From IMG/VR virus record IMGVR_UViG_3300032288_001288, positions 1 through 37,224 of that record: a stretch of DNA of 37,224 bases; one strand, written 5' to 3'. Both the position numbers and the translations under genes were made by a program. This DNA comes from a virus. Shown piece by piece: positions 1 through 37,224 of the stretch (position 1 is its first letter; every line of letters begins with the position of its first letter). The notes under the pieces were generated by a model. It made no database searches. It was not told the DNA's origin and worked only from the letters and a program-made list of their open reading frames with translations.

Positions 1-1
1 A

Positions 2-391
2 ATGATGCGTCGATGCTATAACCCAGCAGACAAGGACTACCCGCGATGGGGCGACAAAGGCGTTTCCGTGCATGCGCCGTGGCACGATTACGCTACGTTT
101 GCACAAGAGGTTGGGGAGCCGTCTGGGGCAGAGACGTTTGATCGAATCGACACAGCGGGAAATTACGAGCCCGGGAATGTGCGCTGGGCCTCCCCAACGG
201 TACAAGCAAGGAATATCCGGGTGCCAAAGGCGAGCAAAACCGGCGTCACGGGCGTTCTTTTCCATGGCGGGAAATACTATGCCGCCATAACAGTGAAGAG
301 TAAAAAGTATTACTCAAAGTGTTTTACAACATTGGAAGAAGCCGCAGCAGCACGTAAAGAACTTGAGCGCCTGCACTGGGGTGTAGCATGA
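2..391 (+). CDS. HNH/AP2-type endonuclease-like protein, 5' end cut by window edge
   Basis: The first ~70 residues show the phage pattern RCYNP..Y..WGDKGV...WHDY.TF....G.P....FDRID..GNYEPGNVRWA, a degenerate HNH-like module in which the DRID and GN-x-RWA blocks stand where the metal-binding fold lies. The last ~50 residues (TGVTGV....KYYAAITV....Y....F.TLEEAAAAR) match an AP2 DNA-binding domain of three strands and a helix. Relatives normally have about 10-20 residues before the RCYNP block, so the real start is probably left of base 1 and the Met at base 2 is internal. It overlaps the next gene by ATGA. Family knowledge: free-standing homing-type endonucleases that nick DNA and spread themselves. 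Activity here is not proven. Confidence 0.75.
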   Translation: MMRRCYNPADKDYPRWGDKGVSVHAPWHDYATFAQEVGEPSGAETFDRIDTAGNYEPGNVRWASPTVQARNIRVPKASKTGVTGVLFHGGKYYAAITVKSKKYYSKCFTTLEEAAAARKELERLHWGVA

Positions 392-1023
392 CCTTCATCG
401 TCACAACCGACTTACAGATTGACCGGATTACTGCGCCGCGTCTACCGGCGGCTCCAAAAGAATACGAGAGTCGGTATCACGATCAGTTTGCGGACATCCT
501 GCGTCTATATTTCAACCGCCTTGACGGTGTACTGGCGCGGTTGAACACTTTATCCGTTCCGTATGGCGCGTTTTCCAGCGATCAAGACCAGACCACTACC
601 GCAAACGTAGCCACGTTGATGACGCTAAACACCACGGATTTTAACAATGGTGTAAGCATTTCAAGTTCTAAAATCACGGTAGCCACTGCGGGCATTTACA
701 ACTTGCAGTTTAGTGCGCAGTTTGTAAACACAGACTCTAATGTTCAAGATGTTTACATCTGGCTAAAACAAAGCGGGGTAGATATATCGGGGTCAACTGG
801 CTTTGTATCTATTCCAAGCAGGCACGGAGGTACGGATGGACACGCAATTGTTGGTTGGAATTATTTTTTAAGTATGACGGCGGGTCAGTACATAGAAATC
901 TATTGGTCTGTGCCTAACGCCGCCGTGTCCATTCAGCACCTTGCCGCTTCCGGCACACCGACTAAGCCGTCTACTCAGTCTGTGGTGGCAACAATGACAT
1001 TTGTCTCCGCGCTCCCCCCATGA
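388..1023 (+). CDS. C1q/TNF-like jelly-roll virion protein, probable fibre or receptor-binding protein
   Basis: 211 residues. The N-terminal ~52 residues (LPAAPKEYESRYHDQFADILRLYF... then a Leu-spaced helix) resemble the attachment helix found in many short-tailed phage fibre proteins. From about residue 58 the pattern YGAFSSDQDQTT....V.TLNTTDFNNGVSI..SKITVATAGIYNLQFSAQF is the classic start of a C1q-like jelly roll, continuing to TMTFVS at the C-terminus, so one full domain of ~150 residues is present. Such domains usually form trimers exposed on the particle. The ATG overlaps the upstream stop (ATGA) and the Shine-Dalgarno is weak, so translation is probably coupled. Binding partner unknown. 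Assignment to the virion rests on fold type and on the structural neighbours. Confidence 0.7.
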   Translation: MTFIVTTDLQIDRITAPRLPAAPKEYESRYHDQFADILRLYFNRLDGVLARLNTLSVPYGAFSSDQDQTTTANVATLMTLNTTDFNNGVSISSSKITVATAGIYNLQFSAQFVNTDSNVQDVYIWLKQSGVDISGSTGFVSIPSRHGGTDGHAIVGWNYFLSMTAGQYIEIYWSVPNAAVSIQHLAASGTPTKPSTQSVVATMTFVSALPP

Positions 1024-1057
1024 TAGACTCGATCAACCCCTTTTCCGTGAGGCAAAC

Positions 1058-2299
1058 ATGAGCCTTCAACAACTTGCCGCGCAGCATATGGCTGCTCAAG
1101 GGCGCGGCCCCGATTCACAACTTGTCCACATGTCCCCCCGCGAAGTCGTTGGGTTGCAGGCTTTGGCCAAAGCTAGTGGGGGCTCACTTACTACCAACCC
1201 GCAGACAGGTCTGCCCGAGGCGGGCTTTCTGGACAAGATGCTGCCGCTGCTGATCGGTGCCGGGATCACCGCCGCTACTGGCGGCGCTGCTGCGCCTTGG
1301 ATGGTCGGGTTGGGGATTGGGGGCCTTGAAACAGCGCGTACCGGCAGTTTGAGCAAAGGTCTCATGGCCGGTCTCGGTGCTTACGGCGGCGCAGGTATTG
1401 GCGCAGGCTTGATGGGTGCTGGCGCGGAGACGCTTGGCGCGACCGCCAACGCAATGGGTGTCCCCGCAGCAACAGGGGCCGGATCGCAAGCAGCGATGCT
1501 GGCCGCACAGAACCAGGGTTTTGGTCAAGCCGGTTTAGAAGCCCTTGGGCAAAGCGCCGCTACAGCGCCGGGCGCATTTACCGGTTTTGTACAAACGCCT
1601 GTGCAGTCCATGACTTCTGGCGCAATGGGGTTGACAGAAGCTCCGGGGCGCTCGGCGTTTATGAACGCGATTGGTGGGGGCAAAGAAGCGCTCAAACTGG
1701 GGGCAGCCGCCGCAGCACCTATGCTTATGCCGGAACCGCCCAAGCCCCTCGACATCCCCATGAGCGGGCCCAACCCGTACCGATTCCGTTTTGAGCCGGG
1801 GCAGATTGAGAACCCCGAAGCAGGCTACACCGGCCCCGTCTCTGGCCAACGTCAATACTTTGATCCGCGCTACATTGCGTATGCTGGCGGCGGCCCGGTT
1901 GAAGAAATGTCTACTGCGAATGTGTACGACATGCAGAACGCACGGGGCGGCGTCTCTGATATGGGTATTGATAACTCGACGGGTATGCAGCGTATGGCCC
2001 GTGGCGGCATCTCACACCTTGGCGACTACTCCGACGGTGGCCGCTTGCTTAGGGGCCCTGGTGATGGCGTCTCCGACAGCATCCCCGCCATGATCGGCAG
2101 CAAGCAGCCCGCACGCCTTGCCGATGGTGAGTTTGTGGTGCCTGCGCGGATCGTCTCTGAGCTGGGTAACGGCTCGACCGAGGCCGGTGCACGTAAGCTC
2201 TACGCCATGCTGGACCGCATCCAAAGCGCTCGCGGCAAAACCACCGGCAAGAACAAAGTGGCGGCTAACTCCCGCGCTGACAAATACCTGCCAGCATGA
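1058..2299 (+). CDS. Gly/Ala-rich putative virion protein with C-terminal GEFVVPA motif
   Basis: I place the start at ATG 1058 (MSLQQLAAQHMA) because GTGAGG lies 5 bases upstream; an in-frame TTG at 1001 lacks a good site and overlaps the previous gene. The product is 413 residues. Residues ~60-150 are glycine/alanine-rich helical stretches (LLIGAGITAATGGAAAPWMVGLG and following) resembling membrane-inserting segments of ejected virion proteins. The C-terminal part has YAGGGPV, ARGGVSDMG, ARGGISHLGDYSDGG, then GPGDGVSDSIPA and LADGEFVVPARIVSELGNGS, a signature I recognise from aquatic phage structural proteins without an assigned role. The gene lies between a fibre-like gene and the other probable virion genes. 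Injected or tail-associated role is inference. Confidence 0.65.
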   Translation: MSLQQLAAQHMAAQGRGPDSQLVHMSPREVVGLQALAKASGGSLTTNPQTGLPEAGFLDKMLPLLIGAGITAATGGAAAPWMVGLGIGGLETARTGSLSKGLMAGLGAYGGAGIGAGLMGAGAETLGATANAMGVPAATGAGSQAAMLAAQNQGFGQAGLEALGQSAATAPGAFTGFVQTPVQSMTSGAMGLTEAPGRSAFMNAIGGGKEALKLGAAAAAPMLMPEPPKPLDIPMSGPNPYRFRFEPGQIENPEAGYTGPVSGQRQYFDPRYIAYAGGGPVEEMSTANVYDMQNARGGVSDMGIDNSTGMQRMARGGISHLGDYSDGGRLLRGPGDGVSDSIPAMIGSKQPARLADGEFVVPARIVSELGNGSTEAGARKLYAMLDRIQSARGKTTGKNKVAANSRADKYLPA

Positions 2300-2745
2300 A
2301 CATCCAAGAAGGCAAACTTGAGTGGTTTGGAGGGAACCAAGACGCCCTGAACATGTATCGGGCGTTTGTTTTTCTTGCACACACTTGGGACGATCTGGTT
2401 GACAAAGACAAAGACGTACCGGAAGACGCCATCAACCAAGCCTTTTTAACCGCGCTTGTGTACTTGCCTGCAAACCCTTTTTACCGCAGCATCCAAAATG
2501 ATATTTTGCCCATGTGGCTTGTTGTCGTGTCGTCGTTCCAGACGGCCAATGCCTATGAGCGAAGCAAAGATGCGCACGGTATTGAGATCGCACACGGGCT
2601 GCGCTACGCCGCAGGCAACATCATTGCGTATGCAATACATGTCTGTGTGGGCGCTGAACAAGCTAAGCTACATTTACCAGAGATGTGGAAGGCTATTTTC
2701 CATGAGCGGTTTGATGCTTACCGCGAGGAGCACTTAAATGTTTAA
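2296..2745 (+). CDS. Conserved-looking helical phage protein, function unknown
   Basis: 149 residues, predicted mostly helical, soluble, no signal peptide. The N-terminal part contains HTWDDLVDKDKD, an acidic cluster that resembles metal-binding DDxxD-type motifs of helical-bundle enzymes; the resemblance is too short to claim a fold. A second half with ANAYERSKDAHGIEIAHGLRYAAGNIIAYAIH looks like two packed helices. The start overlaps the previous stop as ATGA, and the end overlaps the next gene by 8 bases, placing it firmly inside the virion gene block. It may be a small virion or assembly protein; I do not recognise a characterised family. Confidence 0.7.
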   Translation: MNIQEGKLEWFGGNQDALNMYRAFVFLAHTWDDLVDKDKDVPEDAINQAFLTALVYLPANPFYRSIQNDILPMWLVVVSSFQTANAYERSKDAHGIEIAHGLRYAAGNIIAYAIHVCVGAEQAKLHLPEMWKAIFHERFDAYREEHLNV

Positions 2746-4543
2746 TGTTTTTAAATGGCTGTTTAACCCCGATTGGTACATCCTGCGTTTGGGCGGGGGT
2801 GATAGCGGCGGCGGCGGCGCTCCTGCGCAGCAAACCAACATCGCGGACCTACCTGAGTGGGCCAAGCCGTATGCGCAGCAGACGCTGGCAATGACACAGG
2901 CAGCAACTACATCACAAAAGCCGCGAGTAGATGCTTCGGGGAACCCTGTAATTAACCCGGAGACGGGCCAGCAATACACGGATATGGCCCCTTCTAAGTT
3001 CCCCACCTACACTGGCGGTGAGCGTATTCAGGGGTTTGATCCGCTGCAACAGCGGGCTTACGAAGGTGTTGGCGGTATGCAAGTTCCTGGGCAGACCGGG
3101 ATGGCGTCCAATATTGCAGAAACCGCCGCCATGCGCGGCCTCAGTACGCAGTACCAACCGGGTTATTTCGGCAATCAATTTCGCGCTCCGGGACAGTACC
3201 AACCCGGGCAGTTTGGCATGATGCAAGCGCAGGCACCGGAGCTGCAGCAGTACCAGATGGGCCCCGCCGAGCGTGTGTACGGAGGCGACTACAGAGCACC
3301 GATGATGGGCACGGCGCAGACGGGCTACAACCCTGAATTGCAGCGGTATCAGATGGGGCCTGCCGAGCGCGTCACCACGCAAGACTACACGGGACAAAAT
3401 GTCGAACAGTACATGAACCCGTTCATGCAGAACGTGGTGGACAAGCAGACTCGGGAAGCAGAGCGCCAAGCAGGACTTGCAGCCAAGCAAGAACGAGCGC
3501 AGTCCATTCAGCGTGGTTCATTTGGCGGTGGTAGGACCGCTGTTAGAGAGGCTGCGGCTGCACGCGATCTTGCCCAACTCAAGAGTGACATCTACGGCAC
3601 CGGCCAACAGGCTGCGTTCCAGAACGCACAGCAGCAGTTCAACACTCAGCAGCAGCGGGAGATGGCTGCGCAGCAGGCCAACCAAGCGGCGGGGCTTACT
3701 ACTGGGCAGCAAAATCTTGCTGCTAACTTAGGCGTTCAGCAGCTCGGAACTCAGACTGGGCTGCAAACGTCGCTGGCAAATCTCAGCGCAGAACAACAAG
3801 CCAATGTGCAGAACCAAGCCGCACAGCTTCAGACCCAGGGGCTTACCGCTGGCCAAGCGATGCAGGCGGCGCTGGCTAACCAGCAAGCCGGGCTCACCAC
3901 CGGGCAGCAAAACTTGGCAGCTCAGCTTGGCATTCAGCAGCTTGGCTCGGGCCAGAATTTGCAAGCACAGCTTGCCAACCAGCAGGCGTTCCAGCAGGCA
4001 CAGGCTCAGCGTGAAGCGTCGCGTCAGTTTGGTGCGGGACAGGCAATGACTGCCGCGCAGGCACGCGCACAGTACGGCCTTGCCGGACAGCAGCTTGGAG
4101 AGCAGTCACGCCAGTACGGCGCTGGTTACGGGCTACAGGGTTTGGGCACTGCCCTTCAAGGCGCGGGGCAGTTGGGGCAACTTGGTCAACAGCAGTTCGG
4201 GCAGCAAAAAGATATCTACGGGCTGCAAAATCAGTTCGGTGCGCAGCAGCAAGCGCTGGAGCAGCAACGCCTGTCGCAGCGGTACCAAGACTTCCTTAAT
4301 GAGCAGCGCTACCCGTACCAGCAGTTGGAGTTCATGTCGAACATCTTGCGCGGCACGCCGATGGGTACGGTTAACACAATGTACGCCCAACAGCCTAGCA
4401 TGTCTTCGCAGCTTGCCGGTCTGGGCTTGGCAGGGGCGGGTATGTACGGGCTGGCCAACCGCAAAAAAGGCGGCGCGATCAAGGACAAAGAAAAGACACG
4501 CGCAGGCTTGAACGAGCTGGCACTGATGAAGATGGGGGCTTGA
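2738..4543 (+). CDS. Gln/Ala-rich repeat virion protein, putative internal or ejection protein
   Basis: 601 residues. ATG at 2738 has GAGGAG 7 bases upstream. Residues 1-27 hold a hydrophobic stretch ending in a Gly run (LRLGGGDSGGGG). Residues ~30-230 are Pro/Gly/Tyr-rich with two copies of QYQMGPAERV. The middle (~230-290) is a charged helix (REAERQAGLAAKQERAQ..., GSFGGGRTAVREAAAARDL). Residues ~315-500 are extremely Gln-rich helical repeats, including two copies of QAGLTTGQQNLAA-type units 66 residues apart. The tail carries RKKGGAIKDKEKTR. This composition is typical of internal core proteins of short-tailed phages that form an ejection conduit. Its position between probable virion genes supports that role, which is otherwise inference. 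Confidence 0.65.
   Translation: MFNVFKWLFNPDWYILRLGGGDSGGGGAPAQQTNIADLPEWAKPYAQQTLAMTQAATTSQKPRVDASGNPVINPETGQQYTDMAPSKFPTYTGGERIQGFDPLQQRAYEGVGGMQVPGQTGMASNIAETAAMRGLSTQYQPGYFGNQFRAPGQYQPGQFGMMQAQAPELQQYQMGPAERVYGGDYRAPMMGTAQTGYNPELQRYQMGPAERVTTQDYTGQNVEQYMNPFMQNVVDKQTREAERQAGLAAKQERAQSIQRGSFGGGRTAVREAAAARDLAQLKSDIYGTGQQAAFQNAQQQFNTQQQREMAAQQANQAAGLTTGQQNLAANLGVQQLGTQTGLQTSLANLSAEQQANVQNQAAQLQTQGLTAGQAMQAALANQQAGLTTGQQNLAAQLGIQQLGSGQNLQAQLANQQAFQQAQAQREASRQFGAGQAMTAAQARAQYGLAGQQLGEQSRQYGAGYGLQGLGTALQGAGQLGQLGQQQFGQQKDIYGLQNQFGAQQQALEQQRLSQRYQDFLNEQRYPYQQLEFMSNILRGTPMGTVNTMYAQQPSMSSQLAGLGLAGAGMYGLANRKKGGAIKDKEKTRAGLNELALMKMGA
3680..3945 (+). repeat. Two 68-base imperfect direct repeats inside the Gln-rich gene
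   Basis: Copies at 3680-3747 and 3878-3945 both encode N-Q-A-(A/G)-L-T-T-G-Q-Q-N-L-A-A-x-L-G-(V/I)-Q-Q followed by L-G. They are 198 bases (66 codons) apart, so duplication kept the frame. DNA differs mainly at third codon positions, which means selection has kept the protein repeat since the duplication. Confidence 0.8.
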
Positions 4544-4544
4544 G

Positions 4545-6257
4545 ATGATTAACGTCAACCAGATCACCTCGCAGCTTGCACGGATGCCTGATCAGGCGCT
4601 GCAGCAGTATGCGCAGATGCACAAGAGTGACCCGTACATCATGGCCTTGGCTCTGTCCGAATCCAACCGCCGCAAGCAGATGCGCAGCGGTGCGCAGATG
4701 AACGCTCCTGAGCAGCCCAAGGTTGTTGACCAAGAGATACAAGGCATGGCCGCCCCCATGCCCGAGAACGTAGGCATCGGCCAGCTCCCCGCAGGCGACA
4801 TGAACTTTGCCAATGGCGGCATCGTTGCGTTCTCTGATGGTGGTGATGTGCCGAGGTATCAGAGCCAGGGGTTGGTACAAAACCCCAGAGGTATACAGTA
4901 TGGTGGCGTCTATCAGGACCAGCCTGGAGCGCCTGCTGGAAGTTCCGGATTTCTTGGCGGCAAAACCGGCTACGAGGGCATGGGGCCGGGAGAATTTCTC
5001 CAGGCAATTTACGAAGACCTAAAACGTAAAATAGGTCCGGGGCTGTCGCCCACAGATCGCGCTAAAGCCGAACGCGAGGCGCAAAGACAAGCTAACATGA
5101 TTGCTGCTGGCCATGTTGCGCCAGACCCACGGGGTTCGACGTACTCACCGGAAAAATACGGCGTGACCAAATCTGCGCCCTTGGTTCCGGGTGCTCGGGG
5201 TGCTTTCTTTCAAGAAGCAACGCCGCCTGTCGATGCCGTTGCCGCGCCCCCTGCCGGTACTGGCGGTCCAGCCCAGCGTCCTCCTGCTGGCGCTCCCGGC
5301 CCTGGCCCTAATGCCACCCCTGCTGCCACAGCTCCTACGCCCCCGCAGGGCGGACTGGCAGACTTGCAAAAGACGTACGAAGACATTTACGCCAAACAAA
5401 CATACAAAGACCCAGCAGCGGCACGGCTTGACGCGCTAAAAGCAAAAGAAACTGCTGCGGCGCAAGCAGAAAAAGCGGCATTGGAGCGCGATCAAGCGCG
5501 TTTTGCCGAAGCGTTCAAAGGTCGTGAAGGACGCCTTGGCAAACGCGAAATCGCTATTGGTGAGCAAAAGGACACAAACACAAACTTGGCGTTGCTCAAT
5601 GCAGGTCTTGCTATCATGTCTACGCCCGGCGGTTTTGCTACCGCGCTTGGCAAAGGCGCTCAAGTAGGAACCGCGCATTTTGCAGCCGGACTGGACAAGC
5701 TTCGTGCAGCGCAAGAAAAGCTGGACGAGGCGCGGGATCGCATGGAAGAACTCAAACTCAACCGTGACGAGATGAGCGCTAAAGAGGTTCGCGCAGCGGA
5801 TAGCAAAATTCGCAATGTTAGTGTTGATGCTGAGAAACGCGCTATTGACGGCATTCGTCAAGCTGCGCAGGTCAACCGCGAGACGGCTAAAACCATCTTT
5901 GATAAAACGGCACAGGTCGGCATCACCCAGCTTGAAGTTGCCGGACGGGAAAGAGTTGCGCAAATCGGTCTGCAAGGCAGCATGGCTCAAGCATCGGCCA
6001 CTCGCGCCGCTTCTGAAGGCGTTCGCATGGCTACCTTGGCTGAAAGCGTTCGCAAAAACATTGCGGCAGAAGCGCTTAAAAAGTTTCCGTACGACACAGC
6101 GAAGCAAGCAGAGTATGCACAGGCCGAGCTTAAGGCGGCTTTACGTTCCAATCCAGCTCTGGCACAATACCTTGGCGTTCCCGGAGGCGGGGGCGCACCG
6201 TCTGGAGCCGATCTGCGGTTTGATGAAAAGACGGGACAATTTGTACCAATGAGGTAA
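4545..6257 (+). CDS. Putative virion structural protein with long coiled coil
   Basis: 570 residues. The start region MINVNQITSQLARMPDQALQQYAQMHKSDPYIMALALSESNRRK and the following block LPAGDMNFANGGIVAFSDGGDVPRY are a pattern I recognise from many environmental phage genomes, always among structural genes and without a proven function. Residues ~205-265 are a Pro/Ala-rich linker. From ~270 to 545 the chain is charged and Ala-rich with heptad-like spacing, interrupted by a Gly-rich hydrophobic patch (LALLNAGLAIMSTPGGFATALGKGAQVG, about 346-373). The C-terminus is Gly-rich. Only one base separates the upstream stop from this ATG, so translation is probably coupled. A tail or internal core role is inferred. 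Confidence 0.65.
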   Translation: MINVNQITSQLARMPDQALQQYAQMHKSDPYIMALALSESNRRKQMRSGAQMNAPEQPKVVDQEIQGMAAPMPENVGIGQLPAGDMNFANGGIVAFSDGGDVPRYQSQGLVQNPRGIQYGGVYQDQPGAPAGSSGFLGGKTGYEGMGPGEFLQAIYEDLKRKIGPGLSPTDRAKAEREAQRQANMIAAGHVAPDPRGSTYSPEKYGVTKSAPLVPGARGAFFQEATPPVDAVAAPPAGTGGPAQRPPAGAPGPGPNATPAATAPTPPQGGLADLQKTYEDIYAKQTYKDPAAARLDALKAKETAAAQAEKAALERDQARFAEAFKGREGRLGKREIAIGEQKDTNTNLALLNAGLAIMSTPGGFATALGKGAQVGTAHFAAGLDKLRAAQEKLDEARDRMEELKLNRDEMSAKEVRAADSKIRNVSVDAEKRAIDGIRQAAQVNRETAKTIFDKTAQVGITQLEVAGRERVAQIGLQGSMAQASATRAASEGVRMATLAESVRKNIAAEALKKFPYDTAKQAEYAQAELKAALRSNPALAQYLGVPGGGGAPSGADLRFDEKTGQFVPMR

Positions 6258-6260
6258 AAC

Positions 6261-9200
6261 ATGCCGTATACCGTTGCTCTTCCAGATGGCCGTGTTGTCG
6301 AATTCCCAGACAGCGTACCAAAAGAAAGGGCAGCGGAGCTGCTACGCCAACAGTTTCCGGCACCCGAACCCAAGTCCGCCGGTTTCTCAGTTAGCGACAT
6401 TTTCACCTCGCTGGGCCAAGGGGCGCTGGGTAGTACCAAGGCACTGACAGATGTTGCCGGTGCTGACAACGTCGCTTCTAAAAAGTTGCAAGAAGCCAGT
6501 GAGGCGCTGCAACAGCGCTTGTCCCCTGAACGGCAAGCTGAACTCAAACGTCAGCAAGAACGAGCGCAAAAAGCCGCAGCCTCTGGCAGCACTTGGGAAG
6601 AGATCAAAGCCGCTGCACAAAGCATTGGTGAAGCCCCGCTACAGTCCACGGCACAGGCGCTGGGCTCGTTTCTCCCCTACATTCCCACAATGTTTCTTGG
6701 CCCTGCCGCTGCCGCGCTGGGTCTCGGTACTAGGGCAACGGCTGCTGCAACCAATGTGGCGAAAGCTGCACCCGCAGCCATTGGAACGGCCCAGGGGGCA
6801 GGCGCGGTTAAGGGTGCCATCTACGAGGGCGTGTACGAGGCCGAGCGCAAAGACGGTGTGCCAGAAGATGCCGCCCGTGCAAAAGCCACCGCCGCACAAG
6901 ATTACTTTGGCAAAAACATTGACCAGATTTTGCTTGGTGCGGGCGTGGGGTATGTCTCGGGCAAGTACGGTGCAGAGAGCCTGCTACGCCCCGGCGCTGC
7001 TGCTAAAGCTGAAGGATCAATGCTGGGTAGGGTCGGCACGGCGCTGGCTACGGATGTGCCGACAGAAGCGCTTCAAGGTGGCCAAGAACAGTTTGCATCA
7101 AACCTTGCGCTGCAGCGTGAAGGGCGAGACGTCCCTTTATTTCAAGGGGTGGCCGCACAGGCCACGCAAGAAGGTCTTATGGGTGCGCTGGGTTCAGCGC
7201 CTGTTGCAGCCATACGCGGCCCCGGTGACGTTAAGCTGCGGGAAGAACAAGACCGTCGGGCACAAGAAAGTGCACGCCTGCAAGCTGAAGCCGAAGCCAA
7301 ACGTGCCGAACAAGACGCCTTTCGGCAGACCCCCGCATATTTGGACGACCTTGAGCAACGCTTCGCCACGCTCAAGACAACGGAACAGCAACTCAAAGCA
7401 GCTATTCCCGGCAAGGTAGACAAGGACGATCTGCTGGCGGTAGAGGAAAAACGCCGGGCTGTTGAAGCGCTTAATGAGTTTAAGAAGAGTGACGAGTACG
7501 GCAACACCATTGATGAATACACAGCGGCTTACGATCAGCTTCGCCCTCGGGTGCAGGAGCGGAAAGCAACAGAGCGCGAGCAGCAGCGCGTTGAGCGTGT
7601 TGGGGCAGCGCCGCAGGGAACTCAGCTTGACCTAGCGGGGGAACCCGGCGCTGTGCAGGACATGTCGCAGATGGGGCAGGTCAGAGCGCTTGAGCAGTAC
7701 ATCAGCTCGTTCGACAAGCAGATAAAGCAAGCTCAGACTGCTGAAGACACTAACCAAGTTCTGGCGCTCAAGAATAAACAGTATGACGCGCAGCAACAGA
7801 TTGCAGCTTTGCTGCCTGACCCGTCGATGCTGGCTGATGCCAAAGCCCTGGCGCAGCGTAATCTTGAAACCTACCAGACGCAGATTAAGACCCTTGCTGA
7901 GCAGGCGGACAAAAAACCTGAACAATACCGGCAACTTGAGCAGCTAAGCAACTTAGCCAATCAAGTGCGGCAAGCTATAACAGGCATTGAGGCTACGCAA
8001 AAAACGGTAGAAAAGTATAAGCCTGTTGAAGTTCAAAAGCCTATTGACAAGACGCAAGAGTTGAATAAGCTGACCAAACAGCTTAGCAAACAGGCGGAGC
8101 TTGGTGAAGACGTTACGCCAACGCTGGAAAAAATCCGCGCACTAGAAACTGTTGCCGAGCAGCCGTCGCTGTTTAGTGAAGAAGACTTGCGCACTGTTAC
8201 CCCGAAAGGGTTGGGTGACTTCATTGCAGACGAGCGCGAGCGCGTCAAAGCGTTGCGTGAAAAACTTGACAGCGAGAGAGCTGCGATGCAGCGCATGGCC
8301 GCAACGCCGCAAACAGAAACTTCGGAAGAAGTGCAGCGTAGGCGTAAAGAGCTTGTTGAAGAAGCGCGTAAAACTGCTGAACAGATCAAACAACGCAATC
8401 AAGACCTTGTAGATATTGAGCGGTTGCAGCAACTTAGCGAGCAGTTCAATCAGCAGCGGCGCACACTTATGGCGCAGAACAAACCTGTGCCTGAGTTGCT
8501 TAACAAGCGGCTTGCAACGTTGCAGCAAGACATCGAGTCAACAACAATGCGGCTCAAGGCTCGGGAGCCTGTACGGGAGGGTCAGCAAACGTTGGCACCG
8601 GCTGCTCCTGAAGGAGAGTTTGCCCCTCGCGTTACCGATGCGCAGCTTATGGAGCAACGTGATCGGGACATTGCCGCGCTGTTGGATCAGTATCTGCCCG
8701 GCGCTTTGGGTGTTACGCCCAAGCAAGAAGTGCTGCAGATTCAGGGACCGGAGGGTCCGCGTGAAGCCCGGATAACAACTTTGGGCGGTGAAAGTTACAA
8801 GGCTTTGCGACAGGAGTTGGAGAACATTCAATCACGGCGGAACAACGTTGTGGAAACGTTGTTTGAAGTTGGTGGGCCTGCGGCAGATGCGCTGCGCAGT
8901 GAGATTGTTATGCTGGTTACGCGTGAGGTTGAGTTGCAGCGCCAGCTCAACAAGCTAAATGCGCTCAGTCCCGAATACCGACAAGACCTGCAGTCACTTG
9001 TTCGCGGCGCATTTACACGCGTCAGTGCTATTCCAAGAAACCGCACTCCCAATCTTGCAGAGCAGCAGTACCTCGATGCCGTTGATAACTTGCAGAGTGT
9101 TGACGATGCAACGCTGGATGCCATCTATGAGATGAACAAACTGGCGTATGACGCTAGGCGGCGTGGAGTTGTAGACATAACTGACTTGGTGCAAAACAAT

Positions 9201-12200
9201 CCTGTAATGCAGGCAGGACGCGATGCACAAGCCCAGTTGTCTGCTGCGCAACGACGCGTTGAAGAGGCGGCTAAAAATATGCCGCAACTGCCAGACCTTA
9301 CTGAGCAGTCGCTTGACGACAAACTTGATGCGTTGGTTAGCGAGTTTTCTGAAGGCACGCCCAAAGAACTTGCTGCAATTAGATCAAAAGCACGGCGTGT
9401 ACCAGCCGCCGTGCGGCCCCCAGCTTTGTTGGGCGCAGACATTCCTGGCCAGATAGAAGCCAACAACCGGCAGATTGAGCAGCTCAATCAGGACATTCAG
9501 TACGCTGGCAAACCGTCAGACGCTGAGAAAGTTGCTGCCCTTAATGCGATGAAGGCTGAGCGCGACCAACGCAGGGCTGAGAACAAGCGCCTTGCGGAAC
9601 AGTACAACCGTTTGCAAAAAGAAAGTGCGCCAGAAGAGACCGGCGAAGTTGCTGACATGCGGCAAGAACTTGCCACCATTGAGCGCACGCTTGCGGCAGG
9701 CACGTTTGAAAACAATGCCAATATCACCCGGCAGCTTGAGGCTGCGCGGGATGAACTCAAAGGCCGGATTGAAGCGGCGGTCGGGCCTGCGGTTTCTGAA
9801 GAAACGGCTACCGAAAGAGAGCTTAAACAGCTACAGGCGCAACTGGAAGAACAACGTAAAAAAGAACAGACGCCAGAAGTTGAAAAAAAGATTGCCACGC
9901 TGGAAGGGCAAATCAACCAACTTGAAGGACAGCGCGAGTTCCTTCCCGCCGCTGGGTTCCCATCCACTGCGCTGGCAGGCCGTCTGAAACCTGTACCCGC
10001 CGAAGACCTGACCAAAGCCCGCACTGCCGTTGTTGCTGCAACGCAAAAAATTGAAGACATCCGCAAAGCAGCAATGCGTGTGGCCGACATGGGTGAGCAG
10101 TACTTCCGTGAAGTTGCAACGACGTACCAACTGCAGATTGACAAAGAAAACCAAGCGCTAAGCAACATTAAAAAACGAATTGCAGACTTGTCTGACGAAC
10201 AAGCAGAAACAACAAAAGAAATTAACGCTGCAAAGTCGCCTGAAGATAAAGCAAAAGCAATCAAAAAACTTGAGGAGCTGCAAGAGCGAGAAGTCAATCT
10301 TAAAGACTTGCTAACTGTACGTGAGCGGCGCTCCGAGGCAATGCAAGAAGCCCGTGCAGAAGTGCAGCGCTTTCTTAACCTTGCGCGATTAGCAGGCGTA
10401 AACAAAACAACCAACTTGCGCGAGAGCCTTGACCAAGCGCTTGACCGTGCGCTGGCTGACAAAGACAAGAAAGAAGCTGCGCTTGCCGAGCTGCAAAAGA
10501 AACAGCGCATGTACGAGCAGCAAGAAGCTGCTAGGCGCGGCATAGACTTTGGCGAAGCTGAAGCTGAAAAGATCACTGCTGGTGAAGCAGAAGGTTTTGT
10601 GTCTGGTCGCGGCAAAGCGCTGGGCGAAAAGCCCAAGGCCAAGCGTAGCTGGGTTGTCAGCAAAGACAGCAAGGTTCAGGTCATTAAGCCAGACCAGTCT
10701 AAGAAATTGCAAGACGCAATTCAAAGCGCCGTGGCTTTGGTAGGTGAAGCACGCCGTGAGAAAGAAACGGCAAAAGAAGCCTTGAAAACCCAGGCAATGT
10801 CTGCCGACCGTGTGGCAGAACTTAAAGCAGCGCTTACTAAACTTGAAGCGCAGCTCAACGCGCACTACACCCCAGCGCAAGCGGCAGAACTTCAAAACGA
10901 GATTACACGCCTGCGTGAAGCACTGGCTACGGCCCCTGTGCCTCCCGCTGTTGCCGACATTGCGACCACGTACGCCAAAGCGACAACCGCTACAAAAGGT
11001 TTGCCTGCGTCCGAACGTGTGGCACAGATGCTATTTGAGGCAGGCATCAAAGAGAAAAAAGCTGCGGCAAAATTAAGTGCCGCTGAGCAAGGCGCTGCTG
11101 CTGCCGAGAACAAGTACGAGTCGTCTAGAAAAGCGCGTTTGCAGGCTGAGAAAAAACTTGCGCGGTTGAAAGACCCCAAAAAGATTCAGGGCGTCAAACT
11201 GCAAATTGGTAACTTGGACGGGGCTTCGCAAAAACTGCGTAATGATATTGCGGATGCTATTAACGCACGCCGCCGCGCTGAAGAGAATTACATGGCCGCC
11301 CGTCTGGAGCGGCTGCTGCTTAATCAGCAAATGGGTGAGCACGCCAAGCGTGAAGCTGCAAGCATTACTGCTCAGTTGGCCAGCGCTGCGGATACTGTGA
11401 CCGCCCTGCAACAGCAGTTGGCTACGGCAGAAGCTAACGAGGCCACAATGCGCGGCAAGCTCGATAAGAGCAGCGCTGAGCTGGAAAAAGCCCAAGAAGA
11501 CGCAGAAGTTGCACGGCAAGCCGCACGCAACGCTGGGCGACTGGCTGAAACGAAAGCCCGACGCGACGCACTGGATGCAGCTAGGGCCGCGCAGGAACGC
11601 GCCAGGACTTTGCAGGCTGGCCTTGGTTTGCCCGGCAGACGCATAGAGCGCGACACCGCAGGCAAGCTTATGACGGCGGCGCAGGCGGAGATTCGCCAGC
11701 GTATGGCCGCTGCGGAAACAAACTTGTCGAAAGCCATTAAGGCAGGCGACCAAGCCAACATTAAAAAGTACACCGCTGAAGTTGAAGCTACAACCAGAGA
11801 GTTGGCACAGGTGTACGGCAAAGCGCCAGTTGTTGAAACTGAGGTTGGTGTTGAGCGTGCGGCTGCGCCGCAACCTGCTGTTGTTGAAGGTATGCGCTCC
11901 ACTTCGCGCCGTGAAGGCCCGGCTGTTCGGTATGTGCGCGGTGGCAGCAAAGCCATCATGCAGTCTGGCGTTGTCAAGCTGCGGGCTGCTGGTCTGTCAC
12001 AAGAAGCTGCCAATGCGGTTAGCCTGTACGTTGCCAAGAACAAGATCAGGGGCGCGAAGACTACGGAAAAAATCGAGGAGCTGACCAAAGCTTTTGATGC
12101 GTTGACTGAAGGCATGACCGAAGAGCAGGTCAAGGCAGCGGTGGCAGAGGGCAAACGCCTTATGGGGCTTGGCCCAACGGCGGAATTGATTGCCAAACGC

Positions 12201-15200
12201 GCCTCATACCAAGAAGCGCTTGCAGACGTAAACAAGGCGGAACAAGAGCTGCGTGAAGCTAAAACACCGCTAACCAAAGAACTGGCGCAAGATGCGTTGA
12301 CGCTGGCAGAGCAGCGTGTGGAAAAAGCGTCCAATGCGTACGATCAAGCTAAAGCACTGTACGAAACGTCGCAAATCAAACGTGGCAAGCAGGCCGAAAA
12401 GGAAGCCGTTGAAGCGTTGTTTGACGAGGCAGAAATTGCGCAAGACACAAAAGCCGCTAAGTTGGGTAAGGGCGCAAAGCGCACTGCTGCAACGGTTGAG
12501 ACCAGCGCAGCTCCTGAACAAGACGAAGATGTTGCTGGGCTTGGGCTAGACCTTCCGACAGAAAACAAAGACGTTGCAATTGAGTACACCACTGCAACGC
12601 GTACCCCTGCGGACTTGCTGGTGCAGCAAGCTATCCTTGACGGACGGCTACAAGATGCGCTGGATCGGTTGAGCTACTACGGCGCAAACGAACTGATCCG
12701 GCAAAGCGCCCGAGAGCTGCGTCCGCTGGTGTTGCGCACCAAGATTGTTATTGACCCAAACCTGACTGTTGACGGTAAGTCTGTTCCGGCAGCGTTCAGC
12801 CCAGAACGCAACACTGCTTATTTTCGTCCAACGGAAATCAACGACGAGAACATCATCCACGAGGTGATACACGCCGCTACGCTGCGGGTGTTGCGTATGC
12901 CGGAGGCTGAGCTTACGGCGCGGCAACTGGGGGCCAAAAAAGAACTTGCAGCTATCTTTAAGCAGCTTGAAACCCGGACAGACCTAGCCAAACAGTACGG
13001 TCTGGAAAACGTTGAGGAGTTTGTTTCTGAAATACAGTCCAACGTTGAGTTCCGTGCGGCCATTGACACCAAGCCTTGGTACAAGCGTGTGTGGAACGCC
13101 CTTGTGCGGCTGTTTAGCAAGGCACCGAATGAAACGCTTAGCGAGCGTGCGGGGCGTCTGGTCAGGCAGATTTACCTGCCGTCGGCCAAGATTGCGGGGC
13201 CAAGCGAAACCGTAGCATCTGGTGGCAACAGAGTGCAGGCGGATATGTATCACGGTTCACCGAACACCGAGATACAGACTTTTGAAGGGCTTACATTTTT
13301 TACGCCCAACAAAAATGTTGCGGTGCAGTATGCCAACGGCCAAGTGGCGTTTACCGGCAAAACGGCCAACAAGGGCGGCAAAGTTTATCCTGTGTCTGTT
13401 TCGACCGTAAACACTCTTGACCTCCGAAAACCTGAGCACCGCAAAATTTACGAAGAAGCACGTGCCGCGTGGAACAAAACTGCTGACGTAGACGCCCGTC
13501 TACCTGCTATCACAAGCGAAGGATTCGTAATGTCCAACTCGGGGCTACCCGGTTACGGACGAATTCGCGCTGTTCTTGAGGCTATGCCGCAGTTTGATTC
13601 TGCGTTTGTTGATGAGGGGTCGCAGGGCGTAGCGTTGGCGGTAGTGGATGGCTCATCGGCAAAAATAAACACCGGGGCTGACCTTGTAGCTTCTGCGTTT
13701 AGAGGCAAGCCGCAAGAGTCCTCTATGGTGGGGCGGCCCGCCGGTACGCTGGCTACGCTGCACGGCAATTTCTTTGGTCTGGCCGGGCGGGTACAGCTTG
13801 TTGATCGGTTGGCGGCTGCTGACAAAGCGTTTGTGGAAGGCCAAAAGGCAGGCAATCTGTCATCGCTGGAAGCCGAGAACGCCCAATACTTCATGCGTAT
13901 GGGTGACATGACAACACAAGCTGCTGGCCAGTTCATCACTACGGGTCCGGTCAGCATTGTGAAAGACCGGCTGGATAACAAAGTGGAAGAGCGCTATCAG
14001 TCACAGTCCGGGGCAAACCTTGTGACTATGGCTGAGTACATGGAGCGTGCCGGGCAAGAAGGGCTTGGGTCTGCGCAGGAAGTCGAGACGTTGCTAACCG
14101 TCAAGATTGCCGGTGATCGCGCCAACGCTCTGCCTCGGGGCTGGGAGCGTCTGTTTTCTGACAACCCCGCTAAGGCCAAGGCTGAGTACGACGCTGCTGT
14201 TGCCAAGATTAACGCCAACCCGGCGGCCAAGAAGTTTATGGATGCTGCAGCCGCAGAGTACAAGGCGTACAACGATGGGCTGATGGACTTTGCCGAGCAA
14301 ACGGGATTCATAGCCGCAGAAGAAGCTCGCCGTCTAAAGAAGACGCCCTACGTTCCGTACTACCGGATCGACAACGGTGTGGTCAAGCTGTTTGTGGACC
14401 GCGAGACTCCGCTGGTCATCGGCAACATCAAGGACAACCCAGACCTTCAGCAACTGCTTGGCGACAACAAGCAGATCATGCCGATACTGACCAGCGCTGT
14501 GCAAAACACATTCATGCTGACCCGCATGGGGCTGCGCAACAAGGCTACGCAAGAGACGGCATCGGCGCTGGAGAAGGCCGGGTTTGTGACCAAGATGGGC
14601 GAAGGCATGGGGCTTGCCAACGTCAACACCGTCCACTACAAGTACAAAGGCAAACCGTACTTTGCAACCATTGACGCGGATCAGTTTGGTATCCCGGCAG
14701 AACTGATCGTCAAGGGCATGGAGGGTATCAAGACTACGATCCCGGACCTTGTGCGGTTGATGGGTATTCCGGCTGACTGGATTCGCACGTTTGTTACGCG
14801 CTCTCCGGCGTACGTGCTGCGGCAGTTGATTCGTGATCCGATGAACGCAGCCATTACCGGCGGGGTGGACGGCGTGCCTGTGCTCAACGCACTGAAGCAG
14901 TTTGCCAAGATGAAGGCTGGCCGCAACCCCTCGGCTGACGCTTTGATGCGCGGGTTGGCTGTGAGCAGCAACATCTACACCGGCAACGAGCAAGACATGC
15001 AGAAGTTCCTTGAGGCTGCTTCCAGTGGGCGTGGGAAGTGGAGCAAGATGATGGGCATGTTTGATCAGCTTGCGCTGGAGTCGGATGCGGCAACACGCAC
15101 CGCCATCTACGAAGACGCACTGAAGAAAGGTTTGTCCGAGCGGCAAGCTCAGTTCCGTGCGCTGGAGGCGCAAAACTTTAGCCGCCGTGGCCTGTCACCC

Positions 15201-16271
15201 AGCGTGCAGTACCTATCGACGCTGGTACCCTTCTTCAACGCGCAGATTCAGGGTCTCGATGCGCTGTACCGCAGTTTCCGTGGCGACATGCCGTTCTCTG
15301 AAAAGCTGGAGATTCGTAAAAAGCTTGCGGTCAGGGGGTCGCTGTTGATACTTACTGCGTTGGGTTACGCCTTCATGATGCGCGACAACGAGGAATACAA
15401 GAAGGCTACGCCGGAAGAGCGCTACAGCAACTTCTTTGTGCCGCTGCCCGGCACCAAAGAGATGTTCAAGATTCCAATCCCCTACGAGGTTGGCTTGCTT
15501 TTCAAGGCGCTGCCTGAGGCGATACTGGACAGCATCCTCGGGGATACAAAAGCTCAAGAAGCTGCCAAAGGTATCGGCAAGTTGCTCATGCAGTCGGCCC
15601 CCGGAGTTATTCCGGCAGCAGGCAAACCGCTGATTGAGGCTGCGTACGGGCAGACAATGGTTGGGCCAATTGAGTCTGAGCGGGAACTGAAGCTGCCCGC
15701 AGGCCAGCGCTACCGTGAGGCTACGCCTGAAGTGCTCAAGACCCTGGGTTCGTACACGGGCGAGGTGGGAATATCGCCGCTGATGCTTGAGCATCTTGCT
15801 AAGGGCTACACCAGCATGTTGGGCGTGTCGTTGCTGCGCATGCTGGACCCCGTGATGGGTGAAGCCCTGGACAATAAGGCGACCGCACCACTGAGCAAGA
15901 TGCCGTTCTTTGGCGGGTTGTTCCAGACAGCCGATGGCCGGTTCCTGATCGAACGCGCTTACAGCCGCATGGAAGAAATTACGCAGGCGGTTGAGGGGTA
16001 CGAGGACTTGCAAAAGCGTGGGAAGAAAGCCGAGGCGAAGGAGTTTGCGCAGCGTAAAGCGGACTTGCTGGCAGCAGCCGACATGGCCGGTACGTTCCGT
16101 CAACGCTCAGGGGATATGTTTGCCGACGAGCGGGCCATCCGCGCAGAGCCAAGCCTTACCCGTGAGCAGAAAGACGCGTTGATTGCAAAGCTCAAGGCGG
16201 CACAGCAGGAGGAGGCGCGGCAGTTTTACGCGGCTTCCGAAAGAACCACACGCCAACAACCCCGTCCTTGA
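6261..16271 (+). CDS. Giant 3336-residue polyvalent virion protein: coiled coil, zincin, ART-like and LPD38-like domains
   Basis: ATG 6261 follows GAGGT by 6 bases. Residues 1-35 carry LPDGRVVEFPDSVP. Residues ~134-240 are Ala/Gly-rich and hydrophobic with several membrane-like helices. About 330-2090 is an extremely charged coiled coil. Residues ~2115-2290 form a metalloprotease-like unit: H2200-E-V-I-H2204 with E2252/E2253 or E2257 (EEFVSE) as possible third ligand. About 2328-2470 look like an ADP-ribosyltransferase: Y2330-H2331-G-S at the start, a TFFTP...A..YA block, and D2451-E2452 near the end. About 2495-3330 resemble LPD38 of polyvalent proteins, including VPFFNAQIQG and a hydrophobic helix near 3026-3041. 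Known theme: such multidomain proteins are packaged and enter the cell with phage DNA to counter defences. No frameshift seen. Enzyme activities are predicted from motifs. Confidence 0.8.
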   Translation: MPYTVALPDGRVVEFPDSVPKERAAELLRQQFPAPEPKSAGFSVSDIFTSLGQGALGSTKALTDVAGADNVASKKLQEASEALQQRLSPERQAELKRQQERAQKAAASGSTWEEIKAAAQSIGEAPLQSTAQALGSFLPYIPTMFLGPAAAALGLGTRATAAATNVAKAAPAAIGTAQGAGAVKGAIYEGVYEAERKDGVPEDAARAKATAAQDYFGKNIDQILLGAGVGYVSGKYGAESLLRPGAAAKAEGSMLGRVGTALATDVPTEALQGGQEQFASNLALQREGRDVPLFQGVAAQATQEGLMGALGSAPVAAIRGPGDVKLREEQDRRAQESARLQAEAEAKRAEQDAFRQTPAYLDDLEQRFATLKTTEQQLKAAIPGKVDKDDLLAVEEKRRAVEALNEFKKSDEYGNTIDEYTAAYDQLRPRVQERKATEREQQRVERVGAAPQGTQLDLAGEPGAVQDMSQMGQVRALEQYISSFDKQIKQAQTAEDTNQVLALKNKQYDAQQQIAALLPDPSMLADAKALAQRNLETYQTQIKTLAEQADKKPEQYRQLEQLSNLANQVRQAITGIEATQKTVEKYKPVEVQKPIDKTQELNKLTKQLSKQAELGEDVTPTLEKIRALETVAEQPSLFSEEDLRTVTPKGLGDFIADERERVKALREKLDSERAAMQRMAATPQTETSEEVQRRRKELVEEARKTAEQIKQRNQDLVDIERLQQLSEQFNQQRRTLMAQNKPVPELLNKRLATLQQDIESTTMRLKAREPVREGQQTLAPAAPEGEFAPRVTDAQLMEQRDRDIAALLDQYLPGALGVTPKQEVLQIQGPEGPREARITTLGGESYKALRQELENIQSRRNNVVETLFEVGGPAADALRSEIVMLVTREVELQRQLNKLNALSPEYRQDLQSLVRGAFTRVSAIPRNRTPNLAEQQYLDAVDNLQSVDDATLDAIYEMNKLAYDARRRGVVDITDLVQNNPVMQAGRDAQAQLSAAQRRVEEAAKNMPQLPDLTEQSLDDKLDALVSEFSEGTPKELAAIRSKARRVPAAVRPPALLGADIPGQIEANNRQIEQLNQDIQYAGKPSDAEKVAALNAMKAERDQRRAENKRLAEQYNRLQKESAPEETGEVADMRQELATIERTLAAGTFENNANITRQLEAARDELKGRIEAAVGPAVSEETATERELKQLQAQLEEQRKKEQTPEVEKKIATLEGQINQLEGQREFLPAAGFPSTALAGRLKPVPAEDLTKARTAVVAATQKIEDIRKAAMRVADMGEQYFREVATTYQLQIDKENQALSNIKKRIADLSDEQAETTKEINAAKSPEDKAKAIKKLEELQEREVNLKDLLTVRERRSEAMQEARAEVQRFLNLARLAGVNKTTNLRESLDQALDRALADKDKKEAALAELQKKQRMYEQQEAARRGIDFGEAEAEKITAGEAEGFVSGRGKALGEKPKAKRSWVVSKDSKVQVIKPDQSKKLQDAIQSAVALVGEARREKETAKEALKTQAMSADRVAELKAALTKLEAQLNAHYTPAQAAELQNEITRLREALATAPVPPAVADIATTYAKATTATKGLPASERVAQMLFEAGIKEKKAAAKLSAAEQGAAAAENKYESSRKARLQAEKKLARLKDPKKIQGVKLQIGNLDGASQKLRNDIADAINARRRAEENYMAARLERLLLNQQMGEHAKREAASITAQLASAADTVTALQQQLATAEANEATMRGKLDKSSAELEKAQEDAEVARQAARNAGRLAETKARRDALDAARAAQERARTLQAGLGLPGRRIERDTAGKLMTAAQAEIRQRMAAAETNLSKAIKAGDQANIKKYTAEVEATTRELAQVYGKAPVVETEVGVERAAAPQPAVVEGMRSTSRREGPAVRYVRGGSKAIMQSGVVKLRAAGLSQEAANAVSLYVAKNKIRGAKTTEKIEELTKAFDALTEGMTEEQVKAAVAEGKRLMGLGPTAELIAKRASYQEALADVNKAEQELREAKTPLTKELAQDALTLAEQRVEKASNAYDQAKALYETSQIKRGKQAEKEAVEALFDEAEIAQDTKAAKLGKGAKRTAATVETSAAPEQDEDVAGLGLDLPTENKDVAIEYTTATRTPADLLVQQAILDGRLQDALDRLSYYGANELIRQSARELRPLVLRTKIVIDPNLTVDGKSVPAAFSPERNTAYFRPTEINDENIIHEVIHAATLRVLRMPEAELTARQLGAKKELAAIFKQLETRTDLAKQYGLENVEEFVSEIQSNVEFRAAIDTKPWYKRVWNALVRLFSKAPNETLSERAGRLVRQIYLPSAKIAGPSETVASGGNRVQADMYHGSPNTEIQTFEGLTFFTPNKNVAVQYANGQVAFTGKTANKGGKVYPVSVSTVNTLDLRKPEHRKIYEEARAAWNKTADVDARLPAITSEGFVMSNSGLPGYGRIRAVLEAMPQFDSAFVDEGSQGVALAVVDGSSAKINTGADLVASAFRGKPQESSMVGRPAGTLATLHGNFFGLAGRVQLVDRLAAADKAFVEGQKAGNLSSLEAENAQYFMRMGDMTTQAAGQFITTGPVSIVKDRLDNKVEERYQSQSGANLVTMAEYMERAGQEGLGSAQEVETLLTVKIAGDRANALPRGWERLFSDNPAKAKAEYDAAVAKINANPAAKKFMDAAAAEYKAYNDGLMDFAEQTGFIAAEEARRLKKTPYVPYYRIDNGVVKLFVDRETPLVIGNIKDNPDLQQLLGDNKQIMPILTSAVQNTFMLTRMGLRNKATQETASALEKAGFVTKMGEGMGLANVNTVHYKYKGKPYFATIDADQFGIPAELIVKGMEGIKTTIPDLVRLMGIPADWIRTFVTRSPAYVLRQLIRDPMNAAITGGVDGVPVLNALKQFAKMKAGRNPSADALMRGLAVSSNIYTGNEQDMQKFLEAASSGRGKWSKMMGMFDQLALESDAATRTAIYEDALKKGLSERQAQFRALEAQNFSRRGLSPSVQYLSTLVPFFNAQIQGLDALYRSFRGDMPFSEKLEIRKKLAVRGSLLILTALGYAFMMRDNEEYKKATPEERYSNFFVPLPGTKEMFKIPIPYEVGLLFKALPEAILDSILGDTKAQEAAKGIGKLLMQSAPGVIPAAGKPLIEAAYGQTMVGPIESERELKLPAGQRYREATPEVLKTLGSYTGEVGISPLMLEHLAKGYTSMLGVSLLRMLDPVMGEALDNKATAPLSKMPFFGGLFQTADGRFLIERAYSRMEEITQAVEGYEDLQKRGKKAEAKEFAQRKADLLAAADMAGTFRQRSGDMFADERAIRAEPSLTREQKDALIAKLKAAQQEEARQFYAASERTTRQQPRP

Positions 16272-16422
16272 TGCCGGGGGTAGCCTGCGCATCAAAGATG
16301 CGCAGGCCAACTGCTTTTACCAGCACGTACTCGCGAGTCTTTTCGAAGTCGAGGCAGGGGACAAAGAACCCCTGGCCTCGCTCAAGCTGCTTCCAAGGAA
16401 GGCGCAGTCTGGAGTAATCCAT
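16192..16422 (-). CDS. Small conserved-looking protein (LPW..LERGQGFFVPCLD) overlapping both arms
   Basis: Reads MDYSRLRLPWKQLERG, then GQGFFVPCLDFEKTRE and GLRIFDAQATPGIKDG VVGVWFFRKP: 76 residues. I have seen this 'W..L..GQGFFVPCLD...GV.F.R' pattern in small phage proteins of unknown function. ATG 16422 has GGAAG 6 bases upstream; ATG 16428 is an alternative giving 78 residues. It starts inside the last codons of the primase gene in another frame and runs 80 bases antisense into the 3' end of the giant gene, so it is the last gene of the leftward operon. The segment looks protein-like whereas the extension upstream of 16428 in this frame is Arg/Ser-rich and a shadow of the primase gene. Confidence 0.65.
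   Translation of the reverse strand: MDYSRLRLPWKQLERGQGFFVPCLDFEKTREYVLVKAVGLRIFDAQATPGIKDGVVGVWFFRKPRKTAAPPPAVPP
16283..16307. terminator. Perfect 11-bp stem with 3-base loop at the convergent junction
   Basis: GCCTGCGCATC (16283-16293), loop AAA, GATGCGCAGGC (16297-16307). It lies 12 bases after the stop of the giant + strand gene and near the end of the - strand operon, where a bidirectional terminator would be expected. No T run follows in either direction, so classical intrinsic termination is doubtful. The same bases encode GLRIFDAQA of the small minus-strand gene, so the symmetry might be partly coding. Confidence 0.45.
16351..16379 (-). terminator. Hairpin just after the primase stop codon
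   Basis: GAGGCAGGGG and CCCCTGGCCTC pair around an 8-base loop with one bulged base, starting 3 bases downstream of the primase stop on the - strand. There is no T tract. It lies in the coding region of the 16192-16422 gene, so it could lower read-through or be incidental. Confidence 0.3.
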
Positions 16423-19300
16423 CGACATCTTCCATCCGGCGTCGAACCTTGATAGCCTGCACACGCATCGGTGGAGCCTTGGTCTTGGACGCCATGTCCT
16501 TCTTGATGAACTCCACCGTGATGTTCTCTGTCTCGGCCAGCTTCTTGCAGAACGCGGCATAGCCGAAACTGTGCGCGGCACAGTGGGCCTTGATCATCTG
16601 CTCCTCAATGAAGAAGTCGCAGTATCCCGGCGTCACATCGTGCTCCACCCTGCCAGCAATGGACGATCTGGTGATACTCTCATCGGCCTCCCGCCCAGCG
16701 CCAAACTCTGCCATCAGGGTATTGTTGGCTGCATGACGGCGGATTACCAGCAGCTTGCCGAAGTGCTCGCTGACGTAGGAGTTCAGGATGCTCTCAGCCG
16801 TACGCACATTGTTGCGCATGGACTTACGCATGAACTGCACCACATCCTTGAAGGCGTCGATGATCTGCTTGAGCGGCATGTTGATGATGCCCATGTACTT
16901 CTCGCTCCACAGTACCCCCGCCGCTATGGCGCAGCCTATGCCAGCCATCCAGAAGCGCTCATCGTTGGTGGCGTTGAACACCTTGTACATGCGCTGCACG
17001 GTCTCGTTGGTAAGCTGCGGCAGCAGCGGCTCGTTCTCCACCATGAACTCAACCATCTTGTAGCCCACAACGCCGTAGTTGTGGTGCAGGCTCTTGATGA
17101 TCTCCACCTCGTCAGCGGTCCATGAAAGCGGGTCTTCAATGATGAACTCCAGCAGGCGGCGCAGCTCACCCTCAGACGCGTGCTTGCGCACACCAGTCAG
17201 CCAGTCCACGCCATGCGTGTTGGAAGACAGCAGCGCAATCGCACTCCACGTTGACAGGTTCAGCCGCTCCTTGTTAGCGCCCGACTCCATGCGCTCCTTG
17301 CCTTTGCCCTCCGACATATCCAGCAGGAAGCCGGGGAACCACTCAAAGTCCTTGCGGGTGTTGTTGGTGATCTCGTCAGAGATGAGCGGGTGGCAGTGCA
17401 GCAGACCCAGCCTTTGCTGCATCGCAACAGGGGATGTGCCCTTGCCTGTGCGGTAGCGTGTCGGGTGACCCCAAACTGAAGCTGCCAACTCCAACGCCAG
17501 CGACTTGCCGGTACCAGACTCAGTAGAGGCACAGTGGCCGGTCATGCCTGCCAGACCTGTGTAGCGCATCAGCGGAGACCCAGTACCGAGAAGCATCACG
17601 GCAAGGTGCTTGTACAGCTTGCGGTTGATCATCATGTTGACGATGTTGCACCAGCCCTCGACGGTACCCTTGGGTTCTGTGAAAGAGACGATGTTCTCCA
17701 GTCCCGGCATCGGCACCCTGATCGGGGGCTTGCCCTTACTGAAGATGCGCTGCGCAAAGACGTAGCTCTTGTCCTCTTGCCAGCCGTAGCTGTCTGGAAC
17801 TTTCAGTGCCCGCTTCTCCAGACCAGCCTGCTCAACGCAAGCGCGGACATAGCCGAACAAGTTCTGGTCATTACCTTGGCCGAAGCTGGCGATGATGTTC
17901 TGCTGAGCCAGCGCCTTGACCGTCTCGTCCTTGGATACGATGGCTTTGGAGGGGATCAGGATATCGACCGCCCCTTCGGGCCGCAGCGCGATCATGTGAA
18001 TTGTGTGATCACCGTGGTTGTTCAGAACATCTACTGCAAACAGATCATACGGCAGCAGCAACATGGGCTGCTTTGTCTTGGAGCCGTCAGCCAGCTCAAC
18101 TTCCTTTTCCTTGTACACGCCGCCATTCTGTCCGTAGGCATAGCCTTTGGGCGGTGTCGGGCGCTTAACCTGCACTGCCTCGACCACAGGGCTTTCTACG
18201 GGCAGCTCGATTTCGATTTCTTTCTCTTGAACGTCAACCTTGACCTCTCGGCCCAGCGCCAGTGGGTTGGTGATCTTGCCCCAATGCTTGCAGTTGGTGC
18301 AGATGCCAGGGTTCTCTGAGTCGAACTTGATGCAGGGGTAGGGGCCTTTGATCTCGCGCAGCTTCTGGTTCATGCGCTCGGTGTCGTACGGATGCAGTTG
18401 GCTCAACCATGTGGTGGCCTTTTCTCCGTCCTCACACTTCTGCGCAATGCTCAGCCATCCACGCCACAGCGGCTCCATGCCGTCGTCTTCAGCGTTCTCA
18501 ACGTAATGCGTAAGCTGCTCACAGCCTGAGCCAGCCTTGGTTGCTGCCAAAATATTTTTGAACCGCGTGGCGCTGTTTTCAAAGAGTTTGACACTGGTTG
18601 CGGAAGGAGCACCCGTGGGGCGGGTGCCGGGCAGGTTGATGACGTTGTTTGGCGCAGGGGCTGGGGCCACTTGCAGCTTGTCCCTGATCAGGGTAGCAAA
18701 CGTATCGAAATCAAACTTCACGCCTTCCTGCAACAGTTGCACGGTTGGCGGCGGGTCATACTTGAAGTTGGGCGTGTCAAGGTAGCGCAGGACTCGGGCG
18801 GCATCTGCCGTCACCGTCATGTCGATCTTGACCTTCTCCTGCCTGAACAGGCGCTTGAAGTTCTCCGCTACCGGCTTCCAAGTCGCAACGTCCAGTGTGT
18901 CGGTCAGGGGCCAGTAGATGTGGTAGCCACCGCCCGAGTCGATGACATAAGGATTGCCCAGCTCTCCCAGCCCAGTATCGGCCATGAACGCGGTGAACGC
19001 AGCCATGCCCTCTGCCTTGGTGCCGTAGGTCTTGGGGCCGTCCTCTGTGCAGTCAAGGTCAATGAAGAAGGAGCGGATGTACTGGGCGTTGACCGCCTCC
19101 CGTGAACCCGCTTCTTTAAATGTGGCCAGCGCAAAGTAAGTGTTGCGGCTGGCCTCGACCCAAGGGCCTATGTGCTGTTGCAGTGCATCAAATGTCTCCT
19201 CAAATTTGTGTTCTTTTCTTCTGGATGTCAGTTCTGTCGCGCAGTAAAGCCCGTGACCGGGTGGCGGCAAAACGACCGCGAAAAAATCTTGCGGTGTCAT
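16382..19300 (-). CDS. PrimPol-type primase fused to P-loop helicase/ATPase
   Basis: 972 residues. The N-terminal domain is an archaeo-eukaryotic primase: FFIDLDC with catalytic D81 and D83, SGGGYHIYWPL with H127, and a third acidic residue about D160 followed by ARVLRYLDTPNFK. Residues ~235-345 hold a helical PriCT-like segment ending in a zinc-knuckle-like ICTNCKHWG. Residues ~350-820 are a DUF927-like ATPase region: Walker A STESGTGKS with K599, Walker B PLISDEI with D642-E643, and a polar strand motif LLSSNTHG further on. It should make primers and unwind DNA at the fork, working with the PolA encoded upstream. The Shine-Dalgarno at 19300 is weak. Primase motifs are very clear; the helicase function is inferred from the P-loop and fusion. 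Confidence 0.85.
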   Translation of the reverse strand: MTPQDFFAVVLPPPGHGLYCATELTSRRKEHKFEETFDALQQHIGPWVEASRNTYFALATFKEAGSREAVNAQYIRSFFIDLDCTEDGPKTYGTKAEGMAAFTAFMADTGLGELGNPYVIDSGGGYHIYWPLTDTLDVATWKPVAENFKRLFRQEKVKIDMTVTADAARVLRYLDTPNFKYDPPPTVQLLQEGVKFDFDTFATLIRDKLQVAPAPAPNNVINLPGTRPTGAPSATSVKLFENSATRFKNILAATKAGSGCEQLTHYVENAEDDGMEPLWRGWLSIAQKCEDGEKATTWLSQLHPYDTERMNQKLREIKGPYPCIKFDSENPGICTNCKHWGKITNPLALGREVKVDVQEKEIEIELPVESPVVEAVQVKRPTPPKGYAYGQNGGVYKEKEVELADGSKTKQPMLLLPYDLFAVDVLNNHGDHTIHMIALRPEGAVDILIPSKAIVSKDETVKALAQQNIIASFGQGNDQNLFGYVRACVEQAGLEKRALKVPDSYGWQEDKSYVFAQRIFSKGKPPIRVPMPGLENIVSFTEPKGTVEGWCNIVNMMINRKLYKHLAVMLLGTGSPLMRYTGLAGMTGHCASTESGTGKSLALELAASVWGHPTRYRTGKGTSPVAMQQRLGLLHCHPLISDEITNNTRKDFEWFPGFLLDMSEGKGKERMESGANKERLNLSTWSAIALLSSNTHGVDWLTGVRKHASEGELRRLLEFIIEDPLSWTADEVEIIKSLHHNYGVVGYKMVEFMVENEPLLPQLTNETVQRMYKVFNATNDERFWMAGIGCAIAAGVLWSEKYMGIINMPLKQIIDAFKDVVQFMRKSMRNNVRTAESILNSYVSEHFGKLLVIRRHAANNTLMAEFGAGREADESITRSSIAGRVEHDVTPGYCDFFIEEQMIKAHCAAHSFGYAAFCKKLAETENITVEFIKKDMASKTKAPPMRVQAIKVRRRMEDVDGLLQTAPSLEAA

Positions 19301-19318
19301 GCAAGTTCCCGGTATGGT

Positions 19319-19465
19319 TTATCGTGCTGCTGCCTCGTCCAACAATCTTGTGTACCGCTTGAGCAGCTCCGCCACCCAGGTTGAAGGTACTGGTTTGTCC
19401 AGCATCATGTAGATGTACTTCTCCAGCTCAGCATCGCTCAGGGATTGAGGTTGTATTCCCGACAT
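19319..19465 (-). CDS. Small 48-residue protein, function unknown
   Basis: MSGIQPQSLSDAELEKYIYM continuing to AELLKRYTRLLDEAAAR. GGAGAAG lies just upstream of the ATG, a strong site of the type used throughout this operon. The protein is charged and fully helical, with no cysteine or membrane segment. It overlaps the end of the HTH gene by 28 bases and ends 18 bases before the primase start, so it is translated between them. Possibly a regulator or adaptor for the primase, but only position suggests this. Confidence 0.65.
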   Translation of the reverse strand: MSGIQPQSLSDAELEKYIYMMLDKPVPSTWVAELLKRYTRLLDEAAAR

Positions 19466-19716
19466 ATTCTTCTCCATGCGTCATCCGCGTTGTTTGATGT
19501 TTGTAGTATCTTGAGCATGATCTCTGCCCGGTCTCGGTAGCCAACGAACACCTCAGTGCCCGTGAACCAGTTGTAGACCGTCTGGCGCGTCACGCCCAAT
19601 GCTTTTGAGACCTTGGTGACAGGGAAGTCATGGTAGACCGCCCAGCGCCCAAGCTGGTTACCCAAAGACTTAGGCGTCTTGGTAACCGCGTCAATGATTT
19701 TTTGTGAGTAGGGCAT
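19438..19716 (-). CDS. Small helix-turn-helix DNA-binding protein
   Basis: 92 residues. Residues ~30-52, DFPVTKVSKALGVTRQTVYNW, form a typical helix-turn-helix with TRQTVYNW as recognition helix. The flanks are basic (KTPKSLGNQLGRW) and no enzyme domain is attached. Family knowledge: Cro/XRE-like or transposase-like HTH units bind short operators. The 133 bases upstream (19717-19849) hold no gene I can support and no clear -10/-35 pair; the Shine-Dalgarno at 19716 is poor. The upstream neighbour is a homing-type endonuclease, so the normal upstream partner of this gene may have been separated by that insertion. Could regulate the replication operon. Confidence 0.75.
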   Translation of the reverse strand: MPYSQKIIDAVTKTPKSLGNQLGRWAVYHDFPVTKVSKALGVTRQTVYNWFTGTEVFVGYRDRAEIMLKILQTSNNADDAWRRICREYNLNP

Positions 19717-19849
19717 AGGTTAGGGTGGGAAGTAGCGTGGCCAGTTCCTGCCAGAGGAAACGCTTTCGTGGGGATGTTGGGCCTTCTAACGAGGGAGGAA
19801 TTCCCCCGCCCCACGCAAAACGACCGCTCCTGCTACCTCCCGAAACTCC

Positions 19850-20341
19850 TTAGTCGATGGTGTGGTGAATAGCCTTGGCAGCGTTGTATGCCGAAGCTGC
19901 TTCCTCGACAGTGTCGTACGCGCCAAGACGCACACGCCTGCCGCCAACACCAATCTGTGCAACGAATTTTCCGCTCATCTCACAGACGCCCAGTATGCCT
20001 GTCTTGTTGTTCCGCATCGCCTTGATGCGGTTCCAACCATTTTCCGCGACAGATACATCACGCAGATTCATGATGCGGTTATCGCTTGGGCAGCCGTTGA
20101 TGTGGTCGATCTCAGCCGCAGGCCATGTACCGTACGTCAGCAGCCACGCAAGGCGATGTGCCTTGAACTCATAGCCGAGCAAACGTACGCGCACATACCC
20201 CTTGGTGTCGAGCCGCCCTGTCACTGCGCCCGCCTTGCGCTTGTGACCATTCACCTTGTGGGTAAACAGCCCGGTCTGCGGATCGTAGTTCAGCAACGCA
20301 GCAACCTCTTCACGAGACACGTTGGTGTTGTACTGTTTCAT
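19850..20341 (-). CDS. HNH homing-type endonuclease with AP2 DNA-binding domain
   Basis: 163 residues. A zinc-free HNH of the phage AP2 group: HRLAWLLTYGTWPAAEIDH with D79-H80, then SDNRIMNLRDVS with N88/N92. Residues ~112-160 (NKTGILGVCEMSGKFVAQI, then RLGAYDTVEEAASAYNAAK) form an AP2 domain. Such genes are selfish free-standing endonucleases that cleave homologous loci lacking them. It lies between the SSB-like gene and the HTH gene with gaps on both sides, unlike the overlapping neighbours, and has no obvious Shine-Dalgarno. That spacing agrees with insertion. Base composition is similar to its surroundings, so the insertion is either old or from a related phage. Confidence 0.85.
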   Translation of the reverse strand: MKQYNTNVSREEVAALLNYDPQTGLFTHKVNGHKRKAGAVTGRLDTKGYVRVRLLGYEFKAHRLAWLLTYGTWPAAEIDHINGCPSDNRIMNLRDVSVAENGWNRIKAMRNNKTGILGVCEMSGKFVAQIGVGGRRVRLGAYDTVEEAASAYNAAKAIHHTID

Positions 20342-20361
20342 GGTTGTGTACTACCAAGGTT

Positions 20362-21309
20362 CTACTCATCATCCCAGTCGGCCACGATGTCGGCCAGCTT
20401 GGATTTCTTGGCAGGCACTGCCGTCTCCTTGGCCGCAGGCTTGCGCACCTCTGGCTCGTCGTCCTCCGTTGCCACAGGGGCAGCGGCTTTCTTCTTGGCC
20501 TTGGGCGCTTCCTCCTCAACAGTCTCCTCGACTGCATCAGGGCGCTTACCCTCCAGCATCATCGGCGCAGGCTTGGCACCATCGGCAGCGGCTGCGGTCA
20601 TCACCACCGCACGCTGTGCCTCTACTGACTGCCCCTTGTCCTTGGCAGTGTCGTACTCGTCCTCGGTCAGCCAGCGCTGCGGGCTGAACACCAGCTTGGG
20701 CGACTCAGCCGTGGTGTCGAACTTCATCCGGGTCACCACCATGTCGAGGTTGACCGGAGGGGTCTGCGTAGCCGCCCACCGTGCGTATGCTTGCAGCGGC
20801 AGCTTGTCGCCCTCACCCTTGCCGAAGATGGACGTAGCAGGCAGCGTGAGCTGCAACACATCGCCTTCAGGGTTGTTGGCCAGCACCACAGCCAGACGCT
20901 GCTGGTAGCGGCAAGCACGGCTGTTCCCGTTGCCAGACCCTGCGATGTTCTGCTGGCACTTGGCGCAGTTCGATGCCTGCGGTGCCTTGATGGACTTGTC
21001 CGGGGTCTCACCGTCGTTGCTCCAGCAATCCGGCGCTACAGCCGCTGCGTCCTTGTCGTACTTGCCAGCGTAGAAGATGCGGCTGACCTTGGGGGCAGCC
21101 TTGACGATGACAACGTCAAGATGACGGTCCTCGATGTTTGCAATCTCCTTGCCGCCTGCGACCAGACGGAACACGCCACCCTTGATGGAGACGCGCTTTA
21201 CGCCGGGGCCGGAGACGCCACCGGCCAGGGCCAGCGTGGTTTCGGACAGTTCTGCTTTAGCTACGAACGCGGGTGCTTTGTTGGCATTAAAAAGTGTGAT
21301 GTTGCTCAT
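20362..21309 (-). CDS. Putative ssDNA-binding protein with Cys cluster and acidic tail
   Basis: 315 residues. The N-terminal ~90 residues are strand-rich (VKRVSIKGGVFRLVAGGKEI, HLDVVIVKAAPKVSRIFY). Four cysteines at 95, 115, 118 and 133 (DCWSNDG, NCAKCQ, RACRYQQR) could bind zinc, as in T4-type gp32. The core continues to about residue 235, then a long Ala/Lys/Glu linker ends in IVADWDDE, an acidic tip like those SSBs use to contact polymerase and helicase. It sits in the replication operon between the helicase and primase genes. No direct family match is certain; a different nucleic-acid-binding role is possible. High expression would be expected for an SSB but no promoter is evident. Confidence 0.55.
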   Translation of the reverse strand: MSNITLFNANKAPAFVAKAELSETTLALAGGVSGPGVKRVSIKGGVFRLVAGGKEIANIEDRHLDVVIVKAAPKVSRIFYAGKYDKDAAAVAPDCWSNDGETPDKSIKAPQASNCAKCQQNIAGSGNGNSRACRYQQRLAVVLANNPEGDVLQLTLPATSIFGKGEGDKLPLQAYARWAATQTPPVNLDMVVTRMKFDTTAESPKLVFSPQRWLTEDEYDTAKDKGQSVEAQRAVVMTAAAADGAKPAPMMLEGKRPDAVEETVEEEAPKAKKKAAAPVATEDDEPEVRKPAAKETAVPAKKSKLADIVADWDDE

Positions 21310-21318
21310 GATAGTGCT

Positions 21319-21732
21319 TCAGTTAGTTGGTTTGCGTACCGAGATGTCGTACTCCGCATGGGAGTTCAAACCGGGTGGTACGAGACCCGGATTTTCTTCA
21401 AGGAACTGGCTCATGTTGCTTTGAGCGATGCGCTTTTCCAGCAAGTCCACAGCATCATGCTCGACCACGAACTTCTTAAAGGAGTCCCAGTCTTGCGTGT
21501 TGTAGCGGGTCTTGACGGAAAGCACGACCGTGCCTTGTGCTGTGCGAACTGATGTGACGCCCATCGTCTTCATCATGTCCTTCATCGCGTTCTTCAGCTC
21601 TTCCTGCTGCGCCTTCAGGGCTTCGACCTTGGTGTCGTAGTCCTGTGTCAGCGCTGCAATCTCCGAGCGAATCTTGCGGTAAATCTTGGCCAGACGATCC
21701 AGCGGGATCGTTTCTGTTTCAGTCTCTGTCAT
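21319..21732 (-). CDS. Coiled-coil phage protein of unknown function
   Basis: Starts at ATG 21732 (MTETETETIPLDRLAKIYRK) because GGAGAAGCAA precedes it; an upstream ATG at 21744 would place that same site inside the gene. 137 residues. Residues ~10-60 form a coiled coil (RSEIAALTQDYDTKVEALKAQ). The C-terminal half has TSVRTAQGTVVLSVKTRYNT, and then FLEENPGLVPPGLN, resembling phage proteins of the Gp157/recombination-accessory type in layout (helix pair then small beta unit) though not in clear signature. It is next to the SSB-like gene, so a recombination or replication accessory role is possible. Confidence 0.65.
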   Translation of the reverse strand: MTETETETIPLDRLAKIYRKIRSEIAALTQDYDTKVEALKAQQEELKNAMKDMMKTMGVTSVRTAQGTVVLSVKTRYNTQDWDSFKKFVVEHDAVDLLEKRIAQSNMSQFLEENPGLVPPGLNSHAEYDISVRKPTN

Positions 21733-21766
21733 TTGCTTCTCCATGTTGTTTTGTCTAGGGTTGGAC

Positions 21767-21794
21767 AGTGTACAGGTTTTTTGTTGGTGCGCAA
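21767..21794 (-). promoter_or_regulatory. Weak candidate promoter for the 21732 to 16192 gene set
   Basis: In the only sizeable gap (55 bases) between the helicase stop and the next start, the - strand has TTGCGC (21794-21789) and TACACT (21772-21767) separated by 16 bases. Matches to the sigma-70 consensus are 3/6 and 4/6, so this is a tentative call. TGTACA nearby is a small palindrome that could be an operator. Confidence 0.25.
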
Positions 21795-21799
21795 CTCCT

Positions 21800-23356
21800 T
21801 TATTCGCTGATCACGTTGTTGAACATCTCGGTCAGAAGTGAGTGATCGTTCACCTTCTGCTCAAGGGCCTTGAACAGGCGCTTCTCTACCGGGCTGGACT
21901 GGATATGCACCACAGTCACCTTGTCGCTGGTCTGCCCCTTGCGGTCAGCACGGGCGCAGCATTGGGTGTATTGCTCAACGCTGAGCAGCGGGCCGTAGAA
22001 CACAACCGTGTCGGCAGCAGTCAGGGTAATCCCGTGGGCCGAGGCTTGGGGCTGCATCACCAACACACGAGGGTCAGGGTCGTTCTGAAAGCGATGGATG
22101 ATCTGCGCTCGTTTGGTGGCTGTGACGCCGCCATGAATCTGCTCGTTGACGATGCCGCGCTTGGTCAGGTGCTGGCTTATGGTCTCGATGACGCTCAGAT
22201 ACAGCGCAAAGATGATGACCTTGCGGTCGGTCTCTTCCAGCACTTCCTCCAGTACCGACAGGCGGGGCGACGCGTCGAACTCCACAACCTCTCTGTCGTC
22301 TGTGTAAGCAGCGCCGCAACTGATCTGTAGCAGCTTGTTCATGGCAGCGGCGGCATTGACCGCCGTGATGGTCTCCCCTGCCGCCTGCACCAGCATCTGT
22401 GTCTTGAGCTGGTTGTAGTACTTGGCCTGCTGCGGTGACATCTCCACCTCGCGGGTCATCGTGATGACTGGCGGCAAGTCCAGGCACTCAGCTTTGGTGT
22501 ATCGGATGGCTGGCTGCAGCGCATCAAACACATCGTCCTTAGCCGTGACCTTGGGCACCCACTTGTACATGGTCAGCTTGTTCATGACCTTGTCGCGCCA
22601 CGCAGTGAAGAACTTGGGCACGCCATCCGGGTTGACCAGCTTGGCCAAGCCGTAGGCATCTGTAGGAGATTGCGACGCAGGTGTGCCGGTCATCATCCAC
22701 AAGTAGGTGTTGGGCGTCAGGATTGATGCCAGTGACTTCCAGCGCCGTGTGGTGTTGGTCTTGTAGGCGTTAGCCTCGTCAACGATAACCAGATCAAAGC
22801 GGCCATCGGCCTTGATCTCATCAGCAATCAAGTTCAGTCCCTCGTAGTTGGAAATGACGATCTCGTAATCTTGCTGAATCATCTCGATACGCCGCGAAGC
22901 TTTCGGGTGGTGGGCAATGATGGCGCTGCGGTGGATGACGCTGTTGTTGATGTCGCCCATCCACGCGCTGTGCATGATCGACAGAGGGCACAGGATGAGC
23001 ACCCGGCGAATCTTGTTAAGCTTCATCAGGTAGTCGGCAGCCCACAGCGCAGAGAGCGTCTTGCCTGTCCCCGGCTCGGAGAATACAAACGCACGGCGAT
23101 GCATGGTGAGGAACGCAGCCGTCTCGATCTGGTGCTGCATGGGCTTGTAGCGTCCCGGCCAGTCGTAGCGTTTGGTAATAGGCGAGGGCACATCCTTGAC
23201 GCCCAGGTTGCGCAGCACCCGCGCCTCGTCCAGCCCCCAGTAGACGGCGACTTCATAGCCACCATCGACAGGGCGCACCTTGTGTTTGGGGATGATGCTG
23301 TACTTGTGTGGGTTGCGCGTCTTGAACAGCAGCGCTTTGTTCTCGATGATCTCCAC
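21800..23356 (-). CDS. SNF2-family DNA helicase/ATPase
   Basis: 518 residues, GTG start preceded by AAGGAGAAGCA. Superfamily 2 motifs in order: PMQHQIETAAF (Q-like motif), Walker A SEPGTGKT with K99, motif Ia ILCPLSIMHSAW, DEAN box D193-E-A-N196, motif III MMTGTPAS at ~222, motif IV KVIIFALYLSV, motif V QASAHGITLTAADTVVFY and motif VI QCCARADRKGQ. The order and the ADRKGQ form are typical of SNF2-like proteins common in phages and prophages. It probably translocates on double-stranded DNA, remodelling protein-DNA complexes or moving branch points during replication or recombination. It is followed by HNH and Cas4-like genes, consistent with a processing module. Confidence 0.9.
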   Translation of the reverse strand: MEIIENKALLFKTRNPHKYSIIPKHKVRPVDGGYEVAVYWGLDEARVLRNLGVKDVPSPITKRYDWPGRYKPMQHQIETAAFLTMHRRAFVFSEPGTGKTLSALWAADYLMKLNKIRRVLILCPLSIMHSAWMGDINNSVIHRSAIIAHHPKASRRIEMIQQDYEIVISNYEGLNLIADEIKADGRFDLVIVDEANAYKTNTTRRWKSLASILTPNTYLWMMTGTPASQSPTDAYGLAKLVNPDGVPKFFTAWRDKVMNKLTMYKWVPKVTAKDDVFDALQPAIRYTKAECLDLPPVITMTREVEMSPQQAKYYNQLKTQMLVQAAGETITAVNAAAAMNKLLQISCGAAYTDDREVVEFDASPRLSVLEEVLEETDRKVIIFALYLSVIETISQHLTKRGIVNEQIHGGVTATKRAQIIHRFQNDPDPRVLVMQPQASAHGITLTAADTVVFYGPLLSVEQYTQCCARADRKGQTSDKVTVVHIQSSPVEKRLFKALEQKVNDHSLLTEMFNNVISE

Positions 23357-23372
23357 TGCTTCTCCTTGGGTT

Positions 23373-23609
23373 TTATTTGTTGTCGCCTTGATTGGCGCTC
23401 TTGCTTCGCAGTCTCAAGTTACCCGGCGATGTCTTGCCGCCCTTGCGAAGCGGCACCTTGTGGTCGATGTCCTTGCCTGCGCGGTCGATGCCCTTCTTGT
23501 CGTAAAGCCTGCGAGCTTTCTGCCGCTCCAGTTGATCATCAGTCTCGCCGGTTTTCTTTTGCAGCTTATAGGCGTGTTTGTAATCACGCTTGCCATTTAC
23601 TTGGGTCAT
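23373..23609 (-). CDS. Small HNH nuclease-like protein
   Basis: 78 residues, very basic. GKDIDHKVPLRKGGKTSPGN carries the D49-H50 pair, a downstream N64 (GNLRL) and NQG, the layout of minimal HNH nucleases without a zinc-binding part. The N-terminal RDYKHAYKLQKKTGETDDQL is helical and found on many small phage HNH proteins. GAGAGGA precedes the ATG at 23609 and the neighbours lie 9 and 16 bases away. In phages such proteins are linked to packaging (with terminase) or to mobile elements; its place between helicase and Cas4-like nuclease suggests a recombination role. Confidence 0.7.
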   Translation of the reverse strand: MTQVNGKRDYKHAYKLQKKTGETDDQLERQKARRLYDKKGIDRAGKDIDHKVPLRKGGKTSPGNLRLRSKSANQGDNK

Positions 23610-23618
23610 GATGTCCTC

Positions 23619-24284
23619 TCAATGCTTTGGGTTGAATTCGCAGTTGGTCACTTGGCACCAACCGCACAGGGGGGTTTGGGTAGGGTTCCAGATGTTGTTC
23701 TCAAAGCACGCCTCAAGCCGCGCTAGGCGCTCACGGTACTTCCACCAGAATGCGTCCTTCTGATCACGCGTCATCGACAGCTTGACCATGTCGTTCTTCA
23801 CGATGAACAGCAACGCCGAGTTGACCTTGCGGATATGCGGGAAGTGTTCAAAGACCATGAGAGACATGAGCACAAGCTGATCGCGGTCTGGGTATTTGTT
23901 GTTGCCGGTCTTCCAGTCGCCCACCCATGCCGTCAGGTTCTCATCGTCGATGATCAGGATGTCGGCAATGCCGCGCACCCATACGTCAGAAGCCTTCCAC
24001 TGCGTGGGCTTGAGGTCAATATTCAGCGCCATCTCGTACTCGGCCAGCTTGCGTCCCGGCTTTTGGATCATGGCGTCAGCTACATCTTTGAACTGGGCGT
24101 ACTGCGGGGGAATCTCCTTGCCGTCTCGTATGTACAACTCCAGCGCTTCATGCACCTGATTGCCATATCGTGTCGCCTCTGTCTCCTGAAACGGGTAGTG
24201 CTTCAAGACCTTGACCTCGTGGTACCTGCGGGCGCAGCCCTCGAAGTCTTTGAGGGAGCTGTGTGACCAAGTTACTTTTGGCAT
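23619..24284 (-). CDS. PD-(D/E)XK nuclease, Cas4/RecB type, with cysteine cluster
   Basis: 221 residues. SHSSLKDFEGCARRYH opens the fold with C17, the usual first Fe-S cysteine. Motifs: GNQVHEALE with H45, VRGIADILII with D108, VGDWKTGN with D123 and K125, and DQLVLMSLMVF with Q136. The C-terminus has CGWCQVTNC (C207, C210, C215), completing a four-cysteine set as in Cas4 and AddB where it holds a 4Fe-4S cluster. Expected role: a 5' or 3' ssDNA exonuclease for recombination or replication end processing. It shares one base (TAATG) with the upstream zincin gene stop. No Cas1, Cas2 or repeat array is present, so this is not CRISPR adaptation. Confidence 0.85.
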   Translation of the reverse strand: MPKVTWSHSSLKDFEGCARRYHEVKVLKHYPFQETEATRYGNQVHEALELYIRDGKEIPPQYAQFKDVADAMIQKPGRKLAEYEMALNIDLKPTQWKASDVWVRGIADILIIDDENLTAWVGDWKTGNNKYPDRDQLVLMSLMVFEHFPHIRKVNSALLFIVKNDMVKLSMTRDQKDAFWWKYRERLARLEACFENNIWNPTQTPLCGWCQVTNCEFNPKH

Positions 24285-24583
24285 TAAAACCTCGCTGTGT
24301 TGATTGCCTTGGCGAGACGGCTGGCAAAGCGAGACACAAACTTTTCGTTCCTGTACATGGTGCTGCCCATGTCATAGAGGATTGCGTGTGTCAGCTCATG
24401 CCAGAACGTATCACTTATCTCGTTCTTTGAATAGGGCTTGTTGGTTGTGTTGCTCTTGGTGGCAACCTCGATAGCGCCGGTACCGTAGTACACGCACCCC
24501 ATCTGCGCCCGGCGTTCCATCGTCTCTACGATTTCCACTGAGTACCAGCGGTCACCGACTTTGATCTTCCTTGGTAGTTGCAT
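24284..24583 (-). CDS. Minimal zincin metalloprotease-like protein (HELTH)
   Basis: 99 residues. H62-E-L-T-H66 in DTFWHELTHAILYDMG is a clear zinc-protease motif, and N-E80-KFVSRFASRL supplies the likely third ligand 14 residues later, the spacing used by small phage and ImmA/IrrE-like zincins. The N-terminal strands (KIKVGDRWYSVEIV, GCVYYGTGAIEVA) make the standard edge sheet. No signal peptide. It is preceded by AGGAGAAGCAG. In related systems such proteins cleave repressors or act on host proteins; the target here is unknown. It is unrelated in sequence to the zincin inside the giant virion protein. Confidence 0.75.
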   Translation of the reverse strand: MQLPRKIKVGDRWYSVEIVETMERRAQMGCVYYGTGAIEVATKSNTTNKPYSKNEISDTFWHELTHAILYDMGSTMYRNEKFVSRFASRLAKAINTARF

Positions 24584-24595
24584 CTGCTTCTCCTG

Positions 24596-24952
24596 TTAAA
24601 TTGCTCTGTCCCACGCGTCCACACTTCTGGCAACCCTGTCGCCGCCGAACGTCACCTGCCCCTGTATCCAGCGCGGTTTGCGTTCTCGGTAATGAAAGAA
24701 GTGCTCAAGCTGCGGCACCTCCTGCCCCAGCTTGCGGGCATACAGCGCGGTGTAGTTGTTGTTCAGCTTCAGCCCATCTGCTTTGTTTGTCTCCAGTGCG
24801 TGCTCAAAGCGCAGCACCTCAAAGAGCGCTTTCATTCCGTAGTGATCGCGGCCCGTCTGCTTGATGGCCAGCGCCAAGTCTCGCAGCCGCCGATACACCC
24901 AAGGGTTTGCTGTGTGAAACTGCTCAAATTGCACTGCTATCCGATCTGTCAT
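24596..24952 (-). CDS. Conserved phage protein of unknown function (FHTANPWVYRRL)
   Basis: 118 residues. VQFEQFHTANPWVYRRLRDL, GRDHYGMKALFEVLRFEHAL and KLNNNYTALYARKL make up a motif I recognise from many phages and prophages without a defined function. It is helical and cytosolic. AGGAGAAGCAG lies upstream of ATG 24952. It ends 12 bases before the zincin gene. Its standard place near replication or regulatory genes gives no clear clue. Confidence 0.7.
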   Translation of the reverse strand: MTDRIAVQFEQFHTANPWVYRRLRDLALAIKQTGRDHYGMKALFEVLRFEHALETNKADGLKLNNNYTALYARKLGQEVPQLEHFFHYRERKPRWIQGQVTFGGDRVARSVDAWDRAI

Positions 24953-24965
24953 CTGCTTCTCCTGT

Positions 24966-25145
24966 TTATTTGTTTTGCATGTGCCGCAGTGTCTGGACCA
25001 GCAGCCGCGCTTCAGCCGCTATCTCAAACGCTTTCTCTTCTGCTGCTGGAAACTGCCGCTCAAGGCAGCAGTGGTGAATTTCCTTCGCAAGCTTTTCTAT
25101 GTACATAAGACCTGCGGCGTAGTCAATTAATGCGTCGTCTTTCAT
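24966..25145 (-). CDS. Small helical protein, 59 residues, unknown function
   Basis: MKDDALIDYAAGLMYIEKLA continues as a single helical chain with a CC pair in EIHHCCLERQF and ends RHMQNK. The ATG overlaps the polymerase stop as ATGA, so it is translationally coupled to PolA, and it ends 13 bases before the next start. No known domain. Confidence 0.65.
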   Translation of the reverse strand: MKDDALIDYAAGLMYIEKLAKEIHHCCLERQFPAAEEKAFEIAAEARLLVQTLRHMQNK

Positions 25146-27112
25146 CAGTTCTTCGCCAGTCCATATCTACGGTGCACACCACCGTCAGCGGCCAAGGGTA
25201 GCCCCGGCAAGTAGCTCGGCTCAAGCGTCATCTGTTCGATGATCCACTTGAGTCCTTCCTCGGCCTCGCCGTCTGGTACGACAGCGATCTGTTCATCGTG
25301 AACAGTGCCAGCCACGAAGTACCTTTTGGATACTCGCAGCATTCCGTCCGTCATCACAACACGCGCAGTGCCCTGCACCACGTTGTTCGTGATCTTCCCA
25401 CCGTACAAGGGCGTGGCCTCCGGCCCATACACCCACCGCTTGGCACCCTTGTCATCCTTCTCTTGACGCAGATCGGGATACTTGATGCTCATGCCACTCG
25501 GCAGCACGATCTCTTCCTTGCGGAAGGTGATGCATTTATACACGAACTCTTCGCCACCCGCAAGGCACCGCACCATCAGCTCCTCCATCATGCTCCAGAA
25601 CGTCTTGACGGGCCATGCTGCAGCGCGGTATTTCTCAATAATCGCCTTGGCTGTGAGGCAGTGGATCAGCAGCTCCGCCTCTGTGCAGGTGTGTGGTATC
25701 TCCAGCATCCGCGCCACATGATCGTCGTTGGTGAGGAAGGCTTGTATGGCGTCGGCGGTGACCCCGAGCTTCTTAGCGTCGGCCTTGGTGTAGCGCAGCG
25801 GCTTGGCTCCGAGGAAGCCCACGAGTAGCTGCTGCGCAAAGCTTGCCCACCCTAGGCCATAGCCAGCCCCCAGCAGCGCCGATTTGGCAGACTGTCGCTC
25901 CACAGGGTGGCTGTCCTTGGTCATGCCGGGGATGCCGAACATCTGCGCACCGAACTGTGCGTACGGGTCACCGCCAGAGCGGAAGATGTTCAGCAGCTCC
26001 TCGTAGTCAGCCAGCCACGCCAGCACACGCGGCTCAATCTGAGACAGGTCACCCACGGCTAGCCGGTATCCCTCCGGGGCCATGATGGCCTTGCGCAGGA
26101 AGCTGCCGCGCTTTAGGTTCTGCATGTTGATCGCGCTGCCCTTGCTGGCCGTCCAGCGTCCCGTCGATGCACCGAAGTAACTGAGCGGCACCGGCAGGGT
26201 GCCACGCGATGCGATGTTGTAGAAGCGTTGGGCACGGGTGCGCTCGGTGGTGGACTTGACCTTGAGCCTTGCCTCGCACAGTGCCGCCACATCGGGGTTG
26301 TCTGAGTTGAGCAGCGCTTGGAAGAGGGCGTCGTTCTTGGCCAAGGCCAGTGCCGGTTTGCCGGTCGTCTTGCTCTTCTTCATCGGGGGCGTCACGCCTA
26401 GCGTCTTCAGCGCCTGTGCAAATTGATCGTTCGATGCCAGCACCTTCTCATCGATCCCCAGCTTGGACAGCAGCCCCTCCCGATGCTCGCGCTCTTCCTC
26501 GATGGCATCGAGCAGCATGTTCTGATCCAGCTCAAGCACCGGGCGGGTGTACATCTTGAGCGTCATGTCGATGAGGCGTAGCTCCTTGGCTGGGTAGCCA
26601 GAGACCAGTCGTGTGAAAATCTCCTCGCACAGATACACATCATGCGTACAGTACGCAGCGAGTTCCCGCTCGATGTCCGGGGTAAGTTCTTGGAGTCCAT
26701 CAGTGGAGTGAACAGCTTTGCCCTTCTCCGGCAAAGAGAAGTCCGCTGCAAGCTTTGCCAAGGAATTTCCAACTTCCACACCGCGTAGAGCGCGTGCCAT
26801 TGATAGGGTGTCGAAGATGAATGCGGGGTGTGCGTTATACACCCACTCCAGTATGGATACATCGAACTGTGCGTTGTGCGCAAGCACTGCGGTTCGCCCC
26901 CAGTCGATTCCAGAAAAGAACTCAGGTAGGTCTGGTCCTCCAACCCATCTAATAGGCTCGTCGCTTCCAAGAACACGGGCACACGCTCCAAACGCCTTAA
27001 ACCTCTCGTCACGAATGTACTCCTCGGTTGTCATCTTTGTCAGTGTGTAGCTCTTGCTACTCCACCTTGTTTCAAAGTCAATTGCCAGAATCTGATCGTA
27101 TGGCTTACTCAA
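25145..27112 (-). CDS. polA: DNA polymerase, family A, with 3'-5' exonuclease domain
   Basis: 655 residues, TTG start: AAGGAG lies 8 bases upstream and TTGA overlaps the previous stop; the first ATG is 26 codons later, past exonuclease motif I, so it cannot be the start. Exo I AIDFETR (D12, E14), Exo II HNAQFD (N80, D84), Exo III YCTHD (Y154, D158). Polymerase motif A VGDLSQIEPR with D355, motif B R406QSAK410SALLGAGYG, motif C VHDEQ with D606-E607. No 5'-3' nuclease domain. The position equal to E. coli Phe762 is Leu414. It is the replicative polymerase, working with the PrimPol-helicase and SSB-like protein in the same operon. Confidence 0.95.
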   Translation of the reverse strand: MSKPYDQILAIDFETRWSSKSYTLTKMTTEEYIRDERFKAFGACARVLGSDEPIRWVGGPDLPEFFSGIDWGRTAVLAHNAQFDVSILEWVYNAHPAFIFDTLSMARALRGVEVGNSLAKLAADFSLPEKGKAVHSTDGLQELTPDIERELAAYCTHDVYLCEEIFTRLVSGYPAKELRLIDMTLKMYTRPVLELDQNMLLDAIEEEREHREGLLSKLGIDEKVLASNDQFAQALKTLGVTPPMKKSKTTGKPALALAKNDALFQALLNSDNPDVAALCEARLKVKSTTERTRAQRFYNIASRGTLPVPLSYFGASTGRWTASKGSAINMQNLKRGSFLRKAIMAPEGYRLAVGDLSQIEPRVLAWLADYEELLNIFRSGGDPYAQFGAQMFGIPGMTKDSHPVERQSAKSALLGAGYGLGWASFAQQLLVGFLGAKPLRYTKADAKKLGVTADAIQAFLTNDDHVARMLEIPHTCTEAELLIHCLTAKAIIEKYRAAAWPVKTFWSMMEELMVRCLAGGEEFVYKCITFRKEEIVLPSGMSIKYPDLRQEKDDKGAKRWVYGPEATPLYGGKITNNVVQGTARVVMTDGMLRVSKRYFVAGTVHDEQIAVVPDGEAEEGLKWIIEQMTLEPSYLPGLPLAADGGVHRRYGLAKN

Positions 27113-27390
27113 TTGAAGTTCTCCTTGGGCGGTGCATCTTCCATCACCGTGTAGTTAATGTATATGTCTGCGGTTGACAGCAGCGCAGCGGCCTCCATCT
27201 CTGTGGCGTTGATGGCGATGACCTTCATCGGTTTGTTTTGCTCGCGCCCGATCAGCAGCAGGCCGTGCAGGTCTTCATCCACATAGCACTGGATGACTTC
27301 AGATATCAGCATCCGCAGATGCTGGTGTTGCTCCGGGTCCATCAGCGCCAGCATACGCTCCATGTCTTCAGCGTTCTTAATATCAGTCAT
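27109..27390 (-). CDS. Hypothetical protein, 93 residues
   Basis: MTDIKNAEDMERMLALMDPE then a helical and strand pattern (HLRMLISEVIQCYVDEDLHG, LLLIGREQNKPMKVIAINAT, ADIYINYTVMED). Cytosolic, no motif recognised. The stop is fused with the polymerase TTG start, and its last codons hold the polymerase Shine-Dalgarno, so both are co-translated. Overlaps the VRR-NUC gene by 8 bases. A polymerase accessory factor would fit the position but nothing else shows it. Confidence 0.6.
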   Translation of the reverse strand: MTDIKNAEDMERMLALMDPEQHQHLRMLISEVIQCYVDEDLHGLLLIGREQNKPMKVIAINATEMEAAALLSTADIYINYTVMEDAPPKENFN

Positions 27391-27697
27391 AAAAATCCGC
27401 CTTTGTTTTCAACCATAGTAATCTCTCTTTCAGTTCAGCGATGTTGGTCTCATTGACCACATAAGCAAACCCACCAGCGGCATGGATCGCGGCAAGCTCA
27501 CGGTCTTGCAGCGCCGTGGTCTTGCCCTTGCCTGCCTTGCACTCTATCCCAACGAAGCGTCCGTTGCAGCAACAGATGATGTCGGGTATGCCAGCGCGTC
27601 CCATGCCCGCCTGGAAGGGCGAGAAGTGGTAGATGTGTAGCTCATCGAGCACGGCCTTGACGGCCTTCTTCACCTTGGCTTCAGGAGTACTCGCCAC
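27383..27697 (-). CDS. VRR-NUC domain nuclease
   Basis: I choose GTG 27697 (VASTPEAKVKKAV) because GGGAGG lies 6 bases upstream; longer frames run into Ser/Thr/Cys-rich shadow sequence of the previous gene. 104 residues. GMGRAGIPDIICCCNGRFVG with D39, then IECKAG with E52-x-K54, and LQDREL with Q64 are the catalytic marks of stand-alone VRR-NUC nucleases of the PD-(D/E)XK group, which resolve branched DNA. It overlaps the upstream DUF3310 gene by 17 bases and the 27109-27390 gene by 8. Suggested role: processing of recombination intermediates. Confidence 0.85.
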   Translation of the reverse strand: MASTPEAKVKKAVKAVLDELHIYHFSPFQAGMGRAGIPDIICCCNGRFVGIECKAGKGKTTALQDRELAAIHAAGGFAYVVNETNIAELKERLLWLKTKADFYD

Positions 27698-27938
27698 GCT
27701 CGACCTCCCGCAGTTTTTGCAGATAGTGCTTGGCCTTGCCTGCGTCGTCGCTGCCGTCCTTGCGCCCAGCTCGCAGGCTGTACTTGATGATGTTGCCTTT
27801 GAGGAAGCCAACAAACTCGGTGTGCGTGAGCACAGCCTCCATCACATGCCACGGTTGGATAGGCATATCTTTGTAGTGATTGCCGCTGACTTGCAGGTCG
27901 TCAGCGCGTGTTCCGTTGAGTCCGTCTTCTAGTTTCAT
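27681..27938 (-). CDS. DUF3310 family protein
   Basis: The start is ATG 27938, 7 bases after AAGGG; a GTG at 27944 is too close to that site. 85 residues. SGNHYKDMPIQPWHVMEAVL, then FLKGNIIKYSLRAGRKDG and AKHYLQKLREVE match DUF3310, a widespread small phage family sometimes described as nucleotide-kinase-like without convincing proof. It commonly sits beside DNA polymerase and nuclease genes, as here. The ATG overlaps the stop of the 27935-28144 frame as ATGA. Confidence 0.85.
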   Translation of the reverse strand: MKLEDGLNGTRADDLQVSGNHYKDMPIQPWHVMEAVLTHTEFVGFLKGNIIKYSLRAGRKDGSDDAGKAKHYLQKLREVERGEYS

Positions 27939-28144
27939 AGCCACGCCCTTTCAGCGTTGTTGATCGTGTCTTGCTTTTGCTTTTTGTGCAGGTACTCCAG
28001 CACCCTTGGGTCCGCTTTCTTGAACGGCCACCACTGACCGCTTTGGAGCGCGTTTAGTTCCAACAGCCGCGACTGACTCCACCGTGGTTGATCGGTGCCC
28101 ACTGGTGCAGGTGCGTCGTCTGTAGACAGTGTTGGTGATGTCAT
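27935..28144 (-). CDS. Small protein in a frame overlapping the zinc-ribbon gene
   Basis: 69 residues: MTSPTLSTDDAPAPVGTDQP, then LLELNALQSGQWWPFKKADP and LEYLHKKQKQDTINNAERAWL. The second half looks like folded protein (Trp, Leu and Lys well spaced) while the same bases in the zinc-ribbon frame give a low-complexity tail. GGAG lies 10 bases before ATG 28144 and the stop overlaps the DUF3310 start. Its last codons ERAW are encoded by the AGGGCGTGG ribosome-binding segment of the next gene, as in the gene ending at 28378. Either a separate overlapping gene or the shifted second half of one protein. Confidence 0.55.
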   Translation of the reverse strand: MTSPTLSTDDAPAPVGTDQPRWSQSRLLELNALQSGQWWPFKKADPRVLEYLHKKQKQDTINNAERAWL

Positions 28145-28196
28145 CGTGCCGGGTCTCCAAGATCAGAGTTTTCTTTCCACATACGGGACACTTCAT
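27951..28196 (-). CDS. NrdR-like zinc-ribbon protein with basic tail
   Basis: 81 residues. MKCPVCGKKTLILETRHDDI followed by VYRRRTCTSGHRSTTVE strongly recalls the N-terminal zinc ribbon of NrdR and its phage-borne mini-versions (C3, C6, C30, H34 here; the usual fourth ligand is Cys). It lacks the ATP-cone of real NrdR, so it would be only a nucleic-acid-binding fragment. AAGGA precedes the ATG, which overlaps the upstream stop as ATGA. After residue ~43 the sequence becomes Lys/Arg/Ala-rich and may be a readthrough of another gene's frame. The stop lies just before the DUF3310 Shine-Dalgarno. Confidence 0.6.
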   Translation of the reverse strand: MKCPVCGKKTLILETRHDDITNTVYRRRTCTSGHRSTTVESVAAVGTKRAPKRSVVAVQESGPKGAGVPAQKAKARHDQQR

Positions 28197-28378
28197 TTCT
28201 TTTCCTTCAGTTTGTCGATGGCGTACGCCATTGCTTGGTCAAGCGTCCAGCGGTTCTTTGGCTCAAGTTCATTGACCACGCTGTATATCTTCTGCACAAG
28301 TTGCCACAGTTGATCCCGTTGGGCTATCGCGCAGGCAGGGCGCTGGCATGCGTGGTTGCATGAATGTACGTCGTTCAT
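28193..28378 (-). CDS. Cys-containing small phage protein (CNHACQRPAC)
   Basis: 61 residues from ATG 28378. The N-terminus MNDVHSCNHACQRPACAIAQ holds C7, C11 and C16, a pattern common in phage accessory proteins (also seen as C.Y.CDRPAC.KAQRD). The rest is helical (LWQLVQKIYSVVNELEPKNR, LDQAMAYAIDKLKEKK). AGGG lies upstream; the start is fused to the previous stop as TAATG and the stop overlaps the next ATG. Metal binding is possible. No function known. Confidence 0.65.
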   Translation of the reverse strand: MNDVHSCNHACQRPACAIAQRDQLWQLVQKIYSVVNELEPKNRWTLDQAMAYAIDKLKEKK

Positions 28379-28557
28379 TACCACGCCCTCTCATCAAACT
28401 CACTTTCATTTGCCATTGCAAACTCCAGCAGTTGCTTGACCACACTCGGCGGGATCTTCACCACCGCTCCCTCGCCATCAGTGAACTTAATCCAGTCACC
28501 GTAGACCTCAAGATCTATCGCGCTGTCAATCTCAGCGCCATCATCAGTAATAATCAT
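28378..28557 (-). CDS. Small acidic protein, 59 residues
   Basis: MIITDDGAEIDSAIDLEVYG continues with FTDGEGAVVKIPPSVVKQLL and ends NESEFDERAW. It looks like a small beta-sheet followed by a helix. GGAGAAG lies just upstream of the ATG. The TAA overlaps the next ATG (TAATG), and its C-terminal ERAW is encoded by that gene's ribosome-binding segment. Unknown function. Confidence 0.65.
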   Translation of the reverse strand: MIITDDGAEIDSAIDLEVYGDWIKFTDGEGAVVKIPPSVVKQLLEFAMANESEFDERAW

Positions 28558-28745
28558 TTCTTCTCCTTTGGTGCAAAGTCATCTACAGCAATACATCCAC
28601 GGGTGCGACAGCCCTCATCCATATCAGGCAGGTACTCATCCAGGGCCGTGTAAATCTTGAACCGCAACACAGAGGGTGATGCGTGATACAGGATGGCGAG
28701 GTCGGTCAGCTTCTCCACCAAAGGTTTGGCTTGTTCGTATTTCAT
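28554..28745 (-). CDS. Small helical protein, 63 residues
   Basis: MKYEQAKPLVEKLTDLAILY, then VLRFKIYTALDEYLPDMDEG and a short Cys pair (CRTRGC). AAGGAG lies 6 bases before ATG 28745, favouring it over a GTG two codons earlier. Both ends overlap neighbours as ATGA. Unknown function. Confidence 0.65.
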   Translation of the reverse strand: MKYEQAKPLVEKLTDLAILYHASPSVLRFKIYTALDEYLPDMDEGCRTRGCIAVDDFAPKEKK

Positions 28746-28975
28746 TTCCACTCCTTATCCCAGTCGTCGAACAGGGGCATGGGGTCTTGTTCCCTTGCTC
28801 GGATGGCGGCTGCTGCGTCCCACGCATGGCTGTCTCTGTCTCGATTGCCAACTTCTTCACACACTTTCGCACACGCCTCGCGCTCGGCGAGTACACACTT
28901 CTGCGCCTCTTCAGCAATCAGTTCCGCCTGCCATGCGACGATCTCTGGACACAACTCCATGATCCAGTTTTTCAT
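28742..28975 (-). CDS. REACAK-family small protein, copy 1
   Basis: 77 residues. The central EREACAKVCEEVGNRDRDSH and the following AWDAAAAIRARE show the REACAK...AIRAR pattern shared with at least three other genes up to 30131. The N-terminus MKNWIMELCPEIVAWQAELI is unique to this copy. It ends in PLFDDWDKEWK, whose last codons hold the next gene's Shine-Dalgarno. Such proteins are frequent in phages and their function is unknown. Confidence 0.65.
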   Translation of the reverse strand: MKNWIMELCPEIVAWQAELIAEEAQKCVLAEREACAKVCEEVGNRDRDSHAWDAAAAIRAREQDPMPLFDDWDKEWK

Positions 28976-29205
28976 GCTCGCCCCCTTGCTCTGATTGCGT
29001 CAGCGCAGTCCTTGGCTTCGTGGTTGTAAAAGGTTTCGCACAGCTTCGCACACGCCTCGCGCTCATCAGCCCGGACAAGGGCGGCGAAGCGTTCAAGTTC
29101 AGAATTCGTGCAGGTAAAGGAAAACTGCGGCCTGTAATTGAAACGGTCCAATTCTTCAACGTCAAAACCAGCCTCCCGCGCCATTGCAATGATGTCATCT
29201 TTCAT
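28972..29205 (-). CDS. REACAK-family small protein, copy 2
   Basis: 77 residues: MKDDIIAMAREAGFDVEELD, a variable middle (FNYRPQFSFTCTN), then LERFAALVRADEREACAKLC and CADAIRARGRA. Both ends are almost identical at DNA level to the 29635-29862 gene, while the middle differs. Joined to neighbours by ATGA on both sides. The final RGRA codons overlap the AGGGGGCGAGC segment before the next ATG. Unknown function; helical. Confidence 0.7.
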   Translation of the reverse strand: MKDDIIAMAREAGFDVEELDRFNYRPQFSFTCTNSELERFAALVRADEREACAKLCETFYNHEAKDCADAIRARGRA

Positions 29206-29426
29206 TTCTCATCCCTCCATGTGCCATCCTTAAAGATGAACCGTGTAAACAGCAGGCTTCCACCCAGGTCGTAGTGTGCTGCCATGCAAGGCAGGTCGTT
29301 GAGCGCAGGTGATCGGGACTGAAGACCCACGCTACTCTTGTATTCATGCGGGAAGTAGTACATGGTTGTGTACGCCTCCTTGGGTGTGTCTGGTGGTGTG
29401 GTGAAGTCGTACAGATCGCGTTTCAT
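29202..29426 (-). CDS. Hypothetical protein, 74 residues
   Basis: MKRDLYDFTTPPDTPKEAYT, then TMYYFPHEYKSSVGLQSRSP and GGSLLFTRFIFKDGTWRDEK. Aromatic and strand-rich with no motif recognised; FKDGTW at the end looks like a beta-hairpin. AGGGGGCAAGC precedes the ATG. It separates two REACAK copies and overlaps both by four bases. Unknown function. Confidence 0.6.
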   Translation of the reverse strand: MKRDLYDFTTPPDTPKEAYTTMYYFPHEYKSSVGLQSRSPALNDLPCMAAHYDLGGSLLFTRFIFKDGTWRDEK

Positions 29427-29638
29427 GCTTGCCCCCTTTCCCTGATTGCGTCAGCAATCTGTTCGTCCGTCCATGTTTCGCGCCAATGCTCGTCAAAATA
29501 CTTCGCACACGCCTCTCGCTCGGCTTTAACCGCCGCGCACCAGCCCTCCCATGCCCAGAAAGCAGCGGAATCTGGCTCGTAAGGGTTGTCGGTCAGCGAC
29601 TCGCCGTTGTTCCACCAACTGTTGAATTGATCGCTCAT
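29423..29638 (-). CDS. REACAK-family small protein, copy 3
   Basis: The start is ATG 29638 (MSDQFNSWWNNGESLTDNPY), after GGGGGAAAGA; a longer frame runs through the end of the upstream gene. 71 residues. It has AEREACAKYFDEHWRETW and EQIADAIRERGQA at the end. The Trp/Asn-rich N-terminus (SAAFWAWEGWCAAVKAE) recurs in phage proteins. Same boundary design as its neighbours. Confidence 0.65.
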   Translation of the reverse strand: MSDQFNSWWNNGESLTDNPYEPDSAAFWAWEGWCAAVKAEREACAKYFDEHWRETWTDEQIADAIRERGQA

Positions 29639-29862
29639 TCTTTCCCCCTTGCCCTGATCGCTTGCGGCACTCCGGTCACAGCTTGCGTATAAAACCTGAG
29701 CATGTTCTCGGCTACCTTTGCGCACTCCTCGCGCTCATCAGCACGGACAAGGGCGGCGAAGCGTTCAAGTTGATTTTCAATATACCCGTCGTCAACCCAC
29801 ACCCCTGATGTATCAGTTTGCAACCCAGCCTCCCGCGCCATTGCAATAATGTCTTCTTTCAT
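29635..29862 (-). CDS. REACAK-family small protein, copy 4
   Basis: 75 residues. It has the same MK(E)DIIAMAREAG start and LERFAALVRADEREECAK block as the 28972-29205 gene, with a different middle (DTSGVWVDDGYIENQ) and a C-terminus VTGVPQAIRARGKE. The AGGGGGCAAGA leader precedes the ATG. This pair shows that genes of this family exchange segments. Confidence 0.7.
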   Translation of the reverse strand: MKEDIIAMAREAGLQTDTSGVWVDDGYIENQLERFAALVRADEREECAKVAENMLRFYTQAVTGVPQAIRARGKE

Positions 29863-30131
29863 TCTTGCCCCCTTGCCGCAGCGATAGCGGCGCGAGCTAC
29901 GCTGAAAACGCGAGCAATGTCTGACTCATCTGGGCCGTCCGTCAGCGTGTTTACCATGTCACGCAGCGCCTCCAGCAGTTGCGCGTTAACTGCCTCCAGG
30001 TGGCGCAGTTCGGCGGCTGAGTCTTCGACAAACCAACGGGCAACGTCAATCACACTGTCTTCAGCGTCAGCCTGTTGAATGGCTCGTGTCAGCGCATCAG
30101 CCAGCCGCTGTGCTTCTGTCATCTCAGTCAT
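29859..30131 (-). CDS. Small helical protein, 90 residues
   Basis: ATG 30131 (MTEMTEAQRLADALTRAIQQ) has AAGGAG 7 bases upstream; the longer frame begins inside the zinc-ribbon gene. All-helical: VIDVARWFVEDSAAELRHLE, LEALRDMVNTLTDGPDESDI, ending ARAAIAAARGQE. It has no cysteine block but shares the RG(Q/K)E ending that overlaps the next gene's leader. Unknown function. Confidence 0.65.
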   Translation of the reverse strand: MTEMTEAQRLADALTRAIQQADAEDSVIDVARWFVEDSAAELRHLEAVNAQLLEALRDMVNTLTDGPDESDIARVFSVARAAIAAARGQE

Positions 30132-30264
30132 GGTTACGCTCCTTGAGCTTGTCAAAACAATGCCAGCACATATAGCCGTGTCCATGCACGGCCCACCATA
30201 CAAACGACACAGGGCTGTTGTTGAACCTGTTCTTTAAGCACTTGGGGCACTGTTTTATTTTCAT
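30124..30264 (-). CDS. 46-residue zinc-finger microprotein
   Basis: MKIKQCPKCLKNRFNNSPVS ... GHGYMCWHCFDKLKERNHD with C6, C9, C33 and C36, a C-x2-C / C-x2-C zinc ribbon. AAGGAG lies 6 bases before the ATG. The start overlaps the stop of the HNH/AP2 gene (ATGA) and its end overlaps the next gene by 8 bases. It may bind DNA, RNA or protein. Confidence 0.7.
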   Translation of the reverse strand: MKIKQCPKCLKNRFNNSPVSFVWWAVHGHGYMCWHCFDKLKERNHD

Positions 30265-30716
30265 GTGTTCTCCTTGTAGGCTTGATGAGCTAATTCAGCA
30301 GTTGGAAATAAGCCAAGATAAATTTGCTTCCCGTTCTTGTGGATGTGTGCGGCGTATTTGTTCCTGCGTTTCACAACACCCAAAAGTCCAGTTTTGTTTT
30401 TTGTGGTTGTTGATTTTCTATTTTGCAAATTTATGCTGTGCGAAACATCGCGTAGATTTTCAAGTTTGTTGTTTGCTGGATTGCCGTCAATGTGGTCAAT
30501 GTCACCAACAGGCCAAGACCCATGATGCAATAGCCAAGCAACACGATGGGTCAAATATTGCTTGCCGCAAAACTTGAGCTTTCGATACCCGTTTTTCATC
30601 ATGTTTCCAGCTTCAGTCCCGTTGGCTGTTGAGCGTCTTGGGTGTTTGATCCACCAAACTTTTCCATCTTGAGGCGTGTACATCAAGTGTTCTAAAATCA
30701 TTTTTTCAATAGTCAT
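30261..30716 (-). CDS. HNH/AP2 homing-type endonuclease, AT-rich, recently acquired
   Basis: 151 residues. HRVAWLLHHGSWPVGDIDHI with D74-H75, NPANNKLENLRDVS, and an AP2 domain at ~107-148 (NKTGLLGVVKRRNKYAAHIH, YLGLFP). AAGGAG lies 7 bases before the ATG. It is visibly AT-rich: bases 30361-30480 have 44 G+C of 120 by hand count, against 36 of 60 at 30961-31020. The composition, HNH/AP2 type and the gap before it point to a selfish gene from another source. Its first 13 coding bases are identical to those of the upstream gene. It is intact, so probably active. Confidence 0.85.
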   Translation of the reverse strand: MTIEKMILEHLMYTPQDGKVWWIKHPRRSTANGTEAGNMMKNGYRKLKFCGKQYLTHRVAWLLHHGSWPVGDIDHIDGNPANNKLENLRDVSHSINLQNRKSTTTKNKTGLLGVVKRRNKYAAHIHKNGKQIYLGLFPTAELAHQAYKENT

Positions 30717-30734
30717 AACAAAACTCCTTACGTT

Positions 30735-31070
30735 TCATTGTAGACCATTCTTCTCCTTGAGTTTGGCTTCGATGGCTTTTACAAGATCAGGCATGGTGAC
30801 GTACTTGTAAAACTGATCGCGCTCTCTATCCGTCAGCCCTACCCACTGGCGCTGTGCTGCGGGTGGGGTGGTGTATAGGGCACCATAGCCATCCCATCCT
30901 TTAACTCGGGTGATTATGTTTTCACCGTGATTAACCCACGCGACCGGCTCCTGCTTCTTGGTCGTCTCAATGGCGGTGCGGAGGGCGGTGATGGCCTTGT
31001 CGGACTTGATGCCAATGTCTGCGTGTGCCTCCAGCGCCTCCAGCGCCAGCTTCATGGTTTCAATAGTCAT
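30735..31070 (-). CDS. Conserved phage protein (EPVAWV / LYTTPPAAQRQWVGL)
   Basis: 111 residues. MTIETMKLALEALEAHADIG, ITALRTAIE, EPVAWVNHGEN and GALYTTPPAAQRQWVGLTDR form a recurring phage module whose function is unknown. It looks like an assembly of short reusable blocks: a helical repeat, an EPVAWV strand and a PPAAQRQWVGLTD linker. GGAGGG lies upstream of ATG 31070. It overlaps the 31060-31296 gene by 11 bases. Confidence 0.7.
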   Translation of the reverse strand: MTIETMKLALEALEAHADIGIKSDKAITALRTAIETTKKQEPVAWVNHGENIITRVKGWDGYGALYTTPPAAQRQWVGLTDRERDQFYKYVTMPDLVKAIEAKLKEKNGLQ

Positions 31071-31296
31071 AGCTCACGCCCTCCTTCAGTGACATCGCAT
31101 CGGGGTAGTGGTGCTTGAACTTTGCCCAATGGGCGTCCCGGATGTCCTTGTACCTGCACCATGAAAGCAGGGCATACCAAGCCCACTCGTCATCTTTTTG
31201 GTTGAACTTGCTTATCGCGTACATCATGGCCTGCGCCACGGCGATCTGCGACTGGTACATGTTTATCAGTACAGCCAGCATCTGTTGATCGGTCAT
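31060..31296 (-). CDS. Hypothetical protein, 78 residues
   Basis: MTDQQMLAVLINMYQSQIAV, then AMMYAISKFNQKDDEWAWYA and a basic end. Met/Tyr/Trp-rich helical protein. GGAG precedes ATG 31296, which overlaps the upstream stop. Its last codons carry the Shine-Dalgarno of the next gene. Unknown function. Confidence 0.6.
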   Translation of the reverse strand: MTDQQMLAVLINMYQSQIAVAQAMMYAISKFNQKDDEWAWYALLSWCRYKDIRDAHWAKFKHHYPDAMSLKEGVSYDY

Positions 31297-31481
31297 TGCT
31301 TAACTCCAAAATGTTTTTTCAGGGCCCGTACGTATTCTTCGTGCAGTTCACCGTCATCAATTGCCCAGAGCACCTCGGCGCACCTGCGAACAATCGACTC
31401 GGCAAACTTTATTGTGTCGAGGCCCTTTTCTGTCTGGGCCCTCTTCATCAGTTCGTTGAACACCTTGTGTTGATCAGTCAT
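31293..31481 (-). CDS. Hypothetical protein, 62 residues
   Basis: MTDQHKVFNELMKRAQTEKG, then ESIVRRCAEVLWAIDDGELH and ALKKHFGVKQ: a compact helical protein. GAGG and ATGA overlaps on both sides. Shares the MTDQ start with the 31060-31296 gene but little else. Unknown function. Confidence 0.6.
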   Translation of the reverse strand: MTDQHKVFNELMKRAQTEKGLDTIKFAESIVRRCAEVLWAIDDGELHEEYVRALKKHFGVKQ

Positions 31482-31735
31482 TGCTTCCTCGCTTTCTTCT
31501 TCAGTGTCTTCTTGTGCATCGGCATGACGGGCATGTCAATAACCATCTCCTTGGGCTTGTCACCGAACGATATGTCTGTGCGCTCGGTGTAGGGTGCGCT
31601 TGGCTCTATGCCTTGCTTCCTCTGCTCGTTGATGTACCGCGCTGCTTGGTATGCATTCTTGCGGGCCTTCTCCAGATCAGCGAAGCTGATGGTGGGCGTG
31701 TAGTTCTTCCAGTCAAACGGGTTGTTGGCAGTCAT
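31478..31735 (-). CDS. Hypothetical protein, 85 residues
   Basis: MTANNPFDWKNYTPTISFAD, a helix (LEKARKNAYQAARYINEQRK), then DMPVMPMHKKTLKKKARKQ. Basic, Lys-rich end that may contact nucleic acid. GGAGG lies 5 bases before the ATG; ATGA overlaps on both sides. Unknown function. Confidence 0.6.
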   Translation of the reverse strand: MTANNPFDWKNYTPTISFADLEKARKNAYQAARYINEQRKQGIEPSAPYTERTDISFGDKPKEMVIDMPVMPMHKKTLKKKARKQ

Positions 31736-31938
31736 TCAATCCTCCAGCATCGGTATGTTTTATCAGCCACTTGCCGCACGGTAAAGCGCATACCATGCCG
31801 ACGCCCGAAGCGCATTGCAGCCACAGTGACGGCAGGTCGCTTGACATCGGGCGGCACAGCGAAGCTGTCGCCCACCTGCATCCCCGCAAAGGGAAACTTG
31901 ACGGGTATGGGGATGTTCTTGTCAACTTTCACTGCCAT
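31732..31938 (-). CDS. Conserved small phage protein, DUF7303-like
   Basis: 68 residues: KNIPIPVKFPFAGMQVGDSF, AVPPDV, RFGRRHGMRFTVRQV and CWRIE at the end. I recognise the 'YPF..M..GDSF.V......R.G..F..R.......RVWR' pattern of phage proteins grouped as DUF7303. Probably a single small domain. GGAAAGG lies just before the ATG. Function unknown. Confidence 0.65.
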   Translation of the reverse strand: MAVKVDKNIPIPVKFPFAGMQVGDSFAVPPDVKRPAVTVAAMRFGRRHGMRFTVRQVADKTYRCWRIE

Positions 31939-32105
31939 TTCCTTTCCTTCACCTCAGTGTCGTCAGGCAGCGCGGGGCGCTGTTCACTCGGAGGAGTCCA
32001 GCCATACCTGCGCCACAGTGCCTGCACATCCGCACCACTTGACCATTTGAAATCAGGATGCCCGACGGGTACCCACGGTTCTGTACGCTTGGCGTTCTCG
32101 ATCAT
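31929..32105 (-). CDS. Small protein (DVQALWRRYGWTPPSE), 58 residues
   Basis: MIENAKRTEPWVPVGHPDFK, then SGADVQALWRRYGWTPPSEQ, an ALW-xx-GWxPPS motif common to phage accessory proteins. GGAGAAG precedes ATG 32105; the start overlaps the upstream stop and the end overlaps the next gene by 10 bases in a different frame. Unknown function. Confidence 0.65.
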   Translation of the reverse strand: MIENAKRTEPWVPVGHPDFKWSSGADVQALWRRYGWTPPSEQRPALPDDTEVKERKWQ

Positions 32106-32683
32106 TTCACTTCTCCAAAAAGTTTCTTCAGCTCCTTGTACACAGCAACGGCCTGCTTCACATCAAGGTTCTCCAGAATCTCATCCGTTGACCAGCCAAG
32201 CACAGGCACAAGCGGACGGGCAGGCGTAGGTTCAGGCACGGGCACGAGGGCAGGCACGATAGCCGCCAGCCCCGCAGGAGAAGAAGACACTGGTCGTTTG
32301 GGTTGCTTTGCTTTCACAGGCTTGGCTTTCTTAAAAACATTGGATGATTTAAGTGGCATGTACTCAGGCACGATGGCGTGCAGCACGCCTGCACTGTCGA
32401 TGGTCACCAACTTCTGCTTGACCATCTGCGATATGACAGAGGCAATAGAGCTGTACTTATAGCCCATGCTCTTGAGTTCGTCGGTGATCACAGCACGCGT
32501 CGCAGGGTTGTACTTGATGTGATTGAACGTAGCGCGGCTCAGGTTGTTGGTGACAGGAAAGAGTTTCTTGCCCGTAGGTGCGGGCGCGGGTTTGGCCTCC
32601 TCCATCTGTTTGTGCGCTGCGTCATCCTCCGCCCACTTACGGGCCAGAGCTTCTTTTAATACTTCTCCAAGACTTCCAGTCAT
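32102..32683 (-). CDS. Putative winged-helix protein with Pro/Lys-rich linker
   Basis: 193 residues from ATG 32683 with AGGAGAAGCAA. Residues ~52-108 (FNHIKYNPATRAVITDELKS, ASVISQMVKQKLVTIDSAG, LHAIVPEYMPL) fit a winged helix-turn-helix. A Lys/Pro/Ala linker (KKAKPVKAKQPKRPVSSSPA) joins it to a C-terminal helix LDVKQAVAVYKELKKLFG. Probably DNA-binding; it could be a phage regulator. It is the first gene after a large palindrome at 32722-32743, which might be its operator. Confidence 0.65.
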   Translation of the reverse strand: MTGSLGEVLKEALARKWAEDDAAHKQMEEAKPAPAPTGKKLFPVTNNLSRATFNHIKYNPATRAVITDELKSMGYKYSSIASVISQMVKQKLVTIDSAGVLHAIVPEYMPLKSSNVFKKAKPVKAKQPKRPVSSSPAGLAAIVPALVPVPEPTPARPLVPVLGWSTDEILENLDVKQAVAVYKELKKLFGEVK

Positions 32684-32721
32684 TTGCTTCTCCTAAAAAC
32701 TAAACGAGAACACGAAGGGTA

Positions 32722-32743
32722 GCATAAGCCCTAGGGCTTATGC
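32722..32743. promoter_or_regulatory. Perfect 22-bp palindrome in the intergenic gap
   Basis: An uninterrupted inverted repeat with half-site GCATAAGCCCT reading the same on both strands, centred on CTAG. It lies between the stop at 32751 and the next start at 32683, 39 bases upstream of that start. TATGCT on the - strand is a fair -10 match but no -35 at 16-18 bases. It has no T tract and no loop, so operator or protein-binding site is more likely than terminator. I saw no second copy. Confidence 0.55.
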
Positions 32744-32750
32744 AAGGGGG

Positions 32751-33458
32751 TCAAACATCCACAACGAAGCCAGAGGTATCGCGCTTGGCTTTGCCCTTGG
32801 CATACAGCGCAACGACCACACCGGGCGGGTCTTCATGGCGCAGGTCAGAGTCATCGCCATCGACACAGGTCGTGCCGAGGAATGTGGGAGGGATAGCGGC
32901 ACGATCACGAAAGACCACAGCTATGCGGTACCCTTTGTCGATAGCTTTTTGTGTATGCCGTTGGAACGCAGGCACACCGGAGTAGCTGAACGTCAGGTCA
33001 TAGTTGGGTATGTGCTCGACGTTGCGGTTGGTTAGCTTGGTGTAGTCGTAGAACTGCAAGTCGGGGAACATCGCAAAGATGTTGTTGTAGTAGATGCCCT
33101 CGTAAGTGAATGCGATAAGCTCCCAGCGTAGGTCCGATGTACCGTTGAGGCGGCACACAGGGATAAGACCAAGCTTGCGTGCTTTGCGGATGAGCAGGGT
33201 AATGTCGGGAATGAGCGCGGCAAAGAAGGCGTCCCGGTCCTCGTAGAACAGCTTGGTCTTGCGTATGCGTGCTTGCTGCACGCTGTTGAATGCGCCCCTG
33301 CCTGCACTGTTGAGACAGCCCTCGTGGCACTGAGCGATGTGCGCCATAGCGCAGGTGTTGTACCCTGACAGTGTGTAGGGCGCGAGATACAGGACACCCG
33401 TGAGGTATCCGTATTGCTGACCCTTGATGGTCTTGGCGTTGGTGTCGATACTTAGCAT
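32751..33458 (-). CDS. GP88-like phage protein with Cys cluster
   Basis: 235 residues, AAGGAGAAGC upstream of ATG 33458. The N-terminal third has C36, C44 and C48 (TCAMAHIAQCHEGCLNSAGR), then QARIRKTKLFYEDRDAFFAA and a repeated strand-helix pattern (LIPVCRLNGTSDLRWEL, YEGIYYNNIFAMFPDLQFYD, NYDLTFSYSGVPAF). I recall this as a phage family of the GP88/DUF7227 type, without known biochemistry; the cysteine cluster followed by an alpha/beta barrel-like repeat would fit a metal or Fe-S enzyme. No signal peptide. Its stop is 8 bases before the 22-bp palindrome. Confidence 0.6.
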   Translation of the reverse strand: MLSIDTNAKTIKGQQYGYLTGVLYLAPYTLSGYNTCAMAHIAQCHEGCLNSAGRGAFNSVQQARIRKTKLFYEDRDAFFAALIPDITLLIRKARKLGLIPVCRLNGTSDLRWELIAFTYEGIYYNNIFAMFPDLQFYDYTKLTNRNVEHIPNYDLTFSYSGVPAFQRHTQKAIDKGYRIAVVFRDRAAIPPTFLGTTCVDGDDSDLRHEDPPGVVVALYAKGKAKRDTSGFVVDV

Positions 33459-33473
33459 GATGCTTCTCCTTGG

Positions 33474-33653
33474 TTAATATTCTCCGAACACTTCCTTGAT
33501 GCCGATCTCGCTGTTGGCGGCGGCTTCGTCTTGTAATGCGTCGAGTATGTGCAAGATACCCGTCAAGTCCTCCGCCACTTTGGGCGGGCTGAGATCGATA
33601 ACGTGCAAGAGGGTAAGTTTCTGGCTGCGTAGCAGCGCCCAGTCAATCTTCAT
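33474..33653 (-). CDS. Hypothetical protein, 59 residues
   Basis: MKIDWALLRSQKLTLLHVID, then KVAEDLTGILHILDALQDEA and a C-terminus IKEVFGEY: a helical small protein. GGAGG lies 5 bases before ATG 33653; another ATG directly upstream (33656) is possible. It overlaps the stop of the membrane microprotein. Unknown function. Confidence 0.65.
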   Translation of the reverse strand: MKIDWALLRSQKLTLLHVIDLSPPKVAEDLTGILHILDALQDEAAANSEIGIKEVFGEY

Positions 33654-33742
33654 CATGGCCTCCAAAATAAAACGTCCAACATCAGCACGATGACTGCGAT
33701 CAGCAGCACCACGCGCTCCACTACTTCAGCTCTGCTTAGCAT
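33653..33742 (-). CDS. 29-residue single-helix membrane microprotein
   Basis: MLSRAEVVERVVLLIAVIVL MLDVLFWRP: charged start, then ~18 hydrophobic residues, then aromatic and basic end. This is the build of a single-pass membrane peptide. GGAGAGAGCAA lies directly before the ATG and both ends overlap neighbours, which argues for a real gene. Membrane lysis regulator, host-membrane modulator or superinfection factor are possibilities; position among accessory genes does not decide. Confidence 0.6.
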   Translation of the reverse strand: MLSRAEVVERVVLLIAVIVLMLDVLFWRP

Positions 33743-33875
33743 TTGCTCTCTCCTCTACTTGATAGTCTTTCTCTCGGTCGTACGCATCCGATGCTCTGTC
33801 GGCCAGCTCATCCTCTGCCTCGTCCCATGTGTAGCCTGCATCGAGCAGGCGTTGGCGTTGTAGGTATTCACTCAT
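33726..33875 (-). CDS. Small helical protein (SEYLQRQRLLDAGYTWDEAED)
   Basis: 49 residues from ATG 33875: MSEYLQRQRLLDAGYTWDEA, a charged helical stretch, then REKDYQVEERANAKQS. The ATG-ATG pair at 33878/33875 lies within the overlap with the zinc-binding gene; longer frames run antisense to nothing known and look like shadow. Unknown function. Confidence 0.6.
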   Translation of the reverse strand: MSEYLQRQRLLDAGYTWDEAEDELADRASDAYDREKDYQVEERANAKQS

Positions 33876-34101
33876 CATGGCGTGGGCAGTCGTCGCTAGT
33901 ACACAACCCAGTGACAAGCTCCTGCTTATCCTCCAAGTCCCGGCCACAGTATGTGCATACCACCCCATCCTTAGCTTGCAACACTGCTTCGATTGCTTGG
34001 GTGTATGCCATCGGGTCGTTGAAGCGCAGATGTTGTGACAGCATGGGCGTGCCCAAGATCACCATCAGTGCGTCGTACAGTTTCTTCTCGTTGTCAGTCA
34101 T
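33868..34101 (-). CDS. Small protein with C-terminal zinc finger
   Basis: 77 residues. N-terminal helix (NEKKLYDALMVILGTPM), middle MAYTQAIEAVLQAK, then VVCTYCGRDLEDKQELVTGL and CTSDDCPRHDE with C49, C52, C67, C72 and H75. GGAGGAG precedes ATG 34101. Probably zinc-stabilised; nucleic acid or protein partner unknown. Confidence 0.65.
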   Translation of the reverse strand: MTDNEKKLYDALMVILGTPMLSQHLRFNDPMAYTQAIEAVLQAKDGVVCTYCGRDLEDKQELVTGLCTSDDCPRHDE

Positions 34102-34265
34102 TGCTCCTCCTTGTGTATTTGGTTGACGTACCAGTCCTTGCCCTCTTGCTCAGGGTCTTTGTCCAGCGCAGCCCACGCTAAGTTCTCGGCCTCGCTGGGG
34201 GTCTCGGCCTCGACCTCGATCTCAAGGTAGGCCACGCGCTTGAATTCAACGTAGTACTTCTTCAT
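34098..34265 (-). CDS. Small beta-alpha protein A (paralogue pair)
   Basis: 55 residues: MKKYYVEFKRVAYLEIEVEA, then SEAENLAWAALDKDPEQEGK and WYVNQIHKEEQ. Strand, strand, helix, strand order with a Glu-rich edge. GGAGAAAGCAA precedes the ATG. It resembles its upstream neighbour (34262-34426): both start Y-V, both have EI(E/D)..AE and end with a D..WY block. Resembles DpnD/PcfM-like phage proteins in layout; function unknown. Confidence 0.65.
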   Translation of the reverse strand: MKKYYVEFKRVAYLEIEVEAETPSEAENLAWAALDKDPEQEGKDWYVNQIHKEEQ

Positions 34266-34426
34266 TTGCTTTCTCCTTCTTCGATCACTTCACATTGAGG
34301 CTCAGCGTAGTACCAGCTATCGTTGAACCCATCCTTGTCCATGCAGTACTGAAGCGCCTCGTCTGCTGACTCGGCATCGATCTCTACCACAATGACCTTC
34401 TTCATTTGAATGACATACCTGTTCAC
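34262..34426 (-). CDS. Small beta-alpha protein B, GTG start
   Basis: The canonical AGGAGAAGCAA leader sits directly before GTG 34426 rather than an ATG, so GTG is the start. 54 residues: (M)NRYVIQMKKVIVVEIDAES, ADEALQYCMDKDGFND, WYYAEPQCEVIEEGESK. The last residues GESK are encoded by the ribosome-binding segment of the next gene. Paralogous with the downstream gene. Unknown function. Confidence 0.6.
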   Translation of the reverse strand: MNRYVIQMKKVIVVEIDAESADEALQYCMDKDGFNDSWYYAEPQCEVIEEGESK

Positions 34427-34443
34427 TTGCTTCTCCTAAAGGT

Positions 34444-34460
34444 GGGGGCACAAGGCCCCC
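34444..34460 (-). terminator. GC hairpin after the 34474 stop
   Basis: GGGGGC (34444-34449), loop ACAAG, GCCCCC (34455-34460), 14 bases after the stop codon on the - strand. The stem is strong but no T tract follows; it may pause polymerase or protect the 3' end. Same style as the hairpins at 35001, 36057 and 36957. Confidence 0.5.
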
Positions 34461-34473
34461 GGTTACACAACTA

Positions 34474-34947
34474 TCAGTCCACGCTGACGTTGAACGTCAT
34501 GTCGCGGAGGGCATCCTTGATCTTGTCTTCCAGATCAACGTCCTCAAGCGCAGCGCTGAGCGAGTCCCTGATCTTGTCGTCCATGTTGTAGTCATAGATG
34601 GCGTCGCCGATCTTCTCGTCCAACCCGTTGGATATATCGTCGTAGTCGTCGTGGTCGTACTCGTTCGTGTGATCCCCCATCGTCTGCGTCGCCACCTCCT
34701 CGGCAATCTCACGGATGCGCTCGTCGGTCACTGTCGTGATGTTGTTCATCCGTTCTTCCAACGCAGCGATGCGTGCCTGCACTGCATCAGCGATCTTCTT
34801 CTCAATGTGCTCGTCGATCAGCTTCATCAGGCTTTGCAGCAGGTCAACGGGTTGGGGTGTGGTGAGGGTCATGGTGTTGGTGGTTGCTTCAGTCACTTGG
34901 TTCTCCTGGGTGGTTGCTTCGATGGTGGTGTTAACTACTTCGATCAT
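34474..34947 (-). CDS. Acidic protein with coiled coil and Asp/Tyr-rich region
   Basis: 157 residues. Residues ~35-85 form a charged coiled coil (LLQSLMKLIDEHIEKKIADA, RIAALEERMNNITTVTDERI). After that an acidic stretch EYDHDDYDDISNG and repeated (D)DKI(R/K)D units (EKIGDAIYDYNMDDKIRD, LEDKIKDALRDM). Very low basic content after the coil suggests a DNA-mimic-like or Ca-binding surface, but no established motif is present. CAAGGAAGTAAATC precedes the ATG, identical to the DUF932 gene leader. Function unknown. Confidence 0.65.
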   Translation of the reverse strand: MIEVVNTTIEATTQENQVTEATTNTMTLTTPQPVDLLQSLMKLIDEHIEKKIADAVQARIAALEERMNNITTVTDERIREIAEEVATQTMGDHTNEYDHDDYDDISNGLDEKIGDAIYDYNMDDKIRDSLSAALEDVDLEDKIKDALRDMTFNVSVD

Positions 34948-34974
34948 GATTTACTTCCTTGAGTTACTTAAATA

Positions 34975-35015
34975 GCCGGTGAACCGCACCGGCAACGGTT
35001 GGGGACAATGTCCCC
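34975..35015 (-). promoter_or_regulatory. Intercistronic element copy A: two hairpins
   Basis: Contains GCCGGT-gaaccgc-ACCGGC (34975-34993) and GGGGACA-a-TGTCCCC (35001-35015). Bases 34975-35003 are identical to 36921-36949. It lies between the DUF932 stop and the next gene's start. Two tandem stems without U tract suggest a leader or mRNA-processing structure. Confidence 0.55.
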
Positions 35016-35021
35016 GATCTA

Positions 35022-35993
35022 TCACGCAGTCAGCAATGCCACTGCCTTCTGCTTGAGCGCATCGCCTGGGCCCCACAGCGCGGATGCCTTGCGGTTCTCA
35101 TCAGTGCGAGCACGGATGTGGTGGTCAGCGTACTCAGTCACAGCGTTGAGCCAGCCCCATGCAGTGTCGTGCGCTGTCACGATGTCGCTGCCCTTGGCCT
35201 CGCCATTGAACAGTGCCATGATGCGGTCGAAGGCAGCAGACTCACGGGCAACAGCTTCGCTCGACTTGGTCAGCAGCTTGACTGTCATGTCCTCGGCCTC
35301 GTCTGCTTTCACACGCACAGTGGCTAGGTAACGCGCCATCGTCATGAACGAACCGAACTCCTCATTAGCAGCCTCGATTGCGTCGCGTGCATCGTCGGCC
35401 ACAAACACTGAGCGATGCGATACCTTGAAGGCAGACTTACCCTTGAGCGCCATGCTAAGCGTGTTGTTGCACACCGTGCGCACCGTAGTCCACCTGCACT
35501 CAGTAGCGAGCGAGCCATCAGCGGATGTGGACAGCAGTGCATAGGGCACAACCTTGTCACGCCCACCATCGACGGAGACAGCATCGGCAAGCTTCGCGGT
35601 TGCGAAGTAGCGACGGCCACCGAAGAGCACACCGGCAGACTCGATGGTCACGCCGCCCTTGTCTGCCCACTCACGGAAGAACTCAAGCACCTCGGCGGGC
35701 TGCACGACCTTGTAAGAGTCAGAGACCACACCGAGCGCAGCGCCTGTGTCATTGCGGAACAGCACGACCTTGTCGTCCACTGCGTGGAGATCAGAGGCCA
35801 GCGTGTCAGCCTGAAGGTGGGATGTGGAGTAACGCACACGACCACGCTTGATGGCGTAGTCCATGTTGGCAGCTTTCTGCCACTGCTCAACGGTCTGGCC
35901 AACAGGCATGAGCTGCCCAAGGCCATGCCACTCACGCTGAGTGGATGCATAGGAGACGGTTGCACGAGAGATGGTGTCGAGTTGATGAGCCAT
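35022..35993 (-). CDS. DUF932 family protein (TIGR03299-like)
   Basis: 323 residues. SYASTQREWHGLGQLMPVGQ at the start, then DYKVV-type VSDSYKVVQPAEVLEFF, ECRWTTVRTVCNNTLSMALK and SHRSVFVADDARDAI match the DUF932/phage-plasmid TIGR03299 family found on phages and plasmids. Biochemical role unproven; links to recombination or DNA-binding have been proposed in general terms. CAAGGAAGTAAATC precedes the ATG. Neighbours are small genes and hairpins, so it appears to be a separate transcription or translation unit. No domain truncation seen. Confidence 0.85.
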   Translation of the reverse strand: MAHQLDTISRATVSYASTQREWHGLGQLMPVGQTVEQWQKAANMDYAIKRGRVRYSTSHLQADTLASDLHAVDDKVVLFRNDTGAALGVVSDSYKVVQPAEVLEFFREWADKGGVTIESAGVLFGGRRYFATAKLADAVSVDGGRDKVVPYALLSTSADGSLATECRWTTVRTVCNNTLSMALKGKSAFKVSHRSVFVADDARDAIEAANEEFGSFMTMARYLATVRVKADEAEDMTVKLLTKSSEAVARESAAFDRIMALFNGEAKGSDIVTAHDTAWGWLNAVTEYADHHIRARTDENRKASALWGPGDALKQKAVALLTA

Positions 35994-36056
35994 GATTTAC
36001 TTCCTTGAAGATTAAGAGATGAACTAACACGAGACTGAAGCGCAGTCCCCACGCTT

Positions 36057-36074
36057 GGGGGAGAAACCTCCCCC
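36057..36074 (-). terminator. GC hairpin after the 36079 stop
   Basis: GGGGGAG (36057-36063), loop AAAC, CTCCCCC (36068-36074), 4 bases after the stop codon. A second small stem GACTG-aagcg-CAGTC follows at 36033-36047. No T tract. Confidence 0.5.
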
Positions 36075-36078
36075 GGAT

Positions 36079-36249
36079 TCAGATAGCAGCAGGGTCAACG
36101 GGCACATCGGCCCGCAACACTGTCACCTCGTAGGACTTCTTCGCTTTGAAGAAGGCAGCGGCTTTGAGCTGGGCTTCGTAGCTAGTAGCGGCTTGCACCA
36201 CGGTTTGCTTGCCCCGGTAAAACGCAATGAATTCAAACATCTTCTTCAT
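36079..36249 (-). CDS. Small protein, 56 residues
   Basis: ATG 36249 (MKKMFEFIAFYRGKQTVVQA) has GGAG 6-7 bases upstream; upstream Met codons belong to the overlapping gene's frame. It has strand-helix-strand layout: TSYEAQLKAAAFFKAKKSYE then VTVLRADVPVDPAAI, resembling small phage host-interaction proteins in form only. The ATG overlaps the previous stop as ATGA and a strong hairpin follows the stop. Confidence 0.65.
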   Translation of the reverse strand: MKKMFEFIAFYRGKQTVVQAATSYEAQLKAAAFFKAKKSYEVTVLRADVPVDPAAI

Positions 36250-36362
36250 TTCATTCTCCATGTAATTCTTTTGTTGATTTGTTTGCGCTTTGTCCAATAG
36301 GGCAGCGCCCATGCAATGTTGCTCTCGACGACGATCAGTTTTCCGTTTAGATACACGTTCAT
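36246..36362 (-). CDS. 38-residue microprotein
   Basis: MNVYLNGKLIVVESNIAWAL PYWTKRKQINKRITWRMK: a beta-like start and a very basic end (K/R-rich, Trp). AAAGGAGAAAG lies just before the ATG and the stop overlaps the next ATG. Possibly nucleic-acid-binding. Short, so the call rests mainly on the ribosome-binding site and the gene packing. Confidence 0.5.
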   Translation of the reverse strand: MNVYLNGKLIVVESNIAWALPYWTKRKQINKRITWRMK

Positions 36363-36377
36363 TTACTTTCTCCTTTA

Positions 36378-36902
36378 TCAGTCGCACACGATGAAGCGTT
36401 CTTCCTTGGTCACCACTTCCTCATGTGTCTTGACCACGATGCGGCAGCTTGCGCTGTCCTCCTTCACATACGCATACACACCGATGCAGATACCGAATGT
36501 GCTGGGCGCGTTGTATTGTTCCTTGATCAGCTTCTTGTATGCAATGCTGCGCTTGTCGTGCTCCCATGTGAAGTCACGGGTGAAGATGTAGTCACGGTTG
36601 GGCTGGCTTGACGATGTGTAGTCCACGCTCTGGCTCTTCCAATCAACGAACTTCTCCAGCAAGGTGGTGAGCTTGCGATCCTTGAACGAGTCGAGCTGAT
36701 GCAGGAAGACCGAGATGTACACAACGTCGCTGCCCGAGGACAGAGAGATGCGAGCGTCGGCACGGACAGCCGCAGGTAGAGAGTTAAAGATTCTCGCAAC
36801 GACAGGCTGCTTGATCATCGTTGGGCGGATGAGGGCACGAGCTGCTTCGATGGTAGCGCCACGAGCGGCGGTCTTTGCTTTGATTTTGAATGCGTCTTTC
36901 AT
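36378..36902 (-). CDS. Hypothetical protein, 174 residues
   Basis: Start at ATG 36902 (MKDAFKIKAKTAARGATIEA) with AAGGAG 7 bases upstream; the frame upstream runs through the repeat element. N-terminal basic helices, middle DVVYISVFLHQLDSFKDRKL, C-terminal sheets (FGICIGVYAYVKEDSASCRI, VVKTHEEVVTKEERFIVCD). I do not recognise the family. Soluble, no signal. It sits between hairpin element copy B and the 38-residue gene. Confidence 0.6.
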   Translation of the reverse strand: MKDAFKIKAKTAARGATIEAARALIRPTMIKQPVVARIFNSLPAAVRADARISLSSGSDVVYISVFLHQLDSFKDRKLTTLLEKFVDWKSQSVDYTSSSQPNRDYIFTRDFTWEHDKRSIAYKKLIKEQYNAPSTFGICIGVYAYVKEDSASCRIVVKTHEEVVTKEERFIVCD

Positions 36903-36920
36903 TTGCTTACTCCTTGAAAC

Positions 36921-36971
36921 GCCGGTGAACCGCACCGGCAACGGTTGGGATTGAATGGGGACAGCGTCCCC
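36921..36971 (-). promoter_or_regulatory. Intercistronic element copy B: two hairpins
   Basis: Contains GCCGGT-gaaccgc-ACCGGC (36921-36939) followed by AACGGTTGGG and GGGGAC-agc-GTCCCC (36957-36971). Shares 29 identical bases with copy A (34975-35003). Lies between the stop at 36983 and the start at 36902. Confidence 0.55.
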
Positions 36972-36982
36972 GATGTATGTTC

Positions 36983-37224
36983 TTACCGTTTGGCCTTGGG
37001 TTTTTTCTCAACGCTGGTGAGCACGAAGCTGCCTTTGACCTGTGGCTGGTAGAAACTAATCTCGTACTGCACCTCCTCCTCGCATGGCACGAGCCAGACC
37101 CAGTAGGTATACCCGCGCTTGTCGAAGTCTTTCATCAGCGCGTGTAGGTCATTGCCGGTGCGCCAATTGAATGGGTTCATCACGAGGTAGTGAAACACTG
37201 GTTGTTTGTGCTTGAGCAGCCCAG
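36983..37224 (-). CDS. Hypothetical protein, 5' end beyond right edge
   Basis: The frame stays open through the right edge: LLKHKQPVFHYLVMNPFNWR continues into TGNDLHALMKDFDKRGYTYW and EVQYEISFYQPQVKGSFVLT, ending KKPKAKR. The GTG near 37198 is only a possible internal start and the residues before it read like continuing protein, so the gene is probably truncated by the window. Strand-rich middle, basic end. Function unknown. Confidence 0.6.
   Translation of the reverse strand, partial: GLLKHKQPVFHYLVMNPFNWRTGNDLHALMKDFDKRGYTYWVWLVPCEEEVQYEISFYQPQVKGSFVLTSVEKKPKAKR

Follow-up and report, generated by a model that had tools for sequence, protein, structure and literature searches.

Near-random assortment of gene halves at a short coding joint in arrays of tiny phage genes

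Described mosaic systems of small phage genes

In the ninR region of phage lambda, small early genes are packed as 'interlinked genes' with ATGA overlaps (Kroger and Hobom 1982, as described in PMC8022706). T4-type phages carry PeSL cassettes, promoter/stem-loop elements located between genes (Arbiol 2010 and Comeau 2014, as cited in PMC4503421). Moreover, the Ea22 and DUF551 early proteins of lambdoid phages are mosaics with a handful of variants and whole-domain swaps (PMC10834534), and Smug et al. 2023 reported the exchange of fragments of at least 50 aa among phage proteins, notably tail, lysin and replication proteins (PMC10684548).

The arrays described here consist of small genes with an EREACAK...AIRAR pattern (REACAK genes). 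Like lambda ninR, they form a mosaic region of tightly packed small genes with ATGA stop/start overlaps. However, no intragenic exchange at a universal joint is described for ninR in that source, while REACAK genes appear to be built from half-gene modules, and the array proteins gave no Pfam or PHROG match above cut-off that would relate them to nin proteins. As reported for the T4 PeSL, repeated short DNA would mediate gene shuffling among related phages; unlike those regulatory elements, the REACAK joints are coding sequence, and one of them lies mid-gene. Promoter and stem-loop elements between genes are ruled out at the array junctions, because the 4-base overlaps leave no intergenic space. 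Like Ea22 and DUF551, the REACAK proteins look like small early accessory proteins in which a shared segment is combined with interchangeable C-terminal domains, but they have hundreds of sub-domain modules at one 18-base joint, and none of the 72 family members compared with Pfam matched Ead_Ea22 or DUF551. Finally, ongoing fragment exchange and one-sided homology between otherwise unrelated proteins are shared with phage domain mosaicism in general (PMC10684548); unlike in that survey, the REACAK modules measure ~16-50 aa, belong to unannotated proteins and meet at a fixed joint. Intergenic joints of such a kind are already known. For a universal, intragenic, mid-helix joint together with a coding ribosome-site junction, no description was found in the open-licence literature, and searching under the REACAK motif letters returned unrelated work only.

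Layout of the REACAK array

The window, meaning the whole stretch of 37,224 nucleotides that was analysed (IMG/VR record IMGVR_UViG_3300032288_001288), is a 37 kb virus record encoding a family A DNA polymerase, an SNF2 helicase, a PD-(D/E)XK exonuclease, a DUF927 primase/helicase-like protein and GP88 and DUF932 proteins. It also contains a 3336-aa open reading frame (6261-16271, plus strand), whose product would probably be a giant protein that is ejected or belongs to the virion interior. The array lies on the minus strand, upstream of the polymerase gene, and is made of very small genes overlapping by ATGA. The first-pass annotation had pointed to neighbouring genes with common REACAK...AIRAR blocks in the range 28742-30131, and we confirmed four of them, all on the minus strand: R1 (28742-28975, 77 aa), R2 (28972-29205, 77 aa), R3 (29423-29638, 71 aa, in which the front half differs, MSDQFNSWWNN...) and R4 (29635-29862, 75 aa). 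They have short DNA blocks in common, with unrelated DNA between. The same range holds two genes without the motif, a cassette between R3 and R2 (29202-29426, minus strand) and a cassette (29859-30131, minus strand) whose product ends in ...ARAAIAAARGQE* and which joins R4 by the same type of junction, Shine-Dalgarno/ATGA. R1 to R4 are linked by 4-base ATGA stop/start overlaps, the R2-R3 link running via gene 29202-29426.

The EREACA joint occupies 18 nt in R1 (28868-28885) and recurs in R2 (29047-29064) and R3 (29504-29521); R4 has EREECA in its place (29719-29736). The gene junctions were mapped to 28972-28998 (R2 to R1), 29423-29449 (R3 to the 29202-29426 cassette) and 29635-29661 (R4 to R3), joints and junctions all being on the minus strand. 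The R2 to R1 junction consists of a Shine-Dalgarno site plus overlapping stop/start, with the IRARGRA codons ATC AGA GCA AGG GGG CGA GC followed by ATGA. Note that the 3' end of R1 is not the usual IRARGQ* and continues into a tail, MPLFDDW..., which also ends a different gene in a close relative (locus L001, 770-1168); R1 is an in-frame fusion product.

R2 and R4 had been said to have near-identical blocks of 38 and 45 bases. The blocks were recovered, although these lengths proved slightly short: the conserved start blocks (29165-29206 in R2, MKDDIIAMAREAG; 29822-29863 in R4, MKEDIIAMAREAG; minus strand) are 42 nt long and 93% identical, and the central blocks (29044-29099 and 29716-29771) are 56 nt long and also 93% identical, with unrelated DNA of unequal length between start and centre. 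A third block stands at the 3' end (ATCAGRGCAAGGGGG..ATGA). The top ungapped segment score between the two genes was 44, against a maximum of 11 in 200 shuffles. Moreover, the back half of R4 (MLRFYTQAVTGVPQAIRARG) sits behind another front half in locus L023, and the 29202-29426 cassette is found among different neighbours in L001 and L023, with aa identities of 96% and 93%, respectively.

Other features were observed around the array. The 29859-30131 protein carries QRLADAL...SAAELRHLEAVNAQLLEAL blocks, and one REACAK relative has a similar AAELRRL block ahead of EREACA, which suggests that blocks of this type may be another shared module. The protein encoded at 30735-31070 (minus strand) has an ...EPVAW...GALYTTPP... 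pattern, which is common among small proteins of phages and prophages; in L023 the start of such a protein (MTIETMKLA) is fused to a REACAK gene, and the 30735-31070 protein may belong to the same parts pool. There are also three HNH/AP2-like genes of the homing-endonuclease type, at 30261-30716 (minus strand, with an HNH_3 match) and, called by eye, at 19850-20341 (minus strand) and 2-391 (plus strand). One of them stands at the array edge, where double-strand breaks could stimulate exchange.

Codon statistics were restricted to 150 genes whose loci had been retrieved with a peptide pattern or the polymerase; loci added later were left out, having been retrieved with the DNA of the joints. 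In these genes IRAR has AGG as its second Arg codon in 83% (background 9%), the preceding Ala codon was GCA in 90% (background 23%), and 132 of the 150, all of which could be scored, overlapped the next ORF by ATGA. The AGG/GCA excess and the overlap together indicate that GCAAGGGG..ATGA provides the following gene with its ribosome-binding site and start, which is the lambda nin-type feature of an upstream gene carrying the next ribosome-binding site. Unlike in ninR, the terminal AIRARG reads largely as the translation of that Shine-Dalgarno site. When sites were sampled by the ribosome-site DNA alone, 88 of 124 ended ERExCA genes and the others ended unrelated genes. IRARG/Shine-Dalgarno endings on genes without EREACA were seen in L315 (an HNH-like protein), L316, L197 and L358.

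Assortment of front and back halves

Searches with the polymerase, the family alignment and three DNA patterns gathered 491 loci, nearly all of them uncultured viral contigs, with 420 distinct REACAK genes, of which 405 unique ones were usable for module comparison. The family is almost absent from phage records and GTDB genomes: R2 was matched by three GenBank records among 50,697 phage records, and the family alignment by nine loci in 84,980 GTDB species genomes. The carriers of REACAK arrays are freshwater phages, and from a few MAG contigs we infer that the host belongs to the Burkholderiales. Note that the use of joint DNA patterns to find part of the loci inflates identity at the joint, not outside it.

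The proteins were split at EREACA into a front (all that precedes it) and a back (EREACA to IRARG), leaving out the conserved flanks. Among the 405 genes, and bearing in mind that pair counts are non-independent observations, 112 pairs had fronts at least 80% identical, and their backs were less than 35% identical in 100 cases and at least 60% in 11. Backs were at least 80% identical in 227 pairs, with fronts below 35% in 156 and at least 60% in 12. Nearly all multi-member front clusters (44 of 47) were combined with at least two back clusters, and 71 of the 73 multi-member back clusters with at least two front clusters. Three complete 2x2 sets were found, in which two fronts and two backs occur in all four combinations, so vertical descent alone is insufficient. 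As a control, neighbouring genes and the first part of the polymerase were cut in half and anchored, and just 5 of 911 pairs were mismatched; this replaced an earlier control with a coverage filter, which was biased towards concordant halves. The comparison yielded 181 one-sided pairs (one half at least 85% identical in aa, the other below 30%), 13 of them with DNA at least 98% identical on the shared side. Assortment was already evident in the smaller set of loci retrieved without DNA patterns, where 3 of 25 front-similar pairs were concordant. The halves assort INDEPENDENTLY; their combination is near-random and almost independent. Diversity is high among the backs as well (269 clusters), and they swap just as often as the fronts, of which 186 of 405 have a DIIxMAREAG type start. 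In L151, L187, L212, L240, L300, L381 and L398 an extra segment (..WM..R.YATGHGDT.EDLL.ELEWQV..) is inserted between front and EREACA, possibly a third type of module.

Identity switches sharply at both joints. Where a pair has just the front in common, its DNA is mostly 0.83-0.98 identical until ~3 codons before the joint and 0.88-0.97 identical through EREACA; identity then declines over four codons to reach 0.22-0.35 from the fifth (one codon at 0.47). Pairs sharing only the back stay at background identity up to EREACA and then rise to 0.80-0.98. The second switch is at the gene junction: pairs with a common back are 0.85 identical at ATGA, but only 0.4-0.5 and further on ~0.31-0.37 downstream of it, and front-sharing pairs show 0.32-0.41 upstream of ATGA, the ribosome site excepted. 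The edges of exchange among the relatives fall at the blocks predicted from the window. Copies of the EREACA joint from unrelated genes are ~80-95% identical, with a longest exact run of 11 bases in the median; runs of 21 bases are reached by 8% of pairs and runs of 31 by 0.4%.

Exchange takes place on a short time scale, since phages with flanking DNA 94-99% identical already differ in module content or order. Loci L185 and L286 agree at 93.6% of positions over 4.7 kb, the polymerase included, and their REACAK genes share a stretch of 119 bases that ends at the last EREACAK codon, with unrelated sequence beyond; this shared front half has diverged by 9%. The polymerases of L067 and L070 are 98.9% identical and their flanks 96-99%, yet REACAK genes number five in L070 and one in L067, and the common cassettes are reordered. 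L001 and the window have polymerases 95% identical in DNA and 97% in protein, and no REACAK gene in common. The 29202-29426 cassette is 92% identical in DNA between them, with its edges at the junction blocks; homology to L001 starts exactly at the R3 junction (window 29449 to 29200), another gene replaces R2 and R1, and homology resumes within the R1 tail. These results strongly support the earlier proposal of mosaic reuse as opposed to simple duplication: block exchange is pervasive among the relatives, and stable copies with independent histories, which were looked for there, were not seen. The suggestion that the locus generates diversity also fits, because the repertoire is open and nearly all recurring modules occur in several combinations.

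Predicted proteins, route of exchange and rival explanations

AlphaFold modelling of R2 with 72 sequences gave an alpha-beta-beta-alpha-alpha arrangement (mean pLDDT 86.4, pTM 0.70). In this model EREACA (R2 residues 48-53) falls within a long helix (34-57), and the joint would thus sit within a secondary structure element and not at a domain boundary. A predicted hairpin, the region of lowest confidence, forms the variable front part, and the variable back part starts at the end of the long helix. Purifying selection acts on the modules (dN/dS 0.10-0.22). No confident family or function for the array proteins came from Pfam, PHROGs, PADLOC or PDB sequences; matches to Nif11, FH2 and CBF/NF-Y histone were dismissed as noise, being below cut-offs or in 1 of 72 members. 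Almost all fold matches in BFVD are proteins without a name from uncultured phages and probably belong to the same family, and those in PDB (DgkA, Rru_A0973) all had Z <5, uninformative for a small helical protein.

In the window, the PD-(D/E)XK exonuclease (PDDEXK_1, phrog_69; 23619-24284, minus strand) is a candidate recombination enzyme. A small nuclease is also encoded that weakly resembles Holliday junction resolvases of the Hjc type (phrog_93 endonuclease; 27383-27694, minus strand). We surveyed 37 records of REACAK-bearing or closely related phages, which may be fragments, and found PDDEXK_1 in 26, ERF in 5, RecT in 3 and a serine recombinase (Resolvase) in 1; tyrosine recombinase (Phage_integrase) and reverse transcriptase (RVT_1) were found in 0 of 37. 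RecT or ERF was present in just 8 of the 37; most records, that of the window among them, had no recognisable single-strand annealing protein of these two types. The frequent PD-(D/E)XK enzymes, with no tyrosine recombinase or reverse transcriptase, make homology-directed recombination at short joints the likeliest route. Lambda Red recombination tolerates 22% divergence (PMC2327257), and such tolerance fits joints of ~18 bases that are 80-95% identical between unrelated genes.

Our results suggest that the locus is probably a recombining array of tiny two-module accessory genes, exchanged at the EREACA and ATGA joints. Each gene would consist of two modules, the front one about 30-50 aa long and the back one about 16-35 aa, meeting at the universal 18-base joint that encodes EREACA. 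A second universal joint would lie between genes, where the last codons (..GCA AGG GGN..) would double as the next gene's Shine-Dalgarno site and ATGA as stop/start. With two universal joints, any half or whole gene could be swapped in frame with translational coupling kept. Exchange would proceed by annealing or homeologous recombination at the short joints while phages replicate and co-infect, and exonuclease-type recombination enzymes of the phage, not a site-specific recombinase, would drive it. The products may share a helical scaffold that carries variable segments, and their early accessory functions would vary, some perhaps being directed against host factors. A role as small host-interaction proteins was also proposed in the first-pass annotation and may apply; no member of the family matched a known function.

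Other explanations were weighed. Paralogues of a constrained fold whose loops diverged after ordinary duplication, with no block exchange, would also show conserved EREACA and IRARG motifs with variable spacers, and REACAK genes are often adjacent (72 of 489 lie directly next to another downstream); however, the 181 one-sided near-identical pairs rule this out as the sole explanation, the 2x2 sets and the control genes, which keep their halves together, also speak against it, and we regard it as extremely improbable. Hardly more credible is the joining of different phages at repeated EREACA sequences by short-read metagenome assembly: almost all loci are metagenomic contigs, but exact runs at the joint are short, the junctions keep both register and reading frame, hardly any multi-member cluster is unaffected, and the divergence of the front shared by L185 and L286 is unexpected for a single-source chimera. 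A dedicated site-specific recombinase of the shufflon/invertase type, or a diversity-generating retroelement, acting on the joints would account for breakpoints limited to a few codons, as in a recombination site. We nevertheless consider it very unlikely, given the near absence of such enzymes from the surveyed records, the direct orientation of the copies, a joint that is no strict site, and variation that is module replacement under purifying selection, not adenine-directed mutation.

Less improbable, though still unlikely, is a reading of the back half (EREACA..IRARG) as a portable tail of general use, such as a hairpin for oligomerisation, which was fused to many unrelated proteins by illegitimate recombination and selected, the joint being a protein-level constraint only. 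A joint so short and imperfect makes such fusions, followed by selection at EREACA, conceivable. In support of this, backs are attached to very different fronts, under half of which are of the DIIxMAREAG type; EREACA is nearly invariant as protein, with synonymous sites far from frozen (pS 0.59); and IRARG endings occur also on unrelated genes, such as that of the HNH-like protein in L315. Against it, the backs too are highly diverse and swap no less often than the fronts, and the Cys codon of the joint is TGT in 87% of cases (background 31%), in contrast to the Cys four residues before IRAR, which is TGC in 75% (background 69%). This codon bias, absent at the other Cys, makes the block look shared as DNA, not only as protein.

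The reading of a recombining two-module array can be extended, tentatively, to the whole freshwater phage community: EREACA and IRARG/ATGA, kept as both DNA and protein, may be a two-joint parts standard with which co-infecting phages reassort a population-wide combinatorial library of half genes into new accessory proteins. If true, the logic would be comparable to immune-receptor segment joining, but carried out by phage homologous recombination.

What sets REACAK genes apart is combinatorial shuffling below the level of the gene, at a fixed, short, in-frame joint, with the same two halves staying together as the exception. Related phages rarely carry the same REACAK proteins. The system is tractable for studying the minimum homology for phage recombination and whether mosaicism is adaptive, and it offers a possible explanation for part of the many very small phage proteins that lack annotation, which could be recombinants drawn from a common list of parts.
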